Shown here in pieces: positions 1 through 64,000 of a stretch of DNA of 64,000 nucleotides. Position 1 is the first letter of the stretch, and the number at the start of each line of letters is the position of its first letter. This DNA is from Olleya sp. Bg11-27. GTDB lineage: Bacteria > Bacteroidota > Bacteroidia > Flavobacteriales > Flavobacteriaceae. The notes beneath the pieces were generated by a model that was not told the origin of the DNA, did no database searches, and worked only from the letters and a program-made list of their open reading frames with translations. The stretch spans positions 2,681,001 to 2,745,000 of the forward strand of contig NZ_CP025117.1 of the NCBI RefSeq assembly GCF_002831645.1, written 5' to 3'. The position numbers and the translations under genes are program-made.

Positions 1-414
1 GTCATAGTCGCTAAAGGTTAGGTCTAGTATTTCTGACAGTGATACATCATTATAAGAGGCATAATGTGGCCCATCGTCGGCAATAAAGGTTGGGCTTAAT
101 GCTGTAATTACAACTTCATCACCAGTGCTTGCTTCATGTCCTTTTACAGTTGTTATTTGCGATACAACACCTTTAAATTCTAAAGCTCTGTAACCGCTAA
201 ACGTATCTATAGAAGCTGTTTGAATGGTTATTGTTTCTCCTAAGTAATTTTTACTAGACTCGCCTAATGTTTGTGTTAGGTTTTCTAATACATCCATACG
301 ACATACAAGCTCTAGCTTATGATGTGAGTCTATACTTTGATGCAATTGTATTGATTTAAATGCAGAAATCTCTGTTCCTGATATAAATATAGTAGTGTTA
401 CTTTGTAATGCCAT
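1..414 (-). CDS. VgrG-like type VI secretion spike protein, N-terminal fragment
   Basis: Reading the minus strand from the ATG at 414-412 gives 138 uninterrupted codons to the window edge, so the gene is cut off and only its N-terminus is present. The start reads MALQSNTTIFISGTEIS, followed by a beta-rich segment with LHQSIDSHHKLELVCR and YNDVSLSEILD, which resembles the N-terminal barrel domain of VgrG/gp27-like spike proteins of Bacteroidota. In such systems VgrG caps the Hcp/TssD tube and carries effectors. The two TssD genes just upstream on the same strand support the assignment. I infer the VgrG name from the pattern and the neighbours; the diagnostic spike region lies outside the window. 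Confidence 0.62.
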   Translation of the reverse strand, partial: MALQSNTTIFISGTEISAFKSIQLHQSIDSHHKLELVCRMDVLENLTQTLGESSKNYLGETITIQTASIDTFSGYRALEFKGVVSQITTVKGHEASTGDEVVITALSPTFIADDGPHYASYNDVSLSEILDLTFSDYD

Positions 415-667
415 AGTCTTATTATATTATTAAAACAAGGTTGAATTATGATATGTAATAGTCTTTATAAGTAAGCCAAATATTTTCTGTTATGTACAGT
501 GCTTATTAATGTACGTTACATTTTTAGTGAAAGTTTGAAATAATCACAATACAATGTATTAACAAATTAGAGGACAGCAAATGATACTATTTATAAAAAC
601 AAAAGTATTAAACATTGTATTACAGATAGATATACGACAAAAGGGGTGGGTCTGGACGTTTTAAGTA

Positions 668-1063
668 CTACATTTTTGCTGGCCAGTTATTTGTATATGT
701 TGTCCCTTTAATACTGACCTCTTTTGCAGAAATTACAACACGCGTTTTTAACGGTTGCGAGCCTATGGCGTCAAAATCTTCGACATAGTCCAAGCAATAG
801 GCTTCACTAAAATCTACAGTTTTAAGACTAGATAGGTTATCTCTTTTATAAAAGACAATACTACCATTTTTTGTCATATTATTAGAAATCATCCACTCTA
901 AAAAGTCTGTTTTATTTGTGGATTCTATAAGAATAGTTATTTGTCCTCCTCGAGGCTTTTGTGATGGTCGACCTGTATTATCAGCGCCTTGGTGAAACCC
1001 AAAGGAGCATTCTAAAACATTCATTTGGTCATCATCTATATTTAGTTTTGCTAAAAATGACAT
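668..1063 (-). CDS. tssD: Type VI secretion system tube protein TssD (Hcp-like), copy 1
   Basis: This 131-residue protein has the layout of the Bacteroidota TssD family: an N-terminal MSFLAKLNIDD strand, FGFHQGADNTGRPSQKPRGG (the HQxxDxxGRPS and RGG motifs), then DFLEWMI, a KRD motif and VVISAKEVSI near the C-terminus. TssD subunits stack as hexameric rings to form the tube driven out by the contractile sheath. The paralogue just upstream (1158-1544) shares every one of these motifs. The gene lies 253 bases before the VgrG-like start, so tube and spike proteins are probably made from neighbouring transcripts. No signal peptide is present, as expected for a cytoplasmic tube subunit. Confidence 0.85.
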   Translation of the reverse strand: MSFLAKLNIDDDQMNVLECSFGFHQGADNTGRPSQKPRGGQITILIESTNKTDFLEWMISNNMTKNGSIVFYKRDNLSSLKTVDFSEAYCLDYVEDFDAIGSQPLKTRVVISAKEVSIKGTTYTNNWPAKM

Positions 1064-1090
1064 AATTATGGGAATTTAAATGAATAAAGA

Positions 1091-1122
1091 AAAAAAAAGG
1101 GAGTAGCCATGAGCTCTCCCTT
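1091..1122 (-). terminator. Intrinsic terminator after the second tssD gene
   Basis: On the minus strand an AAAGGGAG / CTCCCTTT stem (arms 1115-1122 and 1095-1102, loop 1103-1114) is followed by a run of T (plus-strand A at 1091-1094). It lies between the two tssD genes, so the upstream copy is probably expressed much more than, or separately from, the downstream copy. Confidence 0.7.
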
Positions 1123-1157
1123 TAGTAATACATAATGATAATAAAAAAGAGTTTGAA

Positions 1158-1544
1158 TTAAACCCAGTCATTAACATGTTCCCCATTACCGATTCCAATT
1201 CCTTTAGCAGAAATTATGAAAGACTCAGACATTGGGTTTTTCCCAGTCGAATCAAAATTTTCATAATACTTAACCATGTAACCTTCTGTGAATTTTAATT
1301 CTTTAGAAGTAGATTCGCTATCTCTTTTTAAGAAGACAACAGATCCATCTCTACGCTCGAAGTTGTTAAACATCCAGTCAGAAAGACTAGTATCTGCGGT
1401 AGACTCAACAGTTAATTTAATTTTACCTCCTCTAGTAATAGAAGAAGGTCTTCCTGTAGCGTCAGTTTCTTGGTGTAATTCGTAAGAAGAACTTAATACA
1501 TTGTACTCTTGTCCACCTACTTTAAGTTTTGCTTTGAAAGCCAT
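1158..1544 (-). CDS. tssD: Type VI secretion system tube protein TssD (Hcp-like), copy 2
   Basis: A 128-residue TssD paralogue. It has MAFKAKLKVGGQEYNVLSSS, the conserved HQETDATGRPS followed by RGG, then LSDWMF, FLKRD and SFIISAKGIGIG. It aligns end to end with the 131-residue neighbour but the two are clearly diverged, so this is not a recent duplication. It is first in its transcript: a TATATTTG -7 element lies upstream at 1618-1625 and a terminator follows its stop codon, which fits an abundantly made structural tube protein. The two copies could form mixed tubes or load different effectors; the sequence does not say which. Confidence 0.87.
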   Translation of the reverse strand: MAFKAKLKVGGQEYNVLSSSYELHQETDATGRPSSITRGGKIKLTVESTADTSLSDWMFNNFERRDGSVVFLKRDSESTSKELKFTEGYMVKYYENFDSTGKNPMSESFIISAKGIGIGNGEHVNDWV

Positions 1545-1869
1545 AATAAAAAATATTTAATAAATTTAAAAGCCATTATTGGCATACTTTAAATCTATAG
1601 ACATCGTAGAGCGCTGGCAAATATATTCGTCAAAATGTAGATTTAATCGTCTAAAAGCATAATTAGTTAATACTGCTCATTATTAATTAATTGTATTTCA
1701 ATAGGATAGTTTTTTTGTTAGTGAAGATTAAAAACATTTAAAATGGGTATTCAAGTTGAATTAATAGCAGTAGTTACTGTGGAATATCTCAACTAAAATG
1801 GGTCTCCTATGTAGCGCTAGTAGTTAAATCTGAAACCTAAATTGATACTCGATAATAAATTTGTCTAAA
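1545..1869. other. Intergenic stretch upstream of tssD copy 2
   Basis: 325 bases without a supported gene. It holds the leader and probable -7 element for the upstream tssD (1618-1625) and, at its right end, the downstream side of the methyltransferase gene. The only open frame seen is a 17-codon one beginning near 1743, which I do not believe. No clear terminator was found for the operon ending at 1870. Confidence 0.5.
1618..1625 (-). promoter_or_regulatory. Probable -7 element for tssD copy 2
   Basis: The minus strand reads TATATTTG, a full match to the TAnnTTTG -7 consensus of Bacteroidota. It would start a transcript with a leader of about 65 bases before the ATG at 1544. I could not find a convincing TTG -33 partner, so this rests on one box only. 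Confidence 0.4.
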
Positions 1870-3060
1870 CTAGAGTTTAGAACAGTTTAAAACGATTTTT
1901 GAATGGTTTAAATCAGTGGTGAAAAATAGATAGTGTTTACCACCATCTTTTATTTTAAGCTTTTTCCTTATCTGAGTTACTGCTTCTGGAAAATTACGAG
2001 TGGTAACATTGGCTTGCTTTAAACCTATGTGTTTATTAAACTCCTTTTTGTTGTATTTAATAGTGTTATCTATTTTAAATATTCTTCCTGGAAAGTTAAT
2101 TAAATTAGTACTTGTATATAAATGAGAGTGCTTATGTAACTTATAGATGTTAAACGTGTTTGCAATACTATTAAATGCTCCAGACTTTAAAATAGCAGCA
2201 TTGGGTTCATATAAATAGGTGAGTGGTAGACTAAACTCTGCATCTTCAGTATTTTCTTTATTTAATATAAAATTAAATTGTTGATTTTTAGTATTTTTAA
2301 GATTACTTGTTCTTATTTCAATGTCACCATAAAAATTTTCTTCTAAAACCCAAAGTAATTCTTTGACTTCGTTATTTACAGCGACGCAATGTATGGTTTT
2401 TACATTTTGGAGCTCATTGATCCCTGAACTGATATCTAATAGCGGGGACGTCTTAATTAATATGTTTTTTGCATGTTTGAACAGCATAGTTAAATGCTCA
2501 GGAATATTAGGTAAACACTCTTTTAATAAAAATACTTTTCCTTTTAGATCATCTCTTCTAGAAGGATCAACATATATCCAATCTAAGGTATGATTGGTTT
2601 GACTTAAAACCTCAAATGCATTACTTGCGTAGAATTCAATATTTTTGACCTGAAAAACAGAGGCATTATATTCCGCTATATTGGATAATGCTTTATTGAT
2701 ATCACAGTGTATTACTGAGTTTACTTTTTTAGAGAAGTATAAGCTATCAACACCAAATCCACCTGTTAAATCTATTAACGATTGGCCTGAAACTAGATTA
2801 GCTTTGTATTGCGCTGTAATTTCAGAAGAGGTTTGTTCAATATTTAACTTAGATGGGAAATAAATATTTGGAGTATTAAACCAAGTCGATAATTTTTTCT
2901 CACATCTTTTTTTAGCTTCGATTTGTGTAATTATATCCTGCTTTAAATGCTCTGGAAATGGGAGTCCTTTTAAAGCTAATTCGGCAATATCAGAATTTAC
3001 GTGATTATTTATAAAGTCTTGGATTTCGCTATTTAAAATGGATTTATTAAAACTAGTCAT
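1870..3060 (-). CDS. THUMP-like domain class I SAM-dependent methyltransferase
   Basis: This 396-residue protein has a SAM-binding motif I (SLIDLTGGFGVDSLYF, about residue 94), a motif II Asp (VIHCDINKAL) and a motif IV WIYVDPSRRD, as in nucleic-acid methyltransferases. The N-terminal helical region and the C-terminal THUMP-like region, which ends in NFPEAVTQIRKKLKIKDGG, match a conserved Bacteroidota family. THUMP-like domains normally bind tRNA or rRNA, so an RNA base is the likely substrate, but target and position are unknown. Its start overlaps the stop of the AI-2E family gene (ATGACTAG), so the two are translationally coupled at the end of the operon. Confidence 0.75.
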   Translation of the reverse strand: MTSFNKSILNSEIQDFINNHVNSDIAELALKGLPFPEHLKQDIITQIEAKKRCEKKLSTWFNTPNIYFPSKLNIEQTSSEITAQYKANLVSGQSLIDLTGGFGVDSLYFSKKVNSVIHCDINKALSNIAEYNASVFQVKNIEFYASNAFEVLSQTNHTLDWIYVDPSRRDDLKGKVFLLKECLPNIPEHLTMLFKHAKNILIKTSPLLDISSGINELQNVKTIHCVAVNNEVKELLWVLEENFYGDIEIRTSNLKNTKNQQFNFILNKENTEDAEFSLPLTYLYEPNAAILKSGAFNSIANTFNIYKLHKHSHLYTSTNLINFPGRIFKIDNTIKYNKKEFNKHIGLKQANVTTRNFPEAVTQIRKKLKIKDGGKHYLFFTTDLNHSKIVLNCSKL

Positions 3061-4147
3061 CTAAACCTTTAGTCAATTTGTTTACTACTCTATACTCCGA
3101 TAAAAACTCTTTAGAGACTACTTTTATAGCTGTATAGGTTGGTATTGCCACTATCATTCCTATAATACCGAAAAGTAAACCTGCTATAATGATTACTAAA
3201 AATATCTCTAGAGGATGTGATTTAACACTTTTAGAGAATATAAAAGGTTGACTAAAAAAATTATCAACTAATTGTGCAACTACAAAACCAATCATGACAT
3301 AGATTGTTTTAGGTAGGATAACATCACTAAAGTTTTCACCTAAATTACTTGACATACTCAATAGAATAAGTAAAAAAGCACTTATTATTGGTCCTATATA
3401 AGGTATGATGTTTAATAAGGCGCAAAGCGTGGCTATTATTACAGCATTTTGAATATTAAAAATTAATAGTACTATGGAGTAGATTATAAATAATATTGAT
3501 AATTGTAATAACAAACCACCAAAATACCGCGTTAATAAATCACGAATGGTCACAAATGATTTTCTTAAACGTTTTTCATGTTTTTTTGGAAGGACAGTCA
3601 CTAAGCCAGTACTCATTAATTTACTGTCTTTTAGAAAGAAAAAAGAGATGAATAACACAGAAAATAGCCCGATACTAAAACTTCCAAATCCTGAAATGAT
3701 ATAATTTAAAAATTCAGGAATAACTCCAAAATTGATACTTGACATAAATTTGGAATCTTTTATAGACGCTTCTACTTCTGAAGAATTTAATCCAAAATGA
3801 CTTATTACTTCAGTATATAAATTTTCAATATTTGTTTGTAATAAATCAATGTCTAATAGTGCTAAGTTTTGTCCTTGTTCTATAATTAAAGGTATAAACA
3901 TACTAATAACACCAAATAGTAAGCCCAAGAAAATAAGCATTGACGTGACGACCGCTAATGTGTCTGAAAATTTCAATTTGTTTTTAAGAAAGACAACTAA
4001 TGGTCTTCCTAGCAAAGCAATAATACCAGCAATTACCAGGTAAACTAATACAGATTGTATTTTGTATGTAAACCATATTAAAACAATAATCCCAACTATG
4101 GTGGCTACTGCTCTTAATATTCCATTTGATATTGTTTTTGATGTCAT
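3053..4147 (-). CDS. AI-2E family transporter (PF01594-type membrane protein)
   Basis: 364 residues with about eight hydrophobic segments: two at the N-terminus, a helical soluble insert at roughly residues 85-150, then a cluster of transmembrane helices. The PYIGPIISAFL segment (near residue 250) and the FGIIGMIVAIP segment near the C-terminus are typical of the AI-2E/YdiK/PerM family. Some members export the signal AI-2 or act as Na+/H+ antiporters, but most have no proven substrate, and nothing here points to quorum sensing. It sits 24 bases behind the TrmH-like gene and overlaps the downstream methyltransferase gene. Confidence 0.85.
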   Translation of the reverse strand: MTSKTISNGILRAVATIVGIIVLIWFTYKIQSVLVYLVIAGIIALLGRPLVVFLKNKLKFSDTLAVVTSMLIFLGLLFGVISMFIPLIIEQGQNLALLDIDLLQTNIENLYTEVISHFGLNSSEVEASIKDSKFMSSINFGVIPEFLNYIISGFGSFSIGLFSVLFISFFFLKDSKLMSTGLVTVLPKKHEKRLRKSFVTIRDLLTRYFGGLLLQLSILFIIYSIVLLIFNIQNAVIIATLCALLNIIPYIGPIISAFLLILLSMSSNLGENFSDVILPKTIYVMIGFVVAQLVDNFFSQPFIFSKSVKSHPLEIFLVIIIAGLLFGIIGMIVAIPTYTAIKVVSKEFLSEYRVVNKLTKGLDD

Positions 4148-4171
4148 AATGTAAATATAGAATTTTGTATT

Positions 4172-4678
4172 CTATTTTATCAATAACTGCTTAGTAATTT
4201 CATAAAGCGCTATGCTTGTTGCTTGGACAACATTCATGCTGCTATTTTGTCCAAACATATCTATGTGAGCTATGGTATCACTTAATTTTAAAATGGCTTC
4301 TGAGATACCAAAATTTTCATCGCCAATCACTAAAGCAATAGGCTGATTAGTGTTAAAAATACACTGATTTAGAGGTAGGCTATTGGTTGTTATTTCTAAG
4401 GCTATAATGGCGTAGTTTTCCTTTTTAAGCTGGTTGACCACTTCCAACGCAGAATCTACAACCTGGTAATTGACTACTTTTTCAGTGGCACGAGACGTTT
4501 TAGTCATTTTACGCCCTAATGGAATATCTGAACCACAAAATATTAGGGTTTCTATTCCAAAAGCATCGCAAGCTCTAAATAAGCTTCCTATATTTGGTGC
4601 ATTTGTTACATTTTCGCAAACGACGGTTATTGGAAATTGATGTTGTTTAAAATTAGTGGTATAATGTGTGTGTTGCAT
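4172..4678 (-). CDS. TrmH/SpoU-family RNA 2'-O-methyltransferase
   Basis: A 168-residue SPOUT methyltransferase with all three family motifs. Motif 1 is NAPNIGSLFRACDAFG with the catalytic Arg, motif 2 is ALVIGDENFGIS, and motif 3 is MNVVQATSIALYE, which completes the trefoil-knot SAM site. The length is that of a bare catalytic domain without an N-terminal RNA-binding extension, so the target (tRNA or rRNA 2'-OH) cannot be read from the sequence. It belongs to an operon rich in RNA modification enzymes (tsaD, rsmE and the THUMP-like methyltransferase). Confidence 0.88.
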   Translation of the reverse strand: MQHTHYTTNFKQHQFPITVVCENVTNAPNIGSLFRACDAFGIETLIFCGSDIPLGRKMTKTSRATEKVVNYQVVDSALEVVNQLKKENYAIIALEITTNSLPLNQCIFNTNQPIALVIGDENFGISEAILKLSDTIAHIDMFGQNSSMNVVQATSIALYEITKQLLIK

Positions 4679-4717
4679 GTTTTAATTCTCCAAAATGTTG
4701 TATTCCTTATCCGTAAC

Positions 4718-5359
4718 TTAATTTTCGAAGGCATATTTTATAATATTTGCTCCCATTTGTAATGCTTTTAAACGTACTTCTTCTGAGTCGTTATGGACTT
4801 CTTGATCTTCCCAACCGTCTCCTAAATCACTTTCAAAAGTAAATAAAACAACTAAACGTTCTTTATTATATAATCCAAATGCTTGAGGACGTTTACCATC
4901 ATGTTCGTGTATTTTGGGTAGTCCGTCTTTAAACTCAAAAGCGGCAGTAAATATGGGATGTGTACTTGGTAATTCTTCTAATTCTTGGTTTGGGAATATT
5001 TTTTTGAGTTCTCTAATAATATAAGGTTGCATACCATAGTTATCATCAATATGCAAAAAACCTCCTGATTCTAAATAGCGTCTTAAATTAGTGACGTCGT
5101 CAGCTTCAAAAAAGACATTACCGTGCCCAGTCATGTGTAATAGCGGAAATCTAAAAATATCAACACTACCAGCTTCAACCGTTTCTGGTTTTTCTGTTAG
5201 TTGTGTCTCTATATTTTCGTTACAAAATTTTATCAGGTTTGTTAAAGCTGTAGGATTACTATACCAATCACCACCGCCTTTATATTTTAATATGGCTAGA
5301 TCTTGACCAAAAGAAAAAAGGGAAAAGAAAGACAATAAAATAAAAAAATTAAGTTTCAT
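4718..5359 (-). CDS. DUF4159 domain secreted protein
   Basis: 213 residues starting with a signal peptide (MKLNFFILLSFFSLFSFGQ). The mature part carries the DUF4159 hallmarks: LKYKGGGDWY near its N-terminus, FPLLHMTGHGNVFF in the middle, LRRYLESGGFLHIDDNYG, and a late GDGWED. The fold resembles a glutamine-amidotransferase/ThuA-like domain, and members are often found with aerotolerance or methanol-dehydrogenase-type gene sets, but no activity is established. It sits 3 bases behind rsmE. Periplasmic location is inferred from the signal peptide. Confidence 0.85.
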   Translation of the reverse strand: MKLNFFILLSFFSLFSFGQDLAILKYKGGGDWYSNPTALTNLIKFCNENIETQLTEKPETVEAGSVDIFRFPLLHMTGHGNVFFEADDVTNLRRYLESGGFLHIDDNYGMQPYIIRELKKIFPNQELEELPSTHPIFTAAFEFKDGLPKIHEHDGKRPQAFGLYNKERLVVLFTFESDLGDGWEDQEVHNDSEEVRLKALQMGANIIKYAFEN

Positions 5360-5362
5360 AAG

Positions 5363-6067
5363 TTACTCATTTACAAATGCAACACTATGACAAGCTACTA
5401 TGGCAGCAGTCTCTGTACGCAAACGTGTGTTTCCCAAAGTTACAGGAATAAATTTATTTTTAATTGCCATTTCTATTTCTTTAACAGAAAAATCACCTTC
5501 AGGACCAATTAAAATAGTGATTTCATTTGTAGATGAAATTTGAGATTTTAATGTTTTTTTGTCTGTTTCTTCACAATGCGCGATATATATATCACCCAAA
5601 AACTCATGATTACAATATTCTTTAAAAGATATTGGTTGATTTATAATAGGGTAGTAGCAATTTAAAGATTGTTTCATCGCAGACTGAATGATTTTTTCAA
5701 ATCGTTCTAATTTCACGACTTTTCTTTCGCTATGATCACAAATAATAGGTGTGATGCTCGTAATCCCTATTTCCGTAGCTTTTTCTAAAAACCATTCATA
5801 GCGATCGTTCATTTTTGTTGGAGCAACCGCTAAATGCAATTTGTAATTTAACGGTTCTTGTAATGTAGTGTCTAAAATAGTAACAATACATTTTTTTTGA
5901 TCAGCAATAACCAGTTCAGCTTTAAACAAATACCCTTTGCCATTAGTGATGTATAATAGGTCTCCAGTTTGTTTTCTTAAGACTTTGACGATATGTCGGC
6001 TTTCATCTTTAGGAAAAATAAATTGATCTGTATTATCGTCTATATCTGGATTATAAAAAAGTTGCAT
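5363..6067 (-). CDS. rsmE: 16S rRNA (uracil(1498)-N(3))-methyltransferase RsmE
   Basis: 234 residues with the N-terminal PUA-like domain (MQLFYNPDI, ESRHIVKVLRKQTGD, the RsmE HxxxVLR signature) and a C-terminal SPOUT domain ending in LIGPEGDFSVKEIE and LGNTRLRTETAAI, which form the SAM-binding knot. RsmE methylates N3 of U1498 in 16S rRNA within the assembled 30S subunit. Length is normal for the family. It directly abuts the isomerase gene upstream and DUF4159 downstream. Confidence 0.95.
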   Translation of the reverse strand: MQLFYNPDIDDNTDQFIFPKDESRHIVKVLRKQTGDLLYITNGKGYLFKAELVIADQKKCIVTILDTTLQEPLNYKLHLAVAPTKMNDRYEWFLEKATEIGITSITPIICDHSERKVVKLERFEKIIQSAMKQSLNCYYPIINQPISFKEYCNHEFLGDIYIAHCEETDKKTLKSQISSTNEITILIGPEGDFSVKEIEMAIKNKFIPVTLGNTRLRTETAAIVACHSVAFVNE

Positions 6068-6700
6068 CTAATCTTTGGCTATAACTTTAAGTACTTTTAT
6101 TTCTTTAATTTTTCTAATACGTTCTGTTTTTAAAATCACATAAAACCCATTAGGTTCCGGAATTCTAACCGTGTATAATGTTCCTAATTTATTATCTAAA
6201 TTAAAAGCTTGTGCTTCTACTTCTGCAGGCATACTCCCTTCTTTTAACCAGCCAGAATCACCACCACGATTAGCATTTCTATCCATTGAATAACGTTTAG
6301 CTAAGTCATCAAAACGAATACCATCCTCGTAAGACTTTAAAATTTCATTTTTATATTCTACAATTTTTGAAGCTTCCAATTGGTTACCATCAAAATAGAT
6401 ATAACTTATTCTGTAATGTCTTTCCTGGGTTTTATCTATGACTTTATAATGTGTAACATTAAATTCTGATTTAACCACCTCTGTACTACCTACGCTATTA
6501 TTTAATAGTTTTGTAGCTAGTTTCGTTTTATGCTTTTCTTCATTAAAAATCAACATTTTGTTTTTTCTAGACTTTTTAGTTTCTAAAAACTTTTCAGCTT
6601 GTGCCACTGTTGTTATGGTGTCCAATTCTTTTTCTAGAGATTTTTGGGCAAACGTTGAAATAGTAAATAAGCAAATAGCTAATGCAAGTAGGTTTTTCAT
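6068..6700 (-). CDS. Parvulin-type peptidylprolyl isomerase, exported
   Basis: I start this at the ATG at 6700, which gives a clean signal peptide (MKNLLALAICLFTISTFAQ); an in-frame upstream ATG at 6733 would add eleven polar residues. The mature protein has the PpiC/rotamase core near its end: RFDDLAKRYSMD, NRGGDSGWLKEGSMPAEVE, AQAFNLDNKLG and GFYVILKTERI, matching the parvulin A-x-x-YS.D / GGD.GW / F.L..G pattern. It likely assists folding of envelope proteins in the periplasm. The region between signal and core is short and unlike the SurA chaperone domain. It sits between tsaD and rsmE, a common flavobacterial arrangement. Confidence 0.82.
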   Translation of the reverse strand: MKNLLALAICLFTISTFAQKSLEKELDTITTVAQAEKFLETKKSRKNKMLIFNEEKHKTKLATKLLNNSVGSTEVVKSEFNVTHYKVIDKTQERHYRISYIYFDGNQLEASKIVEYKNEILKSYEDGIRFDDLAKRYSMDRNANRGGDSGWLKEGSMPAEVEAQAFNLDNKLGTLYTVRIPEPNGFYVILKTERIRKIKEIKVLKVIAKD

Positions 6701-6792
6701 TTTGAGATTGTAATTATTTCGACAAAAAAACAAAAAAATATAGTCTTAATGGCGATTATTGATACGAGATTTTATAATGTTTGTGATTCTTT

Positions 6793-7815
6793 CTATAATT
6801 TTAACCTAGAGTTTGCCATTACGTTCTGCGTAGCAAAATCGCCTTTTAGAAATTTTAAATATCCCACAATAGCTATCATTGCCGCATTATCTGTGGTAAA
6901 TTCAAATTTAGGAACATAAGTCGTCCAGCCATGTTTGACTTCAGCCTCTTTTAAAGCTTGTCTTATTCCTGTATTTGCAGAAACACCACCACCAATAGCA
7001 ATATGTGTAATACCTGTTTGTTTTACAGCTAATTTAAGTTTGTCTGTTAAAATACCAATAATAGTATATTGTATTGAAGCACAAATATCATTTAGATTTT
7101 CTTCAATAAATTGAGGGTTTAATTTGACTTGTTTCTGAATAAAGTATAAAACAGCAGTTTTAAATCCCGAAAAACTAAAATTTAGGCCATCAACTCGTGG
7201 TTTTGTAAATTGATAAGCTTTTGGATTTCCCAATTTTGCTAATTTGTCAATTTTAGGTCCTGCAGGATACCCTAACCCTAAAGTTTTTCCACTTTTATCA
7301 AAAGCTTCTCCAACCGCATCATCAATTGTTTGACCAATGACTTCCATGTCAAAATGATTTTCAACTTTTACAATTTGTGTGTGGCCTCCAGAAATAGTCA
7401 TGGCTAAAAAGGGGAACGGTGGGGTCTTAAAACCTTCTTCGTCTATAAAATGTGCCAATATATGAGCTTGCATATGGTTAACGTCGATTAACGGTATTTT
7501 TAATCCAAAAGCTAAGGATTTAGCAAAGGACGTTCCAACCAATAAACTGCCCATTAATCCTGGGCCTTTTGTAAAGGCAATAGCACTAAGCTCTGCTTTT
7601 GTAATTCCTGCTATTTTTAAAGCTTGATCAACTACAGGGACGATGTTTTGTTGATGAGCACGAGAGGCTAGTTCTGGCACAACACCTCCATATTGTTCGT
7701 GTATTTTTTGACTTGCCACGATGTTGCTTAATATTTTTCCATTGTGGATTACGGAAGCTGCTGTATCGTCGCAAGAACTCTCAATTCCAAGTATATAAAT
7801 ATTTTGTGAAGCCAT
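6793..7815 (-). CDS. tsaD: tRNA N6-adenosine threonylcarbamoyltransferase TsaD
   Basis: 340 residues, normal length. It opens with ILGIESSCDDTAASV, has TKGPGLMGSLLVG and the metal-binding NHMQAHILAH motif, then FPFLAMTISGGHTQIV, GEAFDKSGKTLGLGYPAG and FSFSGFKTAV, and ends with GGGVSANTGIR. TsaD transfers the threonylcarbamoyl group to A37 of ANN-decoding tRNAs together with TsaB and TsaE, which are not in this window. It is the first gene of the seven-gene minus-strand operon and is divergent from tamB. Confidence 0.97.
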   Translation of the reverse strand: MASQNIYILGIESSCDDTAASVIHNGKILSNIVASQKIHEQYGGVVPELASRAHQQNIVPVVDQALKIAGITKAELSAIAFTKGPGLMGSLLVGTSFAKSLAFGLKIPLIDVNHMQAHILAHFIDEEGFKTPPFPFLAMTISGGHTQIVKVENHFDMEVIGQTIDDAVGEAFDKSGKTLGLGYPAGPKIDKLAKLGNPKAYQFTKPRVDGLNFSFSGFKTAVLYFIQKQVKLNPQFIEENLNDICASIQYTIIGILTDKLKLAVKQTGITHIAIGGGVSANTGIRQALKEAEVKHGWTTYVPKFEFTTDNAAMIAIVGYLKFLKGDFATQNVMANSRLKL

Positions 7816-7846
7816 TAGTTATTTTTAGGCATAATAATTGTTAATT

Positions 7847-7879
7847 TTGGTGCAATGTTTAACAACTAAATTACTTTTG
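7847..7879 (+). promoter_or_regulatory. Probable tamB promoter
   Basis: TTG at 7847-7849 and TACTTTTG at 7872-7879, separated by 22 bases, fit the flavobacterial -33/-7 pattern. Transcription would begin near 7885. The TACTTTTG box is also the left arm of an inverted repeat (see 7892-7899). Confidence 0.5.
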
Positions 7880-7891
7880 TTTTCAAAAAGG

Positions 7892-7899
7892 CAAAAGTA
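7892..7899 (-). promoter_or_regulatory. Possible tsaD -7 element, mirror image of the tamB box
   Basis: The minus strand reads TACTTTTG, identical to the plus-strand box 12 bases away; together TTACTTTTG (7871-7879) and CAAAAGTAA (7892-7900) form a perfect 9-bp inverted repeat. If both boxes work, the two promoters face each other and their transcripts overlap at the start. No good TTG box was found for this strand. Confidence 0.35.
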
Positions 7900-7976
7900 A
7901 GATATTATAAATAAATTTTAACTCTAAAATCAGTATCAAAAAAATTCTTAAAATAGTAGGTAAATTAATAGCAATC

Positions 7977-10900
7977 GTGCTATTGCTATTCATCATTTTG
8001 ATATTGGTGTTTTTAATCCCTGCGGTACAGACTCGTGCGGGTAAATATGCTACGGATTGGGTTAATAAGGAATATAAGACCAATATAAATATTGAAAAGA
8101 TTGGCCTGCAATTTAATGGAGAGGTTGAGATTAAGGGGATCTTAATAAGAGATTTTAAAAAGGACACACTGATAAGCGCGAAAAAATTAAATACGTCTAT
8201 TGTTAGTTTTAGAAATTTATATAATAGTAAACTTAATTTTGGAGATATAGACGTTGAAGATCTTGATTTTAACATTGTGACTTATAAAGATGAGACTAGT
8301 ACAAATTTAGATGTCTTTGTTGCTAGATTTGATAGTGATAATCCACGTTCGGAAAAAAGTGAGTTTTTATTAACATCCAGTGATATAACAATTACTAATG
8401 GGACTTTTAAGTTAATTGATCAAAATAAAGAAACGCCCCAGATTGTAAGGTTTAATAAAATCAATTTAAATGGAACCAATTTTGTTATTGATGGGAGTAA
8501 TGTGAAAAGTCGAATTAATACTATGCAATTTGAGGATAGTCGTGGTTTAAAATTAGAAAATTTAACTTCTGATTTTTCTTATACGCTATCAGAGATGCGT
8601 TTTGATAATCTAAATATAAAGACATACGAATCTTTTGTTAAAGGGGAGTTGTTTTTTAATTATGATAGAGCCGATTTTAAAGAATTTGAGGATAAGGTTA
8701 AAGTCTCAGCCAATTTTACAGAAGGACGTATTCTATTAGATGAACTAAATGTATTTTATAATGAATTTGGTAAAAATCAATATGCTAATTTCTCTACAAA
8801 ATTATCTGGAACTTTAAATAACCTAACTACTGAAAATTTAAAATTAGACACCAGTAGAAATACTAAAATTTATGGAACATTAAATTTTAAAAATTTATTT
8901 AATAGTGAAGCTGATAATTTTGCTATGCATGGTGATTTTGATAATTTATCCTCTAATTATAAAGATTTAAAAGATCTTTTACCTAATGTTTTAGGAGAAT
9001 CTATCCCGTCAATATTTGGTAAGCTAGGCAATTTTACTGTGATTGGGTCTACAAATTTAACAACTCATAAAATTATAGCAGATTTACAAATAAATACAGC
9101 GCTGGGTCTTGTAAACTCTAATTTAGAAATGTCTAATATTGATAATATAGATTATGCCTCCTATAAAGGTAATATTATTTTGGATGAATTTGATTTGGGT
9201 AAGATGTTAGACGATCCAAATTTAGGAACAACATCATTTAACGTAGATGTCGATGGGGATGGATTTAAAAAAGAGATTCTTAGTACCCAATTAAAAGGTG
9301 ATATTTATAATATAAACTATAACAATTATAATTACAAAAACATTGCTGTTAATGGGCAATATAAACAAAGAAAATTTAATGGTAAATTAATTTCTAAGGA
9401 TAAAAACTTAAAGTTAGAGTTTGATGGTTTAGCAGATTTATCTCAAGATATCAAAACTTTTGATTTTGTTGCACAAGTAGATTATGCCAATTTAAAAGCA
9501 CTTAATTTTTATAATAGAGATGAGCAGTCCGAATTTATTGGTATTGTCGACATGAAAATGAGTGCTAATACTATTGATGATGCTATAGGGAGTATTAATT
9601 TTAAAAATACTGTTTATAAAAATGAAAATGATACCTACACGTTTAAAGATTTTGCAATTAGTTCGCAGTTTGTAGACAACGAAAGATTTATAAGAGTTAA
9701 TTCGCCAGAAATAGTTGAAGGGCAATTAAAAGGGAATTTTAAATTTAATGATTTGGAATTACTTTTTGAAAACTCAATTAAAAGTATTTATGCCAATTAT
9801 GTGCCTAATAAAATTGAGGGAAATCAATATATAGATTTTAATTTTAAAATTTATAATAAAATAGTCGAAGTCTTTTTACCTGAAGTAGAAGTAGGGGCTA
9901 ATACCTTTATAAGAGGAAGAGTGGAGAGTAATGAAAAAGCTTTTAAATTAACGTTTAAATCTCCTAAAATTAAATTATTAGACTACTTTGCAGATTCTAT
10001 AGAGTTGCAGGTTGATAACAATAACCCATTATTTAACACTTACGTTGAAATTGATAGTGTTTATACGAAGCATTATAATATCTCTAAATTTAATCTAATT
10101 AATGTAACGCTTAATGATACCTTGTTCATGCGTTCAGAATTTAAAGGAGGAAAACGCAATGATGATGCATATAATTTAAGTTTTTATCATACTATTAATG
10201 AAGATAACTTATCCGTTTTAGGTTTTAAAAAGAGTGATGTTACATTTAAGGGTAATAAATGGTTTGTCAATGATGATAAAAACAAGTTAAATAAAATAAT
10301 TTTTGATCGTGATTTAAACGATTTTAAGATTGAAGAACTTGTAATGAATCATGAGAATGAAGAAATTAAACTTAAAGGTACAGTCAGAGATTCCACATAC
10401 AAAGATTTAAAACTAAATTTCAAAGATGTTGATCTAAATAAAATTATTCCCGAAGTTGAAAAACTCTCTTTAGCAGGTAATATTAATGGTGACTTAGATA
10501 TTTTACAACAAAACGGAAATTACCTACCAAATGCGGCCATTACTATTGACGATTTGGAAGTTAACGAAACTTTTTTAGGCTCTTTTGACGCTAAAATAAA
10601 AGGGAATGCAACTTTATCTAGGTATAAAATTGAGGCTAAGATTAAGGATGATGCGACCAATTCGTTTACGGCAATAGGAAATGTTAATGTTGTTAATGAG
10701 GATGCTTTTATTGATGTTGATTTAGGGTTTAACCAATTTAGTTTACAATTGCTTAATCCATTTTTAGAAGGCGTATTAAGTAACATTAGAGGTGACGTTT
10801 TAGGAAGTGTAAAAGTGGTAGGTAATTTAAATAATCCAGAATTTAACGGACAATTAAATATTGATAATGGGGGATTGGGAGTACCTTATTTGAATGTTGA

Positions 10901-12386
10901 TTATGACTTTCAGGAACAAGCGTCGGTCTCTTTAAAAAATCAAAGTTTTTTCTTTAATAAAATTAACATTACTGATAGTAAAGAAAAGACTAAAGGAGTT
11001 TTAGATGGTAGTATTAGTCATACTAATTTTTCTAAATGGAAACTGGACCTAAACCTTGAGACACCTAGACTTTTAGTGCTAGATACAAAGGAAAATGAAG
11101 ACTCTTTATATTACGGTACTGGATTTATAGGTGGTTCTGCGTCTATTTTTGGTCCAACAGAAGGTTTGAGTATTAATGTCATTGCACAAACAAAAAAAGG
11201 AACAGTTTTTAAAATACCTTTAAATGATAATGAGGATTTTGGTGATAATTCCATCATTCATTTTTTAAGTCTAGAAGAGAAGGAAGCTAAACAAAAAGGT
11301 ATTATTCTTGAAAATCTTGTAGAAGCAGGATTAGATTTAAATTTTGAATTAGACGTTACTGAAGATGCGGAGATTGAAATATTAATGGACAAAGCTAGTG
11401 GTAGTACAATTACAGGTCGTGGTGTTGGTGGTTTGTTAATAGAAATTAATACCAATGATAAATTTAATATGTATGGTGATTTTGTTGTTTATGAAGGCGT
11501 CTACAACTTTTTATATGGGGGTATCATAGAAAAGAAATTTACGGTAGAGCCCTATGTTAGTAATATACAGTGGAATGGTCCACCGTTGGATGCTATAATA
11601 AAAATTAAAGCTAAATATGCTACACGCGCAAATCCATCTCCTTTATTAGATAATCCAATAAGCAGAAGTATTCCTGTAGAATTATTTATTGAGCTATCTG
11701 ATAAGTTAGAAAGACCTGAAATTGACTATAGTTTTGCTTTTCCAACTACCGAGTCTACTATAAAATCAGAGCTTAATTATAGGTTAGACTCTAAGGAAGA
11801 AAAAGAAAGTCAAGCATTATACCTAATTACAACTGGTGCGTTTAGTAGTGGGTTTAATGATCTTAATTTTTCAGGAACATTAACAGAAAGATTAAATGGA
11901 TTAGTAAATAGTTTATTGTCCAGTGGTGATGGTAAGCTCAATGTAGGCGTTAACTTTGAGGCGGGTTCTAATAATCCTGATTATCAAACAGACAATCGAG
12001 TGGGATTAACATTACAGACTAAAATATCTGATCGTGTTTTAATTAATGGTAAAGTTGGTGTTCCAGTAGGAGGGCTAGGAGATTCTGTTATTGCAGGAGA
12101 TTTACAAATTGACTTTTTATTAAATGAGGAAGGAACACTTACCGCTAAAGTCTTTAATAGAGAGAATAGTATTCGGAATTTTGGAGAAGAAATTGGCTAT
12201 ACACAAGGATTAGGATTATCTTATAGTGTGTCTTTTGATACGTTTGGTGAATTAATACGTAAAATTTTCAGTCCTCAGGAAGAAGAAGAGGAAAATCAAA
12301 TACAATTAAAAGATAATAAAGCAACCGAACCTAATACAGAAAATACCTCTCCATTGCCTCAGGATAATAGGTTTAAAAAAGAGTAA
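7977..12386 (+). CDS. tamB: TamB-type translocation and assembly module protein (DUF490)
   Basis: At least 1469 residues: an N-terminal membrane anchor (LLFIILILVFLIPAVQT), then more than a thousand residues of beta-rich AsmA/TamB repeats, and a C-terminal TamB domain with FNMYGDFVVYEGVYNFLYGG, DISRSIPVELFIEL-like and LNGKVGVPVGG-like strands. TamB-family proteins bridge the periplasm as a hydrophobic groove, used for outer membrane protein assembly or phospholipid transport. The start is uncertain. The frame is open back to 7911 and the extension encodes a basic K-K-I-L-K-I-V-G-K stretch expected before the anchor, yet it contains no ATG, GTG or TTG; the first canonical start is this GTG, which begins inside the anchor. 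Confidence 0.9.
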   Translation: MLLLFIILILVFLIPAVQTRAGKYATDWVNKEYKTNINIEKIGLQFNGEVEIKGILIRDFKKDTLISAKKLNTSIVSFRNLYNSKLNFGDIDVEDLDFNIVTYKDETSTNLDVFVARFDSDNPRSEKSEFLLTSSDITITNGTFKLIDQNKETPQIVRFNKINLNGTNFVIDGSNVKSRINTMQFEDSRGLKLENLTSDFSYTLSEMRFDNLNIKTYESFVKGELFFNYDRADFKEFEDKVKVSANFTEGRILLDELNVFYNEFGKNQYANFSTKLSGTLNNLTTENLKLDTSRNTKIYGTLNFKNLFNSEADNFAMHGDFDNLSSNYKDLKDLLPNVLGESIPSIFGKLGNFTVIGSTNLTTHKIIADLQINTALGLVNSNLEMSNIDNIDYASYKGNIILDEFDLGKMLDDPNLGTTSFNVDVDGDGFKKEILSTQLKGDIYNINYNNYNYKNIAVNGQYKQRKFNGKLISKDKNLKLEFDGLADLSQDIKTFDFVAQVDYANLKALNFYNRDEQSEFIGIVDMKMSANTIDDAIGSINFKNTVYKNENDTYTFKDFAISSQFVDNERFIRVNSPEIVEGQLKGNFKFNDLELLFENSIKSIYANYVPNKIEGNQYIDFNFKIYNKIVEVFLPEVEVGANTFIRGRVESNEKAFKLTFKSPKIKLLDYFADSIELQVDNNNPLFNTYVEIDSVYTKHYNISKFNLINVTLNDTLFMRSEFKGGKRNDDAYNLSFYHTINEDNLSVLGFKKSDVTFKGNKWFVNDDKNKLNKIIFDRDLNDFKIEELVMNHENEEIKLKGTVRDSTYKDLKLNFKDVDLNKIIPEVEKLSLAGNINGDLDILQQNGNYLPNAAITIDDLEVNETFLGSFDAKIKGNATLSRYKIEAKIKDDATNSFTAIGNVNVVNEDAFIDVDLGFNQFSLQLLNPFLEGVLSNIRGDVLGSVKVVGNLNNPEFNGQLNIDNGGLGVPYLNVDYDFQEQASVSLKNQSFFFNKINITDSKEKTKGVLDGSISHTNFSKWKLDLNLETPRLLVLDTKENEDSLYYGTGFIGGSASIFGPTEGLSINVIAQTKKGTVFKIPLNDNEDFGDNSIIHFLSLEEKEAKQKGIILENLVEAGLDLNFELDVTEDAEIEILMDKASGSTITGRGVGGLLIEINTNDKFNMYGDFVVYEGVYNFLYGGIIEKKFTVEPYVSNIQWNGPPLDAIIKIKAKYATRANPSPLLDNPISRSIPVELFIELSDKLERPEIDYSFAFPTTESTIKSELNYRLDSKEEKESQALYLITTGAFSSGFNDLNFSGTLTERLNGLVNSLLSSGDGKLNVGVNFEAGSNNPDYQTDNRVGLTLQTKISDRVLINGKVGVPVGGLGDSVIAGDLQIDFLLNEEGTLTAKVFNRENSIRNFGEEIGYTQGLGLSYSVSFDTFGELIRKIFSPQEEEEENQIQLKDNKATEPNTENTSPLPQDNRFKKE

Positions 12387-12484
12387 TTCTAAGTGCTTTA
12401 ATCTTGCTTTTTAATAATTAACCCCCTGTATTTTATTAAGTTATTAACGAAAACGTTATAGTTTTAAGGTTGTCGTTAAATTTT

Positions 12485-12528
12485 AGTAAAACCAATGTAT
12501 TATCTAATATTTCTTTATTAGTTTTACT
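12485..12528 (+). other. Leader hairpin before pfkA
   Basis: AGTAAAACCAAT (12485-12496) and ATTAGTTTTACT (12517-12528) are inverted repeats with one mismatch and a 20-base loop, ending 17 bases before the pfkA ATG. There is no T tract, so it is not a standard terminator. An RNA leader structure or a protein-binding site are both possible. Confidence 0.4.
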
Positions 12529-12545
12529 GTAATAAGTAAAAATAC

Positions 12546-13532
12546 ATGTCAAAAAATATAAAAAAAATTGCTGTAATGACGTCGGGAGGAGATTCTCCTG
12601 GGATGAATGCAGCTATCCGTTCTGTTGCCAGAACTTGTGCCTATTACAATATTGAATGTGCCGGAATTTATCGTGGATATGAAGGCATGATAGAAGGCGA
12701 TTTTAAAGAGCTAACAGCGCGTAACGTTAAAGGTATTATAAATAAAGGTGGAACAATCCTAAAATCTGCTAGATCTAAAGAGTTTCGTACTAAGGAAGGG
12801 CGTCAAAAAGCGTATGATTCTTTGAGGGAAGCAAACATAGACGGATTAGTGGTTGTTGGAGGAGATGGTACATTTACTGGAGCTTTGATTTTTAATCAAG
12901 AATTTGATTTCCCAGTAATGGGTATTCCAGGAACTATTGATAACGATATTTTCGGAACGTCTCATACTTTAGGATACGATACTGCTTTAAATACAGTGGT
13001 TGAAGTTATAGATAAGATTAGAGATACAGCTAGTTCGCATAACCGTTTATTCTTTGTAGAGGTTATGGGGCGTGATGCTGGCCATATTGCATTAAATGTG
13101 GGTGTTGGAGCAGGAGCTGAAGAGATTTTAATTCCTGAAGAGGATCTAGGATTAGAGCGTTTGTTAGAATCTTTAAGACGTAGTAAGCTATCTGGAAAAT
13201 CATCAAGTATTGTGGTAGTCGCTGAAGGTGATAAAATAGGTAAAAATGTTTTTGAGCTTAAGGATTACGTAGAAGAAAACATGACCGAATATGAAGTGCG
13301 CGTCTCTGTATTAGGGCATATGCAACGTGGAGGATCTCCGTCTTGTTTTGATCGTGTACTAGCGTCTAGAATGGGCGTGAAAGCAGTAGAAAGTTTATTG
13401 GAGGGTAAATCTAACTATATGGTTGGATTGTTAAGCGACTCTATACAATTAACACCATTGGAACAAGCAGTAAAAGGAAAGTCAAAAATTAACGAAGAAT
13501 TAATTCGTGTGTCAGATATCATGACCACATAA
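12546..13532 (+). CDS. pfkA: ATP-dependent 6-phosphofructokinase
   Basis: 328 residues of the bacterial PfkA type. Visible motifs are TSGGDSPGMNAAIR (phosphate loop), GGDGTF (glycine after the Asp, the ATP-using form rather than the pyrophosphate-using GGDD form), PGTIDNDIFGTS with the catalytic Asp, VEVMGRDAGHIA, and GHMQRGGSPSCFDR near the end. It phosphorylates fructose 6-phosphate in the committed step of glycolysis. gapA follows after 28 bases, so the two are probably co-transcribed. The upstream region contains a near-palindromic ACGAAAACGT and a leader hairpin, but I cannot assign a regulator. Confidence 0.96.
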   Translation: MSKNIKKIAVMTSGGDSPGMNAAIRSVARTCAYYNIECAGIYRGYEGMIEGDFKELTARNVKGIINKGGTILKSARSKEFRTKEGRQKAYDSLREANIDGLVVVGGDGTFTGALIFNQEFDFPVMGIPGTIDNDIFGTSHTLGYDTALNTVVEVIDKIRDTASSHNRLFFVEVMGRDAGHIALNVGVGAGAEEILIPEEDLGLERLLESLRRSKLSGKSSSIVVVAEGDKIGKNVFELKDYVEENMTEYEVRVSVLGHMQRGGSPSCFDRVLASRMGVKAVESLLEGKSNYMVGLLSDSIQLTPLEQAVKGKSKINEELIRVSDIMTT

Positions 13533-13551
13533 TATAAATTGAATAAACTAA

Positions 13552-14562
<1,011 letters not shown>

Positions 14563-14585
14563 TTTATACATTACTTATATAATTA

Positions 14586-14632
14586 GCACAGTAAAATGTA
14601 ATTTTAAATACATTTTACTGTGCTTTTTTTTA
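14586..14632 (+). terminator. Intrinsic terminator after gapA
   Basis: A perfect 15-bp stem (14586-14600 with 14609-14623), an 8-base loop and a run of T at 14624-14630. It separates gapA from the downstream kinase gene. Confidence 0.9.
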
Positions 14633-14654
14633 TCTTACAATAAATTTTTGAATT

Positions 14655-15518
14655 ATGATTTTAGTTGTTGATAGTGGTTCTACAAAATGCGATTGGATAG
14701 CAGTAGACAAAAATGGAAACCAATTACTTGAAAAAATACGCACTAAAGGCTTAAATCCTGCTATACTTTCTGAGAAAAAAATTAAAAAAATATTAAAAAA
14801 GAGTACGACTTTAAAGGATAATAGAGATAAGGTAACACATGTCTTTTTTTACGGTGCAGGGTGTGGAACAGAAAACCCACGTTTAATGCTTAAGGTCATT
14901 CTACAAGAGTTTTTTCCAAAGGCAGATATTTTAGTAGATGAAGATACTATGGCAGCTGTATATGCAACCATTAGTGCACCAACAGAAGCTGCTGTAGTTT
15001 GTATTTTAGGGACAGGTTCTAACTGCAGTTATTATGATGGAACAAAGCTACATCAACGTGTAAAATCTCTAGGGTATACCATAATGGATGATGCGTCAGG
15101 TAATTATTACGGAAAAGAGCTTCTTAGAGATTACTATTTTAATCACATGCCAGAAGATATTAGGATTGCTTTTGCTCATAAACATAATTTAGAAGCTGAT
15201 TATATAAAATATAATCTTTATAAACAACCTAATCCTAATGCTTATTTAGCTCATTTTGCCGAGTTTATGATATTAAATAAAGATTCTAAATATATATTAG
15301 AATTAATTAAATCAGGAATTAGACGTTTTGCAAAAAACATGATATTGCAATATGAAGAAGAAATTAAAACAGTGCCAGTACATTTTGCTGGTTCAATCGC
15401 GTTTTTCTGTCAAGATGAAATAAAAGCTGTTGCTGAGGAATTAGGGTTTAAAGTTGGTAATTTTGAAAGGCGTCCAATTGAAGGATTAGTTTCTTTTCAT
15501 ACAAAAACGATAGTCTAA
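14655..15518 (+). CDS. N-acetylglucosamine kinase-like ATPase (BadF/BadG family)
   Basis: 287 residues of the ASKHA fold. Phosphate 1 motif is VVDSGSTKCDWIAVD at the N-terminus, phosphate 2 is CILGTGSNCSYYDG (about residue 120), and GYTIMDDASGNYYGKELLRD follows as in COG2971 N-acetylglucosamine kinases. The family phosphorylates GlcNAc or related amino sugars released during wall recycling, but substrate range is broad, so the sugar is an inference. It is joined to mgsA with no gap (TAA directly followed by ATG), implying a shared transcript. Confidence 0.8.
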   Translation: MILVVDSGSTKCDWIAVDKNGNQLLEKIRTKGLNPAILSEKKIKKILKKSTTLKDNRDKVTHVFFYGAGCGTENPRLMLKVILQEFFPKADILVDEDTMAAVYATISAPTEAAVVCILGTGSNCSYYDGTKLHQRVKSLGYTIMDDASGNYYGKELLRDYYFNHMPEDIRIAFAHKHNLEADYIKYNLYKQPNPNAYLAHFAEFMILNKDSKYILELIKSGIRRFAKNMILQYEEEIKTVPVHFAGSIAFFCQDEIKAVAEELGFKVGNFERRPIEGLVSFHTKTIV

Positions 15519-15884
15519 ATGGAGATAGCAATAATTGCGCATGATGGTAAAAAAGCGGAAATGGTACAGTTTCTTAATCAACACCAAGCCATTCTTCATC
15601 AAAAAGAAATCACATTAGTATCTACGGGTACAACAGGGAAAAAAGTTAAAAAAGCTGGTTTTGAAGTATTACGATTATTATCAGGACCTTTAGGTGGGGA
15701 TGCTCAAATAGCCGCAAGAGTAGCAGAAGGCAAGTGTAAAATGGTTATCTTTTTTAGAGATCCTTTAGAAAAGCATCCGCATGAACCAGATGTACTAATG
15801 CTAATGCGTCTATGTGACGTACATGATGTACCATTAGCAACTAACTTAGCAAGCGCAGAACTTTTCATGAAATCGCTTCATTAA
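15519..15884 (+). CDS. mgsA: Methylglyoxal synthase
   Basis: 121 residues, slightly shorter than the E. coli enzyme. It has VSTGTTGKKVKKAG (phosphate site), LLSGPLGGDAQIAARV containing the catalytic Asp, VIFFRDPLEKHPHEPDV and a VPLATNLASAE end, all diagnostic. The enzyme converts dihydroxyacetone phosphate into methylglyoxal plus phosphate, a bypass that relieves sugar-phosphate build-up. Its place just behind pfkA-gapA and a sugar kinase fits a phosphate-stress overflow role. The start codon touches the previous stop codon. Confidence 0.95.
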   Translation: MEIAIIAHDGKKAEMVQFLNQHQAILHQKEITLVSTGTTGKKVKKAGFEVLRLLSGPLGGDAQIAARVAEGKCKMVIFFRDPLEKHPHEPDVLMLMRLCDVHDVPLATNLASAELFMKSLH

Positions 15885-15942
15885 ACAATAATATTTAACA
15901 TTATCGCTTTAATTTTATCTGTTTTTGTAATAAATGAGATGA

Positions 15943-15984
15943 GATAGTAAGAAAATTTTCACTTTTCTTACTATCTTTTTTTTT
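15943..15984 (+). terminator. Intrinsic terminator after mgsA
   Basis: Perfect 13-bp stem (15943-15955 with 15963-15975), 7-base loop, then a run of nine T. Confidence 0.9.
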
Positions 15985-16157
15985 GTTTTTAAATATCTGA
16001 ATTATAGCAGTATATTTTTTTTGTAACGAGTTAAAATCTTAATAAACATGCGGTTTATCATGTGTTTTGGGAATTTAATATTGCCTATTTTTTATCTATT
16101 AAATTAACTATAATAACATGGTTTTTATTAAAAATTAGTAACTAAGTAGCCAATGTG

Positions 16158-16198
16158 AATTTTATTTTCTTAGAAATAGGGTGTCTAAAAATAAAATT
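16158..16198 (+). other. Long hairpin in the adhesin leader
   Basis: A 17-base left arm (16158-16174) pairs with a 15-base right arm (16184-16198) except for a two-base bulge, around a loop containing AATAGGGTG. No T tract follows. It lies 64 bases before the adhesin ATG and may be a leader RNA structure or the end of an earlier transcript. Confidence 0.4.
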
Positions 16199-16261
16199 AA
16201 CATTAAATTTATAAGCTTTTAATCGATTTTATTTTATTTCATTCAATTTTATTAAATATTT

Positions 16262-19200
16262 ATGAGACACCTGATTTTACTTGTAGCTATTGGTTTAACA
16301 AGTTTTTTTAACACAAATATTACTTCTACAACTTTAGAAGTTTCAGAGATACAAGTCTCTGAAAAATATGTAATACCAAGTGTTCATGAAGGTCAAAATT
16401 ATTATACGGCATCTGGAGGTGCAAATGGTACAGGTTGTATATTAGAAGCTGGAACAATTATTGACGATTCTACTACTATATATTTATTTGATATTAGTGG
16501 TCATTCAAACAATATGGAGACAGCAATAACTATTGATATTTGCGAACCTGACGTTACTACTATTTTGGAAAATAACAATGCTAGATATAGCCAGTATATC
16601 ATAGTAGAACCAGCATCAAATAGTAATACATATAATGTTAATCAGTTAGTGACGGATGTTTTAGTTAATAGTTCATGCGCAACGGTGTCAAATATTAATT
16701 GGAGTACGGGATCTAATTATGGAGATGTTAATGGTATTGGTTATTTTTCAGCTACGCCTGGTACTTTTGCTTTTGAGTCAGGAATAATTTTATCTACTGG
16801 AAACGTGATGGAGGCAGAAGGTCCAGAAACGGGGCCTCAAGATAGTGGAGGTAGTGCTTGGGAAGGTGATAGTGATTTAGAAGCAGTCATTAATACGGAT
16901 TTAGATGGTGTTCCTGGTGATGATTTACCTAATACTAATTCCAATAATGCTTCTTATATAGAGTTTAATTTTGTACCTCAAGTAGACAAAATTAGTTTTG
17001 AGTTTTTATTTGCTTCGGATGAATATGGTGTTGATCAGTGTGAGTTTTCTGATGCATTTGCTTTTTTACTAACTAACGTAACTACAGGCGTTACTACTAA
17101 TATAGCTGTAGTACCTGGAACAGGAGATGTTGTATCTACATATACAATAAGAGATAATATGTGGGCTCCTATTTGCTCTTCTGAAAATTCAACATTTTTT
17201 GATTCTTATTATGGAACAGGTTTTGCTACCGGATTACCTCCTGTTGACGATCCTGTTGATTTTGTAGGTTATACTGTCCCGATGACCGCAGTAGCTAATG
17301 TTGTTCCCAATGGTAATTATAAGATTAAACTAGTGATCGCTGATGACGGTGGTCCTTCAGGATTGGATACTAAAAAAAATTCTGCTGTTTTTCTAAAAGA
17401 GGGATCATTTGATTTAGGTGGCGATTTAGGTGAAGATGTTACTATAGCTGATGGTACGGCTATTTGTAGTGGCGGTGTTATTCCTTTAGATACTAATTTA
17501 CCAACAGTTGCTCATGTTTGGTATTTGGATGGGATGGTTATTCCTGGTGAAACTGGTGCTACACTTGATGCAACAGTGGGTGGAGTTTATAGTGTAGATG
17601 TCATTTTTTCAGCGACTTGTCAAAATTCAGATTCTATTGTAATCGAATTTATTCCGACTCCTATAATTGACAGTATTTCGAATCTTTTTGTTTGCGATAC
17701 AGGAACAGGAAGTTCAACTTTTGATTTAACGAATAATGAAACGTCAGCAATTGGCACACAAGATCCAACAGCTTTTACCGTAACATTCCATAACTCACAA
17801 AGTGATGCCGATTTAGATACTAGCCCTATTACTACCGCCGCCAGTTATGTTGGTACAGATGCTGAAATAATTTATATTAGGATAGAAGATAATGCTACAG
17901 GACAATGTGCTGTAACTAGTTCGTTTACATTACAATATTTAAATCCATCAATTTCTGCTACAAGTGATTTTATTATTTGTGATGATGTGACTAATGATGG
18001 GGTTGAAGTCTTTGATTTAACATTAAAAGATACCGCTATACTTGGAACATTAGATGCTAGTGTATATAGTGTTAGTTATTACTTAGATTTGGCTAATGCG
18101 AATTCAGGTACAAATGCACTAGCAGATAGCTATACAAATACAGTAAATCCGCAACCTATTTTTGTAAGGGTTGAAAGTATTGTTAGTCCTACTTGTTTTG
18201 TAACCTCTTCGACAGCCTTGTTCGAATTAATAGTGACACCTCAAGCATATTCGAATCAACTAGATCCTGTTATAGTTTGTGATGATGCATCAAATGATGG
18301 TTTTGAGATATTTAATCTTTCTAATTTAGAAGCTCATTTCTTAGGGGGACAAAGTACTTTAGATTTTACTATGACTTTTCATGAGAATTCAACAGATAGT
18401 GCTTTGGGTTTAAATCCAATTGCAAATCCTACTAATTATACTAATATAGTTAGTCCAACACAAACGATTTATGTTAGAGTAATCAATAATTTATATCCTA
18501 TTTGTGTCTCTTTAAGTAATTTTGACATCACTGTTAGTGCTCCACCTGCAGCAGATGCACCAGCGGATGTTTTTGCTTGTGACACCTATAGTTTACCAAT
18601 TTTGTCCGCAAACAACAATTATTATACAGCAACTGATGGACCAAACGGAACAGGGACTGTAATGACAGCAGGTGATAATATTACAACTACGACTACGCTG
18701 TATGTATATACGGAAATAGGAATAGCGCCAAACACGTGTTCGGATGAAAATAGTTTTGTTATTACGATCAATAATTCACCTGTAGCAGATGCTCCTTTAG
18801 ATGTTGAAGCTTGTTTTTCTTATGATTTACCTGCCTTATCGGTTAATAATAATTATTATACAGCAACAGGAGGACCAAGCGGTACAGGTGCTTTAATTAC
18901 TGCGGGAACTACAGTATTAACATCAATTACTTTATTTGTGTATGTAGAAACAGGTGTTTCTCCAAATAATTGCTCTGACGAAACTAGTTTTGATATTACT
19001 ATTAATAGTGCACCTATAGCAGATTCACCTGCAGATGTTCAAGCTTGTGATACCTACACTTTACCTGTCTTATCTGCAAATAATAATTATTACACGGCAT
19101 CTGGAGGTCCAAGTGGAACAGGTACTTTAATGATGGCTGGTGATTTAGTTACAACTACAACTACGCTTTATACATATACTGAAATTGGTATAGCTCCTGA

Positions 19201-22200
19201 TACCTGTTCTGGAGAGGATATGTTTTTAATTACTATAGATGCTACCCCAATTGCAGAATCGTCTGCAGATATTGAAGTTTGTGACACTTATACATTACCT
19301 GCTTTAACTACAGATAATTTTTATTATACAGCCTCAGGTGGTCCAAGTGGGGCAGGAGTTTTAGTTGCCGAAGGTACAGCAGTTACAACATCAACTAGTT
19401 TATTTATTTATAAGGAAACAGGAACAACGCCAAATAATTGTTTTGATGAAACTACTTTTGATATTGTCATAAATATTTCTCCAGTTGCAGATGCTCCTTT
19501 GGATGTTCAAGCTTGCGATACTTATACATTACCAGCTTTATCTCTGGATAATGACTATTATACAGCCACAGGAGGTCCTAATGGAATAGGAACTTTAATT
19601 GCAGCAGGAAATAATATAACGACAACAACAACACTTTATATTTATACCGAATCAGGAATCGCACCTAATAAATGTTCAGACGAAAATGAACTTATTATTA
19701 CTATAGATGCTAGTCCTGTGGCAGAGTCATCTGCTGATATTGAAGTTTGTGATACTTATAGTTTACCTACTTTAACGGCAGATAATTATTATTACACAGC
19801 CACAGGTGGTCCAAGTGGTACAGGAGTTTTAGTTGCCGATGGTACAGCAGTTACAACATCAACTAGTTTATTTATTTATAAGGAAACAGGAACAACGCCA
19901 AATAATTGTTTTGATGAAACTACTTTTGATATTGTCATAAATATTTCTCCAGTTGCAGATGCTCCTTTGGATGTTCAAGCTTGTGATACTTATACATTAC
20001 CAGCTTTATCTTTGGATAATGACTATTATATAGCAACAGGAGGACCAAATGGAACGGGAACTTTACTAGTAGCAGGGACCGATATAACAACCACGACAAC
20101 ACTTTATATTTATACCGAATCAGGAATAGCACCTAATAAATGTTCAGACGAAAATGAACTTATTATTACTATTGATGATACTCCAGTAGCGGAATCTTCT
20201 GTAGATGTTGAAGTTTGTGATTCTTATATATTACCTGTTTTAACTGCGGATAATTTTTATTATACAGCTACCGGTGGCCCAAGTGGTACCGGAACTTTAC
20301 TCGCAGAGGGATCAGCAATTACAGTGTCAACTAGCTTATTTATTTATAAGGAAACAGGAACAACACCAAATAATTGTTTTGACGAAACTTCTTTTGATAT
20401 TACTATTAATTATTCCCCAGTAGCTGATTCACCTTTGGATGTTCAAGCTTGTGATTCATATGTGTTACCAGCGCTATCTGTGGATAATGATTATTATACA
20501 ACTACAGGAGGACCAAATGGAACAGGAACTTTGCTTACGGCAGGAAATGACATTACTACGACAACAACACTTTATGTTTATATTGAATCAGGGATAGCAC
20601 CTAATAAATGTTCAGACGAAAATGAGTTTGTTGTGACTATTGATGTTACTCCTGTAGCAGATGCACCTTTGGATGTTCAAGCTTGTGATTCATATGTGTT
20701 ACCAGCGCTATCTGCCAATAATTTTTATTATACAGCAACAGGAGGTCCAAATGGAGTAGGAACTTTGGTCGCAGAAGGAACAGCAATTGTTACATCATCC
20801 ACATTGTATGTTTATATAGAAACAAGTACAACACCAAATAACTGTGCAGATGAAAATGTATTTAATATTACAATTGATATTTCTCCGGTAGCAGATGCAC
20901 CGTTAGATGTTCAAGTTTGTGACGTTTATACATTACCGGCATTATCTGCTGATAATTTTTATTACACAGAAACTGGTGGTCCAAGTGGGACGGGGATTAT
21001 TGTAGCAGAAGGAACAGTCATTAATACTTCTACTACTTTATATGTTTATACAGCGTTAGGTTCAAGTCCAAATAATTGTACAGATGAAAATAGTTTTGTA
21101 ATAGCAGTGGATGTCTCTCCAATAGCAGATGCACCTATGGATGTTCAAGCTTGTGATTCTTATACTCTACCTGCATTATCTACAAATAATTTTTATTATA
21201 CAGCAACAGGAGGTCCAAATGGAGTAGGAACTTTGGTAGCAGAAGGAACTGCTATTGTAACGACAATAACACTATATGTTTATACAGAAACAGGTACAAC
21301 ACCAAATAACTGTACAGATGAAAATAGTTTTGATATTACTATAGATATCTCTCCAATAGCAGATGCTCCTTTAGATGTTCAAGCTTGTGATAGTTATACA
21401 TTACCTGTATTATCAGTAAATAATAGTTATTATACTGCAACAAATGGTCCTAACGGAGTTGGTAGTTTAGTTGCTGAAGGGACTCAAATTACATCTACTA
21501 GAACATTATATGTGTTTGCCGAATTTGCGGGATCTCCAAATAATTGTACAAATGAGAATAGTTTCATAATTACTATTGACTTATCTCCTGTGGCTAATTC
21601 AGTGGCTGATATGATTCAATGTGAAAATGATTTCAATCAAATTGATATGTTTGACTTGTCTTCTAATAATAATACGGTTAGTAATGGTCAAGCTAATACA
21701 GTCGTAACTTATTATAATTCGTTAGCAGATGCAGAAGCAGGTGCTTCTGTAATACTAAATCCTGATGCTTATGAAAATACATCTAACCCTGAAACGATTT
21801 ACGTTAGGCTAGAAAATGAATTTTCAGGGTGTTATGATACGACAGCGTTAGATTTAATTGTTAATGATTCTGGAGCACTTGTCTCATCTTCTTCATTAAC
21901 TTTTTGTGATCCAGATAGTGATGGTTTTGGTATCTTTAATTTATCAGATTCTGAAGTAGAAATTACAGGAGCGGCGACAGGAGTAGAGATTTCATATCAT
22001 GAAACTTTAAGTGATGCAGAGCTTGATGTTAACCCAGTAATTGGCACTTATAATAATATAGTAGAGAATAATCAAGTTATTTATGTTAGAGTTGATAACC
22101 TAAATAATGGTTGTGCAACCGTTGTATTTTTAAACTTAATCGTCAATCCAACGCCTCAAATAACTGACTCAAGTCCATTGAAGGTTTGTGATAATGATAC

Positions 22201-25200
22201 AGACGGCATTGCGTTATTTGATTTAGAGTTAAATAATCCGGAAATACTAAATCAGTTAGATACAGATACGACTAACGATTTAGCAACTGCAGATTATACA
22301 ATTACCTTTTATACGACAGCAGCAGATGCGGCAGTACCACAAAATGCAATAGCGACACCAAATGCATTTACTAATACAACGTTAAATATGCAAACGATTT
22401 GGGTTGTAATAACGGATAATGCTAATGGATGTTCAACAACAACAACAATGGATTTAATAGTCAATCCATTACCAGTGTTAGTACAGCCCACACCATTAGA
22501 GTTATGTAATGATACTGATTTGCCAGGAGAAGTTCCAGCACTAGCGCAAGAAGCATTTACTTTGGAAGATGCTAATGCACAAATTTTAAATGGACAAACA
22601 GGAATTACATTAACGTATTACTTTACTCAAACGGGAGCAAGTAATGGTAGCGCTTCTGATCAAATTTTCAGTCCTTATGTTAATACTGCTAATGCACAAA
22701 CAGTTTATGTAAGAGCAGAAGATAATGTGACAGGATGTATTAGTACAATTACTTTAAACTTAAGAGTTAACCCAATCCCTTCGCCAGAAGCTAATCCAAG
22801 TACATTAATAGAATGTGATAGTGATAATGATGGATTTGCTCTTTTCGATTTGGACAGTCAAACGATAAGTATCTTAAATGGCGAGTCAGGTGTTAGTATT
22901 AGCTATCACGAAACAGAAGCAGATGCCACTAGCGACATTAATCCGTTAACTAGTCCATACACCAATATTGTACCTAGTAACCAAAATGTATACGTACGTG
23001 CAGAAAATGATATAACAGGTTGTTTTACAATAGTTATTTTACCATTAGATGTGCAGCCTTCACCAGTTGTGCCAATAACAATAGACGATTACATAGTGTG
23101 TGATGATAATAATGATGGTTTTAATCAATTTGATTTTGATACCGTTATGACACCACAAATTTTAGGGACACAAAACCCTGCAGATTTTACTTTAACGTAT
23201 CATACTACAGCACTAAATGCAGAGAGCGGAAATAGTCCAATAGTTAACACTAGTAATTATACCAATGTGACTAATCCTCAAACCATTTATATCCGATTAG
23301 TTAGTAATACAAATGGTTGTGTGACCACGGGACAGTTTGAAATTATAGTCGAATTTCCTCCAGTATTAGTACAGCCAACACCATTAGCTATTTGTGACGA
23401 GTTAGATGCTAATTATTATGAAAACAACGATGACATCGCTACCTTTGATTTAACGGTTAAAAATGACGAAATCATAGCTGGGAATGTGAGTTGGATAGTC
23501 GCGTATTATGAAACACAAGCAGATGCGCAAGCCGATGTTAATGTCATTGCAGATCCAACACAATATACTAACATGATGGTTGGTACTAATCCAGCAAACC
23601 CACAAACGGTTTATGTTAGAGTTACCAATTCTATCACAGGATGTTTCTCATTTACAACCTTAACTATACGTGTGTTACCAAACCCAACACCATTAGAAAA
23701 TCCAGATAATATCGAGTTGTGTGATGATGTTGCTGTTGTAGGACCAAACGATTTAATCGAACTCTTTGATTTAACTCAAGATGCGGCAGTTATATTAAAT
23801 GGCGAAGGTATTAATCCAAGTGATCCAAGACATTTAAGTTATTATACGGATTTAGATAACGCTTTAATGGGGACAACGCCAATAGCTGATCCAACAATGC
23901 ATAGCAATGAAGATCCAACAAATCCAGGAGTAGCTATTACCCCACAAACTATTTATGTGCGTGTAACAAATGGAACGGACGAAATAGGAACATCAGGAAC
24001 AGGTTGTTATACCATTGTTAGTTTTGATATCATCGTTAATCCATTACCAGAGGTTAGTCCAATCGAAGATTATATCTATTGCGAGTTATTTAGTGATGGT
24101 CAATATGGATTTGATTTAGTAAGTAAAACAGACGAAATCTTAGGAACACAAAGTGCTACAGATTTTACATTGACGTTTTATGCAGCAGATGGTACTACTA
24201 TTGGTAATCCATCAAACTATACTAATGCGACCAACCCAGAAATCATCTCTGTAGATATTACCAATAACCTTACAGGTTGTATCGCTAGAACAAGTTTTAC
24301 GATCGAGGTACAAGAGGGGGCGCAAGCTAATCCAGATATGGCCCCAATTGTTTACGAGTTATGTGATGACACTATGGAAACCGATGGGGATACTACAAAC
24401 GATAGTACACAGTTTGATTTAGTTACTCAAAATCCAGAGGTGTTAGATGGACAAGATCCAGCAAACTATATTGTAAGTTACTATGCAACGCAAGCGGATG
24501 CCGATGCAGCACTAAATGCTTTACCATTATTATATGAAAACATAATTAACCCACAAGTTATTTATGTCCGTGTAGATAATGATACGATGATTGATGATGG
24601 CTCAGGAACCGGAACCATGGTTGATACTTCAATATGTTATGAAACCGCAGAACTAACCTTACAAGTTAACCCATTACCAGAGGTTGAATTAGAGTCAAGT
24701 TATTTATTATGTATCAACACTAATGGTACAGAAGTGGTTAGCGCACCAATAATCGAAACAGGATTAAATACAACGGACTATACTTTTGAATGGTTATTAG
24801 AAAACATCACTATTCCAGGAGAATCAGGAAATAGTTTAGAACCAACGCAAGGTGGTAACTACTCTGTGATTGTTACTGATATTAGTTCAAGTAGTGTTAC
24901 AATGTGTCAAACAGTAGCTACAACTATAGTTGAAGAAAGTGAACCACCAACAATAGCAGTAGAGTTGTTAACAGAAGCATTTGCAGACGTACATAATATT
25001 TATGTCACTGCAACAGGTAGTGGAAGCTCCGTATACGAATTTAGTATTGACGACGGACCATGGGAAGTTAATGTGCCAAATGACGGGACGTATACCTTTA
25101 CCGATGTTGGCGCAGGAGATCATATTGTAACGGTAAGAGATATCAATGGTTGTGGAGAGTTTAGTTTACCAATCCCTATAATGGATTATCCACACTTCTT

Positions 25201-25459
25201 TACGCCAAACGACGATGGTTTTAATGACACCTGGAATATTTACGGAATCGATGATCAGCCTGATGCAGTGATATACATCTTTGATCGTTATGGAAAGTTA
25301 TTAAAACAACTAAGTCCAACAGGACTAGGATGGGATGGAACGTATAACGGCAACCCAATGCCAACTAGTGACTATTGGTTTACGGTTGACTATAGAGAGC
25401 CAAACGATCCAAACAATGCTCAAAAACAATTTAAGGCACACTTTACCTTAAAGCGATAA
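16262..25459 (+). CDS. Giant repeat adhesin, choice-of-anchor L and type IX (type B) sorting domain
   Basis: 3065 residues. In order: signal peptide (1-24); a degenerate copy of the type A repeat (about 37-95); a choice-of-anchor L domain (about 130-380, with SFEFLFASDEYG); an Ig-like stretch; three type B repeats of roughly 90-100 residues (CDxxxDG..xFxL ... YVRV); thirteen type A repeats of exactly 78 residues (767-1780, CDxYxLPAL ... YYTATGGPxGxG); ten more type B repeats; an Ig-like module; a segment ending TVRDINGCGEF; and a C-terminal gliding-type sorting domain (FFTPNDDGFNDTWNIYG, DYWFTVDYR, HFTLKR). The sorting domain implies export by the type IX system and display or release at the surface. 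Asp-rich DSDNDGF-type motifs suggest calcium binding. The partner bound is unknown. It is monocistronic. Confidence 0.93.
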   Translation: MRHLILLVAIGLTSFFNTNITSTTLEVSEIQVSEKYVIPSVHEGQNYYTASGGANGTGCILEAGTIIDDSTTIYLFDISGHSNNMETAITIDICEPDVTTILENNNARYSQYIIVEPASNSNTYNVNQLVTDVLVNSSCATVSNINWSTGSNYGDVNGIGYFSATPGTFAFESGIILSTGNVMEAEGPETGPQDSGGSAWEGDSDLEAVINTDLDGVPGDDLPNTNSNNASYIEFNFVPQVDKISFEFLFASDEYGVDQCEFSDAFAFLLTNVTTGVTTNIAVVPGTGDVVSTYTIRDNMWAPICSSENSTFFDSYYGTGFATGLPPVDDPVDFVGYTVPMTAVANVVPNGNYKIKLVIADDGGPSGLDTKKNSAVFLKEGSFDLGGDLGEDVTIADGTAICSGGVIPLDTNLPTVAHVWYLDGMVIPGETGATLDATVGGVYSVDVIFSATCQNSDSIVIEFIPTPIIDSISNLFVCDTGTGSSTFDLTNNETSAIGTQDPTAFTVTFHNSQSDADLDTSPITTAASYVGTDAEIIYIRIEDNATGQCAVTSSFTLQYLNPSISATSDFIICDDVTNDGVEVFDLTLKDTAILGTLDASVYSVSYYLDLANANSGTNALADSYTNTVNPQPIFVRVESIVSPTCFVTSSTALFELIVTPQAYSNQLDPVIVCDDASNDGFEIFNLSNLEAHFLGGQSTLDFTMTFHENSTDSALGLNPIANPTNYTNIVSPTQTIYVRVINNLYPICVSLSNFDITVSAPPAADAPADVFACDTYSLPILSANNNYYTATDGPNGTGTVMTAGDNITTTTTLYVYTEIGIAPNTCSDENSFVITINNSPVADAPLDVEACFSYDLPALSVNNNYYTATGGPSGTGALITAGTTVLTSITLFVYVETGVSPNNCSDETSFDITINSAPIADSPADVQACDTYTLPVLSANNNYYTASGGPSGTGTLMMAGDLVTTTTTLYTYTEIGIAPDTCSGEDMFLITIDATPIAESSADIEVCDTYTLPALTTDNFYYTASGGPSGAGVLVAEGTAVTTSTSLFIYKETGTTPNNCFDETTFDIVINISPVADAPLDVQACDTYTLPALSLDNDYYTATGGPNGIGTLIAAGNNITTTTTLYIYTESGIAPNKCSDENELIITIDASPVAESSADIEVCDTYSLPTLTADNYYYTATGGPSGTGVLVADGTAVTTSTSLFIYKETGTTPNNCFDETTFDIVINISPVADAPLDVQACDTYTLPALSLDNDYYIATGGPNGTGTLLVAGTDITTTTTLYIYTESGIAPNKCSDENELIITIDDTPVAESSVDVEVCDSYILPVLTADNFYYTATGGPSGTGTLLAEGSAITVSTSLFIYKETGTTPNNCFDETSFDITINYSPVADSPLDVQACDSYVLPALSVDNDYYTTTGGPNGTGTLLTAGNDITTTTTLYVYIESGIAPNKCSDENEFVVTIDVTPVADAPLDVQACDSYVLPALSANNFYYTATGGPNGVGTLVAEGTAIVTSSTLYVYIETSTTPNNCADENVFNITIDISPVADAPLDVQVCDVYTLPALSADNFYYTETGGPSGTGIIVAEGTVINTSTTLYVYTALGSSPNNCTDENSFVIAVDVSPIADAPMDVQACDSYTLPALSTNNFYYTATGGPNGVGTLVAEGTAIVTTITLYVYTETGTTPNNCTDENSFDITIDISPIADAPLDVQACDSYTLPVLSVNNSYYTATNGPNGVGSLVAEGTQITSTRTLYVFAEFAGSPNNCTNENSFIITIDLSPVANSVADMIQCENDFNQIDMFDLSSNNNTVSNGQANTVVTYYNSLADAEAGASVILNPDAYENTSNPETIYVRLENEFSGCYDTTALDLIVNDSGALVSSSSLTFCDPDSDGFGIFNLSDSEVEITGAATGVEISYHETLSDAELDVNPVIGTYNNIVENNQVIYVRVDNLNNGCATVVFLNLIVNPTPQITDSSPLKVCDNDTDGIALFDLELNNPEILNQLDTDTTNDLATADYTITFYTTAADAAVPQNAIATPNAFTNTTLNMQTIWVVITDNANGCSTTTTMDLIVNPLPVLVQPTPLELCNDTDLPGEVPALAQEAFTLEDANAQILNGQTGITLTYYFTQTGASNGSASDQIFSPYVNTANAQTVYVRAEDNVTGCISTITLNLRVNPIPSPEANPSTLIECDSDNDGFALFDLDSQTISILNGESGVSISYHETEADATSDINPLTSPYTNIVPSNQNVYVRAENDITGCFTIVILPLDVQPSPVVPITIDDYIVCDDNNDGFNQFDFDTVMTPQILGTQNPADFTLTYHTTALNAESGNSPIVNTSNYTNVTNPQTIYIRLVSNTNGCVTTGQFEIIVEFPPVLVQPTPLAICDELDANYYENNDDIATFDLTVKNDEIIAGNVSWIVAYYETQADAQADVNVIADPTQYTNMMVGTNPANPQTVYVRVTNSITGCFSFTTLTIRVLPNPTPLENPDNIELCDDVAVVGPNDLIELFDLTQDAAVILNGEGINPSDPRHLSYYTDLDNALMGTTPIADPTMHSNEDPTNPGVAITPQTIYVRVTNGTDEIGTSGTGCYTIVSFDIIVNPLPEVSPIEDYIYCELFSDGQYGFDLVSKTDEILGTQSATDFTLTFYAADGTTIGNPSNYTNATNPEIISVDITNNLTGCIARTSFTIEVQEGAQANPDMAPIVYELCDDTMETDGDTTNDSTQFDLVTQNPEVLDGQDPANYIVSYYATQADADAALNALPLLYENIINPQVIYVRVDNDTMIDDGSGTGTMVDTSICYETAELTLQVNPLPEVELESSYLLCINTNGTEVVSAPIIETGLNTTDYTFEWLLENITIPGESGNSLEPTQGGNYSVIVTDISSSSVTMCQTVATTIVEESEPPTIAVELLTEAFADVHNIYVTATGSGSSVYEFSIDDGPWEVNVPNDGTYTFTDVGAGDHIVTVRDINGCGEFSLPIPIMDYPHFFTPNDDGFNDTWNIYGIDDQPDAVIYIFDRYGKLLKQLSPTGLGWDGTYNGNPMPTSDYWFTVDYREPNDPNNAQKQFKAHFTLKR
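18560..21601 (+). repeat. Thirteen tandem 234-bp repeats inside the adhesin gene
   Basis: Every repeat begins at a P/S-x-D-V/I motif (PADV, PLDV, SADI and similar) spaced exactly 234 bases apart at 18560, 18794, 19028, 19262 and so on to 21368, with no insertion or deletion in 3042 bases. Units 4, 6 and 8 resemble each other (TSLFIYKETGTTPNNCFDE), as do 5, 7 and 9 (TESGIAPNKCSDENE), so a 468-bp double unit has been amplified about three times. Roughly 140 bases near 19370-19510 recur identically 468 bases downstream, showing recent homogenisation. Confidence 0.95.
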
Positions 25460-25488
25460 ATTTAAATCGTCACTTAATTATAATAAAT

Positions 25489-25523
25489 AAAAAAAGCCTG
25501 AACATCTGTTCAGGCTTTTTTTT
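25489..25523 (+). terminator. Terminator of the adhesin gene (bidirectional form)
   Basis: A-tract plus AGCCTGAAC (arm 25489-25503), loop ATCT, GTTCAGGCT plus T-tract (25508-25523). The A-rich and T-rich flanks would let it act on both strands. Confidence 0.9.
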
Positions 25524-25860
25524 ATTCCAAAAGGAATAACACTATAATTTAAATAAGCAATGTATTTTTTATTTCTTAGGCTAAGTATTGTCATTTATAA
25601 TACTAATAGTCTTATGGAGTTGCTTATGCAAAGCTCTTATATAGTCGCAAACATGTTTTACGTTTATTGAATATTTTTAGAGGCTAGGCAAGGTAATTCT
25701 GATTATATTTTTAAAATTATATGTGGTTAATGATTGGAAAATAAATTTCGTTTATAACTATAAGTCAGATTCTAAACAGCATTTGTTGAACGAAAACCAA
25801 AGTATTAAGAGTATTAAAAACGTGATTAGATTATTTATATAATGAACAGTATTGTGTCTA

Positions 25861-25970
25861 TTGCACAAATAATTTAAACTACATGTTTACCTTAAAATGA
25901 TAAATCAATAGAGGTGTAACTACTATATCAAAAAAAAGCCTGAACAGATGCTCAGGCTTTTTTTTGATAT
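25861..25970 (+). pseudogene. Decayed copy of the adhesin 3' end with its terminator
   Basis: The stretch from about 25861 reads in parallel with the last codons of the adhesin gene (25415-25460): a CACAAATAATTTAAACTAC piece matches CTCAAAAACAATTTAAGGCAC with a short gap, then TTTACCTTAAA followed by GATAAAT is common to both. A terminator with the same AGCCTGAAC core follows in both. The copy has no intact reading frame. I read it as the remnant of a second type IX-exported gene or of a partial duplication. The alignment was made by eye and is short. Confidence 0.4.
25923..25970 (-). terminator. Terminator of the lptD-ridA transcript (bidirectional form)
   Basis: A perfect 20-bp stem (25923-25942 with 25951-25970) around an 8-base loop, with eight A on the left arm giving a U tract for minus-strand transcripts. 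It lies 18 bases beyond the ridA stop codon. Confidence 0.85.
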
Positions 25971-25987
25971 ATGTAAAGAGTATATAT

Positions 25988-26368
25988 TTATTTGATAGCA
26001 ATCATACTAATTTCGACGTTTACAAACTTTGGTAGATTAGCAACTTCAACTGTTTCTCTAGCAGGAGCAGTGGCATCATTAAAATAAGTACCATACACTT
26101 CATTAATTTGTGCAAAGTTATGCATATCACTAATAAAGATAGACGTCTTAATAACGTGCTCAAAAGTCATGTCAGCAGCTTCTAAAACAGCTTTCATGTT
26201 TTCCATAACTTGTTTAGTTTCTGTTTTAATATCATCTATTACTAACGCTCCGGTTTCAGGATGTAAAGCGATCTGTCCAGAGGTGTATAATGTATTTTTG
26301 CTTAAAATAGCTTGGTTATAAGGTCCTATTGGAGCAGGTGCTTTTGATGTGGATATTATCTTTTTCAT
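25988..26368 (-). CDS. ridA: RidA family enamine/imine deaminase
   Basis: 126 residues, the usual size. It has APAPIGPYNQAI near the N-terminus, LYTSGQIALHPETG, VIKTSIFISDMHNFAQINEVY, then PARETVEVANLPK with the conserved substrate-binding Arg, and VEISMIAIK with the conserved Glu at the end. RidA hydrolyses reactive 2-aminoacrylate and related enamines made by PLP enzymes. It is 44 bases behind lptD on the same strand, a frequent flavobacterial pairing with no known functional reason. Confidence 0.95.
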   Translation of the reverse strand: MKKIISTSKAPAPIGPYNQAILSKNTLYTSGQIALHPETGALVIDDIKTETKQVMENMKAVLEAADMTFEHVIKTSIFISDMHNFAQINEVYGTYFNDATAPARETVEVANLPKFVNVEISMIAIK

Positions 26369-26412
26369 TGTGGATATATTTAATTTCCGCTTAAGCGAAA
26401 GAATACAAAATT

Positions 26413-29169
26413 TTATAAACCTTCATCTGGTTTTAGACGTTGTTCATACTTTAAATCTTTTAATATACTAGATTTAATACCTATAAAAAAGTTCCAACTG
26501 TTATAAGTCCCAAATGGTACCCAAGTAAAGTTCATTCTCCAACTTAATAAATCGCGTTCAAAACGTAATTGTGTTAAACCAAACCCATTATTTTTAAAAT
26601 CATAACTAGAGGACCCTCCAATAGACCATTTTGGGGATAATTCAATATCTCCTGAAAACATTAAGGAGTGTGATGATATTTCATCTTGACGTGTGCTATT
26701 TGCATAATTAACGGCATAAGCAAAACGAAGACTCCAAGGTATTTTATTATTGTAAAACTCGTCAGATTCTCGTTCTTCTTTATCTTCATTATATTGAGAA
26801 CCTTGCTGAGCAGCAAAATCTTGAGAAACACCAAACAAATCATCTGCACGCCCACCACTTAGTAATCTATCATCAATAGCATCATCCTGTTTCTGACCAC
26901 CACCATCTTTACTACTTAAGCTATAACTTAAATTAAGGGAAGCACTGGTTAATCTAAATAAGCTTCCACCATTATCTATATTAAAGGTATTAATTTCTGT
27001 ATTATTAGAGTCTAAAGCATAAGGATTTAAAACAGCACCAAAATTAACACTCATTTTGTTGTCAAATAGTTGTGTACCTCCGCTAACTTTTACTGTACTC
27101 CATTTTTTTGAAGAAAGATCATAGGAAGTGGAAAAATTAAGGCTATTAAGTAATATTATTTTTTTTGGTTCTACTTTAGTCGAATCCGAATCTTTTACTT
27201 TTGCTTCAAAATTATTAGAGACTCCTATACCTATAGAGCTAGAAAAGGTGTTGTTTATTGTGCCAAATAAGTTCTCCTCAAATCTAGTATATTCACCCTT
27301 AGTGGTCCCGTCAGCAGTAACAATTTCAAAGTCATCATAATAATTATCAAACGCAGGATTAATATTGTAACTAATACTAGGTCTAATAACGTGTCTAATA
27401 GCTTGTATTTTTTTACCTTTATCGTCTTTGTCTAGGTCAAAAAGACCATAAAGCGTCGTTCCAACACTGGTGCTAAAATTATACGTTCTAAAGGCATCAA
27501 AACCATTAACATCCTCTGTTATTGTTTCTTCATTCACAGTATCATAATATTTTTCAACAGTCTTTATTACCCAAGTTTCTTCGAAATTTGTACTGGCAGA
27601 AACACTAAAATAGTCGAAAATCTTAAAATTTGTACTCAATGGGATACTGTGGCGTGCACCTACTTTTGCATCGTCAAACATTTCTTTTTTAAAGAACAGA
27701 GAATCCGTAGTTGTAATACTGTTTTCAGCACGAACACTATATTGTAAATTTATATTTTGAATGATTCCTTTTTTAACACCATCTTTCCCCGCAAATGGAT
27801 ATATTCTACTCAAACTACCTTGGAAAGTAGGTAAAGTCATAGTGATCGACTCCGTTTGCGTATTTTGTGAGTGTGTTGCAGTTAAACTAATATTAGCTTG
27901 TGGTTCTCCTTCAAAACTTTTAGTGTAAGAGATTGAAGATGATAAGGTATTATTTTGTGTATTAGGTAAGTTAAGTTGATTAATTGATTGTGTATAATAA
28001 TTGCTACTACCTAAGTTTACAGATGCTGAAAATCTAGAACTCGGATTAGCTTTAGCATCTTGAGAGTGAGACCAACGTAAATTATAAATTGTAGATTTTG
28101 CATAGTCAGGAAAACCAAGTTCATCAGTAATTAAATTTTCATATCTAAACCCCAAGTTACCACTATATTTATAACGTGTGGCATACTTACTTTCTAATCT
28201 TAAACCATAACTCCCATTAGTATAATAGTCTCCTAAAATAGCTAGATCGACATGATCATTTATAGGGATGTAATATCCTCCATTTTGCAAGAAATAACCT
28301 CTGTTACCGTCTTCTCCAAAACTAGGAAATAATATACCTGCGGTACGTTTTTTTGATAACGGAAAATAAGCAAATGGCAAGCCTATCGGGGTAGGAACGT
28401 CGTAAATAAATAGATTGGTTGGACCAGTAATGATTTTTTTGTTCGGTACTAATTTACCAGTTCTAATTAAAAAGTAATATTCTGGATCATCATAATTATC
28501 TGATGTGGTAAATTTTGCGTTTTTTAAATAATATACAGAATCGTTAACACGTTTTGTAGTTTCTGTAATTAATACACCCTGTTCTTGTTCGGTTTGAGAA
28601 TTATAAATTAATCCTTTTCTAGTTACTGTATTAAATACAATAGAATCAGGCTCTATAATATTGTCTCCTTGTTTAAAAATAGGTTTTTGAGTGTACACAC
28701 CAGAAGAGTCTTTTATTCCTTTGGCATAAACTAAATCTTTAGTGTAATCTATAATGATTAAACCCGCAGAAATATCCATGTCTTCATAAATAACTTGTGC
28801 TTCATTATAAAGATACATTTTAGATTCTTTCTTTTTATAAGCCATGTAATCTTTGGCTTTGTACGATATAGTACTTCCTAATAATGGTTTTGGTTTAATG
28901 GAATCCGTTAAGACACTATCTGTTTCTTTTTTTACTCCAAGTAGTTCATCCACAGAAACTATGGTAGAATCGTTTTCTTTTGTTATTGGCTGTTCTTTTT
29001 CTTGAATAGCAGGTATTGTTTCACCATCCTGGGGCAAATCTACCTGTCCAAAGCTTAGAGTGTTAATAAACACTGTAAAACTCAAAGTAAAAAGTATATG
29101 AAGACTATTTGTACGCAACGCTTTTAAATGTATTTTTGTAAAAGTATGGCTTGGTTTTTGAAAAGACAA
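26413..29169 (-). CDS. lptD: LPS assembly outer membrane protein LptD
   Basis: Up to 918 residues. A signal segment (SLHILFTLSFTVFINTLSFGQ) is followed by an acidic linker, an OstA/LptD-like N-terminal domain at about 90-230 (AQVIYEDMDISAGLIIIDY, YAKGIKDSSG) and a long beta-barrel with many alternating aromatic strands ending at LKYEQRLKPDEGL. LptD inserts lipopolysaccharide into the outer leaflet together with LptE, not seen here. The listed start is a TTG at 29169; a TAGTTTTG promoter-like box overlaps that codon (29167-29174), so a second TTG at 29118 (RTNSLHILFTL) may be the real start. It is divergent from the amidase gene. Confidence 0.9.
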   Translation of the reverse strand: MSFQKPSHTFTKIHLKALRTNSLHILFTLSFTVFINTLSFGQVDLPQDGETIPAIQEKEQPITKENDSTIVSVDELLGVKKETDSVLTDSIKPKPLLGSTISYKAKDYMAYKKKESKMYLYNEAQVIYEDMDISAGLIIIDYTKDLVYAKGIKDSSGVYTQKPIFKQGDNIIEPDSIVFNTVTRKGLIYNSQTEQEQGVLITETTKRVNDSVYYLKNAKFTTSDNYDDPEYYFLIRTGKLVPNKKIITGPTNLFIYDVPTPIGLPFAYFPLSKKRTAGILFPSFGEDGNRGYFLQNGGYYIPINDHVDLAILGDYYTNGSYGLRLESKYATRYKYSGNLGFRYENLITDELGFPDYAKSTIYNLRWSHSQDAKANPSSRFSASVNLGSSNYYTQSINQLNLPNTQNNTLSSSISYTKSFEGEPQANISLTATHSQNTQTESITMTLPTFQGSLSRIYPFAGKDGVKKGIIQNINLQYSVRAENSITTTDSLFFKKEMFDDAKVGARHSIPLSTNFKIFDYFSVSASTNFEETWVIKTVEKYYDTVNEETITEDVNGFDAFRTYNFSTSVGTTLYGLFDLDKDDKGKKIQAIRHVIRPSISYNINPAFDNYYDDFEIVTADGTTKGEYTRFEENLFGTINNTFSSSIGIGVSNNFEAKVKDSDSTKVEPKKIILLNSLNFSTSYDLSSKKWSTVKVSGGTQLFDNKMSVNFGAVLNPYALDSNNTEINTFNIDNGGSLFRLTSASLNLSYSLSSKDGGGQKQDDAIDDRLLSGGRADDLFGVSQDFAAQQGSQYNEDKEERESDEFYNNKIPWSLRFAYAVNYANSTRQDEISSHSLMFSGDIELSPKWSIGGSSSYDFKNNGFGLTQLRFERDLLSWRMNFTWVPFGTYNSWNFFIGIKSSILKDLKYEQRLKPDEGL

Positions 29170-29256
29170 AACTACATATATTTTTTTGTGAATGTTTTAA
29201 TATTCGTTAAAATTTATGAATCATACTAAACGTAATAATAATTGGTTATAACATCT

Positions 29257-30369
29257 ATGCAAACGTACATTTTTAAACTTATAGTATCCTTTATAATAGT
29301 ATTAACATTTAATAGTTTCCAATCTATCAATGCACAATCGGCAAATGGTAAGTTTGTGGTTGTGTTAGATGCAGGGCATGGAGGACATGATTCTGGTAAT
29401 TTAGGAAATGGTCATAAAGAAAGTGACATCGCTCTAAAAATAGTATTAGAAGTGGGGAAGGCTTTAGAGGCTAAAAAAGATTTTAAAGTTATTTATACAA
29501 GAAAAACGGATGTTTTTATTGAGTTGCGTGAGCGTGCTGCTATTGCTAACAGGGCGGATGCTGATCTATTTGTGTCTGTACACTGTAACTCACATTCTTC
29601 ACAAGCATCGGGTACGGAGACTTTTGTTCTAGGGGTTGCAAATACTAAACGTAATTTTGATATTGCAAAAAAAGAGAACGAAGTTATTTTTTTAGAAAAA
29701 GATTATAAGAAAAATTATAAGGGTTTTGATCCTAATGCACCAGAGTCTTTAATAGGATTAGCTTTACAGCAAGAAGATTATATTGAGCAGAGTATTAAGT
29801 TAGCACGATTAATTGAAGATAATTTTATAGATCAGTCTAAAAGAAAAAGTAGAGGGATAAAACAAGCTAGTCTTTGGGTGTTACACAATACATATATGCC
29901 AAGTGTTTTAGTGGAAGTTGGATTTTTAACTAATAATGCGGAAGGAAAATTTTTAAATTCTAAAAGTGGACAATCTAAAATGGCGACTTCAATTTTACAA
30001 GCCGTTAATGCATATAAAAAATCTTTAGATTTAAATGTTGGTGATAATTATGTTGTAAACGAAACTTTTGAGGATACTATTTCTTCAGAGGTCAAAACAA
30101 TTAAAAATACTATTTTTAAAATTCAATTAGCAGCAAGTTCAAATGCATTAGAGCCTAAAGCCTATAATTTTAAAGGGTTAGACGGGATCTCTAGAGAAAA
30201 GCAAGGCAATTTATATAAGTATTATTATGGCTATACATCAGACTATAATATCGCTCAAAAATTGCAAATTGAAGCAAAAAATAAAGGTTATAAAGATGCC
30301 TATATTGTTGCGATTAAGGAGGGGAAACAAATTAAACTGTCAGAAGCTTTAAAAAGCGACGCTAATTAA
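29257..30369 (+). CDS. Exported N-acetylmuramoyl-L-alanine amidase with SPOR-like C-terminus
   Basis: I start at the ATG at 29257, giving a good signal peptide (MQTYIFKLIVSFIIVLTFNS); an in-frame TTG five codons earlier is less likely. The amidase_3 domain spans about residues 30-270, with zinc ligands in VLDAGHGGHDSG, the Glu of KESDIAL, DLFVSVHCNSH and the catalytic Glu in SVLVEVGFLTN. The last 80 residues (FKIQLAASSN, YKYYYGYTSDY, AYIVAIKEGK) look like a SPOR-type peptidoglycan-binding domain. It cleaves the stem peptide from MurNAc, usually during cell separation. The MCE gene follows after 53 bases. Confidence 0.92.
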   Translation: MQTYIFKLIVSFIIVLTFNSFQSINAQSANGKFVVVLDAGHGGHDSGNLGNGHKESDIALKIVLEVGKALEAKKDFKVIYTRKTDVFIELRERAAIANRADADLFVSVHCNSHSSQASGTETFVLGVANTKRNFDIAKKENEVIFLEKDYKKNYKGFDPNAPESLIGLALQQEDYIEQSIKLARLIEDNFIDQSKRKSRGIKQASLWVLHNTYMPSVLVEVGFLTNNAEGKFLNSKSGQSKMATSILQAVNAYKKSLDLNVGDNYVVNETFEDTISSEVKTIKNTIFKIQLAASSNALEPKAYNFKGLDGISREKQGNLYKYYYGYTSDYNIAQKLQIEAKNKGYKDAYIVAIKEGKQIKLSEALKSDAN

Positions 30370-30422
30370 CCCATTCTTTTATAATTTATTTCTAATTTTG
30401 TTACCAACCTAAATTTAGCATA

Positions 30423-31376
30423 TTGAAACTAACACTTGAAGTTAAAACAGCCATACTCGTTATACTTGGAATTATATTTTTCATTTTTGGATTTAGTTAT
30501 TTAAAAGGGAATAATATATTCGATTCAAATAACACGTATTATACAGAGTTTGATTACAACTCACTAAATGTATCTGCACCAGTCACTATTAAAGGAAATA
30601 CTGTCGGTAAAGTCAAAGAAATCATATATGATTTTGAAACCGGTAAGACTAGAGTAGCCTTTTCTGTTGATAAGAAGTTGGAATTTTCTAAAAACAGTAC
30701 TATTAGTTTGTTTCAAGCCGGATTAATGGGAGGGAATGCTTTAGAAATTATTCCCGTAGAAGATAATCAAATGGCCAAAAATGGTGATTTAATTAAATCT
30801 TCTGTAAAGGAAGGATTGGTTAATAGTCTAACCAGTGATTTTTCTCAATTAAGTACAAACCTAGACGGAACCTTAAGTACCGTTGATACATTAATGGGGA
30901 ATCTTAATGTTTTAGTTGCAGACCAATCAGAAAATGGATTGAAAAGCACATTAGCCGAATTAAACTCAACTCTAAAATCATATAATGGCTTAGCGCATTC
31001 CATTAATGCTTTAGTTAAAAAGAATGATGCTAACGTCACAGCAATGGTCGATAACTTCAATACAACCAGTGCTAACTTTAGTACGATGAGTGAGAAGTTA
31101 AATAAAGTAGATATTACTAAGACGGTAGCCGATCTAGAAGCAACGTTAGGAAGTGTAAACAAAATGCTTGCAGGTATTGAAAAGGGAGATGGCTCTATTG
31201 GTAAGTTATTAAAGGATGATAAACTGTATACTAATATGGAAGGAGCTGCATTGCAAATGGAGCAACTTTTAGAAGATATGAAACTTAACCCTAAGCGTTA
31301 TGTGCATTTTTCGTTATTCGGAAAGAAAGCAAAGCGTTATGATGCAGAAGGGAATGAAATTGAAGAAGAAAAATAA
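30423..31376 (+). CDS. MlaD/MCE family lipid-transport protein
   Basis: 317 residues starting at a TTG; KLTLEVKTAILVILGIIFF is the N-terminal anchor that homologues share, so the TTG start is secure. The MCE domain follows (about 35-115: YYTEFDYNSLNVSAPVTIKG, GNTVGKVKEI, GLMGGNALEI), and the rest is a long helical, coiled-coil-like region (TLMGNLNVL, LNSTLKSYN, TLGSVNKML) with a GDGSIGKLLKDDKLY motif. MCE proteins form rings or tubes moving phospholipids between membranes. The matching ABC permease and ATPase genes are not in the window. It is the second gene of the amidase operon. Confidence 0.9.
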   Translation: MKLTLEVKTAILVILGIIFFIFGFSYLKGNNIFDSNNTYYTEFDYNSLNVSAPVTIKGNTVGKVKEIIYDFETGKTRVAFSVDKKLEFSKNSTISLFQAGLMGGNALEIIPVEDNQMAKNGDLIKSSVKEGLVNSLTSDFSQLSTNLDGTLSTVDTLMGNLNVLVADQSENGLKSTLAELNSTLKSYNGLAHSINALVKKNDANVTAMVDNFNTTSANFSTMSEKLNKVDITKTVADLEATLGSVNKMLAGIEKGDGSIGKLLKDDKLYTNMEGAALQMEQLLEDMKLNPKRYVHFSLFGKKAKRYDAEGNEIEEEK

Positions 31377-31397
31377 GACCATAAACTAACTAAACAA

Positions 31398-32711
31398 ATG
31401 GAATACATACCAAATATAATTTTTGCTATCATACTTGCAGCAGGTATTGGTTATTTTGCAAATAATGTCAGAAAATTAGTCAGAAACATAAAACTAGGTA
31501 AGGATTTAGACGTTTCAGACAACAAACCACAGCGTTGGAAAAACATGGCATACATTGCTTTAGGACAAAGCAAAATGGTTAAACGTCCAATCGCTGGATT
31601 TTTACACGTTGTAGTGTACGTTGGATTTGTAATTATAAATATTGAAGTTTTAGAAATTATTATAGATGGTCTATTTGGAACGCATAGAATAGGACATTCC
31701 ATTTTACCAGGAGCATTATATGGCTTTCTAATTGGAAGTTTTGAAGTTTTAGCACTGTTAGTTTTAGTATCAGTAATCCTATTTTGGATAAGACGTAATG
31801 TTATAAAGCTAAAACGTTTTATGAGTGCAGAGATGAAGGGGTGGCCAAAATCAGATGGTAATATCATCTTATATTTTGAAGTTGTTTTAATGTGCTTGTT
31901 TTTATTAATGAATGCTACAGACACGATATTTCAAGGGTATAATTCAGGAAATGTTATCAGTCAATTTATAGCCCCCTTATTTAGTGGTTTGTCAGAAGCA
32001 ACATTACATATTATTGAGCGTGGTGCTTGGTGGTTGCATATCGTTGGTATTTTAACATTTTTAAATTATCTGTATTTTTCTAAGCATTTACACATTCTAT
32101 TAGCTTTTCCAAATACGTATTATGGTAAATTAACTCCAAAAGGTCAATTTCCTAATAATCCGATAGTCACTAAAGAGGTGAAAATGATGATGGATCCTGA
32201 TGCTGATCCATTTGCAGCAGCACCAGAAGGAGAAGAAGATGCAGTTCCAGAAAAATTTGGAGCAAGTGATGTACAAGATTTAAGTTGGGTAAACCTTCTA
32301 AATGCTTATACCTGTACAGAATGTGGACGTTGTACTAGCGAGTGTCCAGCTAATTTAACAGGTAAAAAATTATCACCACGTAAAATTATGATGGATACCA
32401 GAGACCGTCTGGAGGAAGTTGGTAAAAATATAGACGCTAATAAAGGAGTCTTCGTGGATGATGGTAAACAATTATTAGGGGACTATGTTACAGATGAAGA
32501 ACTTTGGGCATGTACTAGTTGTAATGCCTGTGTAGAAGCTTGTCCAGTAAGTATTGATCCATTAAATATTATCATGCAAATGCGTCAATATTCAGTAATG
32601 GAAAAAAGTGCTGCACCAGTGGAGCTTAACAATATGATGACAAATATCGAAAACAATGGTGCACCTTGGCCTTACAACCAAATGGACCGTTTAAATTGGA
32701 AAGACGAGTAG
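31398..32711 (+). CDS. Membrane iron-sulfur oxidoreductase, NarI/DsrM-like domain plus two 4Fe-4S clusters
   Basis: 437 residues. The first 240 residues hold about five membrane helices with candidate haem-ligand histidines (FLHVVVYV, WWLHIVG, SKHLHILL). The C-terminal part has two ferredoxin-type sites, CTECGRCTSECP and CTSCNACVEACP. This resembles HdrE/DsrM fused to the ferredoxin part of HdrD/DsrK. The missing cysteine-rich (CCG) catalytic part is supplied by the separate gene at 33344-34135. Together they are expected to pass electrons between the quinone pool and a cytoplasmic partner, which is unknown. It follows the MCE gene by 21 bases. Confidence 0.85.
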   Translation: MEYIPNIIFAIILAAGIGYFANNVRKLVRNIKLGKDLDVSDNKPQRWKNMAYIALGQSKMVKRPIAGFLHVVVYVGFVIINIEVLEIIIDGLFGTHRIGHSILPGALYGFLIGSFEVLALLVLVSVILFWIRRNVIKLKRFMSAEMKGWPKSDGNIILYFEVVLMCLFLLMNATDTIFQGYNSGNVISQFIAPLFSGLSEATLHIIERGAWWLHIVGILTFLNYLYFSKHLHILLAFPNTYYGKLTPKGQFPNNPIVTKEVKMMMDPDADPFAAAPEGEEDAVPEKFGASDVQDLSWVNLLNAYTCTECGRCTSECPANLTGKKLSPRKIMMDTRDRLEEVGKNIDANKGVFVDDGKQLLGDYVTDEELWACTSCNACVEACPVSIDPLNIIMQMRQYSVMEKSAAPVELNNMMTNIENNGAPWPYNQMDRLNWKDE

Positions 32712-32719
32712 TATAATTT

Positions 32720-32808
32720 GGGCGTTACCACAAGGGTCGCGTCATCCATTATATCTTTTTTTGCCATTTATGGCAGCAAAAAAAGGATGTCATTTCTACC
32801 GCTAACGC
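32720..32808. repeat. REP-like palindromic intergenic element
   Basis: Starts GGGCGTTACC and ends GCTAACGC, so the ends are inverted (GCGTTA / TAACGC). Inside, TCATCC / GGATG and CTTTTTTTGC / GCAAAAAAAG are further inverted pairs around GCCATTTATGGC. The nested symmetry would give a long hairpin with a T-rich arm. It lies inside the iron-sulfur operon. I recall elements of this general form from other flavobacterial genomes, but that is memory, not a search. Confidence 0.65.
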
Positions 32809-32823
32809 AAAAAAAAGAACACT

Positions 32824-33012
32824 ATGAGTTTTATTTTAAAAGTACCAGGTAAGACTAGAGTCATTATAGGTTTGATACTTATTGTTATTGGAGTATTTAT
32901 ACTTTTTTTCAAGGATACGTACAACATAGCAGGGTCATTTTCAGCTTTTTTTGGAAGTCTAACGCTGACGTTAGGGATTATTTTTATTTTAACACGTAAT
33001 AAAAAAGCATAA
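32824..33012 (+). CDS. Small two-helix membrane protein
   Basis: 62 residues with two hydrophobic helices (VIIGLILIVIGVFILFF and SFSAFFGSLTLTLGIIFIL), separated by a short KDTYNIAGS turn, and a basic C-terminus (TRNKKA). No family recognised. It lies between the two halves of the iron-sulfur oxidoreductase and could be a small accessory subunit or simply a passenger. Strand, spacing and codon use are consistent with a real gene. A 4-base gap separates it from the next small gene. Confidence 0.6.
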   Translation: MSFILKVPGKTRVIIGLILIVIGVFILFFKDTYNIAGSFSAFFGSLTLTLGIIFILTRNKKA

Positions 33013-33016
33013 TTAG

Positions 33017-33334
33017 TTGAAATCCGTAATCTTAATAATCGTAATCTCAATATTTAGCTTATGTCAAGTTAAAGCACAAGGTTATAAAAAAGATTCACTT
33101 CAGTTTAAAATAATTACACAGATAAAGTACAAGCAGAGTAAAGTAGAAAGTATTAGTTTAAAAAAAGTACTTTGCGATTATTGTACAGAGATACAAACAG
33201 AACAATTAGGATTGGAAGCATTAAGGTTAGCAGCTTTAGAGCAAGATGATCCAAGAAATAAAATGAAAAAAGGAATTAAGATATTATCTATTTATATCAG
33301 ATTATCTAAAATCGATTTTTCAGCAATTAAATAA
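33017..33334 (+). CDS. Small exported protein of unknown function
   Basis: 105 residues from a TTG start; KSVILIIVISIFSLCQVKAQ is a clear signal peptide. The mature part is basic and helical, contains a CDYC pair, and ends LSKIDFSAIK. No family recognised. It is tucked 4 bases behind the two-helix protein and 9 bases before the CCG-domain gene, so it is part of this operon. The CxxC pair could be a redox or metal site, but that is a guess from two residues. Confidence 0.6.
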   Translation: MKSVILIIVISIFSLCQVKAQGYKKDSLQFKIITQIKYKQSKVESISLKKVLCDYCTEIQTEQLGLEALRLAALEQDDPRNKMKKGIKILSIYIRLSKIDFSAIK

Positions 33335-33343
33335 ATACAAATT

Positions 33344-34135
33344 ATGAGCGAAACACTTATAGTGCCAACAATGGCAGAAATGATGAGCCAAGGTAAAACT
33401 CCAGATATTTTATTCTGGGTAGGATCAGCAGGAAGTTATGATGATAGAGCAAAAAAAATCACAAAAGCATTTGTTAAAATTTTAAACAAAGCCAATGTTA
33501 ATTTTGCAGTATTAGGTACTGAAGAAAGCGCAACAGGGGATTTAGCAAAACGATCAGGTAACGAGTTTTTGTTTCAGATGCAAGCTTTTATGAATATAGA
33601 AGTATTAAATGGCTATGAGGTGAAACGCATTGTAACTTGTGATCCACATGCTTTTAATTGTCTAAAAAATGAATATCCAGAATTAGGTGGTAAGTATGAA
33701 GTCATACACCATACGCAGTTTATTAAGCAATTATTAGACTCTAAAACTATTGAGGTAAAAGACAACAGCTTTAAAGGTAAACGCATCACATTTCATGACC
33801 CTTGTTATTTAGGTCGTGCAAATTCAGAATACCAAGCACCAAGAGATGTTTTGTCCGTGTTGAATGCTAATCTGCAAGAAATGAAACGTAGTAAAGCTAC
33901 AGCGTTATGTTGTGGTGCAGGAGGTGGGCAAATGTTTAAAGAGCCTGAAAAAGGAAATTTAGACATTAATGAATTAAGAACCCAGGATGCATTGGAAACT
34001 AAACCAGATATTATTGCAACAGGTTGTCCGTATTGCATGACTATGATGTCGGACGGTGTAAAAGTCAAAGAAAAAGAAAACGAAGTAAAGGTTATGGATA
34101 TAGCTGAGTTAATTGCTAGTGCGCAAGGTTTATAA
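33344..34135 (+). CDS. Cysteine-rich (CCG) domain iron-sulfur protein, HdrB/DsrK-like
   Basis: 263 residues with two CCG-type repeats: CDPHAFNCLKNEYP then FHDPCYLGR in the first part, and ALCCGAGGGQMF followed by GCPYCMTMMSDG in the second. Such domains hold unusual 4Fe-4S clusters in heterodisulfide reductases, DsrK and GlpC. No signal peptide, so cytoplasmic. It presumably docks to the membrane iron-sulfur protein encoded 630 bases upstream. The substrate cannot be inferred; archaeal-type heterodisulfide is unlikely in this organism. Its stop codon overlaps the next start (TAATG). Confidence 0.87.
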   Translation: MSETLIVPTMAEMMSQGKTPDILFWVGSAGSYDDRAKKITKAFVKILNKANVNFAVLGTEESATGDLAKRSGNEFLFQMQAFMNIEVLNGYEVKRIVTCDPHAFNCLKNEYPELGGKYEVIHHTQFIKQLLDSKTIEVKDNSFKGKRITFHDPCYLGRANSEYQAPRDVLSVLNANLQEMKRSKATALCCGAGGGQMFKEPEKGNLDINELRTQDALETKPDIIATGCPYCMTMMSDGVKVKEKENEVKVMDIAELIASAQGL

Positions 34136-34326
34136 TGACTATTAAAAAATATGTTATAAATGGCTTAATTTCAGGATTAGCATTTGCTGTGTTGATGGCT
34201 GGTTGGGAGTATTATAAAGAACAACCGTTTTCAGCTTTAAAATTTGTGCTTCATATTGTTCTATTTGCATTACTTAATGGTTATTTGACGTATCGAAAAG
34301 ATAAGAATAAATTGAAAAACGAATAA
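34135..34326 (+). CDS. Small membrane protein of unknown function
   Basis: 63 residues with two hydrophobic stretches (NGLISGLAFAVLMAGWEYY and ALKFVLHIVLFALLNGYL) and a charged end (RKDKNKLKNE). Its ATG overlaps the stop of the CCG-domain gene, so it is translationally coupled to that gene. No family recognised with certainty. Confidence 0.65.
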   Translation: MTIKKYVINGLISGLAFAVLMAGWEYYKEQPFSALKFVLHIVLFALLNGYLTYRKDKNKLKNE

Positions 34327-34376
34327 GAAAATTTTAAAGTTGACGTGATAGGTCGTCTTTAAATAAACCAGTAATA

Positions 34377-35600
34377 ATGACTAACGATATATTTCTTTTA
34401 AACATTTCAGGACAAGATAAACCAGGATTAACATCGGGACTTACTAACGTTTTGTCTCAATATGGTGCTAAAGTTTTAGATATCGGACAAGCCAACATAC
34501 ATGATACATTGTCATTAGGTATTTTGTTTGAAATTGAATCAGGAAATAATTCAGCCTCAGTTTTAAAGGATTTATTGTTTAAAGCTTATGAGCTTGGCGT
34601 AAAAGCTAAGTTTACACCAATATCTTTAGAGGATTATGAGGATTGGGTTGGACTTCAAGGTAAAGACCGGTACATTGTCACTATTTTAGGAGATAAATTA
34701 ACTGCAGAACAAATATCTGAAGTCACTAAATTTGTTTCAGATAAAAATTTGAATATTGATGCGATAAAGCGATTAACAGGTCGTACATCTCTGGTTACAG
34801 AAGCAGAATACCCTAGAGCATCCATACAACTATCTATTAGAGGTAAGATTGAAAATAAATCAGAGTTTACTGAAAAATTCATGCAAATCTCGCATGATTT
34901 GGATGTAGATATTGCCTTTCAAGAGGATAATATTTATAGACGAAACCGACGCTTGGTCTGTTTTGACATGGATTCTACATTAATTCAAGCGGAAGTTATC
35001 GATAAGTTGGCAGAATTAGCTGGTGTTGGTGATGAAGTAAAGGCAATTACAGAATCGGCTATGCAAGGTGATATTGATTTTAATGAAAGTTTTATACAAC
35101 GTATGCGACTATTAAAGGGGTTAAGTGAAGAAGTGCTGCATGAGGTCGCTATTAATCTACCAATAACAAAAGGGGCTAGACGTTTGATTGATACACTAAA
35201 AAAATACGGTTTTAAAACGGCTATTTTGTCAGGTGGATTTACGTATTTTGGACATTACCTTCAAAAGGAATTAGGTATGGATTATGTCTATGCTAATCAA
35301 TTAGAAATAAAAGACGGGCTTTTAACGGGTGGTTATCTAGGAGATATTGTAGATGGTAACAAAAAAGCAGAATATCTTAAAGAAATTGCAGAAAAAGAAG
35401 GGATTGACATCAGTCAAACCATAGCGGTTGGAGATGGAGCTAATGATTTACCAATGCTAAATTTAGCTGGGTTAGGAATTGCTTTTCATGCAAAACCCAA
35501 AGTAAAAAATAATGCCCAAAGTGCCATTTCTAGTATAGGATTAGATGGTGTTTTATACTTATTAGGGTATCACGATAGACATATAGATTTAATAGAATAA
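34377..35600 (+). CDS. serB: Phosphoserine phosphatase with N-terminal ACT domains
   Basis: 407 residues. The first 180 residues form ACT-like regulatory domains (FLLNISGQDKPGLTSGLT, then KDRYIVTILGDKLTAEQIS). The HAD phosphatase part follows: motif I VCFDMDSTLIQAE with the nucleophile Asp, cap region with IDFNESFIQRM, motif II ILSGGFTYF, and motif IV AVGDGANDLPML. It removes phosphate from O-phosphoserine in the last step of serine synthesis. ACT domains suggest feedback by an amino acid, likely serine. Length equals that of other two-ACT SerB proteins. Confidence 0.94.
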   Translation: MTNDIFLLNISGQDKPGLTSGLTNVLSQYGAKVLDIGQANIHDTLSLGILFEIESGNNSASVLKDLLFKAYELGVKAKFTPISLEDYEDWVGLQGKDRYIVTILGDKLTAEQISEVTKFVSDKNLNIDAIKRLTGRTSLVTEAEYPRASIQLSIRGKIENKSEFTEKFMQISHDLDVDIAFQEDNIYRRNRRLVCFDMDSTLIQAEVIDKLAELAGVGDEVKAITESAMQGDIDFNESFIQRMRLLKGLSEEVLHEVAINLPITKGARRLIDTLKKYGFKTAILSGGFTYFGHYLQKELGMDYVYANQLEIKDGLLTGGYLGDIVDGNKKAEYLKEIAEKEGIDISQTIAVGDGANDLPMLNLAGLGIAFHAKPKVKNNAQSAISSIGLDGVLYLLGYHDRHIDLIE

Positions 35601-35613
35601 CAATAAAAGTATA

Positions 35614-36099
35614 ATGTTAGTAGATTTTAATACATTACCAGAAACGTCAAGAGTTTGGATTTACCAAGCTAATCGTTCATTTTCAGATTTAGAATTAGAA
35701 GAAATCAAGTCAAAACTGGACGTCTTTGTAGAAGGATGGACAGCACATGGTGGCGAATTAAAAGCGGGGTATGATATTAGATATAAACGCTTTATAATAA
35801 TAGCTTTAGATCAGGATTTAAACCAAGCAACAGGGTGTAGTATTGATGCTTCTGTATTGTTTATACAGCAGTTAGAAAAAGAATACGAAGTAGACTTATT
35901 AGATAAAATGAATGTGTCTTACAAGCAAGGTGAATTTGTGGCTTACAAAACGTTAACAGATTTCAGAAAAATGGCTAAACAAAAAGCAGTGTCTAAAAAT
36001 ACGATTGTGTTTAATAATTTAGTGACTAATATTGAAGAGTTAAATGAAAGCTGGGAAGTCCCTGCAAGCGAAAGCTGGCATAACCGTTTTTTGAGTTAA
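35614..36099 (+). CDS. Conserved protein of unknown function (often mislabelled ABC transporter ATPase)
   Basis: 161 residues, starting MLVDFNTLPETSRVWIYQAN, then SFSDLELEEIKSKLDVFVEG, WTAHGGELKAGYDI and GCSIDASVLFIQQLEKEYE. There is no Walker A, Walker B or signature motif, so the database label I associate with this family, ABC transporter ATPase, cannot be right. The FVExWTAHG segment is conserved-looking and may be an active or binding site. No signal peptide or membrane helix. It lies 13 bases after serB, so it is probably co-transcribed. Confidence 0.75.
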   Translation: MLVDFNTLPETSRVWIYQANRSFSDLELEEIKSKLDVFVEGWTAHGGELKAGYDIRYKRFIIIALDQDLNQATGCSIDASVLFIQQLEKEYEVDLLDKMNVSYKQGEFVAYKTLTDFRKMAKQKAVSKNTIVFNNLVTNIEELNESWEVPASESWHNRFLS

Positions 36100-36173
36100 A
36101 AGCGTAACATTTGTTACACAATTTATAGCCTATATTGACGTTATTTGCTTAGTGTAAATTAAATAATATTGAT

Positions 36174-36614
36174 ATGTTTAAAACTAAATTATTGTATATA
36201 GTCATTTTCCTAATATCGACTATGGCATTCTCTCAAGAATGGCATACTGATATTACTAAGGCTAAAAGCTTAGCGTCTAAAAATAACACCAATATCATAC
36301 TCGTTTTTCAAGGTTCGGATTGGTGTGCACCGTGTATAAAATTAGATAAAGAAATTTGGAGTACTTCCACATTTCAGAAATTATCTAAAGACCATTTTGT
36401 AATGCTACAAGCAGATTTTCCAAAGAGAAAACAAAATAAATTATCTTCAGAATTACAAGAACATAATAACCAATTGGCAGAAAGTTATAATCCAAATGGA
36501 TATTTTCCTTTTGTGGTTGTTTTAAATGCAAAAGGTAAAGTTTTGGGTAATTTAGGCTATGAGAAAACGACGCCTGAGTTATTTTATAAAAAATTGACAG
36601 CATTTGAAAACTAG
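36174..36614 (+). CDS. Exported thioredoxin-fold protein
   Basis: 146 residues: signal peptide (FKTKLLYIVIFLISTMAFSQ), then a thioredoxin fold with FQGSDWCAPCIKLDKEIW, where CAPC is the redox pair, and YFPFVVVLNAKGKVLG as the cis-Pro strand. The long insertion between them (KRKQNKLSSELQEHNNQLA) is typical of the short Bacteroidota thioredoxins. It is the first gene of a tight operon with apbE, DUF4266 and DUF3570 genes, so it likely keeps cysteines of these envelope proteins reduced or delivers electrons to them. Confidence 0.88.
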   Translation: MFKTKLLYIVIFLISTMAFSQEWHTDITKAKSLASKNNTNIILVFQGSDWCAPCIKLDKEIWSTSTFQKLSKDHFVMLQADFPKRKQNKLSSELQEHNNQLAESYNPNGYFPFVVVLNAKGKVLGNLGYEKTTPELFYKKLTAFEN

Positions 36615-37593
36615 GGTAGTCATATTAGCGCTTTTAGTTTCAGTTTTTGGATATAGCCAAGAGACTTATAATAAAACGCTAAAATTAATGGGAAGTCGTT
36701 TTGATTTTTCTGTTGTTGCCTCCTCTCAAAAACAAGGCGATTCATTTATAAATAGTGCTATTACAGAAATTAGTAGAATTGAAAAACTGATATCTTCTTG
36801 GGATCCAAATTCTCAAACGTCTTTAATCAATAGAAATGCAGGAATTAAACCTGTTAAGGTAGATAAAGCACTTTTTAATTTAATAGAGCGTGCTTTAAAA
36901 ATTTCTAAATTAACTAAAGGTGCATTTGATATTAGTTATGCATCCATGGATAAAATTTGGAAGTTTGATGGCACGATGACTGACATACCGTCAAAAGAGG
37001 CTATTAAAAATTCTGTAAAAAAAGTAGGTTATCAGAATATTGTTTTAGACCAAGAAAATCAAACAGTCTACCTGAAACTAAAAGGTATGAAAATCGGTTT
37101 TGGGGCTATTGGTAAAGGGTATGCGGCAGATAAATCAAAAGCTTTGTTAATTAAAAAAGGGGTGTCAGCGGGTATCATAAATGCTTCAGGAGATTTAAAT
37201 ACATGGGGAAAACAGCCTAATGGAAAAGATTGGATGGTAGCTATAGTTAACCCTTTAAACAAAAACAAAGTGTTTTCTTGGTTGCCAGTGTATAATAGTG
37301 CAGTGGTCACTTCTGGGAATTACGAAAAATATGTCAAATTTAATGATGTCCTTTACACCCATATTATAGATCCTAGAACAGGGTATCCTGCAACAGGAAT
37401 ATTAAGTGTTACTATTTTTACAAAAACAGCAGAATTAGCGGATGCTTTAGCGACTTCAATTTTTGTTATGGGCAAAGACACAGGTTTAGATTTTATCAAT
37501 CAATTAAATGGTGTAGAATGCATTATTATTGATAATGATAACGTCATTATTACTTCAGATAACATAGAATTAAATACATTAAAAAATGATTAA
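36604..37593 (+). CDS. apbE: FAD:protein FMN transferase (ApbE)
   Basis: 329 residues from a TTG that overlaps the thioredoxin gene by 11 bases. KTRVVILALLVSVFGYSQ is the signal peptide. ApbE motifs are MGSRFDFSVV, ISSWDPNSQTSLINRNAG, FDISYASMDKIW, GFGAIGKGYAADK, GIINASGDLNTWG, and HIIDPRTGYPA with the metal-binding region LADALATSIFVMG. ApbE transfers FMN from FAD to a Thr/Ser in exported flavoproteins. No classical NqrC or RnfG target is in the window, so the partner should be among the operon mates or elsewhere. Confidence 0.95.
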   Translation: MKTRVVILALLVSVFGYSQETYNKTLKLMGSRFDFSVVASSQKQGDSFINSAITEISRIEKLISSWDPNSQTSLINRNAGIKPVKVDKALFNLIERALKISKLTKGAFDISYASMDKIWKFDGTMTDIPSKEAIKNSVKKVGYQNIVLDQENQTVYLKLKGMKIGFGAIGKGYAADKSKALLIKKGVSAGIINASGDLNTWGKQPNGKDWMVAIVNPLNKNKVFSWLPVYNSAVVTSGNYEKYVKFNDVLYTHIIDPRTGYPATGILSVTIFTKTAELADALATSIFVMGKDTGLDFINQLNGVECIIIDNDNVIITSDNIELNTLKND

Positions 37594-37798
37594 GAAAGCA
37601 ATTGTTTTAGGCATAGTTATGAGCTCTTTTAGTTCGTGCGTTATGGTTAAAGAATATGAAAAAGTAAATTTAAACGATCCGGATATGGTATTAACTCAAA
37701 AAAAGATTGATCGTTTTGAAACGGCGTATCAAGTGTATCGTGAAGGTGCTTCGGGTGCTAATGGCGGTAAATCGGGCGGTGGATGTGGTTGTAATTAG
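37586..37798 (+). CDS. DUF4266 small lipoprotein
   Basis: 70 residues. A short signal ends in a lipobox-like SSFSSC (Cys about residue 17), followed by the DUF4266 core VKEYEKVNLNDPDM and a C-terminal tail GANGGKSGGGCGCN. The glycine-rich CxC end is a hallmark of this family. The start overlaps the end of apbE by 8 bases. It contains an SGA triplet inside EGASGANGG, slightly reminiscent of the flavinylation motif SGA(S/T), although the last position is Asn here. Function unknown; the gene order suggests a redox cofactor-bearing anchor or metal-binding piece. Confidence 0.88.
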   Translation: MIKKAIVLGIVMSSFSSCVMVKEYEKVNLNDPDMVLTQKKIDRFETAYQVYREGASGANGGKSGGGCGCN

Positions 37799-37810
37799 TA
37801 AAGCTATTAA

Positions 37811-39184
37811 ATGAAAAATAATATTATTATCATGCTGCTATTTTGCTTTGGAAGTACAATGGCCCAACAAGAGTCAACTGAGGTTTACAAAAAACGAGTT
37901 TTAGAAACTTCTGAAGTTGATTTTTTAACAAGTTATTACGCTCAAGAAGGAAATAACGCATCAGTAACAGGGGGGATTGGAACTGAAGAGTTAACAGATT
38001 TAACAGCTACCATAGTCGTAAGTGTGCCAATGAATGATGACGATGTGTTAACAGTGGATGCAGGTTTCTCTGCTTACACTTCAGCGTCATCAAGTAATAC
38101 AGATCCTTTTGACGATGCTGATGGTGCATCACCATGGTCAACATCTTCTGGGGCGTCATCAGGGGATCTTTGGGCCAATTTAAATGCAGACTATTCACAT
38201 AGTTCGGATGACAGAAATACGATTTGGAATGCCGATTTCTCTGTGGCATCAGAGTATGATTATTTTTCACTTGGATTTGGAGGTGGACTTACTAAACTTT
38301 ATAATGAAAAAAACACAACTTTAGGAGTTAGTGCTAAAGTGTATTTGGATACTTGGAACCCTGTTTACCCAATAGAATTAAGAGCTTTTGAAGGAAATGC
38401 TGGAAGTTTAAATGGTGGTTTGTTTAGTGGTTTAACGCTATTAGATCAAAACGGCAATACAACATTAGGTTATAATCCTGCTAATTATAAATCAATTCAG
38501 GATGAAGGACGTAACACCTATTCTCTATCATTAAGTTTTTCTCAAATTTTGAGTAAAAATGCACAATTTTCAGTTTTTATTGATATTGTAAGTCAACAAG
38601 GATGGTTAGGTAATCCTTTACAGCGTGTTTATTTTTCGGATGTTGACAACTATTATGTTGGTAATGCTTCAAATATCCCAAATTACACGTCTTCAAATAA
38701 TACGGATGTATTTCAATTAGCAGATGATATAGAACGGTTACCAGATAATCGTTTAAAAATTCCAATAGGTTTTCGTTTTAATTATTATATTAATGAAATC
38801 TTCACGGTTCGCACGTATTATAGGTATTATTTTGATGATTGGGGTATTCAATCCAATACAGCAAGTATAGAAGTGCCCATTAAAGTTTCCTCGAAATTTA
38901 CATTATATCCATCATTTAGATATTATACTCAAACGGAAGCGGATTATTTTGCACCTTATGAGCAAAATGTATCTACGGATCAATTTTATACGTCTGATTA
39001 TGACTTGTCAAAATTTAATGCCAATCAATATGGTTTTGGAATAAGTTATACAGATATCTTTAGCAAGACACATATCTGGAAACTAGGATTGAAAAGTATA
39101 GATTTTAAATATAATAATTACGAACGTAATACTGGATTGTCAGCCAATTATTTTGGATTAGGTTTTAAATTTGTAATGGATTAA
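37811..39184 (+). CDS. DUF3570 outer membrane beta-barrel protein
   Basis: 457 residues with a signal peptide (IIIMLLFCFGSTMAQ). The body is a series of alternating amphipathic strands ending in YFGLGFKFVMD, as in outer membrane barrels. DUF3570 features include SVFIDIVSQQGWLGNPLQRVYF and TVRTYYRYYFDDWGI. Members always occur, as far as I recall, with DUF4266, ApbE and thioredoxin genes, as here. A pore or scaffold placing the small lipoprotein across the outer membrane is plausible, but no member has a proven job known to me. Confidence 0.88.
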   Translation: MKNNIIIMLLFCFGSTMAQQESTEVYKKRVLETSEVDFLTSYYAQEGNNASVTGGIGTEELTDLTATIVVSVPMNDDDVLTVDAGFSAYTSASSSNTDPFDDADGASPWSTSSGASSGDLWANLNADYSHSSDDRNTIWNADFSVASEYDYFSLGFGGGLTKLYNEKNTTLGVSAKVYLDTWNPVYPIELRAFEGNAGSLNGGLFSGLTLLDQNGNTTLGYNPANYKSIQDEGRNTYSLSLSFSQILSKNAQFSVFIDIVSQQGWLGNPLQRVYFSDVDNYYVGNASNIPNYTSSNNTDVFQLADDIERLPDNRLKIPIGFRFNYYINEIFTVRTYYRYYFDDWGIQSNTASIEVPIKVSSKFTLYPSFRYYTQTEADYFAPYEQNVSTDQFYTSDYDLSKFNANQYGFGISYTDIFSKTHIWKLGLKSIDFKYNNYERNTGLSANYFGLGFKFVMD

Positions 39185-39305
39185 GTTGTTGAAAAAACGA
39201 TTAAAATTCTATCACAAAGTCCTTCATTAATAGTAAGAATTGTACTAATTTGGCATAGTTTTTAGTAGTATATTAAAATACAACTTAAATAGTCAAATTC
39301 AGTAT

Positions 39306-42227
39306 ATGCAATATTTAAAATCCCTCGTCTTATTATTAGTGTTTACCAGTGTTTTACATGCTCAAGACACGCCTGATCCATTGTTAGCTAAAGATGCTAT
39401 AGCTCAGAAAAAATGGGTGAATGATTTGTATGATTCGATGACTTTAGAAGAAAAAATTGGGCAATTATATATGGTTCAAGTTTTTTCAGATCAATCTGCG
39501 AAAGAAAAAAATGTAATTGTCAATTTGATTAGAAATAATAAAATTGGTGGTTTAATTTATTCTAAAGGAGGTCCAGTTAGACAAGCTAAATTGAATAACG
39601 AATTACAAGCTGCTGCCAAAACACCATTATTAATTGGTATGGATGCAGAGTGGGGTTTAAGCATGCGTTTAGATTCTACGTACGCATTTCCTTGGAATAT
39701 GACGCTTGGAGCAATTAAAAATAATCAATTAATAGAACAAACGGGACGTCAATTAGGAGAGCATTGTAAGCGTATTGGAGTTCATTTTAATTTTGCACCA
39801 GTTGTAGATATTAATACTAATCCAAATAATCCAATTATTGGAAACCGTTCTTTTGGAGAAGACAGAGATAATGTAACAGATAAAGCTTTAGCTTTTATGA
39901 AAGGAATGCAGAGTGTTGGTGTCTTAGCTAACGCGAAGCACTTTCCAGGACATGGTGATACCTCTTCAGATTCTCATAAAACACTACCGACGGTCGATTT
40001 TGATGAAAAAAGAATAGACTCTATCGAATTATATCCTTATAAAAAACTGATTAAAGAAGGCTTGTCTAGTGTAATGGTTGCACATCTTAATATCCCTAGT
40101 TTAGAGCCTAGAGATGGATACCCTTCAACATTATCAGAAAACATTGTAACCAATATATTAAAACAACGTTTAGGTTTTAAAGGACTTATTTTTACGGATG
40201 CTTTAACGATGAAAGGGGCATCTAATTTTAGTGCACCTGGTGATATTGATTTGGCGGCTTTTAAAGCTGGTAATGATGTTATGCTAATGTCAGGAGATGT
40301 ACCAACTGCAATTGATAAATTTGTTGAAGCCTATAATAACAAAGATATTTCAGAAGCACGATTAGCACATTCAGTAAAAAAAATACTAATGGCTAAGTAT
40401 AAAGTGGGACTTAATAATTATAAACCCATTGGTATTTATAATTTGGAGCCAGAGTTAAACAGAATCAAAGATGATGCGCTGTATGAGATGTTAATGGAAA
40501 ATGCCATCACCATTGCAAGAGATACTAATGACCAACTTCCTTTTAGAAATCTTGAAACAAAAAAAATAGCCTATGTTAAATTAGGTGATGACGATGGATC
40601 TTATTTTGTTGACGAACTAAAGAAGTATACTAAGGTCCATGAAATTTCTGATGATAATTTAGATGAATTAATTAAAAAATTGCAATCCTATAATACTGTG
40701 ATTATTGGCTTTCATAAGTCTAACGACAGTCCATGGAAAAGTTATAAGTTTTCAAATAAAGAATTAGTTTGGTTACAAGAAATAGCGAGAACCAATACTG
40801 TTATTCTTGATGTGTTTGCTAAACCGTATGCACTTCTAGATTTAAAATCAGTGACTAACATTGAAAGTGTTGTTGTTAGTTATCAGAATAGTAAAATAAG
40901 TCAAGAAAAATCGGCACAACTTATTTTTGGAGCTATTCCTGCTCGAGGGACGCTACCAGTATCTGCAGGCGAGTTTTTTAAAGTAGGGGATGGTAAACAA
41001 GCTAATAGTTTAGAAAGATTAGGTTATACAATTCCGGAACGTGTGGGAATGTCCAGTGAGGCCTTAAAAAAAATTGATTCTATTGCCAACTATGCGGTAA
41101 GTGGTAAAATGACCCCAGGAATACAGTTAATTATAGCAAGAAAAGGGAAAGTCATTTACAATAAAAATTTCGGAAAACATACTTATGAAGGTAACGAGGC
41201 AGTAGCGTTTGATGATATCTATGATATTGCATCGTTAACAAAAATAGTAGCAACATTACCTCTAATAATGGAGTTAGAAGAACAAGGCATTGTGTCTTTA
41301 GAGACTAAATTGGGTGACATTATTCCATTGTATAAAAATTCTAATAAAAAAAACATCACCTTAAAAAAGATGTTGTCGCATTATGCACAGTTAAAACCAT
41401 GGATTCCTTTTTATTTTAAAACATTAGACCCTGAAACCAAACAACCTTCAGCAAAGTATTATAGAAAGACTAAAACAAAAGGATTCTCTATAAAAGTATC
41501 TCCAGAATTATTTTTAAGAGACGACTATAAGGATTCAATAAACACAAGAATTAGGGATACCGATTTATTATCTAGATTGAGATATAGATACAGTGATTTG
41601 CCGTATTATATATTAAAACAATATATCGAATCACATTATGATAGACGGTTGGACGAGTTAACTGCAGATCATTTTTACAAGTCTTTAGGTGCCAATCACA
41701 CAATGTATAACCCTTATAATAAAGTCAGTAATAGTAAAATTGTCCCGACGGAGAATGATGATTATTACCGTTATCAAAAAGTACAGGGTTATGTACATGA
41801 TATGGGAGCAGCTATGCAAGATGGTGTTGGTGGACATGCAGGTGTTTTTAGCAATGCAAACGATATTGCTAAGATTATGCAATTGTATTTACAAAAGGGA
41901 TTTTACGGTGGTAAACGGTATTTTAAAAACGAGACTTTAGAGAAATTTAATACGTGTTATTATTGTGAAAGTAATAATAGGAGAGGTATTGGATTTGATA
42001 AACCACAATTAGGAGAATCAGGACCAACGTGCGGTTGTGTTAGTATGACCAGTTTTGGGCATTCTGGTTTTACAGGAACGTATGCTTGGGCAGATCCAGA
42101 GCAGGAAATTGTATATGTATTTATGGCCAATAGAACGTATCCATCATCTAAAGGACCTAATACTTTATTACGTAAAGACATTAGAACCAATATTCAGGCA
42201 GCCATCTACGATGCTATTATAGATTAA
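39306..42227 (+). CDS. GH3 glycosidase fused to a serine beta-lactamase-type hydrolase
   Basis: 973 residues. A signal peptide (SLVLLLVFTSVLHAQ) leads a GH3 domain at about 30-375 with NRSFGEDRDNV, ANAKHFPGHGDTSSDSH (the NagZ-type Asp-His dyad) and the catalytic Asp in IFTDALTMKGA. A GH3 C-terminal-like part follows. From about residue 590 there is a class C beta-lactamase/PBP4-like domain with SLTK (catalytic Ser and Lys), a YSD motif in RYSDLPYYIL and a late FGHSGFTG. GH3 of this type removes beta-N-acetylglucosamine; the fusion points to wall recycling in the periplasm, pairing sugar and peptide or ester cleavage. Such fusions are known in Bacteroidota. Confidence 0.92.
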   Translation: MQYLKSLVLLLVFTSVLHAQDTPDPLLAKDAIAQKKWVNDLYDSMTLEEKIGQLYMVQVFSDQSAKEKNVIVNLIRNNKIGGLIYSKGGPVRQAKLNNELQAAAKTPLLIGMDAEWGLSMRLDSTYAFPWNMTLGAIKNNQLIEQTGRQLGEHCKRIGVHFNFAPVVDINTNPNNPIIGNRSFGEDRDNVTDKALAFMKGMQSVGVLANAKHFPGHGDTSSDSHKTLPTVDFDEKRIDSIELYPYKKLIKEGLSSVMVAHLNIPSLEPRDGYPSTLSENIVTNILKQRLGFKGLIFTDALTMKGASNFSAPGDIDLAAFKAGNDVMLMSGDVPTAIDKFVEAYNNKDISEARLAHSVKKILMAKYKVGLNNYKPIGIYNLEPELNRIKDDALYEMLMENAITIARDTNDQLPFRNLETKKIAYVKLGDDDGSYFVDELKKYTKVHEISDDNLDELIKKLQSYNTVIIGFHKSNDSPWKSYKFSNKELVWLQEIARTNTVILDVFAKPYALLDLKSVTNIESVVVSYQNSKISQEKSAQLIFGAIPARGTLPVSAGEFFKVGDGKQANSLERLGYTIPERVGMSSEALKKIDSIANYAVSGKMTPGIQLIIARKGKVIYNKNFGKHTYEGNEAVAFDDIYDIASLTKIVATLPLIMELEEQGIVSLETKLGDIIPLYKNSNKKNITLKKMLSHYAQLKPWIPFYFKTLDPETKQPSAKYYRKTKTKGFSIKVSPELFLRDDYKDSINTRIRDTDLLSRLRYRYSDLPYYILKQYIESHYDRRLDELTADHFYKSLGANHTMYNPYNKVSNSKIVPTENDDYYRYQKVQGYVHDMGAAMQDGVGGHAGVFSNANDIAKIMQLYLQKGFYGGKRYFKNETLEKFNTCYYCESNNRRGIGFDKPQLGESGPTCGCVSMTSFGHSGFTGTYAWADPEQEIVYVFMANRTYPSSKGPNTLLRKDIRTNIQAAIYDAIID

Positions 42228-42279
42228 ATTGTAAAGTTTTTTGAATTAATCAGACCAAGTACTAAACTATAAAGATTAC

Positions 42280-43419
42280 ATGAAAATAGGTATTGTTTGT
42301 TATCCAACATTTGGAGGGAGTGGCGTTGTAGCAACCGAATTAGGTTTAGAGTTATCAAAACGTGGTCATGAGATTCACTTTATAACGTATAATCAACCCG
42401 TAAGATTAGAGTTGTTAGGTAACAATGTTCATTTTCATGAAGTAGCTGTTCCAGAATATCCTTTGTTTCATTATCAACCATACGAACTAGCTTTATCTAG
42501 TAAATTAGTAGATATGGTAAAGCTTCATGGCATTGAAGTTTTACATGTACATTATGCAATACCACATGCTTATGCAGCCTATATGGCTCAAAAAATGCTT
42601 AGAGAAGATAATATTTATGTTCCCATTGTAACAACATTGCATGGTACTGATATTACGTTAGTGGGGAGTCATCCCTTTTATAAACCAGCAGTAACTTTTA
42701 GTATTAATAAATCGGATGCTGTTACAGCTGTATCGCAAAGCTTGAAAGATGATACGTTACGTTTATTTGATATTAAAAATGAAATTAATGTAGTGACTAA
42801 CTTTATCGATATTACAAAATTTAGTAATGGATTTACGGATTGTCAACGTGGTATGATGGCAAATGAAGATGAGAAAATTATTACACATATAAGTAATATG
42901 CGTGAAGTCAAACGCATACCTGATGTGATTAATATTTTTAATGAGATTCAAAAAGAAGTGCCTTCCAAACTAATGATGGTAGGTGAAGGTCCGGAACGTG
43001 AACCAGCCGAACGTTTATGTGAAAAATTAGGGATTACAGATAAAGTGGTCTTTTTTGGTAATAGTAATGAGATTGACAGAATATTATGTTTCTCAGATCT
43101 GTTTTTATTGCCAAGTAAAACCGAAAGTTTCGGATTATCGGCCTTAGAAGCTATGGCCTCTGGTGTACCAGTTATATCTAGTAATACGGGAGGGATTCCA
43201 GAAGTTAATAAAGAAGGTTTCTCAGGTTTTTTAAGTGATGTTGGTGATGTAGAATCTATGAGTAAAAATGCGATTCATATTTTAAAAAATGAAGCTGTAT
43301 TAAAACAATTTAAGATCAATGCTAAAGAACAAGCTAAAACTTTTGATATCCATCGTATAGTACCTCAATATGAAGCTATTTATGAAGAAACATTGAATAA
43401 ATGTAAGATTTTAAAGTAA
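42280..43419 (+). CDS. bshA: N-acetyl-alpha-D-glucosaminyl L-malate synthase
   Basis: 379 residues of a GT4 glycosyltransferase. The start GIVCYPTFGGSGVVATELG, the HVHYAIPHAYAAYMA segment, THISNMREVKRIPDV and the ESFGLSALEAMASGVPV donor-site motif match BshA. The enzyme joins UDP-GlcNAc and L-malate, the first step of bacillithiol synthesis. The deacetylase and cysteine-adding enzymes are not in the window. It follows the GH3 fusion by 52 bases and ends at a bidirectional terminator. Confidence 0.93.
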   Translation: MKIGIVCYPTFGGSGVVATELGLELSKRGHEIHFITYNQPVRLELLGNNVHFHEVAVPEYPLFHYQPYELALSSKLVDMVKLHGIEVLHVHYAIPHAYAAYMAQKMLREDNIYVPIVTTLHGTDITLVGSHPFYKPAVTFSINKSDAVTAVSQSLKDDTLRLFDIKNEINVVTNFIDITKFSNGFTDCQRGMMANEDEKIITHISNMREVKRIPDVINIFNEIQKEVPSKLMMVGEGPEREPAERLCEKLGITDKVVFFGNSNEIDRILCFSDLFLLPSKTESFGLSALEAMASGVPVISSNTGGIPEVNKEGFSGFLSDVGDVESMSKNAIHILKNEAVLKQFKINAKEQAKTFDIHRIVPQYEAIYEETLNKCKILK

Positions 43420-43421
43420 AT

Positions 43422-43450
43422 AAAAAGCCACCTAAAAAAGGTGGCTTTTT
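43422..43450. terminator. Bidirectional terminator between bshA and an outer membrane protein gene
   Basis: AAAAAGCCACC (43422-43432), 7-base loop, GGTGGCTTTTT (43440-43450). A and T tracts on both sides serve the two convergent genes. Confidence 0.92.
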
Positions 43451-43468
43451 ATTTTATAATACTATTGG

Positions 43469-43945
43469 TTAGAATCTGTAACGGATCCCTAAGGCGATAT
43501 CAAAATCTAAATCATCGCTATAATTTCCAAAACCTAATTCAGGTCTAAAGTCTAAAGATAATTGTAATGGAATATCAAAATTATATTCAATACCAATGTC
43601 TCCGGCAGCAAAGATAAACGTTTCATCGTCAATCATGTTATTGTCAAAACTATATGAACCAACACCACCACCAACACCTGCGTACCAGTTAAAGTCGCCA
43701 TCTAAGATCCATACCCACTGATATAACCCAGCTAATTTGAAGCCATCGTAAGCGCTACCTGTACGCCATCCTAAATCGACTTCTAATCTATTATTGTCAC
43801 CCAAAGCACGTTGATATGATACTTCGGCACCAAAGCCATCACTATCACCCAAACGTAATCCAATAGCATTATCAGAGATGTCTTGAGCATAAGTTAATGT
43901 TGTAAATCCAAAAATTGCAAAAGCAAACAAAAGTTGTTTTTTCAT
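43469..43945 (-). CDS. Small outer membrane beta-barrel protein
   Basis: 158 residues: signal peptide (KQLLFAFAIFGFTTLTYAQ) then eight or so amphipathic strands, such as IGLRLGDSDGFGAEVSYQ, NRLEVDLGW, WYAGVGGGVGSY and the final FDIALGIRYRF with the C-terminal aromatic typical of barrels. It resembles the OmpX/OmpW-like porin fold of Bacteroidota but I cannot name a subfamily or ligand. It is a single-gene unit with its own terminator and leader, unrelated to its neighbours. Confidence 0.82.
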   Translation of the reverse strand: MKKQLLFAFAIFGFTTLTYAQDISDNAIGLRLGDSDGFGAEVSYQRALGDNNRLEVDLGWRTGSAYDGFKLAGLYQWVWILDGDFNWYAGVGGGVGSYSFDNNMIDDETFIFAAGDIGIEYNFDIPLQLSLDFRPELGFGNYSDDLDFDIALGIRYRF

Positions 43946-44060
43946 GTTAATTTATTTATTAGTTAATGTATATACGTTAATATTTAAAGCTTAGATGTCA
44001 GGTTATAAATACCAAGCGAAAGTAAACTAATTATTCATTAGTAAAGTTTTTAATTTACAC

Positions 44061-44098
44061 AAAAAAAAAGTTGATAAACAATTGTTTATCAACTTTTT
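44061..44098 (-). terminator. Terminator after the DUF937-OmpA gene
   Basis: A perfect 34-base palindrome (44065-44098, centre CAATTG) with a run of A on its left side that gives a U tract for minus-strand transcripts. Confidence 0.85.
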
Positions 44099-44124
44099 GA
44101 ATAAAATCAACTAACTATATTACT

Positions 44125-45711
44125 CTATTTTTCTACAGAAACATCAATTCTTCTATTTTTTGATCTTCCTTCAGGAGTTGTATTATCGGCTATAGGATCA
44201 ATAGATCCCATTCCCTTTGTGCTTATACGTGTTGCAACAACACCCATTTCTACTAATTTATTTTTAACTGAGAGTGCTCTACTAGCAGATAATGCTTTGT
44301 TACCTTCCACAGATCCTGTATTATCTGTGTGACCTCTAAATAAGATATTTACTTTTGGATAGGCTTTCATTATTGAAGCTACGTTTTCAATTTGATTTGT
44401 TGAATTGGCATCTAAAGAAGAAGATCCTGTAGTAAAATATAATCTATCAAAAGCATAATACTTACTTACTTCATACTTGCCATTATTTATGTAGTTTAAA
44501 AAGTTAGCTTCAAAACCACCTTCAGGGATACTTAATGTTGTACCATTAGGTAAATCAGAGCTAAAAAAGTTTCCGATAGTTTCACCAAATGCATTAACGA
44601 CATTACCTGATGCATCAACGATACCGCCAGCGACATTACTAATGGTATTTCCAGCAGCATCCAATACTTTTCCAGTGGCATCAACTGTGTTACCAATAGC
44701 CTTTCCTGTAGCGTCCACAGCGTTCCCTGCAGCATCAACTGTACTATCAATAGCGTTACTTGTCGCATCTACAACATTACCAGCAGCGTCCACAGCAGAA
44801 TTTGCTGTATTTGAAATAGCTCCTGTAGTTTCGTTTGCTGCATTCTTTACGTTATCCATTATAGATTTATCACTATCACACCCTTTTACTAAAAAGAAAG
44901 CTAATAGTAGTCCTATAATACCTATTGCCCATGGTAAAATCTTTTTAATTAAAGATCCTCCAGATTTTACAGCGCTTCCTGCTAAATCTGCAGCACCATC
45001 AAAAGCAGCTTTTCCTGTGTTACCAGCATAACCTATAACAGCTTTACCACTGTTTGTAGCTAAATCAGTACCTTTGCCAACTATTTTACTAGCACCATCT
45101 AATGTTGCTTTCCCTGTATCTCCAGCAAAACCTAAAGCACCAGTTGCTAAGCTTCCTAATTTATCAGAAATTCCAGAAAAAGAGCTTAAACCTAATAAAG
45201 AAGTTAATCCAGCAGGAGCAAACTTGTCTAAAAAGCTTCCTTGTCCAGATAACATCCCAACAAAACCTGCTAAATCTAAACCAGAAGATTTTTGCTTTTC
45301 AAGTACACCACCTAGTAAAGAACCTGCTACACTTAATATTGAAGAAGAAGAAGAAGTTCCCATCCCGGATACAGAACTTACTAAATCAATGACTCCAGAG
45401 GCTTTATCACCTAATATATTCTTGACGAAATCTAATCCTTTATTTAAAAAACCTTCGGATTTTTCATCACCTGCGCTTAATACATTTGATAAATTATCCA
45501 TTTCAGTGCCATCACCAAGCATGCTAAAAATCGAAGCGGCTCCTTCAGATGTTGATGCTTTGTCCATCATACCACCTAATAGTGCTGGTGCGGCCGTCAT
45601 AAGCCCTTTTTGTATTGTTTCATTTTTTTCTCCTCCAATAAGGTTTGAAACATTGCTTAGAACGTTGTCTGATAATTGGTCTTTAAATAAGTTTAGTAGA
45701 TTTGTTGACAT
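44125..45711 (-). CDS. DUF937 domain, transmembrane segment and OmpA-type peptidoglycan-binding domain
   Basis: 528 residues with an unusual plan. Residues 1-180 are DUF937/YidB-like (LFKDQLSDNVLSNVSNLIGG, APALLGGMM), residues 180-250 are Gly/Ala-rich helices, then one membrane helix (LPWAIGIIGLLLAFFLVKGC, about 258-277). After it comes a repeated helical stretch built on VDAAGN/VDATGK units with an 18-residue period (about 285-385), then an OmpA C-terminal domain (YFTTGSSSLDANS, ILFRGHTDNTGSVEGNKALS, SKNRRIDV). No signal peptide is present, so the DUF937 part is cytoplasmic and the OmpA part periplasmic, gripping peptidoglycan. A link between cytoplasm and wall is inferred. Confidence 0.85.
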   Translation of the reverse strand: MSTNLLNLFKDQLSDNVLSNVSNLIGGEKNETIQKGLMTAAPALLGGMMDKASTSEGAASIFSMLGDGTEMDNLSNVLSAGDEKSEGFLNKGLDFVKNILGDKASGVIDLVSSVSGMGTSSSSSILSVAGSLLGGVLEKQKSSGLDLAGFVGMLSGQGSFLDKFAPAGLTSLLGLSSFSGISDKLGSLATGALGFAGDTGKATLDGASKIVGKGTDLATNSGKAVIGYAGNTGKAAFDGAADLAGSAVKSGGSLIKKILPWAIGIIGLLLAFFLVKGCDSDKSIMDNVKNAANETTGAISNTANSAVDAAGNVVDATSNAIDSTVDAAGNAVDATGKAIGNTVDATGKVLDAAGNTISNVAGGIVDASGNVVNAFGETIGNFFSSDLPNGTTLSIPEGGFEANFLNYINNGKYEVSKYYAFDRLYFTTGSSSLDANSTNQIENVASIMKAYPKVNILFRGHTDNTGSVEGNKALSASRALSVKNKLVEMGVVATRISTKGMGSIDPIADNTTPEGRSKNRRIDVSVEK

Positions 45712-45864
45712 TTATTTTATATTAATAGGTTATAATACAAATGTAATTATCTACTTATCTTTCTTATTTTTGTTAAAGAAGTTAATGTATCATATCGATT
45801 AAGCGCGATTTTAACGGTCGAAATACGTGTTTTTTTAACTTTTACAACATTTACAAACGTTATT

Positions 45865-48753
45865 ATGGATTTAAACAAGCTGAAAAACAGTTTATTAGGA
45901 GAATTGTACTATGACGATTTAATTAAATCTATATACGCTACAGATGCTTCTGTTTATAGAATGCTTCCAATTGCTGTAGCTTATCCTAAAAACAATGAGG
46001 ATATTAAAACATTAATTGCTTTTGCTAAAACCAATAATACATCTTTAATACCAAGAACAGCTGGTACATCTCTTGCTGGCCAATGTGTAGGTAATGGTAT
46101 CGTTGTGGATGTATCCAAGCATTGTAACGCCATATTATCTATAGATCAGATTAATAAAACGGTTACGGTACAACCCGGAGTTGTTAGAGATCAATTAAAC
46201 AATTATCTAAAACCTTTTGGTTTATTTTTTGGACCCAATACATCTACCTCTAACCGCTGTATGATTGGTGGTATGGTTGGTAATAATTCTTCTGGTACCA
46301 CTTCAATTAAGTATGGCGTCACTAGAGATAAAGTAGTGGAGCTACATACTATATTAAGTGATAGTAGTGCTGTTGTTTTTAAAAATTTGTCTCAAGATGA
46401 ATTTAAAGAGAAATTAAACCTTGATTCTTTAGAAGGTCAGATTTATAAACAATTGCACGAGGAGGTGCTAACTGAAGAAGCACAAAAGGAAATCAACGCT
46501 CATTTTCCTAAAAAAGAAATACATAGGAGAAACACAGGCTATGCTATTGACGAGCTGTATGATAGTAATTCCATTAATTTATGTCGATTATTAACAGGTA
46601 GTGAAGGTACATTGGCGTTTACGACACAAATAACTTTAAAATTAGATGATTTACCGCTTAAACATCGCGTAATGGTTGCTTTACATTTTACGACAATAGA
46701 AGCTTGTTTGAATGCTGTTAAACCAGCAATGGAACATGATTTGTATACTTGTGAAATGATGGATAAAACTATTTTAGATTTAACTAAACATAATAAAACA
46801 CAACAAGACAATAGGTATTTTATTCAAGGGGACCCAGAAGCAATATTAATGTGTGAGGTTAGAGGGAATAGCTTAGAAGAAGCTAATCAAAAAGCGACTA
46901 ACTTAATTTTAGAAGTCGAAAAAGAAACTTTAAGCTACGCAAATCCAATCTTGATTGAAGACCAAATAGATAAAGCGAATAATTTAAGAAGTGCAGGGTT
47001 AGGACTTCTTGGTAATATGATTGGAGATAAAAAAGCAGTGGCATGTATTGAAGATACCGCTGTTGCATTGCCCGATTTGGCTAATTATATTTCAGATTTT
47101 ACAGCCTTGATGAAAGGTTATGATCAAAAAGCAGTGTATTATGCGCATGCTGGTGCAGGTGAGCTGCATTTGCGTCCTATTTTAGATCTAAAAAAGAGTG
47201 AAGATGTTAAGTTATTTAGACAAATAACGACAGATGTAGCCCATTTAGTTAAAAAATACAAGGGTTCGTTTAGTGGAGAGCATGGTGATGGTATTGTTAG
47301 AGGTGAATTTGTAAAATTGATGATAGGGGATAAAAATTATCAATTATTAAAAGACATAAAATCAACTTTTGATCCCAATAACATATTTAATCCAGGTAAA
47401 ATAGTAGATGCGTTTCCAATGGATAAAAATCTACGTTATGAAACTGATAGAAAAGTACCCGAAATTAAAACTATTCTGGATTTTTCTAAATCAGAAGGTA
47501 TTCTTCGTGAAGCAGAAAAATGTAATGGGTCTGGAGATTGTAGAAAATTACCTGAATTTGGAGGTACAATGTGTCCCAGTTATCGAGCAACTAGAGACGA
47601 AAAAGATACAACCAGAGCAAGAGCAAATGCGTTACGTGAATATTTAACAAATTCGGAGAAATCAAACAAGTTTAATCACACGGAATTAAAGCAGGTTTTT
47701 GATTTGTGTTTGAGTTGTAAAGCCTGTTCTAGTGAGTGTCCGAGTAGTGTGGATGTTGCGAGTTTGAAAGCCGAATTTTTATACCAATATCAAAAGGAAA
47801 ATGGTGTGCCTTATAGAACAAAAGTGTTTGCTTATAATGACAAATTAAATCATTTTGGAAGACATTTTAAAGGGATTACTAATTTTATGTTTTCTAACAC
47901 AATAACGTCTTCTTTAATTAAAAGATCACTAGGTGTTGCGAAGGAGAGAAGTTTACCTTTATTATCAGATAACACTTTATCTAAAGAGTATCAGATCTTT
48001 AATAATAAGTTAATTGTAACAAATGCAATCAAAACAGTGTATTTGTTTAATGACGAATTTACTAATCAATTAGATGCCGAGATAGGAAGAGATGCCATTC
48101 ATTTATTAACAAGATTAAACTATAGAGTTAAGCTTCTTAATAATTTAGAATCAGGGCGGGCATTCATATCTAAAGGGTTATTAGAGCAAGCTAAAAAAGT
48201 AGCTGACAAAAATGTGACTATTTTTAAAAATTTAGTTTCAGAAAACACACCTTTAATAGGAATTGAACCTTCTGCTATTTTATCATTTAAAGATGAATAC
48301 CCAAGGTTGGTCGACGACAAAATTTCAGCGAAAGCGATAGCAGAACATAGCTACTTAATTGAGGAATTTTTATCCAATGAAATAGCATTAGGTAATATCA
48401 AATCAGATCAGTTTTCTGTAGAAGAAAAGACCATTAAATTTCATGGGCATTGTCATCAAAAATCACAATCCAATCAAATTTATAGTTTTAATGTGCTAAA
48501 CCTTCCTAAAAATTATAAAGTAACCATTATTCCAAGTGGTTGTTGTGGTATGGCTGGTAGCTTTGGTTACGAAAAAGAGCATTATAAAGTAAGCATGCAA
48601 ATAGGGGAGCAGACCTTATTTCCTGCAGTTCGGAAATCACCTCAAACAACACAAATAAGTGCGAATGGAACTAGTTGTAGGCATCAAATTAAGGATGGAA
48701 CACAACGTATTGCATTACATCCTATAACTATTTTAAAAAATGCTTTATTATAA
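45865..48753 (+). CDS. FAD-linked oxidase and Fe-S protein fusion (D-lactate/glycolate dehydrogenase type)
   Basis: 962 residues. Residues 1-500 are a FAD-binding PCMH oxidase (RTAGTSLAGQCVGNG, MIGGMVGNNSSGTTSIKYG, SFSGEHGDGIVRGEF). Then come two 4Fe-4S sites, CNGSGDCRKLPEFGG with a later Cys-Pro, and CLSCKACSSECPSSVDV, and a CCG-type C-terminus (HGHCHQKSQSN, PSGCCGMAGSFGYE). This is the fused GlcD-GlcF layout also seen in quinone-linked D-lactate and D-2-hydroxyglutarate dehydrogenases. It oxidises a 2-hydroxy acid and passes electrons to the quinone pool. The substrate is not determined by sequence; D-lactate is plausible as the product of methylglyoxal breakdown (mgsA in this window). Confidence 0.9.
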   Translation: MDLNKLKNSLLGELYYDDLIKSIYATDASVYRMLPIAVAYPKNNEDIKTLIAFAKTNNTSLIPRTAGTSLAGQCVGNGIVVDVSKHCNAILSIDQINKTVTVQPGVVRDQLNNYLKPFGLFFGPNTSTSNRCMIGGMVGNNSSGTTSIKYGVTRDKVVELHTILSDSSAVVFKNLSQDEFKEKLNLDSLEGQIYKQLHEEVLTEEAQKEINAHFPKKEIHRRNTGYAIDELYDSNSINLCRLLTGSEGTLAFTTQITLKLDDLPLKHRVMVALHFTTIEACLNAVKPAMEHDLYTCEMMDKTILDLTKHNKTQQDNRYFIQGDPEAILMCEVRGNSLEEANQKATNLILEVEKETLSYANPILIEDQIDKANNLRSAGLGLLGNMIGDKKAVACIEDTAVALPDLANYISDFTALMKGYDQKAVYYAHAGAGELHLRPILDLKKSEDVKLFRQITTDVAHLVKKYKGSFSGEHGDGIVRGEFVKLMIGDKNYQLLKDIKSTFDPNNIFNPGKIVDAFPMDKNLRYETDRKVPEIKTILDFSKSEGILREAEKCNGSGDCRKLPEFGGTMCPSYRATRDEKDTTRARANALREYLTNSEKSNKFNHTELKQVFDLCLSCKACSSECPSSVDVASLKAEFLYQYQKENGVPYRTKVFAYNDKLNHFGRHFKGITNFMFSNTITSSLIKRSLGVAKERSLPLLSDNTLSKEYQIFNNKLIVTNAIKTVYLFNDEFTNQLDAEIGRDAIHLLTRLNYRVKLLNNLESGRAFISKGLLEQAKKVADKNVTIFKNLVSENTPLIGIEPSAILSFKDEYPRLVDDKISAKAIAEHSYLIEEFLSNEIALGNIKSDQFSVEEKTIKFHGHCHQKSQSNQIYSFNVLNLPKNYKVTIIPSGCCGMAGSFGYEKEHYKVSMQIGEQTLFPAVRKSPQTTQISANGTSCRHQIKDGTQRIALHPITILKNALL

Positions 48754-49599
48754 TTATTCTGTAATACTGTAACTTGTTAATATTTGTGTATTGGTTACAG
48801 ACAATGTTGTGGGTAACATGCTTAAGTCAACCTCCGCTTGTTGTAAAAGTGATACTGTTGTTGCGTTTAAGGAATATCCGGAGTCTGATTCAGCTTTAAT
48901 CAGTCCAACATTTTTAGCATAAAAACTATTTATACTTAGCACCTCTTGTGTGTCTATTATAGAGATTTCTTGCGTAATCCCAAATACTGAAATTTGAGTC
49001 GTAGCATTTAAGTCTAAACTTATATTTGCAGAAGTTATACTATCATATATAGTGTTATCAACAGTCAAATGGTCTAAATTTTCTAATTGTGTACTTGTTA
49101 AAGTATAACTTATAGTAATTGGATATCCTTGTAAATCTTGAGTAAATGTTCCAGTTTTTATAGCTAATTGGGCACCGTTATTGGCTTGTGTATTGTATAA
49201 TAATGCGTTTTCTAGTTCTATTTGAAAATCAAAACCATCAATAGGTAATCCTATAACGCCATGAGTGGCAAGTGTGGTTTCTGTACGTGTTAATTCGCCA
49301 CTTGTCAAAATACCACTCATAGTTCCGTTAGCAGGAGTACCTTGATTTACAGATAATGTAAACCCTGTATTGGTTTCATTGTCCACCATTAAAACATCTT
49401 CACTAGCAATAGTCTCATTAGTGTCATTATTTGTATTTAGAATAGCATAATTCCAAGAATCGTTGACCGTTAAAGGGAAAAAATCACCACTAAATTGTTG
49501 TTGCTGTTCTTGACTGACACTATCGTTTATATCGTCGTCAGAACAATTAAAGACAGTCAAACAAAGGATTACAAGTAACGTGAGTTTTAAAGGTTTCAT
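48754..49599 (-). CDS. Predicted lipoprotein of unknown function
   Basis: Starting at the ATG at 49599 gives KPLKLTLLVILCLTVFNC, a lipoprotein signal with the Cys at about residue 19; an ATG three codons earlier is also possible. The 280-residue product is Thr/Asn-rich, with FPLTVNDSWNYAIL near the start of the mature part, a phrase common in Bacteroidota lipoproteins of unknown function. No enzymatic motif seen. Its stop codon abuts the stop codon of the convergent FAD/Fe-S gene with no base between, so no terminator separates the two. Confidence 0.75.
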   Translation of the reverse strand: MKPLKLTLLVILCLTVFNCSDDDINDSVSQEQQQQFSGDFFPLTVNDSWNYAILNTNNDTNETIASEDVLMVDNETNTGFTLSVNQGTPANGTMSGILTSGELTRTETTLATHGVIGLPIDGFDFQIELENALLYNTQANNGAQLAIKTGTFTQDLQGYPITISYTLTSTQLENLDHLTVDNTIYDSITSANISLDLNATTQISVFGITQEISIIDTQEVLSINSFYAKNVGLIKAESDSGYSLNATTVSLLQQAEVDLSMLPTTLSVTNTQILTSYSITE

Positions 49600-49658
49600 T
49601 ATCAGCATGTTTTTAACAAATAAACAAAATCTAAAACTAATAATTTAAACGTCAGCTA

Positions 49659-50504
49659 TTATTTTGTCTTTTTAAAAGGTTGCATGATCGTAATCGCTGC
49701 AATCAACTCTTGTTCTGACATATCCTTTAGTTCCTCGTCCGCATAAAAAGCACTTAACTTGTCTTCGCTATATCTATACAGTTTCCAGCGGTTAAATTGA
49801 TACTCTAAGGCCGTAAAATTCTCTACCCAATCTCCAGAGTTAAGGTAGTTTGTTTTTCCTTTTTTTGTTTCAACTATTTCGTTTTTAGGCTGATGTATAT
49901 GTCCACATATCACATAATCATAACCATTTTCAATTGCTAAATCAGTGGCCGTTTTTTCAAAATCACTAATGTATTTCAAAGCCCCCTTGACACTATTTTT
50001 TATTTTTTTTGATAGGGAGTAACGTTCTTTGCCTAGTGTGACTAATAGCCAGTTAATAAATCTATTAATCAATATTAGCAGGTCATAACCATAGGCACCA
50101 AGTTTAGCTAACCATTTTGCGTTTTGAATAGAAACATCAAACACATCACCATGAAAAAACCATGCTTTTTTACCATCTAGTTCTAAAACAAGTTTATTGA
50201 CAATAGAAATATTACCGATTTCAGAGTCGGTAAATTTTCGAAGCATTTCGTCATGATTACCAGTAATGTAAGTGACTTTTGTGCCTTTAGCAGCTAAAGA
50301 GACAATTTTTTTTAGCACTTGCATATGTGATTTAGGAAAATATCGTTTGCTAAATTGCCAAATGTCTATAATATCACCATTTAATATTAAGTGTTTAGGA
50401 TCGACACTACTCAAATAAGTCAATAACTGTTTAGCATGACAGCCATAAGTACCTAAGTGTACGTCGGATATAACAATAATTTCAACTTTTCTTTTTAATT
50501 TCAA
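49659..50504 (-). CDS. LpxH-like UDP-2,3-diacylglucosamine diphosphatase / metallophosphoesterase
   Basis: 281 residues with the calcineurin-like metal motifs in order: ISDVHLGTYG, LILNGDIIDIW, YITGNHDEML, WFFHGDVFD and ICGHIHQPK. The length and the YLNSGDWVENFTALEY end fit the LpxH-like family that hydrolyses UDP-2,3-diacylglucosamine in lipid A synthesis in Bacteroidota. Substrate is inferred from family resemblance. It is divergent from aroC. Confidence 0.85.
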   Translation of the reverse strand: MKLKRKVEIIVISDVHLGTYGCHAKQLLTYLSSVDPKHLILNGDIIDIWQFSKRYFPKSHMQVLKKIVSLAAKGTKVTYITGNHDEMLRKFTDSEIGNISIVNKLVLELDGKKAWFFHGDVFDVSIQNAKWLAKLGAYGYDLLILINRFINWLLVTLGKERYSLSKKIKNSVKGALKYISDFEKTATDLAIENGYDYVICGHIHQPKNEIVETKKGKTNYLNSGDWVENFTALEYQFNRWKLYRYSEDKLSAFYADEELKDMSEQELIAAITIMQPFKKTK

Positions 50505-50636
50505 TGTAGAATGTATTTCTAAATTATATGCAAATATTAGGTTTTTGTGTTACTCAATCATTACGGCATAATTATCTAATTATAAGGGAATTGTTAAGAT
50601 TACATTACCAAATTTTTAAAGTTGAAATTGCTACAG

Positions 50637-50668
50637 TTTTGTTTGGCTACTATTTATGATTACTTTAG
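50637..50668 (+). promoter_or_regulatory. Promoter of aroC
   Basis: TTTTG at 50637-50641 and TACTTTAG at 50661-50668 with a 19-base spacer. This fits the TTG-N19-TAnnTTTG pattern with one mismatch. Transcription would begin about ten bases before the ATG at 50686, a short leader. Confidence 0.55.
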
Positions 50669-50685
50669 CGTAAATTATTTTATGT

Positions 50686-51747
50686 ATGGCAGGTAATAGC
50701 TTCGGAAACTTATTTAAATTAACCACATTTGGTGAGTCACATGGTGTCGCAATAGGAGGAATTATAGATGGATGTCCTCCCGGAATAGAATTGGATTTAG
50801 ACGCCATTCAAATGGAAATGAATAGACGTAAACCAGGGCAATCTGCTATTGTAACGCAACGTAAAGAACCAGATGAAGTAAAGTTGCTGTCAGGTGTTTT
50901 TGAAGGGGTTACTACTGGAACGCCAATTGGTTTTGTTATCGAAAATGCCAATCAGAAATCAAAAGACTATTCACATATAAAAGATGCTTATAGACCTAGT
51001 CATGCTGATTACGTTTATGACAAAAAATATGGATTAAGAGATTATAGAGGTGGAGGACGTAGTTCTGCTAGAGAAACGGCAAGTCGTGTAGTTGCTGGTG
51101 CAATTGCAAAGCAGATGCTGAAAGATGTTAAAATTAATGCCTTTACATCTTCAGTAGGCGATATTTTTATTGATAAACCGTATCAAGATTTAGATTTTTC
51201 TAATATTGAAAGTAATGATGTGCGCTGCCCAGATTCAGCTATAGCTGAAAAAATGATAGATCGCATCAAACAAATACGTAAAGAAGGCGATACTATCGGA
51301 GGTACAGTAACATGTGTGTTACAAAATGTTCCTATTGGATTGGGTGAGCCTGTTTTTGATAAATTACATGCCGAATTAGGTAAAGCCATGCTATCCATTA
51401 ATGCTGTAAAAGGTTTTGAGTATGGAAGTGGGTTTTGTGGTGCTAAAATGAAAGGTAGCGAGCATAATGATTTATTTAATATTGACGGTAGCACAAAAAC
51501 GAACTTATCCGGAGGAATTCAAGGTGGAATAAGCAACGGAATGGATATCTACTTTAGAGTAGCGTTTAAGCCTGTGGCAACCATCATGCAAAATCAAGAG
51601 ACTATAAATAATGAAGGTGAAAAGGTTGAGATGCAAGGCAAAGGACGACATGATCCTTGTGTTGTGCCAAGAGCCGTACCAATAGTGGAAGCTATGGCGG
51701 CAATAGTTTTAGCAGATTATTTATTGATGAATAAAACATATTCATAA
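50686..51747 (+). CDS. aroC: Chorismate synthase
   Basis: 353 residues. The start [20 protein letters not shown] carries the first family signature with the catalytic His. [19 protein letters not shown] is the second, and the third ([18 protein letters not shown]) lies near the end with the second His. It forms chorismate from EPSP using reduced FMN, the last step of the shikimate pathway. It is normal in length and probably monocistronic or joined to the next small gene after 45 bases. Confidence 0.98.
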
Positions 51748-51792
51748 ATCAGTGTTACAACTGTAAATATCACTTATAGCTTTAATATTTAA

Positions 51793-52362
51793 ATGAAACC
51801 TAAGATTTACTATACAGCTTTACAAACTTTTGATGCTGATCATAAACATGGTTTTAGTTGGAAGGATTACTTATCATTTTCTGAAATTAATCATTTAAAA
51901 GAATTAGTATCTTTAGATGGTAATCTTAATAGGTTGTTATTTGTGCCAGATATGGATACGGAAGCAGATTGGGAACATTTAGTAACTGATCAAGGTTTGG
52001 TTATGTTTTATTTTAATACACTAGATTATGTATTAGAAAAGGTAAAAACAATTCCATATTTTAATTTACTAGCCCTTGTTAAGGAACCTAATTTAGAAAA
52101 AGCAGACTTGACATCACAATTTGATTTTGTTGGGTATGATTTAATTACTATTGGAGGAGACACTAGTGCTTTAAGTAATGGTGGTGGTTTTGATAATACA
52201 TTTTTAACAACCGATTTAAATGCTTTGGGCTTAATTTCCGATTACAATAAAGCTAAAAAGATACAAATAGATTTACCCCTTAATAATCCAGATCAAGAAG
52301 ACACAACGTGTTATCTTTATGAAGTCTGGCGACACAAGGTTATAGGAAGAAAAACTAACTAA
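51793..52362 (+). CDS. Conserved hypothetical protein
   Basis: 189 residues, no signal peptide or membrane helix. Sequence highlights are KPKIYYTALQTFDADHKHG, a FVPDMDTEADWEHLV segment and FDFVGYDLITIGGDTSALSN, with a C-terminal CYLYEVWRHKVIGRK. I do not recognise a family with a known function. The mixed alpha/beta pattern and conserved-looking GYDLITIGGD might be a ligand site. It lies 45 bases after aroC and 49 before the symporter gene. Confidence 0.7.
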   Translation: MKPKIYYTALQTFDADHKHGFSWKDYLSFSEINHLKELVSLDGNLNRLLFVPDMDTEADWEHLVTDQGLVMFYFNTLDYVLEKVKTIPYFNLLALVKEPNLEKADLTSQFDFVGYDLITIGGDTSALSNGGGFDNTFLTTDLNALGLISDYNKAKKIQIDLPLNNPDQEDTTCYLYEVWRHKVIGRKTN

Positions 52363-52411
52363 ACAACTAAAAAAAATTGTCCTTATTAAGAAGGACGACA
52401 ATTGAGAGCAT

Positions 52412-53857
52412 ATGAAAAAACTTGCATTACACTGGAAAATTATAATAGGAATGGTTTTAGGAATCATTTTTGGCTTTATAATTATGTCTATGGATTGGGG
52501 AAAAGAAAAAGTTGTTGTAAAAACAATTGATGCTTACGAAAAAGTTGTTCATAAAAATGTAAATGGTCAGGTTGTATCTACAGTTGAGTATGTTCCTATT
52601 GAAAAAATAAAAGAAACGAGAGCTAAATCTTTTGTAAGTAGGTGGATAGAACCTTTTGGTAAAATATTTATTAATCTTTTAAAACTAATTGCCGTTCCGT
52701 TAATATTAGCGTCTTTAATAAAAGGAATTTCAGATTTAAAGGATATTTCAAAAATAAGAACCATGGGACTTAGGACCATAGGTATTTACGTAGGGACAAC
52801 AGTTATTGCTATTGTTATAGGTTTAAGTATTGTTAATATTATTAAGCCTGGAGAAGGAATGCCTCGTGAAACTATTGAAAAAATGAAAGAGGCTTATCAA
52901 GGTAATGCAGATGCCATGATAAGTAAGGCTAAAGTGACACAGGATGCGGGGCCTTTACAAGCCTTAGTAGATATTTTTCCGAGTAATATTTTTCAATCTT
53001 TTGCAGAACCAGCAATGCTTCAAGTTATTTTCTTTGCATTATTTTTCGGAATCTGTTTATTATTAATTCCAGAGAAGAAAGCGAAGCCCTTAGTTGACTT
53101 TTTTGATTCCCTAAACGAAGCCATCATGAAAATGGTTGATTTAATTATGTTGTTTGCACCTTATGCCGTTTTTGCTTTAATGGCCAATGTTATTATAGCT
53201 TTTGATGATACAACAATACTAGTTAAGTTATTAGGTTATGCAGCGTGTGTCGTTTTTGGACTATTTTTAATGATTTGTTTTTATATGTTATTAATAAAGG
53301 TAATAACAAAAAAGTCTCCTTTTTGGTTTTTAAAACGCTTTAGTCCAGCACAGTTGTTAGCCTTTTCTACAAGTAGTAGTGCCGCAACGTTACCGGTTAC
53401 TATGGAGCGCGTGGAAGAACATTTAGGTGTAGATAAAGAAGTATCAGGATTTGTATTACCTGTTGGAGCAACTCTTAACATGGACGGTACCAGTTTATAT
53501 CAAGGGATCGCTGCTGTTTTTATTATGCAAGTGATTTGGCCAGAAGGATTAACATTTACAAATCAATTAGTAATTGTAGGGACAGCATTATTAGCCTCAA
53601 TTGGTAGTGCGGCAGTACCAAGCGCAGGAATGGTGATGTTGGTTATCGTTTTGGAAGCTATTGGTTTTCCAGAGGAATTATTACCAATTGGATTGGCATT
53701 AATTTTTGCTGTAGATAGACCATTAGATATGTGTAGAACCGTTGTAAATGTTACAGGAGACGCTACAGTATCTATGATTGTAGCAAAATCTTTAGGTAAA
53801 CTTCATGATAATCCTAAACCAAAAGAATGGGATGATAATTATGAAAACGTAAAATAA
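52412..53857 (+). CDS. Dicarboxylate/amino acid:cation symporter (DAACS family)
   Basis: 481 residues, longer than the E. coli GltP type because of an insert after the first helix (KVVVKTIDAYEKVVHKNVNG), probably periplasmic. The core shows FINLLKLIAVPLILASLI, a serine-rich hairpin STSSSAATLPVT, the NMDGTSLYQ motif and a second hairpin ASIGSAAVPSAGMVM, all part of the substrate and sodium sites. It imports glutamate, aspartate or C4-dicarboxylates with Na+ or H+. A small GTCCTT/AAGGAC hairpin (52379-52396) precedes the start. Confidence 0.93.
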   Translation: MKKLALHWKIIIGMVLGIIFGFIIMSMDWGKEKVVVKTIDAYEKVVHKNVNGQVVSTVEYVPIEKIKETRAKSFVSRWIEPFGKIFINLLKLIAVPLILASLIKGISDLKDISKIRTMGLRTIGIYVGTTVIAIVIGLSIVNIIKPGEGMPRETIEKMKEAYQGNADAMISKAKVTQDAGPLQALVDIFPSNIFQSFAEPAMLQVIFFALFFGICLLLIPEKKAKPLVDFFDSLNEAIMKMVDLIMLFAPYAVFALMANVIIAFDDTTILVKLLGYAACVVFGLFLMICFYMLLIKVITKKSPFWFLKRFSPAQLLAFSTSSSAATLPVTMERVEEHLGVDKEVSGFVLPVGATLNMDGTSLYQGIAAVFIMQVIWPEGLTFTNQLVIVGTALLASIGSAAVPSAGMVMLVIVLEAIGFPEELLPIGLALIFAVDRPLDMCRTVVNVTGDATVSMIVAKSLGKLHDNPKPKEWDDNYENVK

Positions 53858-53864
53858 AAGTACT

Positions 53865-54680
53865 ATGGAAGGATTTGATAATATAGTATCTGTGCAATGG
53901 CTTCAAGCTAATTTAGGTCAACCTAATTTGGTGGTTTTAGACGCCACTATCGCCAGAGTAGCAGGAAAACAATCAAATTCGGAAACACAACAAATACCTA
54001 ATGCCCGTTTTTTTGATATAAAGAAAGATTTTAGTGATGTATTAGCAGATTTTCCTAGTACGATACCATCAGAACTTCAATTTGAGGAATCAGCTCAAGA
54101 ATTAGGAATAAATAAGACTAGTTTTATTGTGGTTTATGACAGTAAAGGTATTTATTCAAGTCCCAGAGCGTGGTGGTTATTTAAAACGTTTGGACATGCC
54201 AATGTTGCTGTTTTGGATGGCGGTTTACCAGAATGGGAAACACATCAATTTAAAACAGAACAATGCATTGAAAACAAAAAGCTAACTGGAGATTTTAAAG
54301 CAAAATACAACCCAAATAATGTGGTGTATTTTGAGTCTTTAGAGGCTATAGGAAAAGATTCAGAATTTAAAATTATAGATGCACGGTCACAGGATAGGTT
54401 TACTTCTAAAGTGGCAGAACCTAGAGCGGGTTTACGATCTGGTACAATACCAAATTCTGTTAATTTACCTTTTACAGCACTTTTAGATGGTAAAACATTT
54501 AAACCCCAAAAAGATTGGGAAGCGTTGTTTGATAACGTTGCACAAAGCAATCAGCAACTAGTATTTACTTGTGGTTCAGGTATAACCGCATCTGTATTAA
54601 GCTTAGCGGCAACAATTTTAGGCTATAACAATAGTGTTTACGATGGGTCGTGGACGGAATACGGTAGTTTAATAAAGTAA
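53865..54680 (+). CDS. sseA: 3-mercaptopyruvate/thiosulfate sulfurtransferase, two rhodanese domains
   Basis: 271 residues in two rhodanese domains (about 5-125 and 150-265). The second holds the active-site CGSGITASV; this CGSG(V/I)T loop is typical of mercaptopyruvate rather than thiosulfate sulfurtransferases. The PRAWWLFKTFGH and VLDGGLPEW segments in the first domain are standard. It starts 7 bases after the symporter stop codon and likely shares its transcript. Substrate preference is inferred from the loop only. Confidence 0.9.
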   Translation: MEGFDNIVSVQWLQANLGQPNLVVLDATIARVAGKQSNSETQQIPNARFFDIKKDFSDVLADFPSTIPSELQFEESAQELGINKTSFIVVYDSKGIYSSPRAWWLFKTFGHANVAVLDGGLPEWETHQFKTEQCIENKKLTGDFKAKYNPNNVVYFESLEAIGKDSEFKIIDARSQDRFTSKVAEPRAGLRSGTIPNSVNLPFTALLDGKTFKPQKDWEALFDNVAQSNQQLVFTCGSGITASVLSLAATILGYNNSVYDGSWTEYGSLIK

Positions 54681-54688
54681 ATCGCTAA

Positions 54689-56443
54689 ATGAAAGTATTA
54701 ATTGAAAAACTGAAGTATTTTCTTGAACAGAAAATAAATCTAATACTACCTCTTTTTATTGTAATAACTCTCTTTTTAGAATACAAAAGGATTTATGGAA
54801 ATCCTTATGGGGCTTTTTTTTCTATCCAACAGTACTTTTATAAAATAAATTTAAATTTTTTAAATTCAAATCACTTTATCTTTAATTATTTTACGTCTGG
54901 AGAACATTTTTCTAGAGTAAACATACTAGAGTTTATTTTTATTCTAGTTTTAGTATTGTCGTATATTATATATTATTTTAGCAAAGGTATTGAGAAGCGT
55001 TTGCTTCAATTTTGTTTTTCCATATTTTTTATAAATAGCGCTGTGCGCTTGGTTTTCGCGGTAACCTTTCCTATTCGTAATCTTAAAATTGAATTTGGGA
55101 CGTTGATACACCTATTAATCGTTGCTTTTTGGACCTTATTCTTTTATTTAATAATTTCAATTTTAACAAAAGATGAAATAGTAAAAACATATAAATACCG
55201 GTTGTTAAATGAGTATACTAAATTTAATTTAAAACGAGCAAATAAAGCACAACGAGTCTTTCATTTAATCTTTGATGCTTGTTTTGCAATTTTGGTGACT
55301 TCTAATTTAGTTATGATATTACCGATTAAATCACTCAGATGGTTATCTAATATTATTGGAGAACAGTATGTTATTACTTTATTGTTATTAGTGTGTATAA
55401 CATTTTATTATATTGTTTTTGAATTAATTTTTAAATCAACTCCGGCAAAGTTTCTAACACAAACTAAAGTGGTTAGTCTAACAGGTCAACCAATAACTTC
55501 GGGACAAATAATCGCTAAAAGTTTTTCTAGACGTTTACCTTTTAATCCGTTATCCTTTTTAACAGAACAATTAGGTTGGCATGATTCGTTATCTAAAACA
55601 ACAGTCGTACAATTAGCACGACAAGGAAAACACGGTAGTTGGTATTGGCTAATAATTCCTTTTTTTATAGGTCTATTTGCTATTTTCTTCTATGGTACCT
55701 TATATTTAAGAAAATATGAAAATTTTAAAATCGGTGAGAATAATTATAACAATCAAAAATATGACATCGAAAGAAAATTAAACAAAATAAGTGAGTTTGA
55801 TTTTATTACACTATCAGAAACCAATAATCGCTTTAGTAGTAATCATTATTTAAAAGTTGGTTTTATAGGTAAGGATTCAATTGATTGTTATAAGATTAAT
55901 GATTCTTATTTAGCAAATTCTTTACAAAAAGCAGATCAGTACTATGGTGGATATTATAATGGTCTAGAGGTTGTCACATTAAGTAAGCAGGATTTAAATA
56001 ATGCTATTTGCGAAAGCTATGATTTTGATGGTGAATTTTCTGATTGTGGATTAAAACTGTTAGAGAATAAAAGGGCTGTTCGTATTAAAAAAATTGAATC
56101 ACTAAACGAACCAACCATAGACTTAGATCGTGTGTCTTTTGAGCAAAAAAGAAATGGTGACTATGGTTTTACTATTAGGCTTTCAAATACAGACAATAGG
56201 ATAGTAATAGAAAATATAAAAACCGATAATAAAGACATCCTTTTTACGACAACTTTCCCCTATTCTGGTTCGGATAGTTATAATAAAGAAAAATATTCTA
56301 TCGTAGGTTCAGGACTAGAACCAAAACAAGCGATTATATTTAAACTACAAATTAAAGACACGTTAACAGAACAACGATTTATTTATTCGTTAGAACTAGA
56401 AGGACGTTATACAAAAACATTAAAATTGGTTAAAAGTTTATAA
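54689..56443 (+). CDS. RDD family membrane protein with long C-terminal extension
   Basis: 584 residues. The N-terminal third has four membrane helices (LILPLFIVITLFLEY, ILEFIFILVLVLSYIIYYF and others). The RDD domain lies near 190-290: RVFHLIFDACFAILV (Arg and Asp), YIVFELIFKSTPAKFLTQTKVV and QIIAKSFSRRLP. After another helix (WYWLIIPFFIGLFAIFFYG) a 250-residue soluble region follows that I cannot assign. RDD proteins are implied in ion exchange, but this one is unusual in size. It starts 8 bases after the sulfurtransferase stop codon. Confidence 0.72.
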   Translation: MKVLIEKLKYFLEQKINLILPLFIVITLFLEYKRIYGNPYGAFFSIQQYFYKINLNFLNSNHFIFNYFTSGEHFSRVNILEFIFILVLVLSYIIYYFSKGIEKRLLQFCFSIFFINSAVRLVFAVTFPIRNLKIEFGTLIHLLIVAFWTLFFYLIISILTKDEIVKTYKYRLLNEYTKFNLKRANKAQRVFHLIFDACFAILVTSNLVMILPIKSLRWLSNIIGEQYVITLLLLVCITFYYIVFELIFKSTPAKFLTQTKVVSLTGQPITSGQIIAKSFSRRLPFNPLSFLTEQLGWHDSLSKTTVVQLARQGKHGSWYWLIIPFFIGLFAIFFYGTLYLRKYENFKIGENNYNNQKYDIERKLNKISEFDFITLSETNNRFSSNHYLKVGFIGKDSIDCYKINDSYLANSLQKADQYYGGYYNGLEVVTLSKQDLNNAICESYDFDGEFSDCGLKLLENKRAVRIKKIESLNEPTIDLDRVSFEQKRNGDYGFTIRLSNTDNRIVIENIKTDNKDILFTTTFPYSGSDSYNKEKYSIVGSGLEPKQAIIFKLQIKDTLTEQRFIYSLELEGRYTKTLKLVKSL

Positions 56444-56455
56444 ATTTATAATAGC

Positions 56456-56788
56456 ATGGAAAAACCAAATACTTGGAGTAAAGACGAATTATTAGCATAC
56501 ATATTACTTTTTATAGCACATTCTGATTTAGACGAAAGTAAAAAAGAAAAAGAGTATATTTTATCAAGAGTTGATAAGAATGTATACCAACGTGTACATG
56601 AAAAATTTGAAGAAGATAACGATTATCAAAGTATTCAAAATATTGTTGAAGGTGTCAAATCTCACGATTATTATCGTAATGATTTGGCAGACTTATTTGC
56701 AGATATAAAACTTATGGCTTTTGCAGATGGAGAAATGGATCAAATGGAAAAACTAGCTTACAATACGTTAAAAAAAATATTAAAGTAA
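56456..56788 (+). CDS. TerB-like small protein
   Basis: 110 residues, all helical and acidic: ELLAYILLFIAHSDLDESKKEKEY at the start and LFADIKLMAFADGEMDQMEK near the end. The repeated A-x-x-D-x-x-x-D/E pattern is the signature of the TerB/tellurite-resistance fold, where acidic residues bind divalent metals. No other ter genes are present, so a role in tellurite resistance should not be assumed. It sits 12 bases behind the RDD gene and is probably its partner. Confidence 0.68.
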   Translation: MEKPNTWSKDELLAYILLFIAHSDLDESKKEKEYILSRVDKNVYQRVHEKFEEDNDYQSIQNIVEGVKSHDYYRNDLADLFADIKLMAFADGEMDQMEKLAYNTLKKILK

Positions 56789-56821
56789 TAAGTTGTATTT
56801 TTAGTACCTAATAACGTCAAG

Positions 56822-57238
56822 TTACTCTAAAAATTTTGCTTTCAATTCGGGAGTAGGAATCATGCAACTCTCTTTTTTACCGTACCATTTATATCTGTTT
56901 TTGGCAATAAAATCATAGACCAAATTACTTATAAAAGCAGGTACTATTAAAAATATAGATAACAAATTATTTGGGAAGCTTAAGTGTTTTGCAATGTGTA
57001 ATGCTGCTGTCGATTTCACTTTTAATCCTTTGTTTGGAGAATACAATAGTATCGAGTCTGTTTTGGACGTATCTAAATTATATTTAGCTATAATTTGCTG
57101 TCCAATGTTACTTTGTAAAGGAGCAAACATAAACTTACTATGCTTGTCATGTTTGATAACATAAAGCACTGAAGTATTACAAAGGTTGCATACACCATCA
57201 AAAAGGATTAGAGATTTATTGCTCGGTAGCTGTATCAT
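56822..57238 (-). CDS. DCC family thiol-disulfide oxidoreductase-like protein (DUF393)
   Basis: I start at the ATG at 57238 (MIQLPSNKSLILFDGVCNLC); an upstream ATG at 57274 would place the start inside the promoter region and only 4 bases from the divergent gene. 138 residues with the family hallmark DGVCNLC, then FAPLQSNIGQQII, a membrane-prone LLSIFLIVPAFISNLVYDFI, and a YKWYGKKESC end. The CxxC and thioredoxin-like fold suggest redox chemistry, unproven. Confidence 0.85.
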   Translation of the reverse strand: MIQLPSNKSLILFDGVCNLCNTSVLYVIKHDKHSKFMFAPLQSNIGQQIIAKYNLDTSKTDSILLYSPNKGLKVKSTAALHIAKHLSFPNNLLSIFLIVPAFISNLVYDFIAKNRYKWYGKKESCMIPTPELKAKFLE

Positions 57239-57242
57239 ACCA

Positions 57243-57274
57243 CAAAAATAATTTAATATATTTACAAAAATCAA
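57243..57274 (-). promoter_or_regulatory. Possible leaderless promoter of the DCC-family gene
   Basis: On the minus strand TTG (57274-57272) and TATTTTTG (57250-57243) are 21 bases apart, a good -33/-7 pair. The -7 box ends only 4 bases before the ATG at 57238, so the transcript may start at or next to the start codon. Confidence 0.4.
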
Positions 57275-57278
57275 TATT

Positions 57279-57737
57279 ATGAAAACTTTACAACAATGGT
57301 TTGACAGTTATGCTGTAAGTCATCAAGACCCGACTAATATAGCCATACATTACATTTGTGTACCTGCTATTTTTTTTAGTGTTGTTGGCTTATTTATGTC
57401 TATACCAATAGGTTTTTTAAGCTCTTTTTTACCCCATCCTATAATTGCTAATTGGGCGTTTGTAGTTTTGATGGTTATCCTAGTGTTATTTTATTTTAGG
57501 TTATCAGTAAAAGTTGGGTTACAGATGTTGTTATTTTCTGTATTTTGTTTGGTGCTCAATTATTACATTTCTCAATATGTACCGATATTATATTTTTCCA
57601 TAATACTTTTTGTAGCAGCTTGGATTGGACAGTTTTACGGTCATAAAGTGGAAGGTCAAAAACCTAGTTTTATTGACGATTTACAATTTTTATTGGTTGG
57701 CCCAGCTTGGGTTATTTATAAGCTTTTCGGAAAATAG
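57279..57737 (+). CDS. Mpo1-like/DUF962 membrane protein
   Basis: 152 residues with four hydrophobic helices. LQQWFDSYAVSHQDPTNIAI, HYICVPAIFFSVVGLF and the end GHKVEGQKPSFIDDLQFLLV with GPAWVIYKLF match the Mpo1/YGL010w family. The yeast member is an iron-dependent dioxygenase that shortens 2-hydroxy fatty acids, and the conserved His residues are present here. A lipid role in this organism is inference from the family. It is divergent from the DCC-family gene with only 40 bases between starts. Confidence 0.85.
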   Translation: MKTLQQWFDSYAVSHQDPTNIAIHYICVPAIFFSVVGLFMSIPIGFLSSFLPHPIIANWAFVVLMVILVLFYFRLSVKVGLQMLLFSVFCLVLNYYISQYVPILYFSIILFVAAWIGQFYGHKVEGQKPSFIDDLQFLLVGPAWVIYKLFGK

Positions 57738-58111
57738 ATTAGTTTAATTACGTTATTAGGTATCTACTGTGCTTCTCGATATAACTTGCTCGTGCCTCAG
57801 AAAATACTCGAGGTGACGGAACGGAGTAGAACGTGATAAATACAGTAAATACATAGGAGTAATCACGGTTCGTCAGTTCGAGTGCTTCGACGTAGGAGAA
57901 GTGTCTCGAGAACTTTTGTTTTATTAGAGTTTTCTTAGTTTACTATGCTTTTCGATACCATTTGTTCGTGCCTCACAAATCACTCGCAGTGACGGGATGG
58001 AGTAAAACGTGAGAAATAGAAGAAATACATAAGAGTAATCACGGTTGGTCAGTTCGAGTGCTTCGACGTAGGAGAAGTGTATCGAGAACATATAGAGAAT
58101 AGTAGCACATT
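57738..58111. other. Non-coding stretch left of the GIY-YIG gene
   Basis: 374 bases. After 35 bases of ordinary spacer it consists of two complete 140-bp repeat units (57773-57912, 57949-58088) joined by a 36-bp linker. Open frames crossing it are translations of repeat sequence and are not believed. Confidence 0.8.
57773..58088. repeat. REPIN-like repeat units 1 and 2
   Basis: Each 140-bp unit starts TTCTCGATAC-like and ends GTATCGAGAA-like, the exact reverse complement of each other in the best units. Inside, CACTCGAAGTGACG and CGTCAGTTCGAGTG form a second inverted pair. Units recur every 176 bases (140 plus a 36-base AT-rich linker). Two units lie to the left of the GIY-YIG gene. Confidence 0.92.
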
Positions 58112-58402
58112 TCAATCAAAAGTCTTCTTAGCTAAATTTATAATTTTTTCAAACTCATTATTTATCAGAGCTAATTTTTTAGATTTAGACCATTTTTTTA
58201 TTTGTTTTTCAGTAGAAATGGCAATATTAATATCAGTAAATTTTGCATAAAACTCTAATTTTATTGGTCTTCTTGAATACGTATAACTCTCGGGGTGTTT
58301 ACCATATTTATGTTCAATTAATCTATTGTTTAAATTTGAAGTAATACCTGTGTAATAGGTATTATCAGAACATTTTAATATGTATACGTAAGACAGTTTC
58401 AT
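58112..58402 (-). CDS. Single-domain GIY-YIG nuclease nested in the repeat array
   Basis: 96 residues: MKLSYVYILKCSDNTYYTGI provides the GIY-YIG core (YVYIL and YYTGIT), then LNNRLIEHKYGKHPESYT with the catalytic Arg, a conserved Glu in ISTEKQIKKW, and a basic SKSKKLALINNE end. This is the small UPF0213/YhbQ-like type without an extra DNA-binding domain. The family cuts DNA, but cellular targets of such small members are poorly known. The gene sits exactly where a 36-base linker would be between two 176-bp repeat units, flanked by GTATCGAGAA on its left and TTCTCGATAC on its right, so its flanks form an inverted repeat. Confidence 0.9.
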   Translation of the reverse strand: MKLSYVYILKCSDNTYYTGITSNLNNRLIEHKYGKHPESYTYSRRPIKLEFYAKFTDINIAISTEKQIKKWSKSKKLALINNEFEKIINLAKKTFD

Positions 58403-59265
58403 TTTTAAATATATGAAATTTAAATTTTCTCTTTTCTCGATACAGCTTGCCTATAGTTTATAAATCATTCAAAGTAACGATGCGGAATAGAACTTGTGAA
58501 ATAGAGAAAACACAAAAGAGTAATCACATTACGTCAGTGCCAGTGCTTCGATGTAAGAGAAGTGTATCGAGAACTTTTGTTTAATTATTGTTTTCTTAGT
58601 TTACTGTGCTTCTCGATACTATTTGCTCGTGCCTCACAAATCACTCGAAGTGACGGAACGGATTAGAAGGTGCTAAATACAGTAAATACATAAGAGTAAT
58701 CACATTACGTCAGTTCGAGTGCTTCGACGTAGGAGAAGTGTCTCGAGAACTTTTGTTTTATTAGAGTTTTCTTAGTTTACTATGCTTTTCGATACCATTT
58801 GTTCGTGCCTCACAAATCACTCGAAGTGACGGAACGGATTAGAAGGTGATAAATACAGTAAATACATAAGAGTAATCACATTACGTCAGTTCGAGTGCTT
58901 CGACGTAGGAGAAGTGTCTCGAGAACTTTTGTTTTATTAGTGTTTTCTTAGTTTATTGTGCTTCTCGATACAATTTGTTCGTGCCTCACAAATCACTCGA
59001 AGTGACGGAACAGAGTAGAACGTGAGAAATACAGTAAATACATAAGAATAATCACATTACGTAATTCGATTGTTTTGACATAGGAGAAGTGTCTCGAGAA
59101 CTTTTATTTTATTCGAGTTTTCTTAGTTTACTGTGCTTCTCGATACCATTTGCTCGTGCCTCACAAATCACTTGAAGTGATGGGATGGAGTGTGTTGTAA
59201 TTACTGTTGGAGGAGTGTCGATTATTCTTTATTATTCAATAAGTAACACTCCTTTATGGTTGGTA
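58403..59265. other. Non-coding stretch between the GIY-YIG gene and mutS2
   Basis: 863 bases. The first 31 bases are the GIY-YIG leader, 58434-59223 is five repeat units, and the last 42 bases are the downstream region of mutS2. No open frame is supported. Confidence 0.8.
58434..59223. repeat. REPIN-like repeat units 3 to 7
   Basis: Unit starts are at 58434, 58610, 58786, 58962 and 59137, that is 176, 176, 176 and 175 bases apart. Units 4 and 5 are nearly identical. Unit 3, next to the GIY-YIG gene, is the most diverged, unit 6 has lost one base, and unit 7 is shortened by about 50 internal bases. The gradient suggests growth by duplication of central units. Inverted pairs as in units 1 and 2, for example 58642-58655 with 58708-58721. 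Confidence 0.92.
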
Positions 59266-61440
59266 TTATTTTTTCTTAATGGCTTCAACTAATTCTAATG
59301 AATCAATATTTACATTGGTAGTAAACATACCATAATTGACAATAGCTTTATTTTTTTCAAACTTATCAATAGTCCCCACTGCACGACCATCATTCATGCG
59401 GACCCTGTCTCCAAGTCTTAAAATTGGTTTTGGAGCCACAGGTTTGTTTTTTTCTTTCTCTTTAGCGTCTTTCTTCTTTTTACGGATGACTTCCACTGTT
59501 TTTTCGACTTCTTTTTTTACCTGAGTCTCTTTTGCTTTTTCAGCCTTAGCGACTTTTGCAGTCACTTTTTTACGTTTAGAATTTTCAATTTGAACCAATC
59601 GAAATAATTCGGCCATCAGCTCTTTTTTCTTTCTATCATTAAAAAACTTCTCAGAAATATCATTCATCTTTTGACCTAAATAAATCAAACGCTGGTTACT
59701 ATCGTATAATTCCTGGTAGTTTTCTAATTTTTTCTGAACCTTAGCATTAATCTCTTCTAACTTATCAGCTTCCGTTTGTTTTTTCTTTTCGTTTACTTTT
59801 AAAGATTCGCTTGTTTTTTCGAGCTTAGCACGTTGTTTTTGAAGTTTAGCTATGGTTGCATCAAAACGAACTTTACTACGTTCAATCTTCTTTTTAGAAC
59901 GGTTAATTAAGCTATATGGGATTCCGTTTTTCTGCGCGACTTCAAATGTAAAACTACTACCGGCTTGACCTAGGGCAAGTTTGTACATGGGTTCTAAAGT
60001 ACGCTCGTCAAACATCATATTGGCGTTAATCATTTCCTCTTTTTCGTCAGCCAACATTTTTAAGTTAGCATAATGGGTGGTAATAATTCCATAGGCATTT
60101 CTAGCATAAAACTCTTCTAAAAAAGTTTCTGCTAAAGCACCCCCTAATTCGGGATCAGAACCAGTACCAAACTCGTCAATTAAAAATAGCGTATTCTTGT
60201 TGACTTTCTTCAAGAAATAATTCATCTGTTTTAACCGGTAGCTATATGTACTTAGGTGATTTTCAATAGATTGATTGTCTCCAATATCACTAAGGATACG
60301 ATCAAACAAAAAGGCTTTACTACGTTCGTGCACAGGGATTAATAATCCGGATTGTAACATCACTTGTAATAAACCGACGGTTTTTAAAGTAATAGATTTA
60401 CCACCAGCATTTGGTCCAGAAATCACGATTATACGACTGTCTTCATTAAGTCCAATAGTTTGAGGAAACGTTTTTTCTTTTTTTTCTAAATTATTTAGAT
60501 AGAGTATAGGATGGTATGCGTCACGAAGGTATAATTCTCGTTTCTCAGAGATTTCTGGTAATATAGCATTCATCGATTTTGCGTATTTCGCTTTCGCGGA
60601 AATCACATCAATCTCGGTTAAAAAAGCTTGGTATAAATGTAATAAAGGTAAGTATTGACGCATGTAGTTGGTCACTTCCTTTAAAATTCTAACCACTTCT
60701 TCGCTTTGTTCGTATTCTAAATTATTAAGTTCTCTAGTATGTTGTAATGTCGTTTCAGGCTCGATATATACAATACTTCCTGTTTTACTTCCACCCATAA
60801 TAGCACCTTTAACCTTACGTCTGTACATGGCTTTAACAGCCAGAACACGTTTGTTATCGACTACAGATTCTCTAATATCATCTAGATATTCTAAATTATG
60901 GTATTGGTTTAAAGCAGAAGTAAAGCTAGAGTTAATCTTGCCTTTTAACTTGTTTATCTCTTGTCGTAATTGTTGTAGTAAAGCAGAGGCATTGTCTTTA
61001 ACATCACCAAAGCGATCCACGACACTATCCACTTTTTCAATAATTGCTGTAGTCACTTCTATTTGTAAGCTGTGTTGATGTAAACTTGGATAATACGTTT
61101 CAAATTTTTTAAAAAACTTAACAATTTCATTGGCAGTTAATGAGATAGACACTAGTTTTTTAAGACTATGCGTTTCTAAATAAGTGTTTTCAATTTTTAA
61201 AAGCTGTAATTCTTTAGTAATCGTATCAAAACCATGGTTTGGAATACGGTTATCATTATAGTAAGATGATAAATATTCGTTAGTTAATTGCAAGGCATTA
61301 AGTAAGGTTTCTTTATCTCTAAAAGGTAATATATTTAGTGTTTCTTGATTACCTAAAGCAGTCACACAATATTCGCTAACTTGCTCTAATACGGTTGAAA
61401 ACTCTAAGTCTTGTAATGTTTTTTCGTGAATGTTAATCAT
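59266..61440 (-). CDS. mutS2: MutS2-family ATPase lacking the Smr nuclease domain
   Basis: 724 residues. The N-terminus TLQDLEFSTVLEQVSEYC and the core helices are MutS2-like, the ATPase has Walker A GPNAGGKS and Walker B FLIDEFGTGSDPELGG, and STYSYRLKQMNYFL precedes it. A long Lys/Glu-rich coiled coil (about 520-660) follows. The protein ends with a small KOW-like piece (LRLGDRVRMNDGRAVGTIDK) and stops where other MutS2 proteins carry a C-terminal Smr endonuclease domain. MutS2 acts on recombination intermediates or collided ribosomes. Without Smr this form should not cut by that route. Its end faces the repeat array. Confidence 0.92.
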   Translation of the reverse strand: MINIHEKTLQDLEFSTVLEQVSEYCVTALGNQETLNILPFRDKETLLNALQLTNEYLSSYYNDNRIPNHGFDTITKELQLLKIENTYLETHSLKKLVSISLTANEIVKFFKKFETYYPSLHQHSLQIEVTTAIIEKVDSVVDRFGDVKDNASALLQQLRQEINKLKGKINSSFTSALNQYHNLEYLDDIRESVVDNKRVLAVKAMYRRKVKGAIMGGSKTGSIVYIEPETTLQHTRELNNLEYEQSEEVVRILKEVTNYMRQYLPLLHLYQAFLTEIDVISAKAKYAKSMNAILPEISEKRELYLRDAYHPILYLNNLEKKEKTFPQTIGLNEDSRIIVISGPNAGGKSITLKTVGLLQVMLQSGLLIPVHERSKAFLFDRILSDIGDNQSIENHLSTYSYRLKQMNYFLKKVNKNTLFLIDEFGTGSDPELGGALAETFLEEFYARNAYGIITTHYANLKMLADEKEEMINANMMFDERTLEPMYKLALGQAGSSFTFEVAQKNGIPYSLINRSKKKIERSKVRFDATIAKLQKQRAKLEKTSESLKVNEKKKQTEADKLEEINAKVQKKLENYQELYDSNQRLIYLGQKMNDISEKFFNDRKKKELMAELFRLVQIENSKRKKVTAKVAKAEKAKETQVKKEVEKTVEVIRKKKKDAKEKEKNKPVAPKPILRLGDRVRMNDGRAVGTIDKFEKNKAIVNYGMFTTNVNIDSLELVEAIKKK

Positions 61441-61731
61441 GTTGTTTTTCTATGAAAAAGTGCGTTTTTCTTAGCTATTATATTAGCAACAAAGTTAACA
61501 AATACATTTTACAAAGTAATAGTTTTAGGTCTGTTGATATTTTGGAGCTAGTGGCCCTTTTTTTTTACTATTTTTTAGTTTAAATTTTATAAGATTATGT
61601 TGGTTTGTAGTGGTCTATTGTTGGGTTTTAATAATTTAGGGTGATAACGATATTGATAATTAATTGTTAAAAAAATTACGATTTATTATTTATTTTGTTA
61701 AAATAATATCAAATCATTCGGTTCTTTGTGT

Positions 61732-61739
61732 TATATTTG
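61732..61739 (+). promoter_or_regulatory. -7 element of the alginate lyase gene
   Basis: TATATTTG, a full match to TAnnTTTG, overlaps the left edge of the 44-base palindrome. Transcription would start within the palindrome near 61746. I found no TTG box at the right distance, which could mean that an activator or relief from repression is needed. Confidence 0.5.
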
Positions 61740-61777
61740 GTAAACCAATCTGGTGCACCAGATTGGTTTACCAAATA
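61734..61777. promoter_or_regulatory. 44-base perfect palindrome, probable GntR/UxuR-type operator
   Basis: The two halves (61734-61755 and 61756-61777) are exact reverse complements. It contains three boxes of form TGGTNNACCA at 61738-61747, 61751-61760 and 61764-61773, 13 bases apart. The known UxuR/ExuR operators of enterobacteria, which control uronate catabolism, have a TTGGTATACCAA core, so a FadR-type GntR regulator that senses an alginate-derived uronate is a good candidate. It overlaps the -7 box and start of transcription, as expected for a repressor site. Confidence 0.6.
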
Positions 61778-61801
61778 ATATTAACCCTTAATAGCAACCA
61801 A

Positions 61802-63217
61802 ATGAAACCATTTTTTAAAAAAACCAAGCAAATTATTTTGCCATTATTACTATTGATGTTCATCATTAATAGTTGTTCTACAGATGAAATAACGCCTGTA
61901 GAAGAGCCCACAGGTAAAACTGAAAATACAGGAAGTATGCTAAGAACTACCGTTTCAGCGAGTTCTTCAGTAGTAATACAAGCTGAAAATTATGATAGTA
62001 TGAGTGGTGTACAAACCGAAAATACACAAGACTCAGGAGGAGGACAAAATGTTGGTTGGATTGATACTGACGATTATCTAGAGTATGATTTAAATGTATC
62101 TACAGCTGGTAGTTATAAAATAGAATTTAGAGTAGCGTCTCGTACCAATACCTCTAAATTTAATTTTTTCCAAGACGGTACAAAATTGTCCAATGTCAAT
62201 AAGGCATCTACCGGTGGATGGCAAAATTGGGTGACAACAGCCAAAACGGTAACTTTAAGCTCTGGGAACAGTACACTTAAATTATTAGCCACAGGAAGTG
62301 GATGGAATATTAACTGGATAAAAATTACACCAGTTGATGTTGATTCAGATGGAGGAGGAGGAACAGGGTCTTTAGATCCAAATAAAGCACCTTCTGAAAA
62401 TTTTGATTTATCAACTTGGAAAATCACATTATCTTCTGGATCGGAGAAAAGTGTGTCACAACTTAATAACGGTTATGAACTTAGCAACCAGTTTTATACT
62501 GGAAGTGATGGAGGAATGGTGTTTAAAAACTATCCTTTAGGATCAGGAACGACTACAAACTCGACGTATTCTAGAGTCGAATTTAGAGAAATGTTGCGTG
62601 GTACAAATACTAGTATTTCTACTTCAGGTATAAACGGAAATAACTGGGTCTTTAGTTCTTCAAGTTCTACAAATGAAAATAATGCTGGTGGAGTAGATGG
62701 GATTTTAGAAGGAACTTTAAAGGTAAATAGAGTAACGACAACTTCTGGAAGTACATCTCAGGTAGGTAGAATCATTATAGGACAAATACATGCTAGTGGT
62801 GATGAGCCATTACGTTTATATTACCATAAACAACCAGGACATAGTAAAGGTGCTATTTATTTTGCACACGAACCAAGCGGAGGGGATGAAGTGTTTAAAA
62901 ACATGATTGGTAATTATGTTACCGAAACAGGTGATGAAGCAGGAGATTATACTGGCGCTGGAAGTCCTTCTAATGGTATTGCACTTAACGAAACATTTTC
63001 TTATAAAGTTCAGGTTAGTGGTAACACACTTTCTGTAACCTTATATAATTCTGGGGGAAGCTCTATCGCATCAACAACTTACAACATGAGTAATAGTAAT
63101 TTTGCTAACGATTGGATGTACTTTAAAGCGGGATTATATTCTGGAAACAAAACGGTGTCAAGTAGTTCGGACTACGAACAAGTGACGTTTTATAGTTTAA
63201 GTAAATCTCACAACTAG
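61802..63217 (+). CDS. PL7 alginate lyase lipoprotein with CBM6 domain
   Basis: I start at the ATG at 61802; the longer frame from 61664 would run through the promoter and operator. 471 residues: lipoprotein signal (TKQIILPLLLLMFIINSC), CBM6 domain at about 50-180 (VVIQAENYDSMSGVQTE, TDDYLEYDLNVSTAGSYKIE, GWNINWIKI), a Gly/Asp linker, and a PL7 catalytic domain at about 195-471 with YSRVEFREML, the GQIHAS motif carrying the catalytic His, and MYFKAGLYSG. PL7 enzymes cleave alginate by beta-elimination; the QIH form tends to prefer guluronate-containing blocks. The lipoprotein signal suggests a surface-anchored enzyme. It is monocistronic with its own terminator and no susCD pair in view. Confidence 0.95.
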   Translation: MKPFFKKTKQIILPLLLLMFIINSCSTDEITPVEEPTGKTENTGSMLRTTVSASSSVVIQAENYDSMSGVQTENTQDSGGGQNVGWIDTDDYLEYDLNVSTAGSYKIEFRVASRTNTSKFNFFQDGTKLSNVNKASTGGWQNWVTTAKTVTLSSGNSTLKLLATGSGWNINWIKITPVDVDSDGGGGTGSLDPNKAPSENFDLSTWKITLSSGSEKSVSQLNNGYELSNQFYTGSDGGMVFKNYPLGSGTTTNSTYSRVEFREMLRGTNTSISTSGINGNNWVFSSSSSTNENNAGGVDGILEGTLKVNRVTTTSGSTSQVGRIIIGQIHASGDEPLRLYYHKQPGHSKGAIYFAHEPSGGDEVFKNMIGNYVTETGDEAGDYTGAGSPSNGIALNETFSYKVQVSGNTLSVTLYNSGGSSIASTTYNMSNSNFANDWMYFKAGLYSGNKTVSSSSDYEQVTFYSLSKSHN

Positions 63218-63224
63218 TCCCTTA

Positions 63225-63271
63225 TATCTAAATCTATTTTGTGAGCTATGTTCATAAAATAGATTTAGATA
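63225..63271. other. Hairpin directly after the alginate lyase stop codon
   Basis: TATCTAAATCTATTTT and its exact reverse complement surround a 15-base loop, extendable by four pairs. It has no T tract, so it may protect the mRNA 3' end or bind a protein rather than terminate. Confidence 0.5.
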
Positions 63272-63317
63272 ATGTAATTAAATATTGTAATTAGTCTTTA
63301 ATTTAATTATTAATAAA

Positions 63318-63346
63318 AGCAGAAGTGTATTCTTCTGCTTTTTTTT
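63318..63346 (+). terminator. Terminator of the alginate lyase gene
   Basis: AGCAGAAG (63318-63325), a 6-base loop, CTTCTGCT (63332-63339), then a run of T. Confidence 0.88.
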
Positions 63347-63522
63347 GTGTTTAAAACTTTAATATGTTTAGTAGCTGGTTAGAAGTATTTGGACCATTGT
63401 ATGTTGTCTCTTTTCAACATAAATGTCAATAGTGAGGTTATTTGGCGGCCTAATTCTAGGTATGACGGGATAAAAGTCAAGTTATTATTAAACACAACTT
63501 AAACAGAAAGCTTACAATCGGG

Positions 63523-64000
63523 TTACCAATTTGAAGATACTGGTAGAAAATCGAGTGTTTGTTTAATAAAAATGTCCTGCTTTCCATCTATAAACTGATT
63601 TTCTAAAATAAGACTATCACCTTTAATAATACCTTTTTGTGTTTCATAATTACCAGATTGGGTTCTAACATTGACATTGTATATTTCAATTTCAATACCA
63701 TTGTTATTGGATTGATAATGGCCTATAAACCCTGGTTTTAATTCGGTTTTAGTAATGTGTTTTTTTGCATCAAAGCTTTTAAGAAAGCAATTACCATTAT
63801 TAAAAAACTTATAAAAATAGACACTCGCATTTTGACCATATTTTAACGTGTCTATATTGGCGTAAATCGCCAAGGTATCTATTTTAGTATTAAAAGAAAA
63901 GTCGTTTTTATTTACAGAAAACTTTGGTTTTTTAGGTCTAAAACCACCTTCTGGGTGCTGATAAAAGCTATTGCAACTAACACATAATAAAAAAGCACTA
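63523..64000 (-). CDS. Predicted lipoprotein, cut by the right edge
   Basis: The minus-strand frame is open from the stop at 63523 to the window edge, 159 codons, and no start codon is seen because the gene begins outside. The visible N-terminal part reads SAFLLCVSCNSFYQHPEGG, a lipoprotein signal with Cys in LCVSC. The rest (DTLAIYANIDTLKYGQN, YKFFNNGNCFLKSF, KPGFIGHYQSNNNGIEIEIY) is a beta-rich small domain with a pattern seen in unassigned Bacteroidota lipoproteins. No function can be given. A start at the TTG at 63873 would lose the signal peptide and is rejected. Confidence 0.72.
   Translation of the reverse strand, partial: SAFLLCVSCNSFYQHPEGGFRPKKPKFSVNKNDFSFNTKIDTLAIYANIDTLKYGQNASVYFYKFFNNGNCFLKSFDAKKHITKTELKPGFIGHYQSNNNGIEIEIYNVNVRTQSGNYETQKGIIKGDSLILENQFIDGKQDIFIKQTLDFLPVSSNW

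Follow-up and report, generated by a model that had tools for sequence, protein, structure and literature searches.

A GIY-YIG gene lies within an array of palindromic units

The window (the whole 64,000-nucleotide stretch of Olleya sp. Bg11-27 DNA analysed here, part of a genome of 4.31 Mb in one contig) contains a tandem repeat array in which a small GIY-YIG nuclease gene is embedded. The initial annotation had described seven units of about 140 bp recurring every 176 bp, with a 36-bp linker replaced at the gene by a 345-bp insert. The pattern was found as described, and the figures were revised: matching of the 142-nt unit gave six complete units and a 54-nt half unit, 78–100% identical, with start-to-start spacings of 175–176 bp (486 bp across the gene) and inter-unit gaps of 34–35 bp, apart from 344 bp between units 2 and 3. 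The best off-diagonal self-match of the region scored 751 bits, compared with at most 41.9 bits in 100 dinucleotide shuffles; the array is therefore beyond chance.

All units are given on the forward strand. Unit 1 (57772–57913, 90% identical to unit 4) and unit 2 (57948–58089, 87%) precede the gene, which is on the reverse strand (58112–58402), and unit 3 (58434–58574, 78%) lies directly upstream of the gene start. They are followed by unit 4 (58609–58750), used as the reference copy, unit 5 (58785–58926, 97%), unit 6 (58961–59101, 90%) and unit 7 (59136–59189), of which the left half only is present (54 nt, 91% over this length). Units 2 and 3 are tail-to-tail, and the intact ORF in the gap that separates them encodes a single-domain protein of 96 residues (P0001), as first proposed.

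A whole unit consists of two inverted REPs arranged head-to-head around a spacer. Its ends are inverted (TTCTCGATAC / GTATCGAGAA or CTCGAGAA) and an inner inverted pair (CACTCGAAGTGACG / CGTCAGTTCGAGTG) lies inside the unit, two features correctly recognized at the outset. In unit 4, the left REP (58609–58655, reverse strand) is composed of an inward-facing CGTC, a CACTTCGAGTG core, an inner hairpin and a TATCGAGAA end, and the right REP (58708–58750, forward strand) of a CGTC tag, a AGTTCGAGTG core, a CTTC..GAAG hairpin and a TGTCTCGAGAA end; the spacer (58656–58707) separates the two CGTC tags. Both REPs thus have CGTC facing inwards, the tag of the CGTC-tagged REP superfamily, in which CGTC, TGTC or CCTC stands at one end of the palindrome. 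The head-to-head orientation was read in the six whole units of the window and in the L057 and Shinella units. We define the window-type REP as GTCANTTCGAGTG, a variable hairpin and TATCGAGAA. Canonical CGTC REPs have an 8–9 bp stem directly after the tag, a 4–5 nt loop and a CCA tail; judged by its sequence, the window-type REP is a longer, bulged variant that lacks the canonical stem and tail.

Of all units, unit 3 (58434–58574) diverges most (73–77% identical to the others in a pairwise comparison). It is 91% identical to its positional counterpart next to the gene of genome G005, and 89% identical to another G005 unit; there may be a separate reason for its retention, for example expression of the gene.

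No Rfam RNA family was found in the array at the gathering threshold. The only Rfam match in the window at this threshold was a Flavo-1 RNA (RF01705, 32731–32813, reverse strand), and the check for an intron at the array was limited to this search. Elsewhere in the window, positions 18550–21511 contain 234/468-bp tandem repeats, perhaps a long repetitive surface-protein gene.

The GIY-YIG protein and the predicted folding of the repeats

P0001 matched the GIY-YIG family PF01541 (2.3e-14), its sole Pfam match over 96 aa; the extra DNA-binding modules of GIY-YIG homing endonucleases, which have an intron or intein host, were not found. NCBIfam gave no match for P0001, PADLOC gave none for 2 proteins, and viral contigs gave 5 pattern matches and 0 relatives of P0001. 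Among 157 homologues, including the best 80 of 572 relatives from the cross-phylum scan (see below), Y17, R27 and E65 were present in 157/157, H31 in 156/157 and G19 in 155/157; these are residues of the GIY-YIG catalytic motif. The dN/dS ratio between the window gene and its G005 orthologue was 0.12. These data show conserved motif residues under purifying selection.

A fold model of P0001 had a mean pLDDT of 76.6, with residues 84–96 below 50. The closest fold was UPF0213 (E 4e-5), which is the nearest solved structure by sequence as well as by fold, followed by the branched-DNA nuclease Slx1 (E 0.04). P0001 shares a single minimal GIY-YIG domain with the UPF0213 / Slx1-like group (Dunin-Horkawicz et al., 2006; PMC1564403), and the passages of that article consulted here describe no association with REPs.

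In 52 distinct window-type REPs, 5.08 of the 7 positions of the inner stem were paired, compared with 2.95 when the arms were randomly re-paired, this register being the best of nine tried; the second-best is the same helix shifted by one (4.66 versus 2.75) and the remaining seven show little. This compensatory pairing indicates that the stem sequence changes while complementarity is kept. As single-stranded DNA, positions 58605–58750 (unit 4) had a predicted folding energy of -21.4 kcal/mol (z -2.28), a value reached by 6 of 200 shuffles, and the predicted fold of the whole unit is a branched structure. Isolated REP halves of the window unit folded no better than shuffles (z -0.68, -0.07 and 0.20).

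Homologous GIY-YIG genes are flanked by repeats

P0001 was searched in 60 relatives, of which 31 gave matches. The left and right 500-bp flanks of each gene were compared with each other by blastn, and a match at E ≤ 1e-3 was scored as two-sided similarity. One gene of 75 was excluded since its flank was too short, two short fragments from the P0001 search were left out, as were L056, L102, L103, L106 and L113 (no tblastn match at 1e-3), and the 74 testable genes include truncated and tandem copies (three in L053; two each in L032, L072 and L099). Two-sided similarity was observed at 62/74 genes, and at 57/74 and 45/74 with cut-offs of 1e-5 and 1e-8. Control sites placed some 50 kb from the gene, in part of these genomes, were positive in 2/23 cases. 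Pseudo-sites slid along the window were more often positive than the other controls, with 19/140 at 1e-3, 10 at 1e-5 and 7 at 1e-8; 8 of these 19 touch the tandem-repeat gene at 18–22 kb and 11 lie elsewhere. The uvrC genes, which encode another GIY-YIG protein, showed neither two-sided similarity (0/30) nor a tagged hairpin (0/30). Array periods and sequences vary from gene to gene.

In two loci a tandem duplication includes the gene: the array of L075 (G022) holds a pair of identical GIY-YIG copies, that of L053 (G028) one full gene and two truncated copies.

For a cross-phylum set, a GIY-YIG protein of another subtype served as query against 84,980 species genomes. Of 572 confirmed relatives the best 80 were retained, so that the set is biased to relatives of its query, and 13 plasmid loci were added out of 33 plasmid records with a match. 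These 93 loci (best 80 of 572 plus plasmids) comprise 30 from Pseudomonadota, 21 from Bacteroidota, 13 from plasmids and 29 from other groups. The two-sided test was positive for 79 of the 90 testable ones (best 80 of 572 and 13 plasmid loci), compared with 4/143 pseudo-sites in the same loci, and in this set the two flanks matched best in inverted orientation at 42 loci and in direct orientation at 37. No two-sided similarity was found at 12/74 genes in relatives and at 11/90 cross-phylum loci, and neither two-sided similarity nor a tagged hairpin at 13/75 and 6/93, respectively (best 80 of 572 plus plasmids for both cross-phylum counts). The main prediction of the initial annotation, that homologues would have such repeats beside them too, thus holds strongly.

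Two divergent GIY-YIG genes, in L110 (1498–1710) and L108 (1504–1716), have on either side, in place of CGTC REPs, a duplicated piece resembling a tRNA gene; they possibly belong to another subfamily, targeting tRNA genes.

The flanking palindromes resemble CGTC REPs

A hairpin finder blind to tags was run on the gene flanks of the 93 loci (best 80 of 572 plus plasmids) and on control DNA. The 55 kb of gene flank contained about 245 hairpins, the 86 kb of control DNA about 42. The commonest 5' tetranucleotides were TGTC (119 in flanks versus 8 in controls) and CGTC (55 versus 2), the opposite end of the hairpin being NTGG, the complement of CCAN; GTAG was absent from the 25 commonest tags. A tagged hairpin was present at 74/93 of these cross-phylum loci, still the best 80 of 572 plus plasmids.

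Hairpins chosen by their tag were then described in 157 loci, the relatives together with the cross-phylum set (best 80 of 572 plus plasmids). The 204 hairpins obtained had mostly stems of 8 bp (169) or 9 bp (30) and loops of 4 nt (96) or 5 nt (78); 174 stems started with AT and 126 hairpins had a CCA tail. At the 61 loci tagged on both sides (best 80 of 572 included), tails faced the gene in 42, tags in 9, and 10 were mixed. In the relatives, only 14/75 genes had a tagged hairpin with an unbroken stem of 7 bp or more, and the strict CGTC-REP form is therefore rare in the clade of the window; on reading, many flanks in these genomes contained palindromes that are tagged but bulged.

A 'CGTC REP' superfamily was described in five phyla by Di Nocera et al. 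(2013; PMC3733652), who, in the part of the article available, report no dedicated transposase and no case of a tyrosine transposase gene with CGTC REPs at its sides. Five of the hosts named there were compared. In Azospirillum lipoferum, Novosphingobium aromaticivorans, Neisseria and Bradyrhizobium, canonical tagged hairpins lie on both sides of a GIY-YIG gene; in Sinorhizobium meliloti the flanks of the gene repeat, without a canonical tagged hairpin. The palindromes flanking the GIY-YIG family appear, from these features, to fit the CGTC REP superfamily, a point absent from the initial annotation. They have in common with that superfamily, which includes Neisseria dRS3 and Rickettsia RPE, the CGTC/TGTC tag, 8–9 bp stems mostly starting with AT, 4–5 nt loops, the CCA tail, overlapping hosts and, in the units read, head-to-head dimers. 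Two differences are the GIY-YIG partner proposed here, where the earlier paper reports no dedicated transposase, and the REP of the window itself, which is longer and bulged and has no canonical stem and tail.

REP type follows protein subtype

REP similarity between loci was measured with 9-mers repeated within each locus. Strict regular-expression typing had left 71/157 loci untyped and was replaced by these repeated 9-mers and by looser cores, with which 73/157 remained untyped, leaving 84 genes for the tree (L167 was excluded, being the same locus as L049). REP similarity rose with protein identity (Mantel r 0.40, 0/999 permutations; L167 still included, as are the best 80 of 572). Among pairs with non-homologous neighbours (best 80 of 572 included), shared REPs were found in 24/7150 below 50% identity, 125/2670 at 50–60%, 75/436 at 60–70%, 28/63 at 70–80% and 16/20 at 80% or more. 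Paralogues of the same genome with less than 70% identity shared REPs in 1 of 66 pairs (best 80 of 572 included). Finally, 10 changes were enough to place the five REP classes on the 84-gene protein tree, including the best 80 of 572, compared with a mean of 44 after shuffling (0/200 as low); a few members of the tree carry a REP class that differs from that of their neighbours. REP type thus tracks protein identity, subtype and tree, and each enzyme must travel or evolve jointly with its REP.

This pairing bears on a possible role of the nuclease in repair, in which it would resolve cruciforms or hairpins formed by REPs, its proximity to them reflecting selection for a safeguard acting in cis and not mobilization. 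The similarity to Slx1, second-nearest solved fold after UPF0213 and a branched-DNA nuclease (E 0.04), and the branched structure predicted for the unit are in keeping with such a role. It does not easily account for the separate enzyme subtype of each REP type, for several genes per genome (six GIY-YIG genes in G000), or for the joint presence and absence of gene and REPs described below, and we regard it as very unlikely.

Presence and absence of the gene and of the REPs

The site of the window was compared in sister species. G002 has no array, G004 has a degenerate half REP, G001 and G003 have arrays without the gene, and G000 and G005 have arrays with the gene. Unit similarity within versus between genomes was 0.84/0.71 for G000, 0.85/0.69 for G003, 0.74/0.70 for G005 and 0.68/0.68 for G001; the higher similarity within genomes, hardly seen in G001, is what tandem duplication would give.

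On Sphingobium plasmids, 11 records matched both sides of one site, 7 with the gene between two REPs and 4 without it; 3 of the 7 and all 4 gene-less loci were read in detail. The gene seems to be frame-shifted in TomTYG73. Of the gene-less records, TomTYG64 and TomTYG74 have at the site a single palindrome tagged at both ends, TomTYG72 has no palindrome and TomTYG65 has a different, untagged one. In four Shinella records read, two have neither gene nor REP dimers, and two have both.

These loci bear on the strongest of the competing explanations, that of a passenger or parasitic GIY-YIG gene, which would home into REPs spread by something else and cut only for its own insertion. Homing is the classic role of GIY-YIG enzymes, and both the gene-less arrays at the same site in G001 and G003 and the solitary two-tagged palindrome of TomTYG64 and TomTYG74 speak for it. 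REP type, however, tracks gene subtype in different genera and where the sites are unrelated, with only 10 class changes on the 84-gene tree (best 80 of 572 included). Furthermore, the gene occupies a gap between REPs, and not the inside of a REP, both in the window and in the other loci that were read, and G000 has REPs of the same types also at places without a GIY-YIG gene match. We therefore consider a passenger gene improbable, and prefer to see the enzyme as the partner of its REPs.

At the genome level, the core pattern of one REP class was present in 24 of the 60 relatives, 20 of which had a GIY-YIG match; 11 genomes had a match without the pattern, 4 the pattern without a match, and 25 had neither. 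The window-type REP was found in 9/9 genomes with the gene subtype of the window and in 13/51 others, the subtype being delimited over residues 1–95 at 59% identity or more, a cut-off chosen after seeing the matches; addition of the next genome, G016, changes these counts to 10/10 and 12/50. Outside the subtype, G003 has 44 copies and G048 has 42. The prediction that abundance would track gene subtype thus held only in part: the REP is present in all nine subtype genomes and also in the 13 others, two of them with 42–44 copies.

In 120 genomes of a planctomycete class, dRS3-like REPs were present in 23: 10/17 with a close homologue versus 13/103 without one (E up to 1e-14, a cut-off also chosen after seeing the matches). 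When any GIY-YIG match in this class was counted, the difference, 12/43 versus 11/77, was not significant (p 0.09). This REP type occurred in 6 of 10 genomes or records behind chosen loci, the copy numbers being 150 (a planctomycete), 114 (a Neisseria gonorrhoeae record), 34 (Flavivirga), and 4, 3 and 1 (three others). Reversed-pattern controls gave 0 in every genome-level pattern count. These genome-level tests, which ignore phylogeny, support the link between gene and REPs, and REPs also survive without the enzyme.

G048 combines its 42 window-type REPs with the lack of any GIY-YIG match and a good Y1_Tnp match; it possibly houses an orphan REP population or a different mobilizer.

The least probable of the explanations considered is that REPs are moved by RAYT/Y1 (HUH) transposases, their association with GIY-YIG genes being incidental. 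In its favour, Y1_Tnp matches occur in 21/60 relatives, and the Y1 match of G048 has a value of 9.1e-26. The genome of the window, however, has only two weak ones (1.2e-5 and 2.5e-5), and 6 of the 9 other members of the genus have none, five of these carrying 4–14 window-type REPs and the sixth 1. The repeats across phyla (best 80 of 572 plus plasmids) are tagged CGTC/TGTC and not GTAG, and the absence of tyrosine transposase genes flanked by CGTC REPs, reported in the available part of PMC3733652, points in the same direction.

Discussion

REPs are among the commonest repeats of bacteria, and those tagged GTAG have a dedicated enzyme, RAYT, of the Y1/HUH type. Our observations show that genes of a family of small GIY-YIG nucleases are associated with CGTC/TGTC REPs and that protein subtype and REP type form cognate pairs. 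We think it likely that the nuclease is the dedicated partner of these REPs, as RAYT is for GTAG REPs, the two forming a widespread two-part element; cleavage and mobility due to the GIY-YIG enzyme are what we infer from this arrangement. On balance we also favour the broader proposal that small GIY-YIG nucleases are a second class of REP enzymes, evolved independently, which propagates the whole superfamily of CGTC-type REPs in many phyla, each subtype being dedicated to its own palindrome and moving with it as a minimal element of REP, gene and inverted REP.

The enzyme would recognize the tag and the extruded or single-stranded hairpin, and would nick near the tag. Host repair or replication could then copy or excise the REP dimer, sometimes with the gene, and arrays like that of the window would subsequently grow and be homogenized by ordinary tandem duplication. 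A covalent hold on DNA is not expected of a GIY-YIG enzyme; joining of strands would therefore depend on the host, unlike the situation with RAYT.

The likeness to REPIN/RAYT (TnpA-REP) systems lies in the short inverted pairs of REPs scattered through the genome, in a nuclease gene with these REPs on either side, in the cognate match of enzyme and REP, and in copies that persist without the gene. The differences are a PF01541 GIY-YIG partner instead of a Y1/HUH enzyme (PF01797), the CGTC/TGTC tag instead of GTAG, and the covalent strand transfer, which is not expected here. The RAYT role suggested for the enzyme by the initial annotation is partly supported, by the flanking repeats and by the pairing of subtypes, the link with abundance being incomplete.

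We found no report linking GIY-YIG proteins to REPs among the open-access papers searched, most subscription papers and all preprints being outside this search. In the portions of text available, the phylogenomic survey of GIY-YIG proteins (Dunin-Horkawicz et al., 2006; PMC1564403) has 0 occurrences of 'palindrom' and makes no link to REPs, and 'GIY' has 0 occurrences, with no such link made, in a survey of HuH enzymes (PMC6006769) and in a 2025 survey of REPs (PMC12306157).

An enzyme was known for GTAG REPs, the RAYT, and none before for CGTC REPs. If our proposal is true, a 96-aa protein and a synthetic oligonucleotide would be enough to put the question of the CGTC REP enzyme to the test, and a large family, mostly annotated 'GIY-YIG nuclease family protein', would gain a function. 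The partnership between REPs and an enzyme would then have arisen twice, from unrelated folds.
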